From Roseovarius sp. MMSF_3359 (GTDB lineage Bacteria > Pseudomonadota > Alphaproteobacteria > Rhodobacterales > Rhodobacteraceae): a DNA stretch of 64,000 nucleotides. Of this stretch, positions 1 through 64,000 are shown piece by piece (the first letter of the stretch is position 1; every line of letters begins with the position of its first letter). The position numbers were made by a program, and so were the translations under genes. Location: the NCBI RefSeq assembly GCF_030733385.1, contig NZ_JASHJC010000017.1, forward strand, positions 1 to 64,000, read 5' to 3'. A model generated the notes under the pieces. The model worked only from the letters and a program-made list of their open reading frames with translations, had not been told where the DNA came from and searched no databases.

Positions 1-1419
1 CGCCCCGCCCCCCGCCAGAAAGAGGTTGCCGATCTTCGTGCGGGCCTGCGGGCGTTGCAGGGCTGCGGTCATTCCATGTGGGCTCTGCCCGTAAAGTGAC
101 CCGGTCGAGGCCGGAAACATCCGATTGAAGCCCGCCGGTGTCGTGAGGCTCTCCGCGCCCGGCGTCCGGTCGAAGCGAAGACCGAATCCGGTCAGCGTCT
201 GGAAGGTGCGTGTCCGGCATTGGGTGATCTCCTCTTCGGGTGGTTCGGTGGTCAGCGGCGGGGCGTTGGCGATGGTCTCGAACCGCTCGATATCCGGTGG
301 GGATGTCGATTGCCCACGATCTATGGCGCAGACATAGATGGTCGGGTCATCGACCTTTTGACCGCGGGCAAGCGCGTTGAATTCCGGTTGGGGATCGTCG
401 CGGAAAAAGACGTTGTGATGCGCCAGATCGGGACCACTCGGGCACGCGGCGAAAGCCCAAACCTCGGCGGACAGGCTGCGCTGCGTCTTCGAGGTCTGGC
501 ACGCAAGTGTCGTGCATCCGGACCCCATCAGCCCTTGGGTCAAGGCGCGGGGATCGCCGTTGAAAACGACGCTTGCCGCGCGGAGGGTGCTTCCGTCGTC
601 GAGCGTGACACCCTGCGCCGAACCCCGTTCGACATTGATCTTTGCGACAGGGGTGCCGTAGTGAAAAACCGCGCCGCGCGCCAGGGCCAGCCGTTCGATC
701 GCCACCGCAAGCTGATGCATTCCCCCGTCGACACTCCAGACCCCGGCGGATTCCGCGCGCCAGATCAGGGCCAGCAATGCCGGTGCGTGGTAGGGCGAGC
801 CACCCACATAAGTCGCATACCGGCCGAAAAGCTGTATCAGGCGAGGGTCATCGAAAAAGCCGCGCAGAAGGCTGTCGAGCGTGGCGAAAGGTGACAGTTT
901 CGGCAAAAGCCGCGGGTGCCGCGCCACGTAGGCCACCAATTTGGACAAAGACGGTGTCGGCGATTGCATCACCGGCGCCTCAAACGCCTCAAACAACGTG
1001 CGGGCATGGGTGTCGAAACGTCGGAAGTTGTTGGCCTCCCGCGCGCCGGCAAAGGCCCGGATGGCCTCGATGTTGTTCTCTCGTGTGTCGTGCAGGTCGA
1101 GGATGCTGCCATCTTTCCAGAAATGGCGCGCGATGATCCGCTGCCGGACCAATGTCACATGATCCTCAAGGCGCTCTCCGAGATCGGTAAACAGCTTTTC
1201 AAAGACGGGTCGCATGGTAAGAACGGTGGGCCCCGCATCGACCGGTCCCGCCGGAGACGGGATCGTGCGCATCTTGCCGCCGGGGGCGTCATGTTGCTCA
1301 AAAACCAACACCTCTTTGCCCGCATGGGCCAGCCGCGCAGCGGTGGCGAGCCCGGCGATGCCCGCGCCAATCACGATGACGCGGTTGTCGAATTCAGACG
1401 ATGGCGCGGTGGCGATCAT
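1..1419 (-). CDS. crtD: Methoxyneurosporene dehydrogenase CrtD (partial, 3' end off the left edge)
   Basis: CrtD desaturates hydroxy/methoxyneurosporene at C-3,4 in the spheroidene branch of carotenoid synthesis. The minus frame is open from the ATG at 1419 to base 1 (473 codons). It begins with an FAD-binding dinucleotide motif VIGAGIAGLATAARL, followed by GGKMRT and by DAGPTVLTMRPVFE, typical of the CrtI/CrtD family. The last visible residues, NLFLAGGGA, are the start of the conserved C-terminal LAGGG(T/A)HPG motif, so only a few tens of residues are missing. It is divergent from crtE across two PpsR boxes. The related CrtI is the main alternative; the place next to crtE-crtF and the divergent orientation favour CrtD. 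Confidence 0.93.
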   Translation of the reverse strand, partial: MIATAPSSEFDNRVIVIGAGIAGLATAARLAHAGKEVLVFEQHDAPGGKMRTIPSPAGPVDAGPTVLTMRPVFEKLFTDLGERLEDHVTLVRQRIIARHFWKDGSILDLHDTRENNIEAIRAFAGAREANNFRRFDTHARTLFEAFEAPVMQSPTPSLSKLVAYVARHPRLLPKLSPFATLDSLLRGFFDDPRLIQLFGRYATYVGGSPYHAPALLALIWRAESAGVWSVDGGMHQLAVAIERLALARGAVFHYGTPVAKINVERGSAQGVTLDDGSTLRAASVVFNGDPRALTQGLMGSGCTTLACQTSKTQRSLSAEVWAFAACPSGPDLAHHNVFFRDDPQPEFNALARGQKVDDPTIYVCAIDRGQSTSPPDIERFETIANAPPLTTEPPEEEITQCRTRTFQTLTGFGLRFDRTPGAESLTTPAGFNRMFPASTGSLYGQSPHGMTAALQRPQARTKIGNLFLAGGGA

Positions 1420-1447
1420 GCCTGATTGTTGACTCGTATCGCCAATG

Positions 1448-1465
1448 TGTCCAATATAATTTACA
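1448..1465. promoter_or_regulatory. PpsR/CrtJ operator, crtD-crtE intergenic, box 1
   Basis: The 18-bp sequence TGTccaatataatttACA is an exact TGT-N12-ACA match, the known PpsR/CrtJ target. It lies 25 bp (start to start) from a second box. Together they occupy the 92-bp divergent crtD/crtE promoter region, so aerobic repression of both genes is expected. Confidence 0.85.
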
Positions 1466-1472
1466 TATGTGA

Positions 1473-1490
1473 TGTAAAGTTGAACGTACA
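1473..1490. promoter_or_regulatory. PpsR/CrtJ operator, crtD-crtE intergenic, box 2
   Basis: TGTaaagttgaacgtACA is an exact TGT-N12-ACA match. It sits just upstream of the crtE Shine-Dalgarno sequence AGGAGG (1501-1506). It forms a tandem pair with the box at 1448, the arrangement through which PpsR/CrtJ tetramers bind cooperatively. Confidence 0.85.
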
Positions 1491-1511
1491 TCTGATGTCG
1501 AGGAGGTATTG

Positions 1512-2381
1512 ATGCCCTTATCTGAACGGATCAATATCGCCGTTGTCGAGGCCCTGGCGACAACCAGGGGCGAGCTGGCGCCGGGTCGTCTGTGCAATGC
1601 GTTGGAATATGCGACGCTGCCCGGTGGGGCGCGCATTCGGCCAACGATCCTTTTGTCGGTGGCGATGGCCTGCGGCGACGACAAGCCGGAGCTGTCCAAC
1701 GCGGCGGCGGCGGCGCTGGAGCTTATTCATTGTGCCAGTCTCGTGCATGATGACCTGCCATGTTTCGACGATGCGGATATCCGTCGCGGCAAACCCTCTG
1801 TCCACAAGGCCTTCTCCGAACCGCTTGCGGTGCTCACCGGCGACAGCCTGATCATTCTTGCCTTTGAAACACTTGCGCGCGTCTCGACAAGAGATCCGGT
1901 GCGCGCGTCGCAACTGATCCTGTCGCTGGCCCGATGCACCGGGATGCCGAATGGCATTTGTGCCGGGCAGGGATGGGAAAGTGAGCAGCATATTGATCTT
2001 GGGGCCTATCACCGATCAAAAACCGCCGCGCTTTTTGTTGCCGCGACCGAGATGGGGGCGATTTCGGCCGGTCATGATCCGGAACCCTGGTACGATCTGG
2101 GGGCGCTCATTGGTGAGGCGTTCCAGGTGGCCGATGACCTGCGCGATGCGCTGATGGATGGATCGACGCTGGGCAAACCCGCGGGGCAGGATGACCTTCA
2201 CGGCCGGCCAAATGCCGTCGCTGAACTTGGCGTCAAGGGGGCGTTCGAGCGGTTGTCGGATATCCTCGCAGGGGCCATCGCATCGATCCCCTCATGCCCG
2301 GGGGAGGCGGCGCTGGCCGAAATGGTGCGGCGCAAGGCGCAATCAATCATGCCAAAAGTACCAACGAAAAAGCGGGCCTGA
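1512..2381 (+). CDS. crtE: Geranylgeranyl diphosphate synthase CrtE
   Basis: CrtE makes C20 geranylgeranyl diphosphate from IPP and FPP for carotenoids and the bacteriochlorophyll tail. The 289-residue protein has the first aspartate-rich motif DDLPCFDDAD near residues 80-89 and the second, DDLRD, near 208-212, both Mg-diphosphate binding. The ATG at 1512 is chosen because AGGAGG at 1501-1506 precedes it at normal spacing; a TTG one codon upstream is less likely. crtF follows after 6 bp, so the two are co-transcribed. The two upstream PpsR boxes indicate oxygen/light repression. Confidence 0.95.
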   Translation: MPLSERINIAVVEALATTRGELAPGRLCNALEYATLPGGARIRPTILLSVAMACGDDKPELSNAAAAALELIHCASLVHDDLPCFDDADIRRGKPSVHKAFSEPLAVLTGDSLIILAFETLARVSTRDPVRASQLILSLARCTGMPNGICAGQGWESEQHIDLGAYHRSKTAALFVAATEMGAISAGHDPEPWYDLGALIGEAFQVADDLRDALMDGSTLGKPAGQDDLHGRPNAVAELGVKGAFERLSDILAGAIASIPSCPGEAALAEMVRRKAQSIMPKVPTKKRA

Positions 2382-2387
2382 CCCGTC

Positions 2388-3521
2388 ATGTCGTCGGACC
2401 GCATAGCATCCCGGTCCCGAATATCGCCGTCCGCATGGTTTGCCCGGCTTGTTGCACGGCCCGGCTTCCAGAGATGGGTCAGTCGCATGCCCCTGGGCAA
2501 ATCCATCGCGCGCCGTGACGGCCATGAAATTTTTGATATTTTGCAGGGCTTTGTGAAGTCTCAGGTGCTGTTGGCATTGGTCGAACTGGATGTCCTGAGC
2601 CGATTGCTGGAAAGGCCGGCTAACGCTGAGCAGCTTGGGTTGATCACGGGTGTGTCGCGCGACCGGATGGAACGGCTCCTGACGGCGGGGGCCGCCATCG
2701 GCCTCTTGAAGCGCAGGCGCGACAATCGCTTCGCCTTGACCCGGCGCGGTGCAGCGATCCTGGGCGTACCCGGCCTCGTGCCGATGATCCAACATAACCG
2801 CGTGTTCTACGAAGATCTTGCCGATCCCGTGGCGTTGCTGCGCGGGGAGGCCGATAGCAAGCTCTCGCAATTCTGGCCCTACGTCTTCGGGCAATCCGGC
2901 GATGTCCCACCCGAGGTGGCGGCGCGGTATTCCTCCCTTATGGCAAAGTCGCAGGCCCTCGTGGCCCACGACACGATTGCGATGATTGATTTCAACACCA
3001 TCAATACCCTTCTGGATGTGGGTGGGGGATCGGGTGCCTTTCTTTCGGAGGTCTTGAAGCGGCACCCGAAGATGACGGCGCTTCTGTTGGACCTGCCGGA
3101 AGTCATCCCCACCGCGCGGAAGCATTTCGCGGAGGCCGGGCTTGAAGAGCGTGTGACGCTCTGCCCAGGGAGCTTTCGTGATGTGCCGCTGCCGGCGGGC
3201 ATGGATGCCATTTCGCTGGTGCGGGTGCTTTATGACCATGACGACGAAACGGTTTCGGCGCTTCTGGCAAAGGTCTTTGAGGTGTTGCCGCCCGGGGGGC
3301 AGTTGGTCGTCTCGGAGCCCATGGCAGGCGGGCGTCGCCCGGAGGCCGCCGGTGACGTCTATTTCAACTTCTACACGATGGCGATGGGCACTGGCCGGGT
3401 CCGGTCCGCGGAACGCATTGCAGAGATGTGCACCGCCGCCGGGTTCGACGATATCCGCATTCCGCGTGCTGCCCGCCCCTATGTGACGAGCGCCCTGGTT
3501 TGCAGGAAACCAGCTTCCTGA
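2388..3521 (+). CDS. crtF: Hydroxyneurosporene O-methyltransferase CrtF
   Basis: CrtF methylates the 1-hydroxyl group of hydroxyneurosporene or demethylspheroidene with S-adenosylmethionine. The 377-residue protein has an N-terminal winged-helix dimerisation region (FDILQGFVKSQVLLAL near 48-63) and a Rossmann methyltransferase domain with the SAM motif LLDVGGGSGAFL near 208-219. The order crtE-crtF-bchC is the classic PGC order. The Shine-Dalgarno sequence is weak and the gap to crtE is only 6 bp, suggesting coupling to crtE translation. Confidence 0.93.
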   Translation: MSSDRIASRSRISPSAWFARLVARPGFQRWVSRMPLGKSIARRDGHEIFDILQGFVKSQVLLALVELDVLSRLLERPANAEQLGLITGVSRDRMERLLTAGAAIGLLKRRRDNRFALTRRGAAILGVPGLVPMIQHNRVFYEDLADPVALLRGEADSKLSQFWPYVFGQSGDVPPEVAARYSSLMAKSQALVAHDTIAMIDFNTINTLLDVGGGSGAFLSEVLKRHPKMTALLLDLPEVIPTARKHFAEAGLEERVTLCPGSFRDVPLPAGMDAISLVRVLYDHDDETVSALLAKVFEVLPPGGQLVVSEPMAGGRRPEAAGDVYFNFYTMAMGTGRVRSAERIAEMCTAAGFDDIRIPRAARPYVTSALVCRKPAS

Positions 3522-3531
3522 CAAATCAAAA

Positions 3532-3549
3532 TGTAAAGAAAACTTGACA
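3532..3549. promoter_or_regulatory. PpsR/CrtJ operator upstream of bchC, box 1
   Basis: TGTaaagaaaacttgACA is an exact TGT-N12-ACA match in the 113-bp crtF-bchC gap. It pairs with a second box starting 26 bp downstream. Confidence 0.85.
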
Positions 3550-3557
3550 CATATGTG

Positions 3558-3575
3558 TGTCTCTTTAAACTTACA
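3558..3575. promoter_or_regulatory. PpsR/CrtJ operator upstream of bchC, box 2
   Basis: TGTctctttaaacttACA is an exact TGT-N12-ACA match. With the box at 3532 it marks the regulated promoter of bchCXYZ-puf, a position where Rhodobacter species also have tandem PpsR/CrtJ sites. Confidence 0.85.
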
Positions 3576-3634
3576 TCAGGCAAAATGCCGCACCCGCTGA
3601 GTCTTTCGCTCGGTGGGATGATTGGGAGGCCAGC

Positions 3635-4576
3635 ATGGAGGCGCGTGCCGTATTTCTGAACGGTCCGAAGGATCTGCACCTTGATACATTGCCGCTCAAG
3701 GAGCCGGGCGCATGTGATCTTGTGGTGGATGTCGCCTTTTCCGGCATTTCTACAGGGACGGAAAAACTCTTCTGGTCCGGGCAGATGCCTCCTTTCCCCG
3801 GCATGGGTTATCCGCTTGTCCCCGGCTATGAGGCTGCGGGTGAAGTTGTTGCCGCGCCCAAAGGGTCCGGTTTCAAGGCCGGCGATACTGTTTTCATTCC
3901 TGGCGCGGATTGCTTTGACGGCGCGTTCGGCCTTTTCGGCGGTGCGGCCTCGCGTCTCGTCACACCGGCCGAACGGGTGACCCGCATTGATTCGACCATT
4001 GGCGCCGAAGGTGCCTTGCTGGCCCTCGCCGCCACAGCGCGTCATGCGATGGCCGGTCTGGACAAGGCGGTACCCGATCTTATCGTCGGCCACGGAGTGC
4101 TTGGCCGCCTTCTGGCGCGCCTGACGATCGCGGCTGGTGCGCCGGCCCCCACGGTGTGGGAGGTGGCCCCCGCGCGGAGAGGTGGCGCCGAGAGCTACAC
4201 GGTGATGCACCCCGACGATGATCCGAAACGGGACTACCGGGCGATTTATGACGCTTCGGGTAATGCCGCCATCCTGAATGACCTGATTGGCCGGCTGGCC
4301 AAGGGCGGCGAAATCGTGCTGGCCGGATTCTATGCCGAGGCGCTCAGTTTTGCCTTCCCGCCCGCGTTCATGCGCGAGGCGCGGTTTCGCGTTGCCGCGG
4401 AATGGAACAGGGACGACCTCACCGCCGTGCGCGACCTGATCGACAGCGGCGCCTTGTCCCTGGGCGGTCTCATCACCCACGAGGCCCCGTCGGATGACAT
4501 TCCCGGTGCCTACCGTACCGCTTTCGAAGATCCCTCTTGCCTGAAAATGATCCTCAACTGGAAGGACGCCGCGTGA
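3635..4576 (+). CDS. bchC: Bacteriochlorophyllide a dehydrogenase BchC
   Basis: BchC oxidises the C-3 hydroxyethyl group to acetyl late in bacteriochlorophyll a synthesis. The 313-residue protein is of the medium-chain dehydrogenase type, with a GroES-like N-terminal half ([26 protein letters not shown]) and a nucleotide-binding half. The start is supported by GGGAGG a few bases upstream. It is the first gene of bchCXYZ, behind two PpsR boxes, and its stop overlaps the bchX start (GTGA). Confidence 0.95.
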
Positions 4577-5574
4577 AAGACGATGTACCAAACCTCAAGG
4601 ACTTCGATCAGCGCCTCCGGGACGAGGCCCATGAAGACCTTGCCGACCTGATCGCCGAAGAGCCCACCAAGAAAACCCAGATCATCGCGATCTATGGCAA
4701 GGGTGGGATCGGCAAATCCTTCACGCTGGCCAACCTCAGCCACATGATGGCCGAGCAGGGCAAGCGGGTGTTGCTGATCGGGTGTGATCCGAAATCCGAC
4801 ACGACCAGTCTTTTGTTCGGGGGCAAGGCGTGCCCGACGATCATTGAGACCTCGACGCAAAAGGGCCTCTCGGGCGAGCAGGTCAAGATTGGCGATGTCT
4901 GCTTCAAGCGCGGCGGCGTCTTTGCCATGGAGCTTGGCGGGCCAGAAGTGGGCCGCGGCTGTGGCGGGCGCGGGATCATCCACGGGTTCGAACTGCTTGA
5001 AAAGCTCGGGTTCCATGATTGGGATTTCGATTATGTTCTCCTGGATTTCCTGGGCGATGTGGTCTGCGGCGGCTTTGGCCTGCCGATTGCACGGGACATG
5101 GCGCAGAAGGTGATCCTGGTCGGTTCGAATGATCTGCAAAGTCTCTATGTCGCCAACAACGTCTGCTCGGCGGTGGAGTACTTCCGCAAGCTGGGTGGTA
5201 ATGTTGGCGTGGCCGGGCTGGTCATCAACAAGGACGATGGGTCGGGCGAGGCGCAGGCTTTTGCCAAGGCCGTGGATATCCCCGTGCTCGCCTCCATCCC
5301 GCAGGATGATGACCTGCGCAAGAAATCCGCGAATTATCAGATTGTCGGCACCGCCGAGAGCCAGTGGGGCGCGCTGTTCGCCGAGCTGGGTCTCAATGTT
5401 GCCGATGCCCCGCCGGTGCGCCCGCAGCCGCTCACCCAAGATGGCTTGCTTGAACTGTTCGACGGCTCGGACACCGGCGCGGGTGTGGTTCTGGAACCCG
5501 CAACGGACGCGGATATGCGTGGCAAGAACGCGAAACCCAAAGAGTCGCTGGAAGTGATTTACGACGATGCGTGA
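4573..5574 (+). CDS. bchX: Chlorophyllide a reductase iron protein BchX
   Basis: BchX is the ATP-hydrolysing 4Fe-4S protein that feeds electrons to BchY/BchZ, reducing chlorophyllide a at the C7-C8 bond. It is a NifH/BchL relative. The P-loop GKGGIGKS is near residues 42-49, and the cluster cysteines lie in GRGCGGRG and VVCGGFG. The GTG at 4573 is chosen because it overlaps the bchC stop in a GTGA junction, is preceded by GAAGGA and gives the usual 333 residues; an in-frame TTG at 4537 would lie inside bchC. bchY follows after 10 bp. Confidence 0.95.
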
Positions 5575-5584
5575 AGGGATCTGA

Positions 5585-7147
5585 ATGACCGATGAGGTCA
5601 CATATGACGGTGCTGCCGAGGCCGAGGTGATCCGGGGCAAGCCCCGCGATGCTGCGCCGGAGGTGCAGGGTGATCCTGGCCTCGGCTGTCATTCCGGCAG
5701 CGAGATGGAAAAGGCCGCCCGCATGGCCGGTCAATCCGATTTGCTGGACCAATATGCACGCGACTACCCGCAAGGGCCGCATGACAAACCGCAAAGCATG
5801 TGCCCGGCCTTTGGCTCGCTGCGCGTAGGGCTGCGAATGAAACGCGTGGCGACGGTACTCAGCGGCTCGGCCTGCTGCGTTTATGGCCTGACTTTCGTTA
5901 GTCATTTCTATGGTGCGCGCCGGTCGGTGGGCTACGTGCCGTTCAATTCCGAGACGCTGGTAACCGGCAAGCTCTTCGAGGACATTCGCGATTCCGTCCA
6001 CGAGTTGGCCGATCCGGACCGGTTCGATGCGGTCGTGGTCACGAACCTTTGCGTACCAACGGCCAGTGGCGTGCCGCTCCGGCTTTTGCCAAATGAAATC
6101 AATGGGGTGCGGATTGTTGGCATTGATGTGCCGGGCTTCGGCATCCCGACCCATGCGGAGGCCAAAGATGTGCTGGCCGGGGCGATGCTGAACTACGCCC
6201 GCCAGGAAATCGAAGCCGGTCCTGTGGCGGCACCGGAAGGCGGTAAATCCGACCGGCCCACGGTGTCACTGCTGGGTGAGATGTTCCCGGCTGACCCGAT
6301 GATGATTGGCGCGATGTTGGCCCCGATGGGCCTTGCCGCCGGGCCGGTTGTGCCGTGCCGCGAATGGCGCGAGCTTTATGCCGCGCTTGATTGCGGGGCC
6401 GTAGCGGCGATCCATCCGTTCTATACCGCGGCCATTCGTGAATTCGAGGCCGCAGGCCGGCCAATCGTCGGCAGCGCGCCGGTGGGCCATGACGGCACCG
6501 CCGCGTGGCTTGCGGGGATCGGCGATGCCTTTGGCCTGCCCGCCGACCGGGTGGCCGCGGCGCAAAACGCGTTTTTGCCCGCCATCAAGACTGCGCTGGC
6601 GGGGGCGCCGGTCAAGGGAACGATCACCTTGTCGGGCTATGAGGGCAGCGAGCTTCTGGTGGCGCGTCTTCTGATCGAAAGCGGGGCGGAGATCCCTTAT
6701 GTCGGCACCGCTTGTCCGAAAACGCCCTGGTCCGAGGCGGATGCGGAATGGCTCCGCGCCAAGGGGGTCACGGTCAGGTTCCGCGCCTCGCTCGAGGATG
6801 ATTGTGCCGCGATGGAAGGGGTCAAACCCGACCTCGCCGTCGGCACGACACCGGTTGTGCAAAAGGCCAAGGAACTGGGCATTCCGGCGCTTTACTTCAC
6901 CAACCTGATCTCTGCGCGGCCGCTTATGGGTCCGGCGGGCGCGGGCAGCCTTGCCGAGGTTGTGAACGCCGCCATTGCCAACAAGGGGCGCATGGACCGG
7001 ATGCGGGAGTTCTTCGAAGGGGTCGGCGCGGACGATACCGCGGGCGTCTGGGAGGGCGATCCGAACCTGCGGCCGGAATTCCGCGCGCTGAACCAGAAGA
7101 AGCTGGAAAAGCAGGCGCGCGCCGCCAAAGCGCAGGAGATGATCTGA
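5585..7147 (+). CDS. bchY: Chlorophyllide a reductase subunit BchY
   Basis: BchY is the alpha (NifD/BchN-like) subunit of the chlorophyllide a oxidoreductase catalytic component. The 520-residue protein contains [17 protein letters not shown] and SGSACCVYG near residues 72-100, where cluster-coordinating cysteines of the family lie. It ends in a charged tail typical of BchY. Its stop codon overlaps the bchZ start by one base (TGATG), so the two subunits are translationally coupled. Confidence 0.95.
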
Positions 7148-8619
7148 TGCTGATCCAAGATCACGACAGGGCAGGCGGGTACTGGGGGGCGGTTTATGCC
7201 TTCTGCGCCGTTAAGGGCCTGCAGGTTGTGATCGACGGGCCGGTGGGCTGCGAGAACCTGCCCGTGACAAGCGTTTTGCACTACACCGATGCGCTGCCGC
7301 CTCACGAATTGCCCATCGTGGTGACCGGTCTGGGCGAGGAAGAGCTTGGCCGCGAGGGCACCGAGGGGGCGATGAAACGCGCCTGGGGCACGCTCGATCC
7401 GGCGCTGCCCGCGGTTGTTGTGACCGGCTCGATTGCCGAGATGATCGGCGGCGGTGTCACCCCGCAGGGGACCAATATCCAACGCTTCCTGCCGCGCACC
7501 ATTGACGAGGATCAGTGGGAAGCCGCGGATCGCGCGATGACCTGGCTTTTTACTGAGTTCGGGATGACCAAGGGCCGGATGCCACGTGAGAAGAAGCGCG
7601 AAGAGGGTGCCGCACCCCGCGTCAATATCCTCGGGCCGATGTATGGCACTTTCAACATGCCCTCGGACCTGCATGAAATCCGTCGCCTGGTCGAAGGGAT
7701 CGGGGCCGAGGTCAACATGGTGCTGCCCTTGGGTGCGCATCTTGCCGAAATGCGGGACCTGGTGAATGCGGATGTGAATATCTGCATGTATCGCGAATTT
7801 GGCCGCGGGCTGTGCGAGGTTCTTGAAAAACCCTATCTGCAAGCGCCAATTGGTATCGACAGCACCACGAAATTCCTGCGCAAGCTGGGCGAGATGCTGG
7901 ATCTGGACCCGGAGCCGTTTATCGCGCGCGAGAAGCATTCGACCATCAAACCGGTCTGGGATCTGTGGCGCTCGGTCACGCAGGATTTCTTTGCCACCGC
8001 CAGTTTCGGTATTGTCGCGAATGAAACCTATGCCCGCGGTATCCGCAATTTCCTCGAAGGGGATATGGGACTTCCCTGCGCCTTTGCCGTCGCCCGCTGC
8101 GCCGGGACCAAGACCAACAATGAAGAGGTCCGCGCGCTGATCGGACAGCATCGGCCGCTGATCCTGATGGGCTCGATCAACGAGAAGATGTACCTCGCGG
8201 AATTGCAGGGCGGCCATGGCCCCAAACCTGCCTTTATCCCGGCGAGTTTCCCGGGCGCCGCCATCCGGCGCGCGACGGGGACGCCGATGATGGGTTATGC
8301 GGGTGCGACCTACCTCGTGCAGGAGGTCTGCAACGGGCTTTTCGACGCGCTCTTTCACATTCTGCCGCTGGCGTCCGAAATGGATGCGACGCCAGCTACC
8401 CCCACGCCGCTGCGGCGCGATTTCCCCTGGGATCCCGATGCCCAGAGGGAGTTGGACCGGATCGTGGCCAGCCATCCGGTCCTGACCCGTATTTCCGCCG
8501 CGAAATCACTACGAGACGCCGCCGAGGAAGCCGCCCTGCGCCAGGGCGCGGAACGCGTCGTTTTGGAAACCGTCAAGGCACTTTCGCCCGAAAGCGCCGC
8601 AGGTCCGAGGGAGGAATGA
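7147..8619 (+). CDS. bchZ: Chlorophyllide a reductase subunit BchZ
   Basis: BchZ is the beta (NifK/BchB-like) subunit, pairing with BchY. The ATG at 7147 is chosen because it overlaps the bchY stop and gives the normal 490-residue protein beginning [19 protein letters not shown]; the reading frame is open further upstream only inside bchY. The early segment [18 protein letters not shown] matches the family. pufQ starts 4 bp after the stop, so puf may be read both from the bchC promoter and from a promoter inside the bch genes, as in Rhodobacter. Confidence 0.95.
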
Positions 8620-8623
8620 CCCC

Positions 8624-8845
8624 ATGACTGACATCACATCGACCCCACCGCAAAAGCCGACGGGCCGACGCCGTTGCACGGAATACTGGGTCTATTTCAC
8701 GTTGATTTTCGTGCTGTCCATGCCATCGGCCACCATCCGCTGGGTGCGTGATATTGCGCGGCGGCAAACTCTTGATCTGCGTGGGCCTCTGGCGCGCGCC
8801 TGGGCAGAAGCCGACCGGCTGACACCCATCATATTCTCGGTCTGA
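8624..8845 (+). CDS. pufQ: Puf operon assembly/regulatory protein PufQ
   Basis: This 73-residue protein has a single membrane-spanning stretch (YWVYFTLIFVLSMPSATIRWV, about residues 21-41) flanked by basic residues. Size, topology and the bchZ-pufQ-pufB position identify PufQ, needed for normal pigment-protein formation in purple bacteria. It may carry or channel bacteriochlorophyll precursors; that role is inferred in the literature, not visible here. A GAGG Shine-Dalgarno precedes the ATG. Confidence 0.9.
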   Translation: MTDITSTPPQKPTGRRRCTEYWVYFTLIFVLSMPSATIRWVRDIARRQTLDLRGPLARAWAEADRLTPIIFSV

Positions 8846-8978
8846 GCCGCGATGGCCAGTGATCCGAGACCAAGCTGCCTGCCCGGAAGGGCGGACAGAC
8901 GCCTGAGGGGCCATGATGGCCCGGATGGACCCGGCCGCGGGGTACGCGGCGTCAGCGTAACGTTCCGGAGGAAAGTTT
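8846..8978 (+). promoter_or_regulatory. pufQ-pufB intercistronic region with stem-loop
   Basis: This 133-bp gap holds a short inverted repeat, GGGCCATGATGGCCC (8908-8922), and a second possible GCCC/GGGC stem at 8881-8892. A strong GGAGGA Shine-Dalgarno for pufB lies at 8967-8972. In Rhodobacter the corresponding region is where puf mRNA is cleaved and stabilised; that function here is inferred from position only. Confidence 0.5.
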
Positions 8979-9128
8979 ATGGCTGATAACACCGACCTGT
9001 CTTTTACAGGTCTCACCGACGAGCAAGCCCAAGAGCTGCATTCGGTCTATATGAGCGGCCTTTGGCTGTTCGTGCTGATTGCGGTGGTTGCCCACCTGGC
9101 AACCTATATCTGGGCGCCTTGGTTCTGA
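8979..9128 (+). CDS. pufB: Light-harvesting 1 beta polypeptide PufB
   Basis: The 49-residue LH1 antenna beta subunit reads [20 protein letters not shown] at the N terminus and has one membrane helix. His39, ten residues from the C terminus, is the bacteriochlorophyll ligand; His21 is the second conserved histidine. The C terminus ends IWAPWF. GGAGGAAAG precedes the ATG. pufA starts 13 bp downstream. The protein pairs with PufA in the ring around the reaction centre. Confidence 0.96.
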
Positions 9129-9141
9129 GGGAGGATCGGAA

Positions 9142-9309
9142 ATGTCCAAGTTCTACAAGATCTGGCTGATTTTCGATCCGCGCCGCGTGTTTGTTGCGCA
9201 AGGCGTCTTTCTGTTCCTGTTGGCCGTGATGATCCACCTGGTGGTTCTGTCGAACGGCGTCAACTGGTTCGAAAACGCTGCTGCGTCACGGGCTGCTGCG
9301 GACGAATGA
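9142..9309 (+). CDS. pufA: Light-harvesting 1 alpha polypeptide PufA
   Basis: This 55-residue LH1 alpha subunit begins [20 protein letters not shown], the hallmark N terminus. It has one membrane helix with His32 as the bacteriochlorophyll ligand and Trp42 after it. The ATG at 9142 follows a GAGGGAGGATCGGAA Shine-Dalgarno region; in-frame codons upstream belong to pufB in another frame. The stop is followed by a strong hairpin (9338-9367) separating the abundant pufBA part of the transcript from pufLMC. Confidence 0.96.
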
Positions 9310-9337
9310 GCCAAGGGACGCAAGTCCTTTGCAAGAC

Positions 9338-9367
9338 TGTTGCGGGCGGCGCCCGTCGCCCGCAACA
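9338..9367 (+). promoter_or_regulatory. pufA-pufL intercistronic stabilising hairpin
   Basis: A perfect 11-bp stem (TGTTGCGGGCG, 9338-9348, with CGCCCGCAACA, 9357-9367) encloses an 8-base loop, followed by an A-rich stretch and no U-run. In Rhodobacter hairpins at this place protect pufBA mRNA from 3' decay, giving excess LH1 over reaction-centre protein. The same role is inferred here. Confidence 0.8.
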
Positions 9368-9433
9368 AACCAGAAAAAAATGACGACGGCATGAGGTCAC
9401 GATAGGCCCCGCCGCCAGATGCGGAGAGAGAAG

Positions 9434-10273
9434 ATGGCTTTGCTCAGCTTTGAAAGAAAGTATCGTGTCCGCGGAGGGACGCTGATTGGCGGCGATCTGT
9501 TCGATTTTTGGGTCGGTCCCTTTTACGTGGGCTTTTTCGGGGTCACGACGGCGTTTTTCGCGCTCCTTGGCACCATCCTGATTTTTTGGGGAGCGGCCCA
9601 TCAGGGCACCTGGAACCCCTGGCTCATCAACATCGCACCGCCTGACCTGAGCTATGGTTTGGGCGTCGCACCATTGATGGAGGGGGGGCTTTGGCAGATC
9701 ATCACGATCTGTGCGACCGGCGCCTTCATCAGTTGGGCTTTGCGCGAGGTCGAGATCTGCCGCAAGCTGGGGATGGGCTATCACGTCCCCTTCGCCTTCA
9801 GCTTCGCGATCCTGGCCTATGTAACGCTGGTCATCTTCCGGCCGCTGCTTATGGGCGCCTGGGGTCACGGGTTCCCCTACGGGATCTTCAGTCATCTCGA
9901 TTGGGTCTCGAACACCGGCTACGCCTATCTGCATTTCCACTACAATCCGGCGCATATGCTGGCGGTGTCGCTCTTCTTTGCCACCTGTTTCGCGCTGGCG
10001 CTGCATGGCGGCCTGATCCTGAGCGCGGCCAACCCTGAAAAGGGCGAAGAGATGAAGACGCCTGATCACGAAGATACGTTTTTCCGCGATTTCATCGGCT
10101 ATTCCATCGGCACACTGGGTATTCACCGGCTCGGTTTCCTGCTGGCGATCAACGCGGTGTTCTTCAGCGCGGTCTGCATCATCATCAGCGGCCCGGTCTG
10201 GACCAAGGGCTGGCCGGAATGGTGGAACTGGTGGCTTGAGCTGCCGATCTGGCCCGGACAGGGAGGGATGTAA
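9434..10273 (+). CDS. pufL: Photosynthetic reaction centre L subunit PufL
   Basis: PufL binds the special pair, accessory bacteriochlorophyll, a bacteriopheophytin and the QB site together with PufM. The 279-residue protein begins [20 protein letters not shown] and has five membrane helices. Conserved histidine contexts include [27 protein letters not shown] and ALALHGGL. The ATG at 9434 is chosen over an ATG at 9419 because it gives the canonical N terminus and follows GGAGAGAAG. pufM begins 2 bp after the stop. Confidence 0.97.
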
Positions 10274-10275
10274 CC

Positions 10276-11262
10276 ATGCCCGAATATCAGAACATATTCA
10301 CCCAAGTGCAGGTCCAGGGCCCGCCCGAGATGGGCATGGACAATGAAAACAACATGGCGTCGGAGCGTATGCTCAAGCCGTTCTACAGCAAGCTGGTGGG
10401 TTGGGTCGGCAACGCCCAGATCGGGCCCATCTATCTTGGCTGGACCGGGATGATCAGCGCGGCGACCATGGTGCTTTGCCTCAATATCATCGGGATCAAC
10501 ATGCTGGCGCAGGTCAACTGGTCGATCCCCGAATTCCTGCGCCAGGGCTTCTGGCTCGCGCTGGAGCCGCCGAGCCCGGAATACGGGCTCAGGATGCCGC
10601 CCTTGCAGGATGGCGGATGGTATATCATCGCCTCCTTCCTGCTGCTGGTTAGTGTCTGTACCTGGTGGCTCAGGACCTATCTGCTGGCGGAGCAGCACAA
10701 GATGGGCAAACACGTGGCGTGGGCTTTTGCCAGTGCAATCTGGCTCTTCCTGGTGCTGGGCCTCTTCCGCCCGGTCCTGATGGGGTCATGGTCCGAGGCA
10801 GTGCCTTACGGCATCTTCCCGCATTTGGATTGGACCACGGCGTTTTCGATCCGCTACGGCAATCTCTACTACAACCCGTTCCACTGCCTCTCGATCGTGT
10901 TCCTCTATGGCTCGGTCCTGCTCTTTGCGATGCACGGCGCGACCATCCTGGCCGTCACCCGGTTCGGGGGTGACCGCGAGCTTGAACAGATCGTGGACCG
11001 TGGCACGGCGACGGAGCGTGCGGCCCTCTTCTGGCGCTGGACCATGGGGTTCAACGCGACGATGGAGGGCATTCACCGCTGGGCCTGGTGGTTTGCGGTG
11101 CTGACGCCGATTACCGGCGGGATTGGCATCCTGCTGACCGGCACGGTGGTCGATAACTGGTTCATCTGGGCGCAGGAGCACAATTTCGCGCCAATGTATG
11201 ACGGCTCGTACGGCTACGAAAACTACGGCTCTTACGAAGCCTTTATCGGGCGGGAGGAGTAG
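10276..11262 (+). CDS. pufM: Photosynthetic reaction centre M subunit PufM
   Basis: PufM is the partner of PufL and binds the special pair, QA and the non-haem iron. The 328-residue protein has five membrane helices and the conserved segments [27 protein letters not shown] and [13 protein letters not shown]. It begins [20 protein letters not shown], typical of purple bacteria. It is longer than the Rhodobacter protein at its C terminus (ending FIGREE), as in species whose reaction centre binds a PufC cytochrome. Confidence 0.97.
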
Positions 11263-11265
11263 ATC

Positions 11266-12360
11266 ATGTTACCTGAATGGTTCAGCAAATGGAATCGCGA
11301 AAACCCGACGGATATCGAACGGCCCGCGATCATCTTTGGCGCCGTGGGCGTGGCGGTGATTGCCATTGTCGCGCTGATCTTCTGGGGGCAGCCCTTTGCC
11401 ACCGACAGCATGCAGACCGGGCCGCGCGGCACGGGGATGGAAGTGGTCGAGTTCAAATCGGACCTGGCCACGCCTGATCCCGGCATCGAGAACTTTCTCA
11501 GCTCCACCTCGGAACCCGTCGTGCCAAGCGGTGGCGAACAAACTGCTGGCGCGGCGCGTGAAAACGTCCCGCCGGGGCTCGAGAACCTCACGGTTGAAAA
11601 CTATGACCGTCTGCTGGCCGCGATGCGGGCCTGGACCGGCATACCGGACCTCTTTGAAAGTGCGGATAACTACCAGACCGCCGTGGGTCATGTGATGATC
11701 ACCATGACCCAGAACATCAACGAGAACTGGGATGGCCACGTCAATGCCAACAAGGAGGTGGGCGTGACCTGCTTCACCTGCCACCGGGGACAGCCGGTGC
11801 CGAGCGACATCTGGTTCAAGGCAACACCCGTGGTCAAGGCCGCCGAGGGCTGGGCCGCGGTGCAGAACCGGGTGACACCGCTCAGCAGCTTTACCTCTTT
11901 GCCGTCCGATGCGCTTGAGACCTTCCTTTTGGACTATGGCACCATCAGCGTTCATGATCTTGAATCACGGGTGGCGGGCATCCCGGGCAAAGATGACTAC
12001 CCGGGTATTCAACACGCGGAACGCACCTATGCGCTGATGAACTACGTGGCAAACTCGCTGGGTGTGAATTGCAACTTCTGCCACAATTCCCGCGCTTTCT
12101 ACGATGGGGCGCAGGTCACCCCGCAATGGGGTACCGAAAGCCTCGGCATCCAGATGGTGCAGGAGATCAACAACGAATATCTCGTGCCGCTCGAAGGGCT
12201 CTACCCGCCCGAGCGTCTGGGACCGGTGCACCAGGATGCACCAAAGGCCGCCTGCAAGACCTGTCACAAGGGCTATCAGCAGCCGCTGCAAGGCACCAAC
12301 GTGATTGGTGACTGGCCCGAACTGGCGACCACAACGGGCGAGCCGGACTACGGTAACTAG
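11266..12360 (+). CDS. pufC: Reaction-centre cytochrome c subunit PufC, three-haem form
   Basis: PufC re-reduces the special pair from the periplasmic side. The 364-residue protein has an N-terminal membrane anchor (about residues 20-40, AIIFGAVGVAVIAIVALIFW) with no obvious lipobox, followed by TGPRGTGMEV, a PufC signature. Only three CxxCH haem motifs are present: CFTCH (169-173), CNFCH (269-273) and CKTCH (330-334). Where four-haem PufC has its first CxxCH, the sequence reads WTGIPDLFESADNYQ (about 123-137), without cysteine. GGAGGAG precedes the ATG, 3 bp after pufM. Confidence 0.95.
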   Translation: MLPEWFSKWNRENPTDIERPAIIFGAVGVAVIAIVALIFWGQPFATDSMQTGPRGTGMEVVEFKSDLATPDPGIENFLSSTSEPVVPSGGEQTAGAARENVPPGLENLTVENYDRLLAAMRAWTGIPDLFESADNYQTAVGHVMITMTQNINENWDGHVNANKEVGVTCFTCHRGQPVPSDIWFKATPVVKAAEGWAAVQNRVTPLSSFTSLPSDALETFLLDYGTISVHDLESRVAGIPGKDDYPGIQHAERTYALMNYVANSLGVNCNFCHNSRAFYDGAQVTPQWGTESLGIQMVQEINNEYLVPLEGLYPPERLGPVHQDAPKAACKTCHKGYQQPLQGTNVIGDWPELATTTGEPDYGN

Positions 12361-12471
12361 TACGGCGGGCGGTGGCGCGTCCCTGCTGCCGCCCCTGTTT
12401 CCCCTCGCGTCGCGCCGGTCGCGACCGACTTCGCAGGTGACGCCAGCCAACCACTGCCAAGGGGGCGAGCG
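12361..12471 (+). promoter_or_regulatory. pufC-dxs gap with inverted repeats, possible puf transcript end
   Basis: The gap contains GGGCGG (12367-12372) pairing with CCGCCC (12389-12394), and a perfect palindrome CGGTCGCGACCG (12416-12427). There is no strong U-run, so these are more likely partial termination or mRNA-end structures than a full terminator. Confidence 0.4.
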
Positions 12472-14400
12472 ATGACACATCAAAGACCCAAAACACCACT
12501 TCTGGACCGCGTTGCCGGGCCAGCGGACCTGCGGCAGATGCCCGACCATCAACTGGCCGCTTTGGCCGACGAATTGCGCGCCGAGGTGATCGACGCGGTG
12601 TCGGAAACCGGCGGGCACCTGGGCTCTGGCCTTGGCGTGGTTGAGTTGAGCGTGGCGATCCATGCGGTGTTCAACACGCCGATGGACAAGCTGATCTGGG
12701 ACGTGGGTCATCAATGCTATCCGCACAAGATCCTGACCGGAAGGCGCGACCGTATCCGCACGTTGCGGCAAAAGAACGGGCTGAGCGGCTTCACCAAGCG
12801 CAGCGAGTCGAAGTTTGATCCGTTCGGCGCGGCGCATAGTTCGACCTCGATCAGTGCCGCCCTGGGCTTCACTGTTGGGCGCGATATGGGTCAGCCCACC
12901 GGCGATGCGATCGCGGTGATAGGCGATGGCTCGATAAGCGCCGGGATGGCCTATGAGGCGCTTAACAACGCAGGGGCCGAGGGACGGCGAATATTCGTCA
13001 TTCTCAATGACAACGAGATGAGCATCGCTCCACCGGTGGGCGCGATGTCGAGCTATCTTTCCGGCCTCTATGCCAATGAACCGCTGGCCAAGATGAAGTC
13101 CCTTGCCGAAGGGTTTGAGGCTGCATTACCTACACCCCTTCGCGAAGGCGCGAAACGAGCGCGGCAGTTGGCAAATGGCTTGACCGGCTCGGGGACGTTG
13201 TTCGAAGAGTTGGGGTTTGAATATGTAGGGCCAATTAACGGCCACGACATGAACCAACTCTTACCGGTGCTGCGCGCGGCGCGGGTGCGGGCGACGGGGC
13301 CGGTCCTGATCCATTGCTGCACGGTCAAGGGTAAGGGATATGCGCCCGCCGAGACCAGTGCCGACAAGTATCACGGCGTGTCGAAATTTGATGTGGAAAC
13401 CGGCACCATGGCCAAGAAGGGGGGCGGTGCGCCCTCCTATACCTCGGTTTTCGGCAAGGCGCTGACCGAAGAGGCCGCGCGTGATCCGGATGTGGTGGCG
13501 GTGACCGCGGCCATGCCCTCAGGCACCGGCGTGAATATCATGGCCGAACGGTTTCCCGCGCGGGTTTTTGACGTGGGCATCGCCGAGCAGCACGCGGTGA
13601 CTTTCGCGGCCGGAATGGCGGCGAGCGGGCTCAAGCCTTTCTGCGCGATTTATTCAACCTTCCTGCAACGCGGGTTCGATCAGGTGGTGCATGACGTCGC
13701 GCTCCAGGGCCTGCCCTTGCGCTTTGCCATTGATCGCGCGGGGCTTGTCGGGGCCGATGGCGCGACCCATGCGGGCAGCTTCGACATCGGCTATCTGAGT
13801 AACCTGCCGGGCTTTACGGTCATGGCGGCGTCGGATGAAGCAGAACTGACGCATATGGTGGCGACATCGGTGGCCCATGAGGAGGGGCCGATCGCCTTCC
13901 GCTATCCGCGCGGCGCCGGTGAGGGTGTCGAGATACCTGCGCAGGGTGAGGTGCTGGAGATTGGCAAAGGCCGTGTCGTTGCGGAAGGCGAAGATGTGGC
14001 TATCCTCTCCTTCGGGGCGCATCTCTCGGAATGTCGCGCGGCGGCTGATCTGCTGGCGCAAGATGGCGTGAGTGTCACGCTTGCAGATGCGCGGTTCGCC
14101 AAGCCGCTGGATACGGATCTGGTGCTGCAACTTGCACGCCATCACCGCGCGCTCATCACGGTCGAGCAGGGGGCCGAAGGTGGTTTTGGCTCGGTGGTCC
14201 TGCACTCGCTGGCGCGGAACGGGGCGTTTGACCAGGGGTTGGTCATCCGAAACATCTGCCTGCCCGACCGCTTCATCGAACAGGCCAGCCCGGCGGAGAT
14301 GTATGCCGATGCGGGCATGACGGCGGCGGATATCGCGGCGACAGTCCGGCAGGCGCTTGGCCAATCGGGCGATGTCGTGCCTTTGTCACTCGCCCGGTGA
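12472..14400 (+). CDS. dxs: 1-deoxy-D-xylulose-5-phosphate synthase
   Basis: Dxs condenses pyruvate and glyceraldehyde 3-phosphate with thiamine diphosphate, the first step of the MEP isoprenoid pathway. The 642-residue protein has the thiamine diphosphate region [18 protein letters not shown]...NDNEM near 145-180, [17 protein letters not shown] in the transketolase pyrimidine domain and the usual C-terminal domain. A dxs copy downstream of puf is common in Rhodobacteraceae PGCs and supplies precursors for carotenoids and the geranylgeranyl tail. Confidence 0.96.
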
Positions 14401-14419
14401 TCTCGCGGCGCAGACATGA

Positions 14420-14452
14420 AAAAGCCGCGCTGGTGTGACCGGCGCGGCTTTT
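14420..14452. terminator. Bidirectional terminator between dxs and cycA
   Basis: The stem AAAAGCCGCGC (14420-14430) pairs with GCGCGGCTTTT (14442-14452) around an 11-base loop. A U-run results on both strands. It separates the converging puf-dxs and bchF-cycA transcripts. Confidence 0.88.
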
Positions 14453-14471
14453 CTTAAGCTTTGTTGTGCAA

Positions 14472-14915
14472 TCAGCTGCCTTCGTCGGGTCCGACCGACA
14501 CCAGATAGGCCCAGACATTGCGGGCCGCCTCTTCTTTCTTGAGCTTGAAGGTCATCTTGCCCCGCGCGCCGTCATCGCCGAGGTTTTCCTTCAGGAACCC
14601 CGTGGGATCGGCCACATAAGCTACGAAATCCTCTTCGGCCCAGGCCAGCCCGGCCTCGCCCGCGGCAACCATCGACTTGGAGTATTTGTAGCCTTCAACT
14701 GATCCGGCGGTCCGGTCGTGGATACCGTAAAGGTTGGGGCCGGTTTTGCCGCCCTTGACGATGTCTGTACCGTCCGCGTCCTGAATCATGTGGCAGGCTT
14801 TGCACTTGTTGAACTCTTTCTTGCCCGCCTCGGCGTCGCCGGTCGCATGGCCGTCGGCAAAGGCTGGCAATGCGAATGCAAGTGTCGTGCATGCCGCAAA
14901 AATACTGGCTTTCAT
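14472..14915 (-). CDS. cycA: Periplasmic cytochrome c2
   Basis: This soluble electron carrier between the cytochrome bc1 complex and the reaction centre has 147 residues. A signal peptide is cut after about residue 20 (PAFA/DGHA). The haem motif CKACH lies at 38-42 and a likely Met ligand in GKMTF at residue 121. The size and the DIVKGGKTGPNLYGI segment fit the larger cytochrome c2 group. GGGAGAACGA precedes the ATG. It is the last gene of the superoperon, after hemA by 78 bp, so it may also have its own promoter. Confidence 0.93.
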   Translation of the reverse strand: MKASIFAACTTLAFALPAFADGHATGDAEAGKKEFNKCKACHMIQDADGTDIVKGGKTGPNLYGIHDRTAGSVEGYKYSKSMVAAGEAGLAWAEEDFVAYVADPTGFLKENLGDDGARGKMTFKLKKEEAARNVWAYLVSVGPDEGS

Positions 14916-14993
14916 TTCGTTCTCCCTTGTTTCTACGCAAAAGACTTAGCTCACCCCGTAAAATATCAACGCGGGAGATTGGGTTGTGTTCCT

Positions 14994-16208
14994 TCAGGCG
15001 ACAGCATGCGCAATGGCGCATTGCTTCCACAGCACGTTGAGCGCCTCGACCAGCCGGTCGATATCGGCATCCGAATGCAATGGGCCGGGCGTGAACCGCA
15101 ACCGTTCGGTGCCCTTGGGGACGGTCGGATAGTTGATCGGCTGCACGTAGATTCCGTAATCGCGCATCAGGATGTCCGAGAGCATCCGGCATTTGACCGG
15201 ATCCTTGATCAGGACCGGAATGATGTGACTGGGATTGTCCATATGCGGAATGCCATAGGCATCGAGTTTTGCACGCAGGCGCGCGACCTGCCGGCGCTGC
15301 TGCTGGCGCTCGATCTGCGACGTCTTGAGATGCGCGATAGAGGTCTTTGCCGCCGCCGCAACCGCCGGGGGCAGCGCGGTGGTGAAGATGAAACCGGACG
15401 CAAAGGAGCGGACGAAATCGCACATCGCGGACGAGCCGCTGATATAGCCACCGACGCAGCCATACGCCTTGCCGAGTGTCCCTTCGATCAGGGTGATCCG
15501 ATCCGACAGCCCCTCGCGTTCGCTGATCCCGCCACCGCGGGGGCCGTAGAGCCCGACCGCATGGACCTCGTCGAGATAGGTCATTGCGCCGTGCTTTTCG
15601 GCCACCTCTACGATCTCGGCCATGGGGCAGATGTCGCCATCCATGGAATAGACGGATTCGAACGCGACGATCTTGGGCGCATTGGCCGGGAGGGTGGCGA
15701 GCTTGCGGTCCAGATCTTCGGGGTCGTTATGTTTCCAAATGACTTTCCTGGCGCGCGAGTGGCGGATGCCTTCGATCATCGAGGCATGGTTCAGCGCATC
15801 CGACAGGATCACCGCATCGGGCAACCGGCTGCCCAAGGTGCTGAGCGCCGCCCAGTTGGAGACATAGCCCGAGGTAAAGAGCAGCGCATCCTCCTTGCCA
15901 TGCAGATCAGCAAGCTCGCGTTCAAGCTCCACATGGTGGTGGTTGGTGCCCGAGATGTTGCGTGTCCCACCTGCGCCAGCGCCGCAACTGTCGATCGTGT
16001 CCTTCATCGCCTGCCGGACCACCGGGTGCTGACCCATGCCCAGATAATCGTTGGAACACCAGACGGTTACTTCGTCTGGCGCATCGTCATCGTGGCTCTT
16101 GGCTTTGGGGAAATCACCGCAGCGCCGTTCAAGTTCGGCGAAGATGCGATAATTTCCTTCTTCCTTCAGCGCCTCCAGCTGCGCTGTAAACATGGCATCA
16201 AAATCCAT
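14994..16208 (-). CDS. hemA: 5-aminolevulinate synthase
   Basis: HemA condenses glycine and succinyl-CoA with pyridoxal phosphate, the committed step to haem and bacteriochlorophyll by the Shemin pathway. The 404-residue protein shows [32 protein letters not shown] and the PLP-lysine motif [22 protein letters not shown] precedes the ATG, and the start lies 11 bases inside puhE. Location inside the PGC suggests a copy dedicated to pigment synthesis; another hemA elsewhere cannot be excluded. Confidence 0.95.
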
Positions 16209-17010
16209 GGGTCCCCTCCGGTTGTCGTGACTTGTGTGTGGGTTTGGGCGCGGGCAGCATCCAGCGCCAGAGTTTCGCGTCAGGCACGGGCAGCACCATC
16301 AGCCAGTGTTCAAGAAGTGCGAGCGCGGTGATGGCGCTGAGCAAGGCGAAACCTGCGGCCTCGGCCGCCGTGGTCGCGGAATAAAGCCGTTCGAGCCAGC
16401 AGGCAGTGGCAAAACTCAGCGCCGTGATCGAGATCGGAAAGAGCCAGTTCAGCCGCGAGATGCGGAAATGGCTCGGCAGGTGGCGCAATGCGTCGGGAAT
16501 GAACTCGGTGTTGATCCGTGGCACGCCGTAAAACAGGTTCAGCTTGGCAGAAATCCGCGCGATATAAAGGATCGTGAAGGTCCAGAGGCCAAAGCTGTTG
16601 ATCGCGCCATGGCCATAGATCCAGATCAGGACCAACACCCCGACAAGCAGCATCTCGTGATAGGCAATCGTGCCCCAGGCGCGGATGAAACGCTCCCATT
16701 CCGGTGTGTCGTCGGGACAATCATAGACGTTTGGCCCGGTGATCGCGCCGGTGAGAAAGGCCAGTTCGATCCAGCCCCAGATCGCCAATGCCGACAGGAA
16801 CGCGCCATAGGCCGCAGGTAAGCCAGGGTTCGAAAGGGTGGTGCCGAAGCCCCAGATGCCAAGCGCCAGTATCGGCAGGCCCGCGATTGTGCAGATCACC
16901 CGGGCCTGCTGCCCCCGCCGGTCGGCGTGACGCACCGCCCACAGGATCGCCCCGGTGGAGAACCACCAGGCAAAAAGCGCAAAGAGTGCGGCGATCCAGG
17001 GTGATGTCAT
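16198..17010 (-). CDS. puhE: Photosynthetic complex assembly protein PuhE
   Basis: PuhE is a multi-pass membrane protein (270 residues, about seven hydrophobic segments) found only in PGCs. It influences reaction-centre/LH1 assembly in Rhodobacter. Recognisable segments are [17 protein letters not shown] and [20 protein letters not shown]. It sits between acsF and hemA and overlaps hemA by 11 bp. No catalytic motif is seen; the precise role is unknown. Confidence 0.88.
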
Positions 17011-17061
17011 GCGCGCCCCCTTTCCCGGGCTTGACCCAGGAACACCGATACAGGGCGGGGG

Positions 17062-17080
17062 CCCCGGATCATGTCCGGGG
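17062..17080. repeat. REP-like palindrome in the acsF-puhE gap
   Basis: CCCCGGA-TCATG-TCCGGGG is a perfect 7-bp stem with a 5-base loop in the 100-bp gap between acsF and puhE. A second GC-rich half, CCCGGGCTTGACCCAGG, lies at about 17025-17041. Such GC palindromes recur in alphaproteobacterial intergenic regions and here would form an mRNA hairpin inside the operon. Confidence 0.55.
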
Positions 17081-17110
17081 CGCGGGGTGCGATATCGTCC
17101 GCTGGTCGTC

Positions 17111-18262
17111 TCAATAGACCGGCTCCAGCCGGGTTGAGGCGGGCACTTTGTGCTTTTTCACCGGGATGAAGTAGAGCCCGGCAAAGGCCGTGGCCGCACG
17201 GGCGCTCGATGTGATCCTGCGCAGCAGAGCCAGCGGGCCTGAGCCTGCCTTGGCCTCGGCCAGATCGACATTGGCCTTTTGCAGCCGCCGGAGCAGCGGC
17301 AACCACCGTGGATTGTCGATGTCGAGCGTGATCGGGAAGATCTGTTTCGACAGCTCAGAAGTCTTGGTGAAGACCTCATGCGCGTACCAGTCGGGATCGA
17401 CGCCAAGCGCCTCGTGAAAGGCCGGACGCTGATGATCGCGGACGAACATCGTGGCATAGACCGCCGTCAGGAAGAACTTGATCCAGAGCACGTTGCGCCC
17501 GGAGGTCAGTTTCGGGTCGGTCTTCATCAGCAGGGCAAAAGCCTCGCCATGGCTGAACTCGTCATTGCACCACTCTTCGAACCACTTGAAGATCGGGTGG
17601 AACCGATGTTCGGGGTTCGCCTGCAGATGCCGGAAAATGGTGATGTACCGGGCATAGCCGATCTTTTCGCTGAGGTAGGTGGCGTAGTAGATGAACTTGG
17701 GCCGGAAATAGGTGTATTTCTTCTTCTGGGTCAGGAAACCCAGATTGACCCGAAGTCCGGCCTCGCGCAGCGCATCGTTGATGAAGCCCGCATGACGGGC
17801 TTCGTCGCGCGCCATCAGTTGGAAAAGCTGCGTGATGTCGTCGTTGTTACCGCGCCGCTTCATCTCCTTGTAGAGGACGCAACCCGAGAACTCGGCGGTG
17901 CAGGAGCTAATGAGGAAGTCGATGAACTCCTTCTTGAGCTGCGGCTCCATCCCCTCCCAATCGACGTGATCCCAGTCTTCGTTCTTCTTGAAATGACCCT
18001 TGTTGGGGTCGCTCACCATCTGCGCGATGAGCTTATCCCAATCCTCGCGGACCGAACTGACGTCAATCGCGTCCAGCTCATCGAAATCCGTGGTGTAGAA
18101 GCGCGGGGTCAGCAACGTATTGGCCATCGCGGTCTCGGTCGCCATCTCGTCGGTATATTGCTTGTCGAGTTCCTCGGCGATGGCCAGGCCCTCTTCGACG
18201 GTGGTGGCATCGGCGGTGTGTGTCGCCCCGGAGGGGCGCGGGTTTTTTGTGTGCATGTTCAT
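17111..18262 (-). CDS. acsF: Aerobic Mg-protoporphyrin IX monomethyl ester cyclase AcsF
   Basis: AcsF is the di-iron, oxygen-dependent cyclase that forms the isocyclic E ring. The 383-residue protein has ferritin-like di-iron motifs: EFSGCVLYKE, the ExxH motif DEARHAGF, and DEFSHGEAF. The ATG at 18262 follows a strong GAGGAGGTGA and overlaps the bciE stop as ATGA. The presence of acsF and the absence of bchE in the window fit an obligately aerobic phototroph. Confidence 0.95.
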   Translation of the reverse strand: MNMHTKNPRPSGATHTADATTVEEGLAIAEELDKQYTDEMATETAMANTLLTPRFYTTDFDELDAIDVSSVREDWDKLIAQMVSDPNKGHFKKNEDWDHVDWEGMEPQLKKEFIDFLISSCTAEFSGCVLYKEMKRRGNNDDITQLFQLMARDEARHAGFINDALREAGLRVNLGFLTQKKKYTYFRPKFIYYATYLSEKIGYARYITIFRHLQANPEHRFHPIFKWFEEWCNDEFSHGEAFALLMKTDPKLTSGRNVLWIKFFLTAVYATMFVRDHQRPAFHEALGVDPDWYAHEVFTKTSELSKQIFPITLDIDNPRWLPLLRRLQKANVDLAEAKAGSGPLALLRRITSSARAATAFAGLYFIPVKKHKVPASTRLEPVY

Positions 18263-18555
18263 AGCGTCACCTCCTCGGAGAACGAGAATTCACAAAGCTC
18301 CATGACTTCGAAATCGCCCGTCAGACGGGTCCAGAGCCGTTCCAGCGCCGAGGCGCGTACGATGGTCGCATCGCGATCCTCGCTGACGATCTCACCGAAG
18401 GGTGCCATGATCTCGGGTCCGTGGACCTTGACCTCGTCACCGGGGTAGACGACCGCTCCGTTATTGAAGCGGACATGTGCATGCAGACTTTCGAACTTGT
18501 GACTGATTTCCACAGTACACGGCGCGTGTTCGATATCTTTGGTAAGCCATCCCAT
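18259..18555 (-). CDS. bciE: Cyclase auxiliary subunit BciE
   Basis: This 98-residue soluble protein (MGWLTKDIEHAPCTVEISHK...) lies directly upstream of acsF in a translationally coupled ATGA overlap. Small proteins at this PGC position in alphaproteobacteria have been identified as BciE, required for AcsF cyclase activity. Assignment rests on size, position and recall of the family, with no catalytic motif visible. GAGAGGAGG precedes the ATG. Confidence 0.75.
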   Translation of the reverse strand: MGWLTKDIEHAPCTVEISHKFESLHAHVRFNNGAVVYPGDEVKVHGPEIMAPFGEIVSEDRDATIVRASALERLWTRLTGDFEVMELCEFSFSEEVTL

Positions 18556-18570
18556 TATTGGCCTCCTCTC

Positions 18571-19038
18571 TCATGGTGCCAGTAGCCGCGCAAAGGCCCT
18601 GGCGTTATCTGCGCCGAATCCCATTAAATCGGCGCTCCAGCCTGTGCTGGGGTCTTGAATTGAAATGCGTCCGGTATCCTGCCAGATCAGCGTGACAGGC
18701 CCGTCAAGCGCGACCCGGTTCTTGAGCCGTTCGCGCTCCACAACCCGGCCCACGCCCGAGATGAAGCCGCCCTGTTCGGGGGGCAGATCGGCAATCACGG
18801 TGCCGGTCTCGTCGCGGATCGTGGCGGCGCCGCTGGTGTCGACCGAGAGGCTGACAATGCGGCTGGCCACGACCTTGCCGTCAGGCGGTGTGGCAATCAG
18901 CGGCGTATCGGTCAGTCGCGCAAGTGTCACGAGGGTCAGACAGGCCAGGACCAGCGCCAGCATGGCGCGCACCATGACGCGGGGGATCAACTCTTTGTCA
19001 TGGGCCTTCGGGGCTGGTCTGGTGTCTATCTGGACCAT
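18571..19038 (-). CDS. puhC: Photosynthetic complex assembly protein PuhC
   Basis: PuhC is a 155-residue protein with one N-terminal membrane span (about residues 23-42, VRAMLALVLACLTLVTLARL) and a periplasmic domain containing LPPEQGGFISGVGRVVERERL, characteristic of PuhC. It supports LH1/reaction-centre organisation in Rhodobacter. Order puhA-puhB-puhC is conserved, with short gaps (15 bp to both neighbours). Confidence 0.92.
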   Translation of the reverse strand: MVQIDTRPAPKAHDKELIPRVMVRAMLALVLACLTLVTLARLTDTPLIATPPDGKVVASRIVSLSVDTSGAATIRDETGTVIADLPPEQGGFISGVGRVVERERLKNRVALDGPVTLIWQDTGRISIQDPSTGWSADLMGFGADNARAFARLLAP

Positions 19039-19053
19039 CGGTTGCCTCTTGTT

Positions 19054-19686
19054 TTATTCGGCGGCCACTGCCGCAGCGGGGGTGGTTCGGGTGATCTTTG
19101 GTGTGCTGATACGCGCCTCTGCCGCGTCGGCCAGAAGGCGCGCCACGGTGTCGGCGTCCGGGATGCAGCGCAGGGCAGGCTGGGTGCGGCGTAGCTTCCA
19201 GGGGCGCACATGCGGCCAGCAGACGATGTAGGACAGGCGCGTCTTGCCCAGGAGATCTAGCGCAATGGTTCCCGTGCCGCCGCGGCGCAGGTCGAGATCG
19301 GCATTGGCGATCTGGGTGAAGGGCAGGTTCAGCGTGACGGTCAATGCCGCCCCGATCCGCATTGCGACGCGGGCGTTGGTGATGGTGTAGACGGTGGCGC
19401 GGGCCTGGACAAAGCCCACGATCATCAGAAGCCCACAAACCAGCGCCCCCATGATGAGGAAGGGCGAAGAGGCCGCGAAGGCGGTGCCAAACCCGACCTG
19501 ATCGACCATCGTGGCGAAGCGCCATGCGGCCAGCAGCACGAAGTAGCCAGCGACCCAGTAAAGGTTGAGCGCCTCGCGGGTCAGCGCCCACCAGTTCGGT
19601 CGGCCCTGCCACAAGATCTGTTCGCCCTCGGGTGGGCGTTCCGGCAGGCCCTTGACGGGCTCGATGGCGAAATCGTCGTGGCTCAT
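19054..19686 (-). CDS. puhB: Photosynthetic complex assembly protein PuhB
   Basis: PuhB is a reaction-centre assembly factor. The 210-residue protein begins with a cytosolic part (PPEGEQILWQGRPNWWALTREAL), has two or three membrane spans (about 43-57, 76-96) and a bacterial PH-like domain (ARATVYTITNARVAMRIG). The N-terminal ILWQGRPxWxxL motif identifies the family. It starts 21 bp after puhA. Confidence 0.92.
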   Translation of the reverse strand: MSHDDFAIEPVKGLPERPPEGEQILWQGRPNWWALTREALNLYWVAGYFVLLAAWRFATMVDQVGFGTAFAASSPFLIMGALVCGLLMIVGFVQARATVYTITNARVAMRIGAALTVTLNLPFTQIANADLDLRRGGTGTIALDLLGKTRLSYIVCWPHVRPWKLRRTQPALRCIPDADTVARLLADAAEARISTPKITRTTPAAAVAAE

Positions 19687-19707
19687 GGCTGCGTCCCCCT
19701 CTTGCGG

Positions 19708-20481
19708 TCAGCCCAGTTGCGGCTCTTGCCGCGCTTCGCTGGCATAGAGGGTGCCACCGCCGTAGTAGCCGGTGATCTTGTCCTCTTCGAGCAAAGTGAC
19801 CTGATGGGTCGCGGCATGTTGCGGCACCCCCGCGAAATGCTTGCCGAAGATCGAGCGGACCTTGACCCGGTCCCTGCGGATGCGCGCCATCGGCAACGGG
19901 ATCAGGCGCTTGCCGCTGCCGTGATCACCGTCCAGTTCGACTTCGAGATAGCGTACCAACTGTTCCGGTGCATCGAGCCAGAGATCCGTGATCGTGCCCA
20001 CCACCGCGCCATCACCGGCCTCGACCGGCAGGCCGCGCGGATCGCGACCGGCTGCGACGTTGAAATGATCGTTGCCCGACATTGGCACGATCTTGGGGTG
20101 GCCGTGACCGTCAAGTTCCGGCACGTCGCGGCGCGGCGCCCAGGAGGCGGGGCCAACCCCGTCAGCCATCGGATCGCCGGTGGGCGCGAACGGAAAGCCG
20201 TTACCCGCGGCGGTCTTTTCAAGCGGCAAGTCTGCCCGTTCCGGCGTTTGCCCGGACGGGACGGTTTTCTCGCCTCGGCCATGGGGCAGTTTGAAGGTCT
20301 TGTCATCGGGAACTGGGAACATGCCCTGATTGGCCGATGTGTTGCCGTCATCATCCTCGAGCGGGTAGCCCTCGCGCATGTTTTCGCGCTGGATGTAGAA
20401 GATCAGCAAGGCGAAGAAGACCCAGAACAGCCAAAGTGTCAGGCTGGCCAGGTCGAAGTTTCCAAAGAAGGGTTCAGTCAT
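19708..20481 (-). CDS. puhA: Photosynthetic reaction centre H subunit PuhA
   Basis: PuhA caps the cytoplasmic face of the L/M core and helps protonate QB. The 257-residue protein has one membrane helix near the N terminus (about residues 11-31, SLTLWLFWVFFALLIFYIQR), then REGYPLEDD and the PRC-barrel cytoplasmic domain with GTITDLWLDAPEQLVRYLEV. AAAGGACAC precedes the ATG. It lies 27 bp after lhaA, the conserved order. Confidence 0.96.
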   Translation of the reverse strand: MTEPFFGNFDLASLTLWLFWVFFALLIFYIQRENMREGYPLEDDDGNTSANQGMFPVPDDKTFKLPHGRGEKTVPSGQTPERADLPLEKTAAGNGFPFAPTGDPMADGVGPASWAPRRDVPELDGHGHPKIVPMSGNDHFNVAAGRDPRGLPVEAGDGAVVGTITDLWLDAPEQLVRYLEVELDGDHGSGKRLIPLPMARIRRDRVKVRSIFGKHFAGVPQHAATHQVTLLEEDKITGYYGGGTLYASEARQEPQLG

Positions 20482-20508
20482 CTGAGTGTCCTTTCCGCGG
20501 TCGGCATC

Positions 20509-21942
20509 TCATGTCGGGAAATCGGCCAGGCCGACCGGGGCCGATTTCTTGTGCTGTGAAGGGCGCGCCCGGCGAACGAGCGGCCCAAGGAGGGCCAGCG
20601 TCACGAAGAGCAGCCCGATTTCGATGTGGTAAACAAAGGAATATCCGGTGGCGGGCGTGTTCAACGCCTCGCCCCAGGCGCCGGATGTCGCCAGGGCATT
20701 GACCCAGTCGCGTAGCGCCCCGCCAAGCGCGATGGCAAGCCCGGCGGCCGTCGCCTGCGCCGCGCCCCAGGCGCCGAGCGCCAGGCCATGTCCCGCCGCA
20801 CCATGGGCCTTCATGTTCATCGCGGCGATCAGGGTCGAGACCGCGAAAAGCCCGCCGCCGAAGCCAATGAGGCCAGCGCCGGCGAAGAAGATGATGGCGG
20901 AATTCATCGGTGCCGCGAAGATCACCGCCGAGAAGGCGTAAATTCCGACCACAAGCCCGGCCCCGGCGATCCGGTAGGCATCGCGCCCCCGCGCCAGCAT
21001 CCGGCCCGCCAAGGCGAAGCCACCCAAGGCGCCCGCGGCCCAAAGTGCGGTCAGGAGTGTCGTGGCCGAGACCGAAAGGCCAAGGATTTCGCCGCCATAG
21101 GGCTCCAGCAGCACATCCTGCATGTTGAGCGCCATGGTCCCGAAGAAGACAACGGCCAGAAGACGCCCGGCCTGACCGCCATTCATCAGATCGGCCCAGG
21201 CATCGCGGAAACGCGGGCGCGGTTGATTGCGCTCTTCGCGACTCATCGGGCGGACCTTTTCCTGTTTCCAGAGGGCGATCAGGTTCAGGACGATGCCAAC
21301 GACGGCGGCGCCCTGCACAACCCGGATCAACGTCAGGCTGGTGAAGTCGGTCAGAAGCCAGCCGATGATGACCGCCGACACGCCCATGCCCAGAAGGAAC
21401 ATCACGTAAAGCAGCGCCACGACCCGGGGTCGCGTTTCGGGATCGGCGCGGTCGGTGGCAAGCGCCAGCCCGGCGGTTTGCGTCATATGCAGGCCAAGCC
21501 CGGTCATGAGGAAGGCCAAGGCCGCCAGCACTTCGCCCGCCCAGCCGGGACCGACCACCTGTTCGCCCGAGAGGACCAGCAGCGCAAAAGGCATCACAGC
21601 CAGCCCGCCCATTTGCCAGAGGGATCCAAACCAGAGGTAGGGGATGCGTTTCCAGCCGATGGCACTTCGGTGCGTGTCCGAGCGGAAGCCCAGAAGCGTC
21701 CGGAAAGGGGCGATCAAAACCGGCAGGGCGATCATGAAGGCCACGATGGTGGCCGGGACCGAGAGTTCGACGATCATCACGCGGTTGAGCGTACCGAGGA
21801 GCATCACCGTCGCCATGCCCACCGAGACCTGGAATAGTGATAGCCTGAGCAACTGCCCCATCGGCAACCCCTCGCTCGCCGCATCCGCGAAGGGCAGATA
21901 GCGCGCCGAGAGTTGCAGGAGGGCAGAGCGGGGCAGGATCAT
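20509..21942 (-). CDS. lhaA: Light-harvesting 1 assembly protein LhaA (PucC family)
   Basis: LhaA is a 12-helix major-facilitator-like protein needed for LH1 assembly, perhaps by delivering bacteriochlorophyll. The protein has 477 residues. The ATG at 21942 is chosen because it overlaps the bchM stop as ATGA and gives the normal N terminus MILPRSALLQLSARYLPF; the open frame upstream lies inside bchM. Conserved segments include LGTLNRVMIVELSVPA and MTQTAGLALATD. The paralogue orf428 lies at 34019. Confidence 0.93.
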   Translation of the reverse strand: MILPRSALLQLSARYLPFADAASEGLPMGQLLRLSLFQVSVGMATVMLLGTLNRVMIVELSVPATIVAFMIALPVLIAPFRTLLGFRSDTHRSAIGWKRIPYLWFGSLWQMGGLAVMPFALLVLSGEQVVGPGWAGEVLAALAFLMTGLGLHMTQTAGLALATDRADPETRPRVVALLYVMFLLGMGVSAVIIGWLLTDFTSLTLIRVVQGAAVVGIVLNLIALWKQEKVRPMSREERNQPRPRFRDAWADLMNGGQAGRLLAVVFFGTMALNMQDVLLEPYGGEILGLSVSATTLLTALWAAGALGGFALAGRMLARGRDAYRIAGAGLVVGIYAFSAVIFAAPMNSAIIFFAGAGLIGFGGGLFAVSTLIAAMNMKAHGAAGHGLALGAWGAAQATAAGLAIALGGALRDWVNALATSGAWGEALNTPATGYSFVYHIEIGLLFVTLALLGPLVRRARPSQHKKSAPVGLADFPT

Positions 21943-22618
21943 GGGCAATACTCCATGGCCTGGCTGATGTAGAAGCCGGATGTGATCCGGTTGAGGTTGG
22001 TCAGGGTGCCGGTCGCCTCGGCCTTGGTCAGCGCCCGTGCCAGGTTCGGATGCGCATGTGGCACCATTGTGGGCGAGCGGTCGGAGCGTGGGAAAAGCTG
22101 CCCGGCGCGCCACATCAGCATCAGCAATGGCGTGCGCGGCGCGACGGTGAAGAGCACTCGCCCTTTCGTGCGTTTTCCAAGCGATGTCAGAGCGTTGGCG
22201 ATATCTGCGTCGCCGTAATAGATCAGGCTGTCCATCGCGATCACATGATCGAAATGCCCCAGGCGCGGCTCCAGCATGTCGCCGATATAGAATTGCACGT
22301 TGTGCTGCAGGCCGTGTGGCAGACGGGTCTTGGCAATGTCGATCAGCGAAGGCGAGATATCGGCAGCCAGCACCGTGGCGCCGCGCGCTGCCAGTTCGGC
22401 GGTCATCTGTCCCGCGCCGCAGCCCGCATCTAGCACCCGCGCGCCGCGGAGGTCTTCGGGCAGGCGCGACAGAAGTTGCGCACGCATCTGATCCCTGCCA
22501 CGCCGCACGGTCTCGCGAATTTTCGACACCGGCGCATCACTGGTCAGCCGCTCCCAGGTGCGGGTGGCGGTCTTGTCGAAATAGGTTTCGACCCGGGTCA
22601 GCGTGCGGTCATAGGACA

Positions 22619-22619
<1 letters not shown>
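21939..22619 (-). CDS. bchM: Mg-protoporphyrin IX O-methyltransferase BchM
   Basis: BchM methylates the C13 propionate of Mg-protoporphyrin IX with S-adenosylmethionine, making the substrate of AcsF. The 226-residue protein has the SAM-binding motif VLDAGCGAGQMTAELA near 61-76, and NxxRDQMRAQLLS-type residues before it, typical of BchM. It overlaps bchL by one base upstream and lhaA by four bases downstream. Confidence 0.95.
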
Positions 22620-30427
<7,808 letters not shown>

Positions 30428-30483
30428 CTTTTCCCTCGCCGGCCGTATGATCATCTCCAATGCTAAGTGCTGATCTCCAAAAG

Positions 30484-30501
30484 TGTCAATTATAATTTAC
30501 A
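30484..30501. promoter_or_regulatory. PpsR/CrtJ operator upstream of bchF
   Basis: TGTcaattataatttACA is an exact TGT-N12-ACA match, 57 bp upstream of the bchF start. It overlaps the left arm of the inverted repeat TTTACACAT/ATGTGTAAA. Confidence 0.85.
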
Positions 30502-30655
30502 CATTTGGACATTGACATGTGTAAACCGCAGATTTCGACACTATGATGACGGGCGGAACATCGCCGATCTTTGATTGCATTAACTTCAAGGGATTAGGGG
30601 GTGCGACAATTTAGGCTTGTCTTACAAGGCATTGCGTCTGAATGATGCTGTCTAG

Positions 30656-30673
30656 TGTCAAGTTAAATTGACA
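30656..30673. promoter_or_regulatory. PpsR/CrtJ operator upstream of ppaA
   Basis: TGTcaagttaaattgACA is an exact TGT-N12-ACA match, 98 bp upstream of the ppaA start. It suggests autoregulation of the ppaA-ppsR pair or looping with the bchF-proximal box. Confidence 0.82.
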
Positions 30674-30770
30674 TTCAATCATAACGGTCGCACACTGCCG
30701 GGTAATCAGAGCAGATTAATAATTCGCATAAGCGGCTTCATCGTAAGTGTCCGGTGGGAGGGCAGTACAC

Positions 30771-31577
30771 ATGGAAGACGACGCGACAAGACCATCCTCT
30801 GAATTCTCCGGGATACCTCAGCCCGCGATCAGGTTTCTTGTGGAATCCGCCTTGAAATCACTGGCATCGGAATGTGCTGAGCCGAAGCCCGGCAGCCGGG
30901 ATGAGTGGGTGCGCCATCTCAGCCAGGCATTGATGTCGGAGGCGGAGGTCGAGCATCACAAGGTGCTCTCCTCGCTGATGGCAAACGGCGTGAGTAATCA
31001 GGAGTTGCTCCATTTCTACATCCCCGAAGCCTCAAGGTATCTGGGCGAAAAATGGGTCAGTGACGAGGCGAGTTTCGTCGACGTGACGACCGGTGCCGCG
31101 CGGCTTCAGGCGTTGTTCCGCGACCATGATGACGACGGCGATGCGGGACAGTTGCTGGACCGTAGCATCCCCCTTGGGCAGTCGGTTCTGATGATAATCC
31201 CGCAGTTTGAACAGCATTCGCTGGGCGCATTTGTTGCGGCGGACGGGCTTCGGCGCCACGGCCTTTGGGTGCGTATGGCGATCGGTTTGTGCGATGCGGA
31301 GATTGCGCGATTGATTTCGGCCAACCGGTTTTCGATGCTTGGAATCTCTTTGGCGTCATGGAAATCGGTTGAAAAGGCGGCGGATTTCATAGAAGACGTT
31401 CGTAAGAGTGTTGCGGACGTGCCGCCGATCGTTGTCGGGGGGCGTATCGTCGAAGACCGAGAAGAGGTCGAGCGGCGCTCCGGCGCTGATTTCGCGGTCC
31501 ATTCAATCCGCGAGGCAATCGAGCGTTGCGGCCTTTCAACTGTCGCCAAGATGCGCCCGTTTGAAGTGGCTCAGTAG
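30771..31577 (+). CDS. ppaA: Cobalamin-binding PGC regulator PpaA/AerR
   Basis: This is an antirepressor-type regulator of photosynthesis genes that acts with PpsR/CrtJ. In Rhodobacter capsulatus AerR binds B12 light-sensitively. The 268-residue protein has a helical part with EASRYLGEKWVSDEASFVDVT (B12-binding-2 type) followed by a cobalamin-binding (SCHIC) domain with FEQHSLGAF; His149 corresponds to the candidate cobalamin ligand. The ATG at 30771 with GGGAGG upstream is preferred to GTG at 30747. ppsR follows after 29 bp. Confidence 0.9.
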   Translation: MEDDATRPSSEFSGIPQPAIRFLVESALKSLASECAEPKPGSRDEWVRHLSQALMSEAEVEHHKVLSSLMANGVSNQELLHFYIPEASRYLGEKWVSDEASFVDVTTGAARLQALFRDHDDDGDAGQLLDRSIPLGQSVLMIIPQFEQHSLGAFVAADGLRRHGLWVRMAIGLCDAEIARLISANRFSMLGISLASWKSVEKAADFIEDVRKSVADVPPIVVGGRIVEDREEVERRSGADFAVHSIREAIERCGLSTVAKMRPFEVAQ

Positions 31578-31606
31578 CTGGAGTGGTGCAGTAACGGGGA
31601 AATATT

Positions 31607-33040
31607 GTGACGGAGCAAATCCCGGGATCGGAAACGCTTAAGATCGGAGAGCTTCCGGCTGGTTTGAATGTCGAGTCCCTGATCGAGCAGGCCTCCGATA
31701 TCGCAATTCTCGTTGGCAAGAACGGTATGGTCGAGGGGATCACGGTTAATCCTGATTGTCCTTCGCTTGGCTGCCTGGACCATTGGGTTGGCCGGACGTT
31801 CGACAGTTTCCTGACCATCGAAAGCCGGGAAAAATATGCCGCGCGCATCAAGGCGATAACCGCCGATCCCGGCATGGTCCCGCGGCCGCTGCAGTTGAAC
31901 CATGTCGATAACGCGGTCTGGGAATTTCCGGTGCGCTACACGGTGCACCGGGTCAAGGACCGGCCATCGTTTCTGCTTTTCGGGCGGGATATGCAGCCGA
32001 TTGCCGAAGTCCAGCAACACCTGGTGGCCGAGCAGACTGCGCGAGAGCGGGACCAGCAGAAGATACGCAGCTACGAGACGTTCTACCGCGTTGTGCTTGA
32101 GGCCTCTGAGACGCCCTTGATGCTGGTGGAGAGTGAAACCGGTCGCATCCGCGATGTGAACAGCGCCGCCGCCGCACTCTTTGGGACGAAGCTCGAAACG
32201 CTTGCCGGCAGTTCGCTGCCGCAGGCGCTTGAAGGGCAGCGCAAGGCTGAGTTGATGGAAAGTCTGCATGCCGCGGCGAGTGCGGAAGAGTTGAAGGTGA
32301 TCGAGGTCATTGCCCGCCGCAGCGGTCGTGACCTGGCCTTGTTCGCCCAGTATTTCAGGGCGGCGGGGGAGTTGTTTCTGATTTGTCGGGTGGCCTCGAT
32401 TGACGATTCCAGCGCAACCGGCCCCGAAGTGGCGCAATCGCTGGCGACCTTGTTCAATTCGGCCAGTGACGCGATCGTCATGACCGATGCGAAGGGTGTC
32501 ATTCGGGATGCGAACGAGGCGTTCCTGATCCTGACCGACGCGGCGCAGATCCGCGATGTGAAGAACAAATCACTTGGTGAGTTCCTGGCCCGCGGCGATG
32601 TCGACCTGAAAATCATCCTCGAAACGACGATAAAGACCGGGAGGGTGCGCAGCTATGCCACCCAGGTTCTGAGTTCTGTCGGAACCCGTGCCAATGTCGA
32701 TGTGGCGTCGACCCGGTTGCAGCGGCGCGGCGGTGATCTGGGTTTCGGGCTGATCATCCGCGACGTGACGCCGAGCGAGGTGGCAAATGCCAGCGCGGGC
32801 GCGTCGGTGATGAGCGACGAGGCGATGAAGAGCGTCATGGACCTTGTCGGAACGGCTTCGCTGAAGTCGCTGGTTTCGGCAACATCGGATGTGGTTGAGA
32901 AGATGTGCATCGAGACCGCGGTGAAGATGACCGGTAACAACCGGGTCGCGGCGGCCGAGATGTTGGGCCTTTCTCGCCAGAGCCTTTACGTCAAGCTGCG
33001 CAAGCATGGCCTTCTCAAGGGTGAGCCTGGCGAGGATTGA
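31607..33040 (+). CDS. ppsR: Photosynthesis gene repressor PpsR (CrtJ)
   Basis: PpsR is the aerobic repressor of bch, crt and puf genes and binds TGT-N12-ACA. The 477-residue protein has an N-terminal PAS-like domain (about 22-130), a coiled Q-linker (about 135-160), two PAS domains (about 160-270 and 280-390) and a Fis-type helix-turn-helix (TGNNRVAAAEMLGLSRQSLYVKLRKHGL, about 442-469). Cys260 and Cys434 match the two redox-active cysteines known in Rhodobacter PpsR. Translation starts at GTG behind GGGGA. Confidence 0.95.
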   Translation: MTEQIPGSETLKIGELPAGLNVESLIEQASDIAILVGKNGMVEGITVNPDCPSLGCLDHWVGRTFDSFLTIESREKYAARIKAITADPGMVPRPLQLNHVDNAVWEFPVRYTVHRVKDRPSFLLFGRDMQPIAEVQQHLVAEQTARERDQQKIRSYETFYRVVLEASETPLMLVESETGRIRDVNSAAAALFGTKLETLAGSSLPQALEGQRKAELMESLHAAASAEELKVIEVIARRSGRDLALFAQYFRAAGELFLICRVASIDDSSATGPEVAQSLATLFNSASDAIVMTDAKGVIRDANEAFLILTDAAQIRDVKNKSLGEFLARGDVDLKIILETTIKTGRVRSYATQVLSSVGTRANVDVASTRLQRRGGDLGFGLIIRDVTPSEVANASAGASVMSDEAMKSVMDLVGTASLKSLVSATSDVVEKMCIETAVKMTGNNRVAAAEMLGLSRQSLYVKLRKHGLLKGEPGED

Positions 33041-33090
33041 GGCTTCACGATTGCGCCCTTTGGCGAAATAACACTTTCAGAATTGGAGAA

Positions 33091-33108
33091 TGTATAGTTT
33101 AATTGACA
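33091..33108. promoter_or_regulatory. PpsR/CrtJ operator upstream of bchG, box 1
   Basis: TGTatagtttaattgACA is an exact TGT-N12-ACA match ending 2 bp before the bchG start codon. Confidence 0.83.
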
Positions 33109-33110
33109 CT

Positions 33111-34019
33111 ATGAGTGTCACATTAGATTTACATTCCGCTCGACGCACTCCAAGTCCCCGCGCCGTGTTGACGCTGATCAAGCCGATCACCTGGTTTCCG
33201 CCGATCTGGGCCTATCTTTGTGGTGTGGTCGCGTCGGGCGTGCCGGTGTCCACCGCGCCATGGCTGGTCCTCGCGGGCATGGTGCTGGCCGGGCCGGTTG
33301 TCTGCGGGATGAGCCAGGCGGCGAATGACTGGTGCGACCGCCATGTGGACGCGATAAACGAACCGCATCGCCCAATCCCGTCCGGGGCCATCCCGGGCCG
33401 CTGGGGGCTGTGGATCGCCATCGTGATGAGCGGGCTGGCGCTGGCCCTCGGGGCCATGCTGGGCCCATGGGGATTTGGTGCGACAGTCTTCGGTGTCGCC
33501 GCTGCCTGGGCCTATTCGGCAGAACCTTTCCGCCTCAAGCGGTCGGGCATCTGGGGGCCGGGCCTCGTGGGGCTTTGTTACGAGGGGCTGCCCTGGTTTA
33601 CCGGTGCGGCGGTGATGGCGGCGGGCGCGCCCGCACTGCCGGTGGTCGCCATCGCGCTCCTTTACGCGCTGGGTGCCCATGGCATCATGACACTCAATGA
33701 TTTCAAGGCCCTGGAGGGGGACCGCCAGACCGGCGTGAACTCCTTGCCCGTAACCCTTGGGCCGGAGCGGGCCGCGCGGGTTGCCTGCTGGGTCATGGCG
33801 CTGCCACAGGTGGCGGTGATCGCGGCGCTGTTTTTCTGGGACCGCCCGTGGCATGGGGCGGCGATTGCCGTCCTGCTCCTTGCGCAGTTCTGGGCCATGC
33901 GGGTGCTGCTCAGCGACCCGAAGGGCCGCGCGCCCTGGTACAACGCCACCGGCGTCACGCTTTACGTCAGCGGCATGATGGTCGCGGCCTTCGCGCTGCG
34001 CGGCATGGGAGGACTGTGA
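33111..34019 (+). CDS. bchG: Bacteriochlorophyll synthase BchG
   Basis: BchG attaches geranylgeranyl diphosphate to bacteriochlorophyllide a in the membrane. This 302-residue UbiA-family prenyltransferase has the first Asp-rich motif NDWCDRHVDAINEPHRPIPSG and the second region LNDFKALEGDRQTGVNSLPV. The ATG at 33111 matches the family N terminus (MSVTLDLH); an ATG at 33090 would give seven more residues. A clear Shine-Dalgarno is missing, and the start codon lies between two PpsR boxes. Its stop overlaps the next start. Confidence 0.94.
   Translation: MSVTLDLHSARRTPSPRAVLTLIKPITWFPPIWAYLCGVVASGVPVSTAPWLVLAGMVLAGPVVCGMSQAANDWCDRHVDAINEPHRPIPSGAIPGRWGLWIAIVMSGLALALGAMLGPWGFGATVFGVAAAWAYSAEPFRLKRSGIWGPGLVGLCYEGLPWFTGAAVMAAGAPALPVVAIALLYALGAHGIMTLNDFKALEGDRQTGVNSLPVTLGPERAARVACWVMALPQVAVIAALFFWDRPWHGAAIAVLLLAQFWAMRVLLSDPKGRAPWYNATGVTLYVSGMMVAAFALRGMGGL
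33116..33133. promoter_or_regulatory. PpsR/CrtJ operator inside the 5' end of bchG, box 2
   Basis: TGTcacattagatttACA is an exact TGT-N12-ACA match, 25 bp from box 1. It lies entirely within codons 2-8 of bchG, so the operator overlaps coding sequence. Confidence 0.82.
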
Positions 34020-35308
34020 TGACACTCAGTTGGATTTCCATTGTTCGCCTCGGTCTGGTGCAGATGGCGCTTGGCGCGGTCGTGGTTCTGACAACCTCGA
34101 CCCTCAACCGTCTGATGGTCGTTGAGCTGGCGTTGCCCGCCGTCCTTCCGGGCCTGCTGATTGCGCTGCATTACGGGATACAGATCACCCGCCCCAATTG
34201 GGGCTTCCTGTCGGACACGGGCGGTCACCGGACCCGCTGGATCATCGGCGGGATGGTGGCGCTGGCCCTTGGGGCCATGGGTGCGGCGCTTGGTGTTGTT
34301 CTCTTCGAGACCAGCTTTGCCGCCGCGATGGCCTTGTCGATCTTGGCTTATGCGCTGATCGGCCTGGGTGTGGGCGCCTCCGGTACTTCGCTGCTGGCGC
34401 TCTTGGCGACGACCACCGCCCCACGTCGCAGGGCCGCCGCGGCGACGATCACCTGGCTCATGATGATTGCCGGTATCGCGATCACCGCGGGGACCGTCGG
34501 CGTGTTTCTTGACCCCTACACATCCGCGCTGCTGCTCAGGATCGTGGCCATCGTCACCGGTGGGGCGGTTGTGTTGACCATGCTGGCGGTCTGGGGCATC
34601 GAGGCCCGCGTCGATGCGCAGCCGCGCCAGAGCGAAAAGATACCGTTCCGCGAGGGGCTGGCCGAGATCTGGGCCGAGCCCGCCGCGCGCCATTTCACCA
34701 TCTTCGTGTTCCTCTCCATGACCGCCTATTTCATGCAGGAGTTGATCCTTGAGCCCTATGCGGGCCTTGTTTTCGGGTTCACTCCGGGTCAGTCCACATC
34801 GCTCAGTGGGGCGCAGAATGGCGGGGTTTTCCTCGGCATGCTGACCGTGGGCATCACTGCGACGGGGCTTCGGATTGGTAGTCTGCGGACCTGGGTCATC
34901 GCCGGTTGCCTGGGCTCGGCGGGCAGCCTTGCGCTCATCAGCCTTCTGGGCGGGATGGCCGTCCCGGCGACACTTATGCCAGCGGTGGTCTCGCTTGGGT
35001 TCTTCAACGGCATGTTCGCGGTTGCCGCCATCGGCTCGATGATGGCGCTGGCGGGGCGCGGTCGCGAAGCGCGCGAAGGCACCCGCATGGGGCTTTGGGG
35101 CGCGGCGCAGGCCGTTGCAGCAGGCTTCGGCGGGCTTCTGGGCGCGGCCGCGGTTGATGTAATGCGGCTTCTGACCGCCGGTGATGCCGTGGCCTTCGGG
35201 GCGGTTTTCCTCGCGGAGGCTGTGCTTTTTGTCATCGCGGCGCTTCTGGCGCTGCGCGTCATTGAACACCGGTCGCGTCGTGGCGCGGCCATCGTACCGG
35301 GAGAATGA
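34019..35308 (+). CDS. orf428: PucC/LhaA-family membrane protein (Orf428/Bch2 type)
   Basis: This 429-residue, about 12-helix major-facilitator-like protein sits between bchG and bchP, exactly where R. capsulatus has ORF428. It is related to LhaA (LTTSTLNRLMVVELALPAVLPG; GLWGAAQAVAAG). A role in handling newly made bacteriochlorophyll or in complex assembly is likely but unproven. The ATG at 34019 overlaps the bchG stop by one base; the frame is open upstream only inside bchG. Confidence 0.9.
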   Translation: MTLSWISIVRLGLVQMALGAVVVLTTSTLNRLMVVELALPAVLPGLLIALHYGIQITRPNWGFLSDTGGHRTRWIIGGMVALALGAMGAALGVVLFETSFAAAMALSILAYALIGLGVGASGTSLLALLATTTAPRRRAAAATITWLMMIAGIAITAGTVGVFLDPYTSALLLRIVAIVTGGAVVLTMLAVWGIEARVDAQPRQSEKIPFREGLAEIWAEPAARHFTIFVFLSMTAYFMQELILEPYAGLVFGFTPGQSTSLSGAQNGGVFLGMLTVGITATGLRIGSLRTWVIAGCLGSAGSLALISLLGGMAVPATLMPAVVSLGFFNGMFAVAAIGSMMALAGRGREAREGTRMGLWGAAQAVAAGFGGLLGAAAVDVMRLLTAGDAVAFGAVFLAEAVLFVIAALLALRVIEHRSRRGAAIVPGE

Positions 35309-35310
35309 CC

Positions 35311-36489
35311 ATGTATGATGTTGTCGTAGTGGGCGGCGGCCCATCGGGCGCCACAGCCGCCGAAGATCTCGCCCGGTCGGGGCACAAGGTGGCGATGATC
35401 GACCGGGATGGCCGTATCAAGCCCTGCGGCGGTGCAATTCCGCCCCGGCTGATCGCTGATTTTCACATTCCCGACGATCAACTCTGCGCAAGGGTCACCA
35501 CCGCGCGGATGATCTCGCCCACGGGGCGCATGGTCGATATCCCGATCGAAAACGGCTTTGTCGGTATGGTGAACCGTGAGGACTTCGATGAGTTCCTGCG
35601 GGTGCGCGCGGCGGACGCTGGCGCGGATCGCTTGACCGGGACGTTCCTCCGGATCGATCGGCCAGACGGCACGCCCAAAGTGATCTATCGCGACAAGGCC
35701 AGTGGCGAGGAACGCGCGCTCGACACGCGGCTGGTCATAGGCGCGGATGGCGCACGGTCCAACGTGGCCCGGGCCGAGGTGCCGGGCGGGGACCGCATTC
35801 CGTACGTCATCGCGTATCACGAGATCATCGAGGCGCCGGAAGCCACCGCGACCTACGATCCGGGTCGTTGCGATGTGATCTATGACGGGCGTATTTCCCC
35901 TGATTTCTATGGCTGGGTCTTTCCGCATGGCAAATCCGCAAGCGTCGGCATGGGGTCGATGGTGCGTGAGGTGGATCTCAAGCAAGCGACCGCTGACCTG
36001 CGTGCGGCGAGCGGGCTTGCCGACTGCAAAACCATCCGCCGCGAGGGGGCACCGATCCCGCTCAAGCCGTTGGATTGCTGGGATAACGGGCGCGATGTGG
36101 TGCTTGCGGGTGATGCCGCGGGTGTGGTGGCCCCCAGTTCCGGCGAGGGGATTTACTATGCCATGGTGGGCGGGCAGGTCGCGGCCGCCGCCGCTTCGGC
36201 CTGTTTGACCACAGGGCGTGTGCGCGACCTGAAACTCGCCCGGCAGCTTTTCATGCGGGAACACAAGATGGTGTTTCGGGTCTTGGCATCCATGCAGAAC
36301 GCCTATTACAAGTCCGACGACCGGCGCGAGCGGTTTGTCTCGCTCTGTCATGATGTCGATGTACAACGCCTGACCTTCGAGGCCTATATGAACAAGAAAC
36401 TGGTGCGCGCCCGCCCGATGGCGCATCTGCGGATCGGATTGAAGAACCTGGCCCATCTGATGCGCCTGGTGGCGCCGGAGCATATATGA
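35311..36489 (+). CDS. bchP: Geranylgeranyl (bacterio)chlorophyll reductase BchP
   Basis: BchP reduces the geranylgeranyl tail of bacteriochlorophyll stepwise to phytyl. The 392-residue flavoprotein has an N-terminal FAD motif VVVGGGPSGATAAEDLARSG and RIKPCGGAIPPRL, plus the downstream FAD motif VLAGDAAGVVAPSSGEGI. The ATG at 35311 has GGGAGA at good spacing and gives the canonical MYDV start; the ATG at 35305, overlapping the previous stop, is the alternative. idi overlaps its stop as ATGA. Confidence 0.95.
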   Translation: MYDVVVVGGGPSGATAAEDLARSGHKVAMIDRDGRIKPCGGAIPPRLIADFHIPDDQLCARVTTARMISPTGRMVDIPIENGFVGMVNREDFDEFLRVRAADAGADRLTGTFLRIDRPDGTPKVIYRDKASGEERALDTRLVIGADGARSNVARAEVPGGDRIPYVIAYHEIIEAPEATATYDPGRCDVIYDGRISPDFYGWVFPHGKSASVGMGSMVREVDLKQATADLRAASGLADCKTIRREGAPIPLKPLDCWDNGRDVVLAGDAAGVVAPSSGEGIYYAMVGGQVAAAAASACLTTGRVRDLKLARQLFMREHKMVFRVLASMQNAYYKSDDRRERFVSLCHDVDVQRLTFEAYMNKKLVRARPMAHLRIGLKNLAHLMRLVAPEHI

Positions 36490-37016
36490 ACGCGATGATC
36501 CCTGCCTGGATCGGTGATGAACTGGTCCCTGTTGAAAAACTTGACGTGCATCGGCGCGGCCTGCGTCACAAGGCCGTGTCAGTCTTTGTGCTCTGCGGCG
36601 ACAAGGTCCTGCTGCAACGGCGAGCCTTGTGCAAATACCACACGCCGGGGCTCTGGGCGAACACCTGCTGCACGCATCCGCACTGGAACGAAAGCGCCGA
36701 GGATTGCGCGGTCAGGCGCCTGCGCGAAGAGCTTGGCATCGACGCCCATTCCCTGACCTATCGTGACCGGGTGGAATATCGCGCGGATGTCGGCAACGGC
36801 CTGACGGAGCATGAATTGGTCGATATCTTCCTCTGGCGGGTGGCGGAGCCGATGGATTTGGTGCCGAACCCCGATGAGGTCATGGACACCGAATGGGTAA
36901 GCATGTCGGAACTCGTCGGCAACGTCCAAAGGGAACCGGCCCGTTTCACACCGTGGTTGAAAATCTATCTCGAACAGCACGCGGCGCAGATTTTCGACGT
37001 CGAGATGCAGCCGTAG
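36486..37016 (+). CDS. idi: Isopentenyl-diphosphate delta-isomerase (type I)
   Basis: Idi interconverts IPP and DMAPP for the carotenoid and bacteriochlorophyll tail supply. The 176-residue Nudix-fold enzyme has LWANTCCTHPHWNE with the catalytic cysteine, and RRLREELGI as the Nudix-like motif. Translation is coupled to bchP through ATGA. It ends the bchG-orf428-bchP-idi operon, 34 bp from the convergent PpsR-like gene. Confidence 0.94.
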   Translation: MNAMIPAWIGDELVPVEKLDVHRRGLRHKAVSVFVLCGDKVLLQRRALCKYHTPGLWANTCCTHPHWNESAEDCAVRRLREELGIDAHSLTYRDRVEYRADVGNGLTEHELVDIFLWRVAEPMDLVPNPDEVMDTEWVSMSELVGNVQREPARFTPWLKIYLEQHAAQIFDVEMQP

Positions 37017-37050
37017 CGGCGGCGTCCCGCTTGCTCGATTGGCGGAGCTC

Positions 37051-37803
37051 TCAGCCGGATGTGATGCCGTATCGCCGTAACTTGTCGTAAAGCCCCTGAC
37101 GGCTCAGCCCCAGAACCTTTGCCGTTGCTGCCCGGTTATTGCCGGTGAGCCTGAGGGTTGCTTCGATGCAGTCCTTCTCAAAAATATCAATCTGCGCACG
37201 GACCAGCTTGCGCAGGGGAACCTGACCGACGCCCGCCGTTTTCGGGTCTGCCTGCGGGGCATTTTCGTGCGGAACACCCTGCGCGCGCGACCCCGCCTCG
37301 AAAAGAGAGTGGTAGCGCGCTTCGTCATCCTTGAGACGTTCCAGGCGGTCTTCGGTGAACTTCTGAAGGCGCCAAAGCTGCTCCTGAAGGGCGATGGTCT
37401 GGCTGATGTCCTTGCCCAGAAGCAGGATATGACCGGCGGTCCCGGCATGGACGGCGACATAGGTGATGAAGATGTCTGTGCCGTCGGTCGATGAATGAGC
37501 CACCGTTTCTTCCCGCGGGGCCCCCGGATGGGAGGCGGTGATCATATCACTCAACCGCGCCCACGCCGCGGCATCCACCAGGTCGTGGAATCCTGTTCCT
37601 GGCCAGTTCGCGATGTTGAGGTCCGGGGCGCTGCCCAGTCGGCCCGCGACGTCCTGGACGATGCCCTCGCTGTCCAGGATGACGGCCAAATCGGCGGCGG
37701 ACGCGATGATCTGTCCGATCATTTCCGCATCGGTTTCGGAGAAGCAGGCAGCAGGATTGGAGAAGAATGCACTCAAAACGGTCTGGACTTTGCTCAGGAA
37801 CAA
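37051..37803 (-). CDS. Shortened PpsR paralogue (N domain plus HTH, no central PAS pair)
   Basis: This 250-residue protein aligns by eye with PpsR at both ends. The N-terminal PAS-like domain (residues about 28-135, SAADLAVILDSEGIVQD, GHILLLGKDIS) and coiled linker (about 136-170) are followed directly by the Fis-type helix-turn-helix FEKDCIEATLRLTGNNRAATAK...GLSRQGLYDKLRRYGI (about 208-247). Both central PAS domains, including the Cys260 equivalent, are missing; Cys212 matches PpsR Cys434. It lies divergent to the bacteriophytochrome operon. It probably binds similar DNA; its signal input is unknown. Confidence 0.85.
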   Translation of the reverse strand: MFLSKVQTVLSAFFSNPAACFSETDAEMIGQIIASAADLAVILDSEGIVQDVAGRLGSAPDLNIANWPGTGFHDLVDAAAWARLSDMITASHPGAPREETVAHSSTDGTDIFITYVAVHAGTAGHILLLGKDISQTIALQEQLWRLQKFTEDRLERLKDDEARYHSLFEAGSRAQGVPHENAPQADPKTAGVGQVPLRKLVRAQIDIFEKDCIEATLRLTGNNRAATAKVLGLSRQGLYDKLRRYGITSG

Positions 37804-37855
37804 TTGGCTTTCTCTACTGCAGAATGGCGTGGTTTACAAATCAACTGGCGTTGAC

Positions 37856-37869
37856 AGATCCGTGGATCT
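37856..37869. promoter_or_regulatory. Inverted repeat in the PpsR-paralogue / heme oxygenase divergent region
   Basis: AGATCC-GT-GGATCT is a perfect 6-2-6 inverted repeat in the 128-bp gap between the short ppsR paralogue and bphO. It lies next to a TTGACA (37851-37856) that could be a -35 element. It is not a TGT-N12-ACA box. A binding site for a local regulator is possible but unproven. Confidence 0.35.
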
Positions 37870-37931
37870 TGTCGCCTGTGCCCTTGTCTTCGGGGAACTG
37901 AACCCTTTCTTCGTGCCGATAAGCCGCTAAT

Positions 37932-38645
37932 ATGCAAAGTGTTTTGCCGCGCAGGTTTCTGACGCGGGCAAGCTGGCTTGGGGAGTGGAAATCGTTGCAG
38001 GACAGGCAAAAGATATCGTCGGCCAGGATTCGCGATGTGCTGCGCAGGCACACCCATGACGCCCATGAGGCGCTGCACGCGCATGCGAGCTTCGCGGCAC
38101 TCCTGCGACATGAGCTTGACCTAGACGGTTACAGGGAGCTGATGCGGGCGCTGCATGGGTTCTATGCGCCGCTCGATCGGCAAATTTCGCGTGTGTTGGC
38201 CGAACGTTCTGCATTGGGGACGGCTTATTCCTACGCATGGCGCAGCGAATTTCTGGCTCGGGATTTGCGGGACCTGGGCTTCAGCGCCGAAGAGATTGAC
38301 CGCAATGACCGCTGCGAACAGGCGGCGCAGCTTGTTTCGGCGGCATCTCTGGGCGGTGTCCTCTACGTGATCGAAGGTGCGATGTTGGGCGGGGCGACCA
38401 TTGACCGCGCGGTTCAGCCCCTGCTGTCGGCAGAAAACGCTGGCGGGCGCGGTTACTGGGCCTGGTGCCGGTCGGAAAACGGGCACCGTTGGCGAATGAC
38501 GCTTGAGTTTCTGGAACGTCTTTGCGCCGACGGCGCGGCGCTTGACGATCTTTGCCTGGGGGCCGAGAGCACCTTCCTGGCGCTATCGCAGTGGCTCGCG
38601 CCATTGGAACGGACCGCATTGTCTGTCGAAAGGGGGGCCGCGTGA
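37932..38645 (+). CDS. bphO: Biliverdin-producing heme oxygenase BphO
   Basis: BphO opens haem to biliverdin IX-alpha, the chromophore of the downstream bacteriophytochrome. The 237-residue protein contains RRHTHDAHEALHAHASF with the proximal haem histidine and SAASLGGVLYVIEGAMLGG, the distal-helix region of the heme oxygenase family. The ATG at 37932 lacks a clear Shine-Dalgarno; a TTG at 37996 behind GGGGAG would give a length closer to other BphO proteins, so the start is uncertain. Its stop overlaps bphP (GTGA). Confidence 0.9.
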   Translation: MQSVLPRRFLTRASWLGEWKSLQDRQKISSARIRDVLRRHTHDAHEALHAHASFAALLRHELDLDGYRELMRALHGFYAPLDRQISRVLAERSALGTAYSYAWRSEFLARDLRDLGFSAEEIDRNDRCEQAAQLVSAASLGGVLYVIEGAMLGGATIDRAVQPLLSAENAGGRGYWAWCRSENGHRWRMTLEFLERLCADGAALDDLCLGAESTFLALSQWLAPLERTALSVERGAA

Positions 38646-40930
38646 CCACAAGCACCGTTGATCTGGAGACATGCGACCGCGAACCCATCCATATCATCGG
38701 GGCGGTACAACCGCATGGCGCCCTGATCGCGTTTGAACACGCGACGTCGGTCGTTACCTATGCAAGCGTCAACACCGCGGCCTTCCTGGGGGCTGCGCCG
38801 GAGGAGATACTGGGCAAGAAAATCGGGGACGTGATCGGCGAAGAGAATGTGGCGAAACTGCTGACCCTGCCGCTCGATCCGTCCTCGCCCGAGTTGCTTA
38901 AACCCTGGTTTTTGAAGTTCTCCGGGGCCGATGGGCGGATTATCCATGCCGAATGTCTGCCGCACCGGAACGATGGCCACATCATCCTGGAATTCCTGAG
39001 CCCCGAGCCCGCACCGGCGTCGATCTGGGAAGACGAGCTGCTCCGCCGCGAGATCATCTCCGAATTGGTGAAGCCGGGGGCCCTGGTCGAATTGGCCGCG
39101 GCAAGCGCCAAGATGATCCGCGACGTGACCGGATTCGACAGGGTCATGATCTACAAGTTTGCCGAAGATAAACATGGCGAGGTGATCGCCGAAAGCACCA
39201 ATCGGCCAGACAGTTTTCTGGGGCTGCATTATCCCGCGTCTGACATCCCCGATCCTGCCCGCCGGCACTTTACGCTGAACGTGATGCGCTCGATCCCGGA
39301 TATCAATGGCGAACATGTTGCGATCATTGATCGAAACGGCAATGTCGCCGGTGCAAATTCGGCGGCCCCGCTTGACCTCACCTATTCCAAGCTCCGCGCC
39401 GTCGCGCCGGTGCATGTGGAGTATCTCAATAACATGGGCGTCGGTGCCAGCCTGTCGATATCGCTGATTACCAATAACGAACTTTGGGGTCTTGTCGCCT
39501 GTCACCACTATGACACGCGCCTGATTTCTTCGAGCCGCCTGCGATTTGCCGAACTGCTGGGCGGCACCACATCCGCACTGCTGCAGAGCATCGAAAACAC
39601 GACCCAGCTCAAGAAGAGTATCGAGGCGGAAAAGGCGGCCTATCAGATCGAACAGAAGGCGCGGTCCGGTGCCTCGCTGAGGGATCTGATTACCGATCAG
39701 GCGTCTTTCCTGATGGAACTGATTGATGCGCAGGGATTGCTGTTCGTTTCCAAGGATACCGTGGTGCGGGTCGGCTGTTTGCCGGAAAAGCCGCTTGATT
39801 TCAGTAACCTTCGCGATCTTCTGGTCGATGGGGTGGCGACATCGTCGCATTTGTCATCGCTGATCGACATGGATGACGAGCAACGGCTGATGGCGGCGGG
39901 TGCGGCGCTTTTGGATCTGTCGGAAGACGGTCGGGACTACCTTGTGTTCCTGCGCAGCCATTTCGAGCAAACGATCCGCTGGGCCGGGAAGCCCGAGAAG
40001 GTTGAAACCAAGAAGGAAGACGGTACCGTGCGGCTCTCGCCCAGGGGGTCCTTTGCGCTCTGGCGCGAGGAGCGGCTCGGGATGAGCCGGCCATTCGACG
40101 CGATTGATCGCGATGCGCTGAGGATCCTACGGCGGGCGCTTTTTGCGTTGAACAGCCTTGAGCACGAGCAGGCGGCGCTTGAGGCCCAGAAAGCCGCCGA
40201 GGCCGAAGAACTCCGTCTGCGCCATGCGATGCTGGAAGCGGCGCGGGCCAGTTCCATGGGCGAGCTTACATCCGCGATTGCCCATGAATTGAACCAGCCC
40301 TTGTCGGCGGTGGCCAATTACGTGGGCGCCTGTCGGCAGGAATTGCTGAACTCCGGCGTCACGATCCCTGCGCGCGCGGAGCAGATGATTGACCAGGCCA
40401 TCAAGGAAACCGCCAGGGCAGGGGACCTCGTACACCGGGTCAGGAACTTTATTTCCCGCGGTGATCTCAACGCCAACTACATTGACCTGAAAGACGCGAT
40501 CAATCAGGGGATGGATCTTGCGCTGGTCTCCAATGACCTGCCGAGGTTGCAGGTCACGCTCTTGCTAGACAGCGGGTTGCCAAAGGTCCTGGCCGATCCG
40601 GTTCAGGTCGCGCAGGTGGTCCTCAATCTCGTGAGAAACAGCCTGACCGCGATGGAGAATGCGTCCGAACAGAAGCTGTCCGTAGAGATGGCCGAGGTGG
40701 ACGGTTTCGCGCGGATCACGGTCAGCGATACCGGATGTGGCATCCCGCCTGAAATGCAGAAAAACCTCTTTGAGCCTTTTCATTCATCCACGCCGCGGGG
40801 CATGGGTATTGGCCTTTCGCTTTGCCGCTCTATCGTAGAGGCGCATGCGGGTCGGATCTGGGCGGAAGCCACGGGAAACGGGACCGCTTTTGTGTTTGAA
40901 TTGCCGATACAGGGTGGGTTCGATGAGTAA
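38642..40930 (+). CDS. bphP: Bacteriophytochrome histidine kinase BphP
   Basis: This red/far-red photoreceptor kinase has 762 residues and starts at GTG behind AAAGGGGGG, overlapping bphO. Domains: PAS (about 10-115) with the biliverdin cysteine Cys11 in LETCDREPIH; GAF (about 135-320) with PASDIP at 198-203 and CHH at 287-289; PHY (about 330-510) with the tongue motif PRGSF at 467-471; HisKA with phospho-acceptor His548 in SAIAHELNQPLS; and HATPase with an N-box near 662-666, DTGCGIP (696-702) and GMGIGL. All key residues are present, so an active, light-regulated kinase is expected. Confidence 0.95.
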   Translation: MTTSTVDLETCDREPIHIIGAVQPHGALIAFEHATSVVTYASVNTAAFLGAAPEEILGKKIGDVIGEENVAKLLTLPLDPSSPELLKPWFLKFSGADGRIIHAECLPHRNDGHIILEFLSPEPAPASIWEDELLRREIISELVKPGALVELAAASAKMIRDVTGFDRVMIYKFAEDKHGEVIAESTNRPDSFLGLHYPASDIPDPARRHFTLNVMRSIPDINGEHVAIIDRNGNVAGANSAAPLDLTYSKLRAVAPVHVEYLNNMGVGASLSISLITNNELWGLVACHHYDTRLISSSRLRFAELLGGTTSALLQSIENTTQLKKSIEAEKAAYQIEQKARSGASLRDLITDQASFLMELIDAQGLLFVSKDTVVRVGCLPEKPLDFSNLRDLLVDGVATSSHLSSLIDMDDEQRLMAAGAALLDLSEDGRDYLVFLRSHFEQTIRWAGKPEKVETKKEDGTVRLSPRGSFALWREERLGMSRPFDAIDRDALRILRRALFALNSLEHEQAALEAQKAAEAEELRLRHAMLEAARASSMGELTSAIAHELNQPLSAVANYVGACRQELLNSGVTIPARAEQMIDQAIKETARAGDLVHRVRNFISRGDLNANYIDLKDAINQGMDLALVSNDLPRLQVTLLLDSGLPKVLADPVQVAQVVLNLVRNSLTAMENASEQKLSVEMAEVDGFARITVSDTGCGIPPEMQKNLFEPFHSSTPRGMGIGLSLCRSIVEAHAGRIWAEATGNGTAFVFELPIQGGFDE

Positions 40931-41528
40931 AGCCCCGGAACAGTTTTCAGTCTACGTGGTCGAGGATGACGATGCCGTTCTGCATTCTCTTTGCGCATTG
41001 CTGAACGCGCATGGCTACGAGACGATCCCTTGCGTTTCGGCAGAAGAATTCCTGGATGTGTTTGACCCGGCCCTGAAGGCCTGCCTGCTTCTCGACCTCC
41101 GCCTGCCGGGCATCAGCGGCGTGCAATTGCAGTCGCATCTCAACGACATGGGGGTCAACATCCCGATCATCGTGATTACGGCGCATGGGGACATCTCGAT
41201 TGCCGTCAAGGCGATGCGGGACGGCGCATTCGATTTCATCGAGAAACCCGCCCAGGCCGACCACCTGCTCGAGGCGGTCAAATCTGCCGGTGGTCTGCTT
41301 TTCAATCGGCTGCCTCCAATGCCGTCGAAGAAGGTTGTTGCCGACCGACTCGCCAAGCTGACAGACCGCGAACGCGAGGTGCTCGATTATCTGCTCCAGG
41401 GGCGGTTGAACAAGGAAATCGCCGATGAGTTGGGCGTCAGCCGGCGAACGGTCGAGGTCCATCGGTCGCGTATCCGCGAGAAGATGCAGGCGCGCGGTAT
41501 TGCCGACCTGATCCGGATGGTCAGCTAG
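40923..41528 (+). CDS. FixJ/LuxR-type response regulator, partner of BphP
   Basis: This 201-residue regulator has a receiver domain with acidic pocket E14-D15-D16, phospho-acceptor Asp58 (LLLDLRLPG), a conserved Thr/Lys (VITAHGD, IEKPAQ), and a C-terminal LuxR-type helix-turn-helix LTDREREVLDYLLQGRLNKEIADELGVSRRTVEVHRSRI. The ATG at 40923 lies 8 bases inside bphP, so kinase and regulator are translationally coupled. Output is DNA binding, unlike the single-domain regulators of many BphP systems. Targets are unknown; palindromes just downstream are candidates. Confidence 0.92.
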   Translation: MSKAPEQFSVYVVEDDDAVLHSLCALLNAHGYETIPCVSAEEFLDVFDPALKACLLLDLRLPGISGVQLQSHLNDMGVNIPIIVITAHGDISIAVKAMRDGAFDFIEKPAQADHLLEAVKSAGGLLFNRLPPMPSKKVVADRLAKLTDREREVLDYLLQGRLNKEIADELGVSRRTVEVHRSRIREKMQARGIADLIRMVS

Positions 41529-41553
41529 GCTGCCGTCGGTATAAGTAGGTAAT

Positions 41554-41563
41554 ACTACGTAGT
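41554..41563. promoter_or_regulatory. Perfect palindrome downstream of the response regulator gene
   Basis: ACTACGTAGT is a perfect 10-bp palindrome, within a larger GTAGGTAATACTACGTAG context (41545-41562). It contains CTACGTAG-like half-sites resembling targets of FixJ-type regulators. It lies 83 bp upstream of the likely start of the small RHH-like gene. Confidence 0.45.
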
Positions 41564-41580
41564 GGAAAATCCGAACTATC

Positions 41581-41595
41581 TAGGCAAGTTGCCTA
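41581..41595. promoter_or_regulatory. 15-bp inverted repeat upstream of the RHH-like gene
   Basis: TAGGCAA-G-TTGCCTA is a perfect 7-1-7 inverted repeat, 27 bp after the first palindrome (start to start) and 41 bp before the ATG at 41637. It is a plausible operator, possibly for the RHH-like protein itself. Confidence 0.4.
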
Positions 41596-41636
41596 CGCCT
41601 TACCCTCGGTTGAGTGCCGGGTGGCTGAGATGGAAC

Positions 41637-41879
41637 ATGTCGGGTGAGAATAAATCGCGTTTGATCGACCCAGGGCGTGCCGAAAGTGGTGCGCAGGATT
41701 GCTGTTTTTCCGTCACGTTGAATGAGGAGGAGTTGTCGGCTGTCGATGGATGGCGGCGGGCCAACAACATTCCGACGACGGAAGGCGCAATTCGGGAGCT
41801 TCTGCGCCTTGGTCTGCTGAGCGAGCTTTCGCGGGCTTATGATGTTGTCAAATCCATTCGAAACTCGGTGGACGGCTAG
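41637..41879 (+). CDS. Small ribbon-helix-helix-like protein
   Basis: This protein of about 80 residues begins MSGENKSRLIDPG. Residues about 20-60 (CCFSVTLNEEELSAVDGWRRANN-IPTTEGAIRELLRLGL) look like a beta strand plus two helices of the ribbon-helix-helix DNA-binding fold. The frame is open upstream to a GTG at 41562 with no Shine-Dalgarno, so the ATG at 41637 is preferred, itself with only a weak site. It follows the bphP-regulator operon by 108 bp and is preceded by two palindromes. No family assignment is certain. Confidence 0.6.
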   Translation: MSGENKSRLIDPGRAESGAQDCCFSVTLNEEELSAVDGWRRANNIPTTEGAIRELLRLGLLSELSRAYDVVKSIRNSVDG

Positions 41880-42065
41880 TCGTTCAGGATAAAGGCGGCA
41901 GGTCTGCGCGGGCCGAACCGCTGAGCCGGTCGTTTTGGTTGTGGCCCGTCGATATGCCGATGGGTTTCGAGCGGCAACAAGGGGGATGAAAGACGTCGAC
42001 CTCGGACATGTGTTGCTGGTTGCAAGCTGTTGTCCAAGAACGGGTCGATGTCGGGAGGAGGATCG

Positions 42066-42893
42066 TTGTTCAAGTCAAACGCCGAGCCGGGACCGATCGA
42101 GCTTGATGCCTACCTGCGCAGTCAGACGAATATCCGTCGGCTCAAGGCCAGTTTGCCCGACGACCTGGTGGCAAGCCTCGCGCGAGAGGTCATCATGCGG
42201 CTCGCATCGCGAGACCGTAGCCTGGATGCCGTGCCGCATGACCCGATACCCGGGGAATTGGAGGCGCTTTGCACTGCGTTGATTTCCGATGACGACACGG
42301 CGGCGGCTGAGATCATCAGCGGTGTTCGTGCCGATGGAACGCCCCCCGATGTTGTTTACCTCAAGTATCTCGCAGCAGCGGCAAGAATGCTGGGCGAATG
42401 GTGGATCGAAGACCGAGCCGATTTCGTCCAGGTAACGATCGGCACTGGTCGCATGTTCGCCATCATGCGTGGCATGCGGCACCTGTTTGTGAGCAACGTC
42501 CCCGCACCAGGAAAGACGGCGATCTTCGCGTCGGTCCCGGGAGAGGATCATACGCTTGGGGTGCGCATGGCCGCCGATATCTTCCGCAAGGAAGGGTGGG
42601 AGATTGCGCTCAAGATCGGTCTGGACCACGACGAACTGGTTACCGAGGTGGAGCGGTCCCCAGGTCGAATTGTGGGGTTGTCTATCGGCGGGCGACATTC
42701 GGTGGACGCGCTGTCGCGGCTTGTCGTTGCTTTGCACATCTGCTCCCCTGGCACGCCTCTTCTCGTGAGCGGGCAGAACATCGACGCCATCAGGCCGCTT
42801 TTGTCCCTGATGGGTCTGGATGGTGTGGCGGGCGATATTGATGAAGCCAAGGAGCAGATGGCGGCGCTATCGGACAGGCAAAGCGAAGGGTAA
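42066..42893 (+). CDS. Cobalamin-binding (SCHIC) PpaA/AerR-like protein
   Basis: This 275-residue protein shows a helical B12-binding-2-like segment (YLAAAARMLGEWWIEDRADFVQVTIGTGRM, about 101-130) and a cobalamin-binding domain with PGEDHTLGVRMAADIF, where His162 sits at the position of the cobalamin ligand. It is similar in plan to PpaA at 30771 but clearly diverged. TTG at 42066 is chosen because GGAGGAGG (42054-42061) precedes it; an ATG at 42048 lies before that site. It has no DNA-binding domain and probably acts through protein contact. Confidence 0.8.
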   Translation: MFKSNAEPGPIELDAYLRSQTNIRRLKASLPDDLVASLAREVIMRLASRDRSLDAVPHDPIPGELEALCTALISDDDTAAAEIISGVRADGTPPDVVYLKYLAAAARMLGEWWIEDRADFVQVTIGTGRMFAIMRGMRHLFVSNVPAPGKTAIFASVPGEDHTLGVRMAADIFRKEGWEIALKIGLDHDELVTEVERSPGRIVGLSIGGRHSVDALSRLVVALHICSPGTPLLVSGQNIDAIRPLLSLMGLDGVAGDIDEAKEQMAALSDRQSEG

Positions 42894-43163
42894 GACGGCA
42901 CCTTTTGTGGGATTTCCGATGGTATCGGCTGATTTTGCCGCGTGCCATGCGTTGGTCTGAACCCCGGAAACCGACCGGTTTGACTTAAATCCTCAGGTCA
43001 TTTTGCGAAACAAACTGTTCTCAAGGCCGTCTTGCCGTTTTGCTGACATAGCTCTGCCACGAATTCGCCAGATTTCGGCCTTAGGATCACCTTTAATTGT
43101 CGATCCGGGGCATCGCTCCGGCGTTTTCAACACGTGGGGGCGTGGGAAAATTCGAGCAACATC

Positions 43164-43877
43164 ATGAGCGGTTCTGCGACGCCAAACCAACTGCCACATG
43201 CGGCCCCGGAAACACCGGGAAAACCGCCGATTGACCCGACCGCCTCGGGCGAGCCTGACCAGACCGCGGATGCCCTCATCCGCGAGGTTATGGTCGCGCA
43301 GAAGCGGCGTGATAGCCATGCGGCCCTGCCCGAATTGGAGGAAAACGAAGCGGCTGCACAGACCAAGCCGATCAAGCACCCGCGTCGCCTTTTCCGAAAA
43401 GCCGAACCTTCGTCAGCGGACACCGCGACAGATGCCGAACGCACCAAGTCCGCCGGTCTGTTCATGCGTAGCCTTCACCGCGCGCTTGACGCGATCCGCA
43501 GTTACCGGCCGTCGCGCAAGCATCTGATCGTCGCCGCTGTCATCGCGATCATGTATTTTCGCCCCTGGCTGATCCCGATCACGCTCTTCGTTTTGTTTCT
43601 GAGCATCCTGATCGCCTACCTGACGCTCGGGCCGGACCGCGTGGCGGAACTGGTTGTCGGTGCCTGGCAGAAACTGCGCGCGCGCCGTCCCGAACTCGCC
43701 GAAACGATCCGGCAACGCGCCGAGCTCATGGCCACGCGGATTGATGCGGCCCTTGACCGTGTGCCCGGTTCCTGGACCGATGGTCTGCATGTCCCGGATT
43801 TCTCCGAAGCGGACACGGCGATTGGTGACCGGCCCGATCCGTTCGACCGTCTTGCCAAAGAAGCGCAGCGCGGCTGA
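43164..43877 (+). CDS. Conserved membrane protein of unknown function upstream of secE
   Basis: This protein of about 237 residues has a long polar, proline- and acid-rich N-terminal part (about 1-105), two adjacent membrane spans (HLIVAAVIAIMYFRPWLIPITLFVLFLSILIAYLTLG, about 119-155), then a charged helical tail. I do not recognise a functional family. The start is uncertain: ATG at 43164 is used, with GTG at 43134 as alternative. It precedes secE by 120 bp. Confidence 0.7.
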   Translation: MSGSATPNQLPHAAPETPGKPPIDPTASGEPDQTADALIREVMVAQKRRDSHAALPELEENEAAAQTKPIKHPRRLFRKAEPSSADTATDAERTKSAGLFMRSLHRALDAIRSYRPSRKHLIVAAVIAIMYFRPWLIPITLFVLFLSILIAYLTLGPDRVAELVVGAWQKLRARRPELAETIRQRAELMATRIDAALDRVPGSWTDGLHVPDFSEADTAIGDRPDPFDRLAKEAQRG

Positions 43878-43997
43878 GACTTTCCCCAAAGGCCACAATT
43901 GAGCGACGGCATGGGGCGACCCGCGCCTTCTGCTCTTGAATTTGCGCCACGGCCCGCGTATGTCGCACCGAACAGTTTCTCAGAGAAGTCAGCGCAT

Positions 43998-44195
43998 ATG
44001 GCACGCACAAACCCGCTTCAGTTCATTCAGCAAGTCCGGGCAGAGGTCTCCAAGGTCGTCTGGCCGACACGTCGCGAGGTTTTCCTGACAACGATCATGG
44101 TCTTCATCATGGCGACGCTGACCGCGATCTTCTTTGCACTGGTTGACCTGCTGATCCGCACCGGGTTGCAGGGCGTCCTGGGGCTGTTCGGCTGA
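43998..44195 (+). CDS. secE: Preprotein translocase subunit SecE
   Basis: SecE is the small essential clamp of the SecYEG channel. The 65-residue protein has the conserved cytoplasmic motif FIQQVRAEVSKVVWPTRREV followed by one membrane helix. The ATG at 43998, behind an AGAGAAG, gives the usual single-span form; the frame is open upstream to 43899 without a plausible site. nusG follows after a 190-bp gap containing a terminator-like hairpin. Confidence 0.95.
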   Translation: MARTNPLQFIQQVRAEVSKVVWPTRREVFLTTIMVFIMATLTAIFFALVDLLIRTGLQGVLGLFG

Positions 44196-44269
44196 GGCCC
44201 CAGAAAATCCGGGCCTGACCCTTGAAATCAAGGGCGAAGGGCGGTAGGGGACACCACGCTTTGAGACAT

Positions 44270-44303
44270 GGCGCGCTGCGATTCGAGTTGCGCGCCGCTT
44301 TTT
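44270..44303 (+). terminator. Terminator-like hairpin between secE and nusG
   Basis: GGCGCGC (44270-44276) pairs with GCGCGCC (44290-44296) around a 13-base loop and is followed by GCTTTTTG. secE and nusG are usually co-transcribed, so this may be an attenuator or mark a separate nusG promoter. Confidence 0.6.
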
Positions 44304-44385
44304 GTTTCAGGGACTTGGGCGCAAGCGCCTGATAATGCAATGAATTCCGACCCCTTGGGTCGCCCGGACGAGGACAAGATGCACG

Positions 44386-44919
44386 ATGGCTAAACGGTGG
44401 TACTCGGTCAGTGTTCTCTCGAATTTCGAGAAGAAGATCGCCGAGCAGATCAGAACATCCGTCGTTGAAAACGGTCTCGAGGACGAGATCGAAGAAGTCC
44501 TGGTGCCGACCGAAGAGGTCATCGAAATCCGCCGTGGCAAGAAGGTAACCGCCGAGCGTCGTTTCATGCCGGGGTATGTGCTGGTGCGGATGGAGATGTC
44601 GGATCAGGGCTATCACCTGATCAACTCGATCAATCGCGTCACCGGCTTCCTTGGCCCGCAAGGCCGCCCGATGCCGATGCGCGATGCCGAGGTGAACGCG
44701 ATCCTGAACCGCGTGCAGGAAGGCGAAGAAGCGCCGCGCACGCTTATCCATTTCGAAGTGGGTGAGAAGGTCAAGGTCAATGACGGGCCGTTCGAAGACT
44801 TCGACGGTCTGGTCGAGGAAGTGGATGACGACAACCAGCGCCTGAAGGTGACGGTGTCGATCTTTGGCCGGGAAACCCCGGTCGAACTGGAATACACGCA
44901 GGTCACCAAACAGACCTGA
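44386..44919 (+). CDS. nusG: Transcription antitermination/termination factor NusG
   Basis: NusG couples RNA polymerase to Rho or the ribosome. The 177-residue protein has the NGN domain (RWYSVSVLSNFEKKIAEQI, RRFMPGYVLVRMEM) and the C-terminal KOW domain (GEKVKVNDGPFEDFDGLVEEV). It is followed by rplK-rplA, the common order. The secE gap is longer than usual. Confidence 0.96.
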   Translation: MAKRWYSVSVLSNFEKKIAEQIRTSVVENGLEDEIEEVLVPTEEVIEIRRGKKVTAERRFMPGYVLVRMEMSDQGYHLINSINRVTGFLGPQGRPMPMRDAEVNAILNRVQEGEEAPRTLIHFEVGEKVKVNDGPFEDFDGLVEEVDDDNQRLKVTVSIFGRETPVELEYTQVTKQT

Positions 44920-44943
44920 CGTGTGTAAATCGTGGGAGGCGGT

Positions 44944-44999
44944 CGTCACGCGTGACGGCACCGAACCACGGGCAAACCTGTCCGGCCGCCGCGGCGGCC
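44944..44999 (+). repeat. Two palindromes in the nusG-rplK gap
   Basis: CGTCACGCGTGACG (44944-44957) and GGCCGCCGCGGCGGCC (44984-44999) are both perfect palindromes in the 105-bp leader of rplK. They could form hairpins in the mRNA; a role in L1/L11 control is only a guess. Confidence 0.4.
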
Positions 45000-45024
45000 C
45001 GGATGCTGTAAAAGGAGAAGGCTT

Positions 45025-45450
45025 ATGGCCAAGAAGCTCGCAGGTACGATGAAACTGCAAGTGCCCGCCGGTCAAGCGAACCCGTCCCCGCCGGTTGGTC
45101 CGGCGCTGGGTCAGCGCGGCATCAACATCATGGAATTCTGCAAGGCGTTCAACGCCAAGACGCAGGAGATGGAGCCCGGTGCGCCGTGCCCGACTGTGAT
45201 CACCTATTATCAGGACAAGTCCTTTGACATGGACATCAAGACGCCGCCTGCGTCTTACTATCTGAAAAAGGCTGCCAAGCTGAAATCGGCCGCCAAGCTG
45301 CCCGGTCGTGAGACCGTCGGCACCGTGACCACCAAACAGGTCAAGGAAATCGCCGAAGCGAAGTGGAAAGACCTGAACGCGAACGACGTGGAAGCCGCGA
45401 TGAAGATCATCCTCGGCTCGGCGCGTTCCATGGGCATCGAGGTGAAGTAA
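45025..45450 (+). CDS. rplK: 50S ribosomal protein L11
   Basis: L11 is part of the GTPase-associated centre on 23S rRNA. The 141-residue protein has the signature [28 protein letters not shown] and the C-terminal [20 protein letters not shown] precedes the ATG. It is 1 bp from rplA. Confidence 0.98.
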
Positions 45451-45451
45451 G

Positions 45452-46150
45452 ATGGCAAAACTCGGAAAACGTACCCGCGCGGCACGCGAAGCATTTGCCG
45501 GCCAGGAAAACGTCACGGTCGAAGAAGCCGTGGCCCTGATCAAATCGAACGCCAATGCCAAGTTTGACGAAACCGTCGAGATTGCGATGAACCTGGGTGT
45601 TGATACCCGTCATGCGGACCAGATGGTGCGCGGCGTGGTTGGCCTGCCCAATGGTACCGGCAAAGACGTGCGTGTTGCCGTTTTCGCCCGTGGCCCCAAG
45701 GCCGATGAGGCGAAAGAGGCCGGTGCCGATGTGGTCGGTGCGGAAGACCTGATGGAAACCGTGCAGGGCGGCAAGATCGATTTCGATCGCTGCATTGCGA
45801 CCCCGGACATGATGCCGATCGTTGGCCGTCTGGGTAAGGTCCTGGGTCCGCGCAACTTGATGCCGAACCCCAAGGTCGGGACCGTGACCATGGACGTGGC
45901 CGATGCGGTCAAGGCTGCCAAGGGCGGCGAAGTTCAGTTCAAGGCCGTTAAAGGTGGTATCGTGCACGCGGGCGTTGGCAAAGCGTCGTTTGACGAGGCC
46001 AAGCTGGTCGAAAACATCCGCGCCTTCGTGGATGCGGTGGCCAAGGCGAAACCGACCGGTGCCAAGGGTGCTTACCTCAAGAAAATCTCGCTGAGCTCGA
46101 CCATGGGTCCGGGCGTGAGCGTGTCGGTCGATAACGCCGCTGGCAACTGA
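45452..46150 (+). CDS. rplA: 50S ribosomal protein L1
   Basis: L1 forms the mobile L1 stalk and in many bacteria represses its own operon. The 232-residue protein shows the central signature [21 protein letters not shown] and [16 protein letters not shown] Rho-independent terminator follows at 46175. Confidence 0.98.
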
Positions 46151-46174
46151 GCAGGTTCAGCAATAAAAATTTGG

Positions 46175-46209
46175 GCCCGGCATAGCATCGTGATGTGCCG
46201 GGCTTTTTT
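46175..46209 (+). terminator. Rho-independent terminator of rplK-rplA
   Basis: GCCCGGCA (46175-46182) pairs with TGCCGGGC (46196-46203) around a 13-base loop, followed directly by TTTTTTG. It closes the nusG-rplK-rplA unit. Confidence 0.9.
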
Positions 46210-46257
46210 GTTGGCAATGTTTCCCGTGAGCCCAATGCGGAAGTCTCCATCCTGATT

Positions 46258-46450
46258 CCAAAGCCGCGGGGTGCCAGACCGCGGGATGGCGATCCACCGT
46301 TCTTAGGCACACTTTATCGTTGCCAAGTCCGAAAAACCTCAATTCGGAGCGCAACCCCACCCAATCGCCAGCCCTTGCGGGCGGTCTGGCGATCGCGCGG
46401 CGGCCTGCGGCCTTGATTCCGCGCGGGACATGAAAGTCGAACGGCAGCTT
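46258..46450 (-). repeat. Dispersed repeat, copy 1 (minus orientation)
   Basis: Read on the minus strand, this roughly 193-bp stretch matches 56599-56793 with only scattered differences (shared blocks include AAGCTGCCGTTCGACTTTCA and GCGATCGCCAGACCGCCCGC). It contains GCGGTCTGGCGATCGCGCGGC-type sequence at 46381-46401, partly complementary to 46263-46282. No credible gene lies in it. With copy 2 it flanks rplJ-rplL-rpoB-rpoC in opposite orientation. Confidence 0.88.
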
Positions 46451-46839
46451 CATCCGCTTTTGGGGCCTTGCAATGGATGCTTCAAGCGCGCTGAGTCTGC
46501 GATATAGGACGGTGGGTTCCAGGTGCTGACTCGCGGAGAATGGCCCGTCGCTGCGAAAAATGCTGTTTTTCCGCTTTTGCCCCTTCACATTTGCCCCATT
46601 TCGGCCTATTGGCACCCCCGATAGGTCGCCGCGTCCGCGTGGCGATCTGTTGATTCGTCCAAGACGGTGGGTGGGGCATGCCCCTTAATCTCCTGCCTGA
46701 GACGGGAAAAGACTTATTGGCCGGGGCTGACCTCGGGCGATTTGGTACTGCCCCCGTATATCGGACATGTAACGCCGGAACACCTGTTTCGGTTTAACTG
46801 AGCCGGGGGGCGAAAGCCTTCCAAAACTGGAGTGAAACT
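46451..46839 (+). promoter_or_regulatory. rplJ leader region without genes
   Basis: This 389-bp stretch between the repeat and rplJ holds no convincing gene. It presumably carries the rplJL promoter and a long 5' leader. The last 110 bases contain short complementary GC blocks (GGCCGGGGCTGACC, GAGCCGGGGGG), where an L10-L12 autoregulatory binding structure is expected from other bacteria. No specific fold is demonstrated. Confidence 0.4.
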
Positions 46840-47358
46840 GTGGATAGAGCCCAGAAAGAGAAAGTGGTCGAGGAACTCGGCCAGATCTTCGAAAGCTCTG
46901 GCGTTGTGGTGGTTGCCCACTACACGGGTCTTACAGTTGCCGAGATGCAGGATCTTCGTGCTCGCGCCCGCGAGGCCGAAGCATCCGTTCGCGTCGCCAA
47001 GAACAGGCTCGCCAAAATCGCCCTTGACGGAAAGCCTTGCGCAAGCATCGCCGACTATCTCTCGGGTATGACCGTTCTGACCTATTCCGAGGACCCCGTG
47101 GCAGCAGCCAAGGTGGCCGAGGGCTTTGCCAAGGATAACAAGAAGTTTGAAATTCTTGGCGGGGCGATGGGTGAGACCGCTCTGGACCGTGCTGGTGTCG
47201 AAGCCACATCCAAACTGCCGTCGCGTGATGAGCTCATCGCGACCATCGTCGGCATGCTGGGTGCACCTGCTTCGAACATCGCGGGGGCCATTGGCGCACC
47301 TGCTTCGAACATCGCGAGCATCATTTCTACGGTCGAAGAAAAGGCCGAAGCCGCGTAA
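46840..47358 (+). CDS. rplJ: 50S ribosomal protein L10
   Basis: L10 anchors the L7/L12 stalk. This 172-residue protein starts at GTG behind GGAG. It has [24 protein letters not shown] and [13 protein letters not shown]. Near the C terminus GAPASNIA occurs twice (residues about 144-151 and 154-161), encoded by an almost identical short tandem DNA repeat at about 47263-47314. rplL starts 69 bp downstream. Confidence 0.97.
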
Positions 47359-47427
47359 GCAACTTGTAACATCCGCGTAGGGTTGATTTCCCGACGTTGG
47401 AACACATCTAAACGGAAAGAGTCTAAA

Positions 47428-47808
47428 ATGGCTGATCTGAAAAAACTGGCAGAAGAGATCGTTGGTCTGACGCTTCTCGAAGCACAAGAACTGAAAACCA
47501 TCCTGAAAGACGAGTACGGCATCGAGCCCGCCGCTGGCGGCGCGGTCATGATGGCGGGCCCGGCAGGCGACGCAGGCGGCGACGCCGGTGCGGAGCAAAC
47601 CGAATTTGACGTTATCCTGAAATCGGCCGGTGCGTCGAAAATCAACGTCATCAAAGAGGTTCGCGCCATCACCGGTCTGGGCCTGAAAGAAGCCAAGGAC
47701 CTGGTCGAAGCCGGCGGCAAAGCCGTCAAAGAAGGCGTCGACAAGGCCGAAGCAGAAGACATTAAGGGCAAGCTGGAAGCAGCTGGCGCGGAAGTCGAAC
47801 TGAAGTAA
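47428..47808 (+). CDS. rplL: 50S ribosomal protein L7/L12
   Basis: This 126-residue stalk protein recruits translation factors. It has an N-terminal dimerisation helix ([20 protein letters not shown]), a flexible Ala/Gly hinge and the C-terminal domain [35 protein letters not shown]. The ATG at 47428 follows GGAAAGAG; an upstream in-frame ATG at 47383 lies in the rplJ-rplL gap and gives an atypical N terminus. Confidence 0.98.
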
Positions 47809-48059
47809 CACGTGCCGGGGCAACCCGGAGCGGAAATTTTGGCTGGGTCCGGCAAATTCCGGGCCCAGCCGAACCTGTCTTAGCAAGGGCTTTGCGCAAG
47901 CAAACGGCCCAGAGCCCTTTCTAAGATGCGGTTTTGCGATCGGGAGGTTCGTGGTGGGACACGGACCGGGAATTGATCGTAACCCATCGTCTCGGAAGGA
48001 CGCGGTGCAGGGGCCCGACTGCATGCGCGACCGGTGAGAAAAGAAAGGTTATACCAACC

Positions 48060-52196
<4,137 letters not shown>

Positions 52197-52251
52197 CGGT
52201 GGGGCCTCACCCCCGCCTCCACTTCCAACGCCCGAATTCAAGGATTTGAAA

Positions 52252-55200
52252 ATGAACCAGGAACTGACAAACAACCCGTTCAACCCCGTCGCACCGGTCA
52301 AGGTGTTTGACGAGATCAAGGTGTCGCTGGCCTCGCCGGAACGCATCCTGTCGTGGTCCTACGGGGAGATCAAAAAGCCCGAAACCATCAACTACCGGAC
52401 CTTCAAGCCCGAGCGTGATGGCCTGTTCTGCGCGCGTATCTTTGGACCGATCAAGGATTACGAATGCCTCTGCGGTAAATATAAGCGGATGAAGTATCGC
52501 GGCGTTGTCTGCGAGAAATGCGGTGTGGAAGTCACCCTGCAGAAGGTCCGTCGCGAGCGTATGGGCCATATCGAACTGGCCGCGCCTTGCGCCCATATCT
52601 GGTTCCTGAAGTCGCTGCCAAGCCGCATCGGCCTCATGCTGGACATGACCCTGCGCGATCTGGAGCGGGTGCTCTATTTCGAGAACTACGTGGTGATCGA
52701 ACCCGGCCTGACCGACCTGACCTATGGCCAGATGCTGAGCGAAGAAGAGTTCATGGATGCGCAGGATGCGTATGGCATGGACGCGTTCACCGCGAACATC
52801 GGTGCCGAAGCGATCCGCGAGATGCTGCAAAACATTGACTTGGAGGCCGAGGCCGAGCAACTGCGCGCCGATCTGGCCGAAGCCACCGGCGAGCTGAAGC
52901 CCAAGAAAATCATCAAGCGTCTGAAAGTGGTTGAGAGCTTCCTGGAATCCGGCAACCGCCCGGAGTGGATGGTCATGACTGTCATTCCGGTCATCCCGCC
53001 GGAACTGCGCCCGCTGGTGCCGCTGGATGGTGGCCGGTTCGCGACGTCGGACCTCAACGACCTTTACCGTCGTGTGATCAACCGGAACAACCGTTTGAAG
53101 CGTCTTATCGAGCTGCGCGCGCCTGATATCATCGTGCGCAACGAAAAGCGGATGTTGCAGGAATCCGTTGACGCTCTCTTTGACAATGGCCGTCGTGGCC
53201 GCGTCATCACCGGCGCCAACAAACGCCCACTGAAATCGCTCAGCGACATGCTGAAAGGCAAGCAGGGCCGCTTCCGTCAGAACCTTCTCGGCAAGCGCGT
53301 CGACTTCTCAGGCCGCTCGGTCATCGTGACCGGGCCGGAGCTGAAGCTGCATCAATGTGGCCTGCCCAAGAAGATGGCGTTGGAACTCTTCAAGCCGTTC
53401 ATCTACTCGCGGCTGGAAGCCAAGGGCATGTCTTCGACCGTGAAGCAAGCCAAGAAGCTGGTGGAAAAAGAGCGCCCCGAGGTGTGGGATATCCTTGATG
53501 AGGTGATCCGCGAACACCCGGTGATGCTCAACCGTGCGCCGACCCTTCACCGTCTGGGCATCCAGGCGTTTGAACCGGTGCTGATCGAAGGCAAGGCCAT
53601 TCAGCTTCACCCGCTCGTCTGTTCGGCCTTCAACGCCGACTTCGACGGTGACCAGATGGCCGTGCACGTGCCGCTGAGCCTTGAGGCGCAGTTGGAAGCG
53701 CGCGTTCTGATGATGTCCACGAACAACGTTCTGTCGCCCGCCAACGGTGCACCGATCATCGTGCCATCGCAGGATATGGTCCTGGGCCTTTATTATGTCT
53801 CGCTGGAGCGCGAAGGCATGAAGGGCGAAGGCATGGCGTTCTCGTCCATCGAGGAAGTGCAGCACGCGCTCGACGCGGGTGAGGTGCATCTGCACGCCAA
53901 GATCACCGCGCGCATTCCTCAGATCGACGAGGAAGGCAACGAGGTGATGACCCGCGTGGAAACCACGCCGGGCCGTGTCCGTCTGGGTGCGCTTCTGCCG
54001 AAGAACGTCAAGGCGCCCTTTAGCCTGGTCAACAAGCTCCTGCGCAAGAAAGAGGTGCAGCAGGTGATCGACACCGTCTACCGCTATTGCGGGCAGAAAG
54101 AGTCGGTTATTTTCTGCGACCAGATCATGAGCATGGGTTTCCGCGAGGCCTTCAAGGCGGGGATTTCCTTCGGCAAGGACGACATGGTGATCCCCGACAG
54201 CAAGTGGGGCATCGTCGAAGAGACCCGCGATCAGGTCAAGGGCTTCGAACAGCAGTATATGGACGGTCTGATCACCCAGGGCGAGAAGTACAACAAGGTG
54301 GTCGATGCCTGGTCGAAATGTAACGATCAGGTCACCGATGCCATGATGGGAACCATCTCGGCCTCGCGCACCGACGAAAGCGGTGCCGAAGCAGAGCCGA
54401 ACTCGGTCTACATGATGGCCCACTCGGGCGCTCGTGGCTCGGTCACGCAGATGAAACAGCTGGGTGGTATGCGCGGCCTGATGGCCAAGCCGAACGGTGA
54501 CATCATCGAAACGCCGATCATCTCGAACTTCAAGGAAGGTCTGACCGTTCTTGAATACTTCAACTCGACCCACGGGGCGCGGAAAGGTCTGTCGGATACG
54601 GCGCTCAAGACCGCGAACTCGGGCTACCTGACACGTCGTCTGGTGGACGTGGCGCAGGATTGCATCATTCGTGAGCATGACTGTGGCACCGACCGTGCGA
54701 TCACCGCCGAGGCCGCCGTCAATGACGGTGAGGTCGTGGCGACATTGGGTGAGCGTATCCTGGGCCGTGTTGCGGCCGAAGATATCCTCAACCCGGCGAC
54801 GGACGAGGTTGTCGTGACCGCGGGTACGCTCATCGACGAGCGCATGGCCGACGCGGTGGAGGAAGCCGCGGTGCAGACCGCGCGCATCCGCTCGCCGCTG
54901 ACCTGCGAGGCCGAGGATGGCGTCTGCGCCATGTGCTATGGCCGTGACCTGGCGCGCGGTACGATGGTCAACAACGGCGAGGCCGTCGGCATCATCGCGG
55001 CGCAGTCGATCGGTGAGCCGGGTACACAGCTGACGATGCGGACATTCCACATCGGCGGCGTTGCCCAGGGTGGTCAGCAATCGTTCCTCGAAGCGAGCCA
55101 GGAAGGCAAGATCGAGTTCGAAAACGCCCAGACGCTGGAAAGCTCCAGCGGCGCAACCCTCGTCATGGGCCGCAACATGAAACTGCGGATCATGGGCGAG

Positions 55201-56496
55201 AAGGGTGTTGAGCTGGCCAGCCACAAGGTGGGCTACGGGACGCGCCTCTTCGTCAAGGAAGGCGACAAGGTTGCCCGTGGTGACAAGCTCTTCGAATGGG
55301 ATCCCTACACCCTGCCGATCCTGGCGGAGAAGTCGGGTACCGCGAAGTTTGTCGATCTGGTCTCGGGCGTCGCCGTGCGTGACGTGACCGACGATGCCAC
55401 CGGCATGACCCAGAAGATCGTGACCGACTGGCGCGCGGCGCCCAAGGGCAACGAGCTCAAGCCGGAAATCCTGGTCGTTGGGTCCGATGGTGAGCCTGTG
55501 CGCAACGATGCCGGCAACCCGGTGACCTATCCGATGTCTGTCGATGCGATCCTCTCGATCGAAGACGGTCAGGAGATCGAAGCCGGTGACGTGGTGGCGC
55601 GTATTCCGCGGGAAGGTGCCAAGACCAAGGACATCACCGGTGGTCTGCCGCGCGTGGCCGAACTCTTTGAGGCCCGTCGCCCCAAGGATCACGCCATCAT
55701 CGCGGAAATCGACGGCTATGTGCGGTATGGTCGCGACTACAAGAACAAGCGCCGTATCAGCATCGAGCCTGCAGACGAGTCGATGGAGCCCGTTGAATAC
55801 ATGGTGCCCAAGGGCAAGCACATCCCCGTTCAGGAAGGGGATTACGTCCAGAAGGGTGACTACATCATGGACGGTAACCCGGCCCCGCATGACATCCTCA
55901 GCATTATGGGTGTCGAGGCGCTGGCGGATTACATGATCGACGAGGTGCAGGAGGTCTATCGCCTGCAAGGTGTGAAGATCAACGACAAGCACATTGAGGT
56001 CATCGTGCGCCAGATGCTCCAGAAGTGGGAGATCCTCGACAGCGGCGACACGACACTCCTGAAGGGCGAGCATGTCGACAAGCAGGAGTTCGATGCGGCC
56101 AATGAAAAGGCCATCTCGAAAAACGGTCGCCCGGCGCAGGGCGAGCCAATCCTCCTGGGCATCACCAAGGCGTCGCTGCAAACCCGCAGCTTCATCTCGG
56201 CCGCCTCGTTCCAGGAGACCACGCGGGTTCTGACCGAAGCCTCGGTTCAGGGCAAGCGCGACAAGCTCGTCGGTCTCAAGGAGAACGTCATCGTGGGCCG
56301 CCTGATCCCTGCGGGGACCGGTGGGGCGACGCAGCAGATGCGCCACATCGCGCAGCAGCGTGACAATGTCGTCATCGAAGCCCGCCGCGAAGAGGCCGAA
56401 GCCGCCGCAGCTCTGGCCGCGCCGGTTCAGGACGATATCGTCGGTGGCGACGAGTTCGATAACCTGGTGGAAACACCGGAGAGCCGAGAAGAGTAA
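52252..56496 (+). CDS. rpoC: DNA-directed RNA polymerase subunit beta'
   Basis: This 1414-residue subunit has the N-terminal zinc site [22 protein letters not shown], the catalytic Mg-binding motif [12 protein letters not shown] and the trigger-loop/bridge-helix region with [10 protein letters not shown]. The ATG at 52252 follows AAGGA; a TTG two codons upstream is less likely. A clear terminator follows. A long antisense open frame exists over this gene but is a by-product of codon use. Confidence 0.98.
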
Positions 56497-56517
56497 GACC
56501 CGGCAGCAGGATCTCGA

Positions 56518-56548
56518 GAAGCCCCGCCAGAAATGGCGGGGCTTCTTT
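56518..56548 (+). terminator. Rho-independent terminator after rpoC
   Basis: GAAGCCCCGCC (56518-56528) pairs perfectly with GGCGGGGCTTC (56535-56545) around a 6-base loop, followed by TTT. It ends the rplJL-rpoBC operon. Confidence 0.9.
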
Positions 56549-56598
56549 GCTTAGGCTAGTTTTGTCGATACTCGCAACCCTGGTCCGCTTTGCGGACA

Positions 56599-56793
56599 AA
56601 GCTGCCGTTCGACTTTCATCTCCCGCGCGGAATCAAGGCCGTAGGCCGCCGCGCGATCGCCAGACCGCCCGCAAGGGCTGGCGATTGGGTGAGGTTGCGC
56701 ACCGAATTGAGGTTCTTCGGACTTGGCAAAGATAAAACGCGTGCAACGACGGTTGATCGCCATCCCGCGGTCTGGCAATCGCGCGGCTTTGGA
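56599..56793 (+). repeat. Dispersed repeat, copy 2 (plus orientation)
   Basis: This roughly 195-bp stretch is the inverted counterpart of 46258-46450. It contains a near-perfect internal inverted repeat: 56648-56668 with 56767-56787 (20 of 21 bases pair). It also has a smaller alternative hairpin ATCGCCAG (56656-56663) / CTGGCGAT (56678-56685). It looks like a non-coding, MITE-like or structured intergenic element. The rest of the gap up to 56989 shows only a run of eight C (56857-56864) and nothing else I can name. Confidence 0.88.
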
Positions 56794-56989
56794 CTCGAGA
56801 TGCAGATGTCGGCTCCAGGCTCAAAGTCGCCATTCACTCAAAGGTTGGTTGTGGCACCCCCCCCTTTTGTATTGGCAGCGTTCCGGCGCGTTGGTTGCGC
56901 TGCTGTGAATAAGGGATTCACGTTTGGCTTTGAGCGTTCTAGGATGAAGTTCAAGGCATCTGGCAATCAGACCTGCGAGCGGAAATGGC

Positions 56990-58483
56990 ATGTTAGCGGC
57001 GAAAGAGATCTGCGAAAAAGGCGGTTTGGATTTCGGGCACCTCTTTGCCCGGCAATATAGTTTTTCGCGGCAACCTTTGCCCCGCATGAATGGTTGGAAG
57101 TATCCGAAGCGGCTTAGGGGGTGGGGCCTGGCCCATTGTGGCAAGCTGCATCACACGGCGTTGCAGGACAAGAATGGCGAGGCGATCGGCTGGCTGTTGG
57201 GTGTGGCGGTCGACCGTCAAGGCGAGGCAATTGGAAAGACGCACCGGTTTGCCATCTCTTTGAAAGATAAAGGTTTCTGGGGCTTTGTCGAGCAAGAGAT
57301 CACGTTTTTTGCGGGCCGTTATGTCGCCTTTTTGCTCACCGACAAGGGCGATCGGGTCTATTTCGATCCGGTGATGGATCTTCCCGCGGTCTTCAACGCG
57401 GGCGAAAAAACCGTTGCATCGTCGCCGTTGATGGCGCTCATGCGGCCGGTGCGGGCCAATCACCGGTTGTCGCGCCGCCATATCCTCAAGAAGGGCGGCA
57501 ATTACGGGATGCAGCAGACCTGCGACCCGGATGTGGTCCGGGGCCTGTCCAACCACTATCTCGACCTTGAGAGCTTTTCGTTGCACCGCCACTGGCCCGT
57601 TGAGGCCAATAGATTTGAGGCGCCCGATGGTGACCTCAACGAGACCGCCGCGATGATGGTTGCCCGGCTTGGTCAGATCACCGGTGCGATCCTGGAAAAT
57701 CATGCTTGTCTTTTGCCGATCAGTGGCGGTCTTGATAGCCGGACGCTGGCGTTTTCGGCCCGTGACAGGCTGCATCACGCGGACGGCGTCTACGCACATC
57801 GCACCACCTGGATTTCGCAGTTCGATTGCTACGTCGGCATGCAGATCGCGGGTGAACTGGGCCTGGCAAAGAGGTTCCAGGTCGTTGATGGGCTGAAGGC
57901 GATACAGGAAGACCGCTACAGCGCCGAAAAACTGCGCCGGCTGCGTTGGGATTTCTGCCATCGCACCGGCTATCAGCACGCGCCGAAACCGGCAGAACTG
58001 GCCGTGGCCGATCTGCTGCCCGAGGCGGGTTACATCCTGCGCGGGAACATCATGGACATGGCGCGGGCCAATCAATGGCGGCGCGATATGGTTTTCGACG
58101 TCGGCCATGGTGTGTCGAAACTGGTACTTGGCGGGCGCACGGACGACGAAAACCTGGCCTATTGGGGGCCGGAATATTCGAACTGGATGGATACGTTACC
58201 GGGTCCCGCCCGGGCAAGGGCGCTCGATTTCGCCTTTGTCGAACAACTTCTGCCGAACACCTTGGGCGGTCGGCTGATCGGGTATGGTAATGCCTGCTAC
58301 CTGAACCCGTTCAATGATCGAACGCTCATCCAGGCCTGCATGAGTGTCGATCCGGCACGGCGCAAGAGCGGCGAATTGAACAAGGCCCTGCACCGGGCCT
58401 GCGGTGCCTCCGACACCATGATGACCCGTCAGGCGATAGCAGATGAGGCCACGAAGGCGGATGTCGAACGGCTTTTTGCCTAG
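56990..58483 (+). CDS. Asparagine-synthase-like protein with degenerate amidotransferase half
   Basis: This 497-residue protein has a C-terminal synthetase domain with the PP-loop LLPISGGLDSRTLAFSARD (about 242-260), which activates a carboxylate with ATP in asparagine synthetase B. The N-terminal half retains the fold cues of a class II amidotransferase (ITFFAGRYVAFLLTDKGDRVYFDPV, SSPLMALM) but does not begin with the catalytic Met-Cys and reads MLAAKEICEKGG. It therefore probably cannot hydrolyse glutamine. Similar proteins occur in surface-polysaccharide or peptide-modification clusters; the substrate is unknown. Confidence 0.75.
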   Translation: MLAAKEICEKGGLDFGHLFARQYSFSRQPLPRMNGWKYPKRLRGWGLAHCGKLHHTALQDKNGEAIGWLLGVAVDRQGEAIGKTHRFAISLKDKGFWGFVEQEITFFAGRYVAFLLTDKGDRVYFDPVMDLPAVFNAGEKTVASSPLMALMRPVRANHRLSRRHILKKGGNYGMQQTCDPDVVRGLSNHYLDLESFSLHRHWPVEANRFEAPDGDLNETAAMMVARLGQITGAILENHACLLPISGGLDSRTLAFSARDRLHHADGVYAHRTTWISQFDCYVGMQIAGELGLAKRFQVVDGLKAIQEDRYSAEKLRRLRWDFCHRTGYQHAPKPAELAVADLLPEAGYILRGNIMDMARANQWRRDMVFDVGHGVSKLVLGGRTDDENLAYWGPEYSNWMDTLPGPARARALDFAFVEQLLPNTLGGRLIGYGNACYLNPFNDRTLIQACMSVDPARRKSGELNKALHRACGASDTMMTRQAIADEATKADVERLFA

Positions 58484-58552
58484 TGGTTGACAGCTTTGTA
58501 CTGGCCGTGTCAGCTGTCCAAACAGAAAAGTACTTTTTGAAACTTGTTTCTC

Positions 58553-58942
58553 CTAGAGAAACAGGATGAGATATACCAACAAGATGGAACCTACAGCTGT
58601 CGCTCCTTGTTTTATGTAGTAGCAACCTAATCCAAATCTGTAGTTGAAAGATGTTTTGTGGTATTGGTGAAAGTTGGATTTGTCCTTTAGTGCGACCATC
58701 GAGCTGCGGGCAGCAAAGATGTTCTGAAGATAGTCGAAAATTATGATCAGCGCGCCGGACATTCCAATACCTAGGTGGACGTGCCTTAGTAAGTCTTCTG
58801 GTTCAAGGGCGTTGATCTCTGTTCGGATCGCATAGAAAGCCGCGAGCAGGCCGAAACCCAAGTACTTTACGAGGTCGCTCACATTTTTTGTGCGAGATTG
58901 ATAGTCATTCAAAGCCCGCACGAAATTCTTCTCAGCATCCAT
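58553..58942 (-). CDS. Small membrane protein, unknown
   Basis: This 129-residue protein is predicted by eye to have three membrane spans (about 27-42, 57-72, 111-129), with a basic loop between the second and third. I do not recognise the family. Codon and base composition are more AT-rich than the rest of the window, as in the neighbouring lipoprotein gene, suggesting horizontal origin. A GGGGAGAG lies upstream of the ATG. Confidence 0.6.
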   Translation of the reverse strand: MDAEKNFVRALNDYQSRTKNVSDLVKYLGFGLLAAFYAIRTEINALEPEDLLRHVHLGIGMSGALIIIFDYLQNIFAARSSMVALKDKSNFHQYHKTSFNYRFGLGCYYIKQGATAVGSILLVYLILFL

Positions 58943-59012
58943 TTCTTAATACTCTCCCCTGGTGTTGCTCCCACCGTTCCCCGAAGGGATAATTTTCGTT
59001 AGTGCCGATTTT

Positions 59013-59879
59013 TTAGACTCTGTTCGGAGCGCAGCCCGGCAACGGGATCGGGGTATACTCTTCCTCCTCCGTTTGGTCACTAACCGTCAAACAAGTGTTG
59101 GCTACAACGAAGTCCTCATATCTTCCGCGCTCGGTAAGGAAATCGTCCCTGAATGCGGAAAGCGCTTTTGAGTGGTAATCCGCCGCCACCTCGAGAGAAG
59201 TTGATGAGACATTGTTTTCTTTTAGATAGCTGCGGTACTTGCGTATTGAGTTTTGAGTCTTCTCAAGTTCGCCTATTGTCTTCGAAGCAAGTAGAAGATC
59301 GGTTCGATATGCTGAGGCCTCGTCATAGGGTATCGGCTGCTGCTCGGCCAGCCGAGCCCGGCGCTTGTGTGCTAACGTGCGCATCGATCTTCGTGCTCGC
59401 GCAATCGCCGCCGCTTCTCTTTGAAGTGCTGCTGCAACAGCTCGGGCCTCTGCGAGGGCGGCGAGCCTTTCGCGTTCCAATGTCTTCCCTTTGCTGTTAC
59501 CTACTGCTCCACCAACGATCGCGCCAGCTGCCGCACCTTTTCCACAGTCTTCGGAGCTTCCTAAAATCGCTCCGACTCCGCATCCTAGAGCGGCACCTAT
59601 GGCTGCACCCTGGATTGTGTAATTTGTGCGAACACGCGCGATTCTCTTCAGTTCCAGATTTTCACGAAGATCGACGCATACCGCATCGCAAACTGCGCTC
59701 TCGGTCAAATAGTTTGTTGGGATACCCGACGGCGAAGTAGCACCGTTGGTTCCGCCAACAACCCCGCAAGATGTAACGAAGCTGGCCAAGCAAAGCGCTC
59801 CGAGAGCGATGTAGCATATTTTCTTAAGGGAGTTCGTACGCAATTTGGAAAAAAATGAACTGACTATGACGCTACTCAC
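59013..59879 (-). CDS. Glycine-zipper lipoprotein, unknown
   Basis: This 288-residue protein has an N-terminal signal ending in a lipobox (VTSC, Cys38), so membrane anchoring is likely. It then has a glycine-zipper hydrophobic segment (IQGAAIGAALGCGVGAILG... and GKGAAAGAIVGGAVG, about 89-127), followed by a long Ala/Arg-rich, probably coiled helix (about 133-180). Translation likely starts at GTG 59879 behind GGGGAG. Glycine zippers of this kind occur in outer-membrane lipoproteins. The gene is AT-richer than its surroundings; function unknown. Confidence 0.65.
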   Translation of the reverse strand: MSSVIVSSFFSKLRTNSLKKICYIALGALCLASFVTSCGVVGGTNGATSPSGIPTNYLTESAVCDAVCVDLRENLELKRIARVRTNYTIQGAAIGAALGCGVGAILGSSEDCGKGAAAGAIVGGAVGNSKGKTLERERLAALAEARAVAAALQREAAAIARARRSMRTLAHKRRARLAEQQPIPYDEASAYRTDLLLASKTIGELEKTQNSIRKYRSYLKENNVSSTSLEVAADYHSKALSAFRDDFLTERGRYEDFVVANTCLTVSDQTEEEEYTPIPLPGCAPNRV

Positions 59880-59973
59880 TGTGCAGCACTCCCCAAGTGT
59901 CGCCCCTCGAACTGGTGGTAGATGGTAACGACAAAAACAAAGTTGACAAGCTTAGTACGGCCTCCCGAAGACA

Positions 59974-60915
59974 TCAGTTTCTTGGGGCGGCGGCGCGGCG
60001 GAGGCGGTCGTTGATGGCGCGGCCAAGGCCGTGCTCGGGGATGGGGGAGACGGCGATGGTGCCGCGCCCCGCTTCGTCCAACGCATGAAGATGGTGGAAG
60101 AGGTTTGCCGCGGCCTCGGTCAGGTCCCCGGCGGGTGAGAGGTTGAGGTCGCTCTCGACCGCACCGAAACCAAGCAGCACTTCACCCGGTTGTCTTTCTG
60201 TTGCGTTCAGCCGGACCCTGGCATTGGGCGCGTAGTGCGACGCCAGTTGCCCCGGTGCTGACAAGGGGTCGCCGGATGTGTGGACCTCCAGCGGGCGATG
60301 CAATGCGGCTTCAATGGCCTCGGGTGGCAGCCCGCCGGGGCGCAGCAGGGTAGGGGTGGCCGCGAGGCCCAGAATGGTGGATTCGAGCCCAACGGCGCAG
60401 CTTCCACCGTCGAGAATGGCCGCGATCCGTCCGGAAAGGCCGTTTGCCACATGCGCAGCCGTTGTCGGGCTGATCCGGCCCGACGGGTTGGCCGACGGGG
60501 CGGCGACGGGGCCGCCGAACGCCGTGAGAAGGGATTGAGCGACCGGGTGGGCTGGCACGCGGATGGCCAGTGTCGGCAGATCGGCGGTCACCAGCGGCGA
60601 CAGGCCCGTCCCGGATTTCAGCGGGAGCACCAGCGTCAGCGGGCCAGGCCAGAAGGCCTGTGCCACGATGTCCGCCTCCACCGGCCATTCGACGAACTCC
60701 TGTGCCGCAGCGATCGAATTGACGTGCACGATCAGGGGGTTGAACCGTGGCCGCCCCTTGGCCTCGAAAATCCGGGCAACGGCCATATCGCTCTGCGCGT
60801 CGCCGCCAAGCCCGTAGACCGTCTCGGTCGGGAAGGCCACCAACTCGCCGTCCCGCAGGATGCCGGCGGCGGTCTCGAAGCCCTGGGCATCGGCCGGGAG
60901 TGTTCTGGTCTGCAT
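59974..60915 (-). CDS. L-threonylcarbamoyladenylate synthase (Sua5 type)
   Basis: This enzyme makes threonylcarbamoyl-AMP for the t6A modification of tRNAs. The 313-residue protein has the YrdC domain (GELVAFPTETVYGLGGDAQS, RPRFNPLIVHV, PSANPSGRISPTTAAHV) and the additional C-terminal domain typical of Sua5, joined by a linker containing APGQLASHYAPNARV. It is a housekeeping gene, oriented opposite to the downstream dehydrogenase. Confidence 0.93.
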   Translation of the reverse strand: MQTRTLPADAQGFETAAGILRDGELVAFPTETVYGLGGDAQSDMAVARIFEAKGRPRFNPLIVHVNSIAAAQEFVEWPVEADIVAQAFWPGPLTLVLPLKSGTGLSPLVTADLPTLAIRVPAHPVAQSLLTAFGGPVAAPSANPSGRISPTTAAHVANGLSGRIAAILDGGSCAVGLESTILGLAATPTLLRPGGLPPEAIEAALHRPLEVHTSGDPLSAPGQLASHYAPNARVRLNATERQPGEVLLGFGAVESDLNLSPAGDLTEAAANLFHHLHALDEAGRGTIAVSPIPEHGLGRAINDRLRRAAAPRN

Positions 60916-61051
60916 CTACGAGCTCATTTTGACGCGGCGTTTTGGTTGATGGTCTTGCGTGTTCATATACGCTAGATCGCGGATGGAATGCATATAGGGC
61001 GCGGCGGGCGATGCCAAGCCGTCCCAAATTGATTAGGTCAGGAGCCGAAAG

Positions 61052-62770
61052 ATGCCGTATCGCGCGCCGGTAGAGGATTACAAATTTCTGTTCGATCACG
61101 TGGTTGGGTTGCGCCAGGTCACCGAAACCGACCGTTTTGCCGAAGCTACCTCCGATGTGACCGGTGCGATCCTGTCCGAGGCGGGGCGGATGTGCGAAGA
61201 GGTGCTGCATCCGCTGCAGCGCAACGGCGATTTGCATCCCGCGGTGCTTGAAAACGGCGTGGTGCGGACGAGCCCGGGATACGCCGATGGCTACAAGGCG
61301 ATTTCCGAAGGCGGATGGGTGTCGATCAGTGCTGACCCGGAATATGGCGGCATGGGATTGCCGATGACGCTGACGACCGCAGTGAACGAGATGATGGCGG
61401 CGGCCTGCCTGAGCCTGCAGCTCAACCCGCTGATGACACAGGGCCAGATCGAGGCGCTGGAGCATCACGCAAGCGATGCCATCAAGGAGGTGTACCTGCC
61501 GAAGCTGGTCAGCGGCGAGTGGTCCGGTACCATGAACCTGACGGAGGCGCAGGCGGGCAGCGATGTGGGCGCACTGCGCAGCAAGGCAGAACCCAATGGC
61601 GACGGTACCTTTTCGGTCACCGGTCAGAAGATTTACATCAGTTGGGGCGACAATGATTTCACCACCAATGTCTGTCACCTGGTGCTGGCGCGTTTGCCCG
61701 ATGGGGTGCCGGGGACCAAAGGGATCAGCCTCTTTCTGGTGCCGAAATACATCCCCGACGATGAGGGCAATCCCGGCGTGGCCAACAGCCTCAGTGTGGT
61801 CAGCCTTGAACACAAGCTGGGCCTGCATGGCAGCCCGACCGCGGTGATGCAATTCGATGGCGCCACGGGGTGGCTGATCGGCAAGGAACATGACGGGATG
61901 CGTGCCATGTTCACGATGATGAACAACGCGCGTCTCGGCGTCGGCGGGCAGGGGATTGGTGCCGCCGAAGGGGCGTATCAGCATGCGCTGGCCTATGCGC
62001 TGGAGCGCAAGCAGGGGCGCAGCCCGATCGAGGGCGGCACCAGCACGATTGCCGACCATGCGGATGTGCGCCGGATGCTGACGACGATGAAGGCGGATAT
62101 CTTCGCCGCGCGGTCCATCGCGCTGGCCTGCGCCGTGGCGATCGACATGCAGACCGCCACTGGCGATGCCGACTGGGCGGCGCGGGCGGCGTTCCTCACC
62201 CCGATCAGCAAGGCGTTTGGTACTGAGACCGGGATCGACGTCAGCAATATGGGCATTCAGGTCCATGGCGGCATGGGTTTCATCGAGGAAACCGGCGCGG
62301 CGCAGTATAACCGCGACGTGCGGGTGACCGCGATCTACGAGGGGACCAACGGCATTCAGGCGATGGACCTCGTAGCGCGCAAGCTGATGGATGGCGGCGA
62401 CGCGGCCAACGCGCTCCTCGATGAGATTGAAGCGCAGGCCGAGGCCGCCCGCGCGGGCCTCCCTGATCTGGCGGAACCGGTCTGGCAGGCGTCGGAGACG
62501 CTGCGCGAGGCGTTGGACTGGATGGTGTCGCAAGACGACCTGAACCAGCGGTTTGCCGGTGCGGCGCCCTTCCTCAAGGCCTTTGCCAGGGTGTTGGGTG
62601 GGCATTTCCATCTTGCCGCGGCGATTGCCGAAAAGGGCGATGGTCCCCGCACCAAACTGGCGCGGTTCTACATCACACGGGCTTTGCCGGAACATGCCGG
62701 CCTTCTGGCCCATGCCACGGCGGGTGCCGATGACCTTTATGCGCTCAGTGCCGAAGAGTTGAGCGCCTGA
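61052..62770 (+). CDS. Acyl-CoA dehydrogenase (DmdC-like length and layout)
   Basis: This FAD-dependent dehydrogenase introduces an alpha-beta double bond in an acyl-CoA. The 572-residue protein has the acyl-CoA dehydrogenase core (SGTMNLTEAQAGSDVGALRSKA, GQKIYISWG, QVHGGMGFIEETGAAQYNRDVRVTAIYEGTNGIQAMDL) plus an extra C-terminal domain. This long form resembles DmdC (methylthiopropionyl-CoA dehydrogenase of DMSP breakdown) and other roseobacter paralogues; the substrate cannot be fixed from sequence. AGGAGCC precedes the ATG. The next gene overlaps by one base. Confidence 0.85.
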   Translation: MPYRAPVEDYKFLFDHVVGLRQVTETDRFAEATSDVTGAILSEAGRMCEEVLHPLQRNGDLHPAVLENGVVRTSPGYADGYKAISEGGWVSISADPEYGGMGLPMTLTTAVNEMMAAACLSLQLNPLMTQGQIEALEHHASDAIKEVYLPKLVSGEWSGTMNLTEAQAGSDVGALRSKAEPNGDGTFSVTGQKIYISWGDNDFTTNVCHLVLARLPDGVPGTKGISLFLVPKYIPDDEGNPGVANSLSVVSLEHKLGLHGSPTAVMQFDGATGWLIGKEHDGMRAMFTMMNNARLGVGGQGIGAAEGAYQHALAYALERKQGRSPIEGGTSTIADHADVRRMLTTMKADIFAARSIALACAVAIDMQTATGDADWAARAAFLTPISKAFGTETGIDVSNMGIQVHGGMGFIEETGAAQYNRDVRVTAIYEGTNGIQAMDLVARKLMDGGDAANALLDEIEAQAEAARAGLPDLAEPVWQASETLREALDWMVSQDDLNQRFAGAAPFLKAFARVLGGHFHLAAAIAEKGDGPRTKLARFYITRALPEHAGLLAHATAGADDLYALSAEELSA

Positions 62771-63813
62771 TGGACGGGTCCGGCGGCACCTTGCGTTATC
62801 CGTGGGACGCGCCGCCCGAAGAGGGGGTGGCGATCGAAATTGCCGATGGGGTCTTGTGGCTCCGCCTGCCGCTGCCGATGGCGCTTGACCATGTGAATGT
62901 CTACGCGCTGGATGACCGCGATAGCTGGAGCATTGTGGATACCGGCATTCATTCGCGGCGTTCCGTCGCGCTTTGGGAAAAACTGCTGAATGGCCCCCTT
63001 GCGGGAAAACCGGTTGGCCGTGTGATCCTGACCCATCATCACCCCGACCATGTGGGGATGGCCGGGTGGCTCATGGACCGGTTCGGTGCCGGTTTGACGG
63101 CCACGCGCACAAGCTGGCTAATGGCGCGGATGCTGATCCTTGATGAAGAGGAGCGCCCGACCAAACAGGCGCTTGATCTGTGGCGCGCTGCAGGTATGGC
63201 GCCCGAGATTTACGATGCGCGCAAGAATGCCCGCCCTTTCAATTTCGCCGATACATGCCACGCGCTTCCGGTCGGATATACCCGCGTGAAAGAGGGCGAT
63301 GTGTTGCGTGCGGGCGGGCGCGGCTGGGACGTGCGTATTGGTAACGGCCATGCGCCGGAGCATATGACGCTCTGGAGCCGGGACGACAATCTGGTGCTGG
63401 CAGGCGATCAGATCCTGCCCTCGATCAGCCCGAATATCGGCGTCTATCCGACTGAACCCGACGCCGACCCGCTGAGCGATTGGCTGGCCTCCTGTGACCG
63501 GTTTGCCGGGCTTGCCCGTGACGATCACCTGGTCTTGGGCGGGCATAAACTGCCCTTTACCGGCCTGCCCACCCGGATGCGGCAACTGTCCGAAAACCAC
63601 CATGGGGCTCTGGACCGTCTGCGCGCCCATCTGACCACGCCGCGAACCGCGGGAGAGTGTTTCGCGCCGCTCTTCAAACGAAAAATTGATGGCGGGACCT
63701 ATGGATTGGCCCTTGTCGAAGCGGTTGCGCATCTCAATCATCTGCATCAGGCTGGAGAAATCAGCCGTTCGCGCCGCGACGATGGCGCCTGGCTGTGGCA
63801 GATGAAGGGATGA
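62770..63813 (+). CDS. MBL-fold metallo-hydrolase
   Basis: This 347-residue metallo-beta-lactamase-fold protein has the metal motif THHHPDHVGMAG (about 81-92), a further histidine in NGHAPEHM and the aspartate in VLAGDQILPSISPN. A C-terminal winged-helix-like region (GLALVEAVAHLNHLHQAGEISR) follows. Enzymes of this sort hydrolyse thioesters or similar bonds; coupling by a one-base overlap to an acyl-CoA dehydrogenase suggests an acyl-CoA thioesterase-like role, as inference. Confidence 0.85.
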   Translation: MDGSGGTLRYPWDAPPEEGVAIEIADGVLWLRLPLPMALDHVNVYALDDRDSWSIVDTGIHSRRSVALWEKLLNGPLAGKPVGRVILTHHHPDHVGMAGWLMDRFGAGLTATRTSWLMARMLILDEEERPTKQALDLWRAAGMAPEIYDARKNARPFNFADTCHALPVGYTRVKEGDVLRAGGRGWDVRIGNGHAPEHMTLWSRDDNLVLAGDQILPSISPNIGVYPTEPDADPLSDWLASCDRFAGLARDDHLVLGGHKLPFTGLPTRMRQLSENHHGALDRLRAHLTTPRTAGECFAPLFKRKIDGGTYGLALVEAVAHLNHLHQAGEISRSRRDDGAWLWQMKG

Positions 63814-63819
63814 AGAGTT

Positions 63820-64000
63820 ATGGACGACAAGATCGAAACCTCCGCCGAGGCGCTTGAGGCCGACGCTATTCCGCGCTGTCACGAGGTGCATTCGGACCCG
63901 GAACGCTGCCAGGGTGGCAAGGACGTCACCGCCGGGGTCAAGCTGAAACCGGTGGAGCAGAAAAGCCCGGCGCAATGGGCCTATGAGCGGCTTATCCTCT
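63820..64000 (+). CDS. Conserved hypothetical protein (partial, 3' end off the right edge)
   Basis: About 60 codons are visible, starting MDDKIETSAEALEADAIPRC and including KSPAQWAYERLIL, open to the edge. The N terminus recalls a small conserved rhodobacterial hypothetical family (DUF6173-like), but this is from memory and no function is known. GATGAAGAG precedes the ATG, 6 bp after the hydrolase stop, so it belongs to the same operon. Confidence 0.6.
   Translation, partial: MDDKIETSAEALEADAIPRCHEVHSDPERCQGGKDVTAGVKLKPVEQKSPAQWAYERLIL

Follow-up and report, generated by a model that had tools for sequence, protein, structure and literature searches.

In the 64,000-nt stretch of Roseovarius sp. 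MMSF_3359 DNA analysed here (the window), six regulatory genes lie side by side close to the photosynthesis gene cluster (PGC), which raises the question if they form one light-signalling unit and on which genes such a unit would act. An earlier note had read all six as a single photosynthesis-tied signalling module. As a reading this holds up, but the unit that is conserved consists of bphO, bphP, rr and the gene that follows them. The six open reading frames are all found in the places given for them or close by, and five match Pfam or NCBIfam families, the RHH-like one being the exception. Also present, as previously described, are the PGC copies of ppaA (30747-31577, plus strand; motif and a B12-binding match above cut-off) and ppsR (31607-33040, plus strand). 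The latter is full length, as judged from its alignment with the mini-PpsR and from the tree, and is presumed to be the final target of the second PpaA protein discussed below.

The core of the locus is formed by bphO (37932-38645), bphP (38642-40930) and rr (40923-41528), all on the plus strand. bphP starts with GTG and overlaps bphO by 4 bp, rr overlaps bphP by 8 bp, and by this overlap the three genes are one operon. bphO, the predicted biliverdin source, encodes a heme oxygenase (PF01126, E 2.4e-12) and is the sole PF01126 match in its genome. Three Rhodobacteraceae with BphP (L053, L037 and L046) have no intact bphO and no PF01126 match in the genome. BphP has the layout of a type-1 bacteriophytochrome kinase, a PAS-GAF-PHY sensor directly followed by HisKA and HATPase (Pfam PAS_2, GAF, PHY, HisKA, HATPase_c; no additional PAS), although it scores only 248 bits against the NCBIfam BphP equivalog (cut-off 1040). 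The best PDB match of its kinase half is the FixL kinase with 171 bits, versus 56 bits for the best full-length phytochrome kinase; the score against NCBIfam FixL is 190 bits, below the cut-off of 850. The rr product combines a receiver with a LuxR/GerE HTH; its best PDB matches are 1yio (140 bits) and FixJ 5xso (127 bits), and it reaches 194 bits against NCBIfam FixJ, under the cut-off of 255. By sequence, FixL and FixJ are thus the closest types for kinase half and response regulator, respectively. The biliverdin Cys, DIP and PRxS as well as the H-, N- and G-box residues are intact in all 22 aligned BphP proteins, and phospho-Asp58, Thr86 and Lys108 are kept in all 22 aligned regulators (the truncated locus L057 and locus L152 are not part of these alignments).

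The locus resembles the rhizobial FixL-FixJ system in its kinase half, its response regulator and an operator candidate similar to FixJ sites. It differs at both ends: the heme-PAS oxygen sensor that provides the input of FixL is absent from BphP, where a biliverdin phytochrome sensor takes its place, and the predicted output is rhh/ppaA2 instead of fixK/nifA. Closer in design is the engineered pREDusk operon, described as DrHO, DrPSM-FixL and BjFixJ with an output that falls in red light (PMC9594775). It shares with our locus the heme oxygenase, the FixL kinase fitted with a phytochrome sensor, FixJ and the identical gene order (PMC9594775), whereas the module in the window is natural, lies in a photosynthesis context and has a target operon of its own.

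The module is present in 23 further genomes besides the window organism. We considered 24 loci (the window, L037-L057, L110 and L152) and set aside 10 of 31 genome-contig loci with distant phytochromes or kinases (L058-L067). By neighbourhood, 16 of the 24 are of the Rhodobacteraceae type and eight of the Rhizobiales type. In 23 of 23 loci covering the stretch, including the window, rr directly follows bphP (the 24th, L057, ends inside bphP), so that the arrangement is not due to chance. The order bphP-rr-ppaA2 is found in all 16 Rhodobacteraceae loci, window included, and bphP-rr-rhh in all seven Rhizobiales-type loci covering the stretch. Since the core order is kept across the module loci, the genes are not scattered among relatives, the finding that the earlier note had named as speaking against its reading. 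The complete six-gene set was seen in the window only; L043, which ends 0.3 kb past rhh, is not judgeable for ppaA2. By tblastn, rhh and a divergent ppsR are both present in the Rhizobiales-type loci, while the 15 other Rhodobacteraceae loci gave no hit to either at 1e-4 (upstream sequence of L039 is scant).

BphP was found in only two of 35 same-genus genomes searched, which indicates that the module is dispensable. At E <= 1e-100, an orthologue occurs in one of 394 family genomes, the organism's own, and at E <= 1e-120 in two of 385 class genomes, again including its own. We rejected a foreign composition of the island: its GC content of 0.597 is unremarkable (0.599 on the rpl side, 0.624 in the PGC). 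Four family-genome stretches were compared in search of an empty site; one carries idi with secE out of reach, and three are without idi. A repeat search at the locus yielded weak matches.

Which genes would the response regulator control? Behind rr, at 41543-41580 on the plus strand, we found a candidate operator/promoter element composed of a half-site, 4 bp, TACGTAGTGG, 5 bp and CCGAACTA. By sequence it closely resembles the FixJ sites reported as GTAMGTAG and CSNAATWT near -33 (PMC4999443). Such an element lies behind rr in 23 of 23 loci covering this stretch. It was defined from 22 loci and recovered in the one held out, L152, with an E-value of 1.6e-9. When a PWM trained on one clade was applied to the other, the site ranked first in 22/22 loci (16/16 and 6/6), with a narrow margin in L042 (12.9 vs 12.5); the elements of L044 and L047 fit the core pattern at just 12 of 17 positions. 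A sigma-70 promoter scan of 36900-43200 found no match, with 1.7 expected.

The element is also nearly unique. Among the candidates scored (at most 150 of 212-584 per genome), the profile has a single match in the organism's own genome, in front of rhh-ppaA2, with no second one at E up to 10; likewise, in 20 of 21 other module genomes the scored candidates include a single strong site, which is the one at the rr position. A relaxed pattern with up to three mismatches gave 25 matches in the own genome versus 59 in the backward control, and all of them apart from the site at 41556 had two or three mismatches. The output of the relay therefore looks narrow, with one candidate operator in the genome, before rhh-ppaA2. 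One could argue that the genes encode a general light-responsive two-component system with many targets, for which the strong operator is just one well-conserved promoter and the others are weaker half-sites: half-sites are short and could escape such a search, and two classes of FixJ sites have been reported (PMC4999443). We regard this as unlikely in view of the single strong sites, also because predicted FixJ regulons are described as similarly small, with four genes in Rhizobiales (PMC4999443).

The gene following the operator is rhh in the Rhizobiales-type loci and ppaA2 in the Rhodobacteraceae, and the window has both. rhh (41637-41879, plus strand) encodes a small protein of 80 amino acids with tblastn relatives in L043, L050, L051, L052, L054, L056 and L152. 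It matches no Pfam or NCBIfam model, including the curated RHH families, and its RHH label reflects a sequence pattern only. ppaA2 (42048-42893, plus strand) encodes a second protein of the PpaA/AerR type. It scores 32.8 bits against PF02310 (E 6.9e-8, cut-off 32.1), has AerR (7te2, E 1.5e-11) as best PDB match and carries E166-D-H168-TL-G171, corresponding to the AerR motif E143xH145xxG148 (PMC6199135). H168 and G171 are invariant across 26 aligned PpaA proteins; four of 30 were excluded (the L051 protein, which has no motif, the truncated PpaA from the L042 PGC and both L047 proteins). PpaA2 appears to combine the B12-binding fold with ExHxxG, as expected of a PpaA/AerR protein; all fold assignments here derive from sequence matches. 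B12 binding is suggested by the motif only, and PpaA2 is probably a tetrapyrrole-binding regulator (cobalamin or heme). It shares the AerR match and motif with the known antirepressors of CrtJ/PpsR but in the tree is separate from the PGC PpaA, and its gene lies behind the operator of a phytochrome-linked regulator.

In the window, rhh lies between operator and ppaA2 and is separated from the latter by 168 bp, so that ppaA2 may have a promoter of its own. This leads to the alternative that the relay is real but acts mainly through the RHH-like protein, with ppaA2 a later, separately controlled neighbour and the link to photosynthesis running via rhh. Consistent with it, rhh is the first gene after the operator in the window and in all seven Rhizobiales-type loci covering the stretch, and a tblastn search of those seven showed no ppaA2 in the same direction downstream of rhh (L043 ending 0.3 kb past it). 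The 15 other Rhodobacteraceae loci, however, yielded no rhh, and there ppaA2 is the next gene recognised after the operator (small ORFs in the gap were listed only). We therefore consider an output mainly through rhh decidedly unlikely.

Divergent from bphO lies the mini-PpsR gene (37051-37803, minus strand). Its product, aligned with the PGC ppsR, keeps the N domain and Q-linker fused straight to a Fis-type HTH (HTH_8, E 9.9e-14), with PAS1 and PAS2 missing, and so lacks the full PpsR/CrtJ domain set; residues 27-169 align with the solved PpsR 4hh3/4hh2 at 18-161, and the score against TIGR02040 PpsR is 131 bits (cut-off 275). The idea that it duplicates the PGC ppsR was not borne out: in the tree it groups on a long branch with the divergent PpsR of L043 (99/96), that is, with the Rhizobiales-type PpsR encoded divergently from bphO, which rules out a copy of the PGC gene. 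It may be a fading gene or a stripped regulator. Control of the window island by PpsR was likewise dismissed, as TGTN12ACA sites are absent from its spacers: none occurs between mini-PpsR and bphO even with one mismatch allowed, and no exact site in the rr-rhh and rhh-ppaA2 spacers. Elsewhere in the window such sites do occur, in front of crtE and of bchC, at bchG and in the bchF-ppaA interval, and a single exact match falls within bphP, at 39852.

Such a PpsR neighbour brings to mind direct, light-dependent binding of BphP to the divergent (mini-)PpsR, bypassing the response regulator as in RpBphP1-PpsR2. A PpsR gene divergent from bphO/bphP is present in all eight Rhizobiales-type loci and in the window, an exact TGTN12ACA lies in the PpsR/bphO spacer of four of seven relatives scanned (L052, L054, L056 and L057), and the described Bradyrhizobium and Rhodopseudomonas systems similarly have a phytochrome beside ppsR in the PGC or acting on it: in Bradyrhizobium PGCs, BphP and ppsR2 occur together, and in Rhodopseudomonas PpsR is described as a target of BphP (PMC10569730). 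Yet RpBphP1 is described as binding PpsR2 with a PAS9-HOS output and no kinase (PMC6899989), whereas the window BphP has a FixL-type kinase with intact residues in place of that output, and a cognate regulator with its own candidate operator. Moreover, the mini-PpsR is devoid of PAS2, the BphP contact in the published model, as its spacer is of a TGTN12ACA site, and the 15 other Rhodobacteraceae loci keep regulator and operator with no divergent PpsR found. Direct binding thus seems very unlikely to us.

The link to photosynthesis is seen in the gene content of the genomes. A search of 22 other module genomes (that of L039 was outside this count) recovered pufM in every one, each match with an E-value below 1e-130, compared to 166 of 394 sampled family genomes (E <= 1e-60), a comparison that does not count independent events because the module genomes are related. 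Seventeen of the 24 loci lie at most about 51 kb from pufM on the same contig or adjoin bch genes. In one genome (G016, locus L110) the module is 1.4 Mb away from the PGC, and in four others the two are on separate contigs.

Taken together, we consider it fairly probable that the module is a phytochrome-FixL/FixJ relay with one conserved transcriptional output, leading from the phytochrome via the response regulator and (rhh-)ppaA2 to PpsR. BphO would supply biliverdin to BphP as red/far-red light sensor, whose FixL-type kinase would set the phosphorylation state of the regulator; the phosphorylated form is predicted to bind the operator that follows rr and to drive rhh-ppaA2 transcription. 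PpaA2 would in turn tune PpsR at photosynthesis promoters, alongside the PGC PpaA, so that light quality would determine the dose of a second AerR/PpaA-type regulator. Because the output of pREDusk falls in red light, we expect PpaA2 to be lowered by red light and raised in darkness or far-red. If correct, light-quality control in roseobacters would proceed via a phosphorelay with a single regulator gene as target, in contrast to the direct phytochrome-repressor binding described for Rhodopseudomonas, and the module would be a naturally occurring equivalent of the expression systems engineered from phytochromes and FixL/FixJ. Among the literature titles and abstract openings covered, a selection with most subscription papers outside its scope, we found no description of a comparable module. 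The roseobacter Dinoroseobacter shibae also feeds light into a PpsR antirepressor through LdaP, which is presented as a single LOV protein responding to blue light, with no two-component relay (PMC12654162).

As the one recognised operator stands before ppaA2, the amount of one light sensor may be controlled by another. More tentatively, and at somewhat less than even odds, we propose a serial two-photoreceptor circuit, in which a one-operator relay delivers a dedicated AerR-type (B12/heme) product that acts on the repressor; red/far-red light would then set the amount of a regulator that may itself respond to redox or to blue light. The window would represent an intermediate in which the operator drives both rhh as the older target and ppaA2 as the newer one, with a shrinking PpsR still next to them, and the module may illustrate how one target gene of a relay gives way to another.

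In the window, which lies on a 68.7-kb contig of a genome sharing its genus with G014, a photosynthesis gene cluster (PGC) with ppaA (30747-31577, +) and ppsR (31607-33040, +) is followed by idi, the six island genes, orf247, secE, nusG, rplK and rplA. Family scans checked bchP, the pucC-like gene, idi and the island proteins; the other PGC names are our reading of the translations. Since bphO (37932-38645, +) and bphP (38642-40930, +) overlap by 4 bp, and bphP and rr (40923-41528, +) by 8 bp, these three genes look like one operon, which has the same components in the same order as pREDusk, an engineered cassette (PMC9594775). Neither the 80-aa RHH-like protein (rhh, 41637-41879, +) nor orf247, a 247-aa reading frame between ppaA2 and secE (43134-43877), was matched in Pfam or NCBIfam scans.

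A BphP scan of genome contigs yielded 31 loci, 21 of which (L037-L057) hold orthologues with 55-75% identity; two further module loci were L110 in G016 and L152 in G594. At strict thresholds such orthologues are rare (1/394 family genomes and 2/385 class genomes, own genome included in each), and a search of 35 same-genus genomes found BphP in G014 and G016 only. The arrangement bphP-rr-ppaA2 is present in all 16 Rhodobacteraceae loci, window included, and an intact bphO in 13 of them: none was found beside bphP in L037 and L046, and in L053, from a same-genus relative, the frame (L053:9618-10004) encodes just 128 aa, its middle being gone. PF01126 was not matched in the genomes of these three loci (G467 for L053). 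At the expected place of bphO upstream of bphP, L037 encodes a further PpaA/AerR-like protein (L037:8902-9588, 228 aa, GEAHTLG motif).

All eight Rhizobiales-type loci carry a ppsR divergent from bphO/bphP, encoding 373 aa in L050 and 464-521 aa in the other six measured (L152 is not among these seven). bphO is present in seven of the eight, L050 being the exception with one elsewhere in its genome, and rhh follows rr in 7/7 loci holding that stretch. In the 15 other Rhodobacteraceae loci, tblastn (1e-4) found neither rhh nor a divergent ppsR. The ppsR/rhh set was seen together with ppaA2 in the window only; L043, which stops 0.3 kb behind rhh, could hide a ppaA2. Downstream of rhh, the opposite strand of L051 (13386-14252) encodes a protein distantly similar to PpaA2 (29% across some 160 residues) and lacking the HxxG motif.

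Behind rr, every locus holding the stretch shows an element composed of a half-site, 4-5 bp, TACGTAGTGG, 5 bp and CCGAACTA (41543-41580, + in the window), weakest in L044 and L047, where 12/17 core positions matched. It resembles FixJ sites as reported in the relevant part of PMC4999443. With a profile (R1) of 22 operator sites and up to 150 candidates scored per genome, the candidates included one match in the own genome (E up to 10) and one strong match each in 20 of the 21 further module genomes; contig coordinates place these strong matches at the rr position. G463 had a second, weak match (E 0.26) among the candidates scored; G471, whose locus lacks the stretch, had none. As the profile was trained on those same sites, it was tested across clades; the sites used had first been located by a pattern that took in all loci. 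A PWM of six Rhizobiales-type sites ranked the rr site first in 16/16 Rhodobacteraceae loci, with a small margin in L042, and the reverse PWM did so in 6/6 Rhizobiales-type loci. The held-out L152, ordered ppsR, bphO, bphP, rr, box, rhh, matched at E 1.6e-9.

In the alignments of BphP and RR (n=22 each, without L057 and L152), all 22 BphP proteins have the biliverdin-binding Cys11, the DIP and PRxS motifs and the kinase boxes, and all 22 regulators have receiver residues Asp58, Thr86 and Lys108. PRxSF and the H-box lie 81 residues apart in 21/22 BphP; in L037 the simple pattern fell elsewhere. The kinase half (residues 511-762) scored 171 bits with the FixL kinase, whereas the best full-length phytochrome kinase reached 56; RR scored 140 bits with 1yio and 127 bits with FixJ. 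The NCBIfam models for BphP, FixL and FixJ were matched, each below its curated cut-off. The best relative of RR in the genome (39% identity) is the regulator of a kinase-regulator pair encoded side by side at G000:C36:171006-172383, and cross-talk of RR with this pair is possible.

We consider the most likely reading, held with moderate confidence, to be a chain in which BphP would signal to RR, RR would act on the putative operator behind its own gene, the operator would control (rhh-)ppaA2, and PpaA2 would act on PpsR.

In the BphP tree, all 16 Rhodobacteraceae sequences form one group (100/99) whose sister is L043. Within this group the window pairs with L037 (93/90), next to the remaining 14 (85/89); these last two values lie below the strong-support mark. 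On the simplest reading, the module that the Rhodobacteraceae gained or kept derives from a form carrying ppsR and rhh; ppaA2 would have come to stand behind the operator, most lines would have lost ppsR and rhh, and the window would represent an intermediate.

Mini-PpsR (37051-37803, -) retains the N domain and the Q-linker, a region that matches solved PpsR (4hh3/4hh2), and the HTH including its conserved Cys; PAS1 and PAS2 are absent. It clusters with L043's divergent PpsR (99/96), a placement somewhat unsure because of its long branch, and stands apart from the window's PGC PpsR. The mini-PpsR/bphO spacer contains no TGTN12ACA site, even allowing one mismatch; exact sites occur in the corresponding spacer of 4/7 relatives scanned. 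Mini-PpsR may be a fading relic or a stripped-down regulator.

The closest solved relative of PpaA2 (42048-42893, +) is AerR (7te2, E 1.5e-11), with which it shares the ExHxxG motif described in the relevant part of PMC6199135; H168 and G171 are invariant among the aligned PpaA proteins (26 of 30 taken in). A midpoint-rooted tree places PpaA2 on one side and PGC PpaA on the other (94/93, just below the 95/80 mark). PpaA2 may bind cobalamin or heme, both of which are reported for the PpaA/AerR family in titles cited by PMC6199135.

pufM was present in 21/21 module genomes searched (L039 outside this count) and in G594; among sampled family genomes it occurs in 166/394. In 17 of the 24 loci, the module either shares a contig with pufM, at a distance of about 51 kb or less, or has bch genes beside it; module and pufM are 1.4 Mb apart in G016 and on different contigs in four loci (L037, L038, L040 and L054), and L039 and L057 were not judgeable. 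Two papers that deal with PGCs of roseobacters and Rhodobacteraceae (PMC3176799 and PMC6052148) do not use the word phytochrome in their main text. The window contains 17 TGTN12ACA sites, with 6.7 expected; pairs lie before crtE (1448-1490), before bchC (3532-3575), between bchF and ppaA (30484-30673) and at the start of the bchG reading frame (33091-33133), the true bchG start being probably further down.
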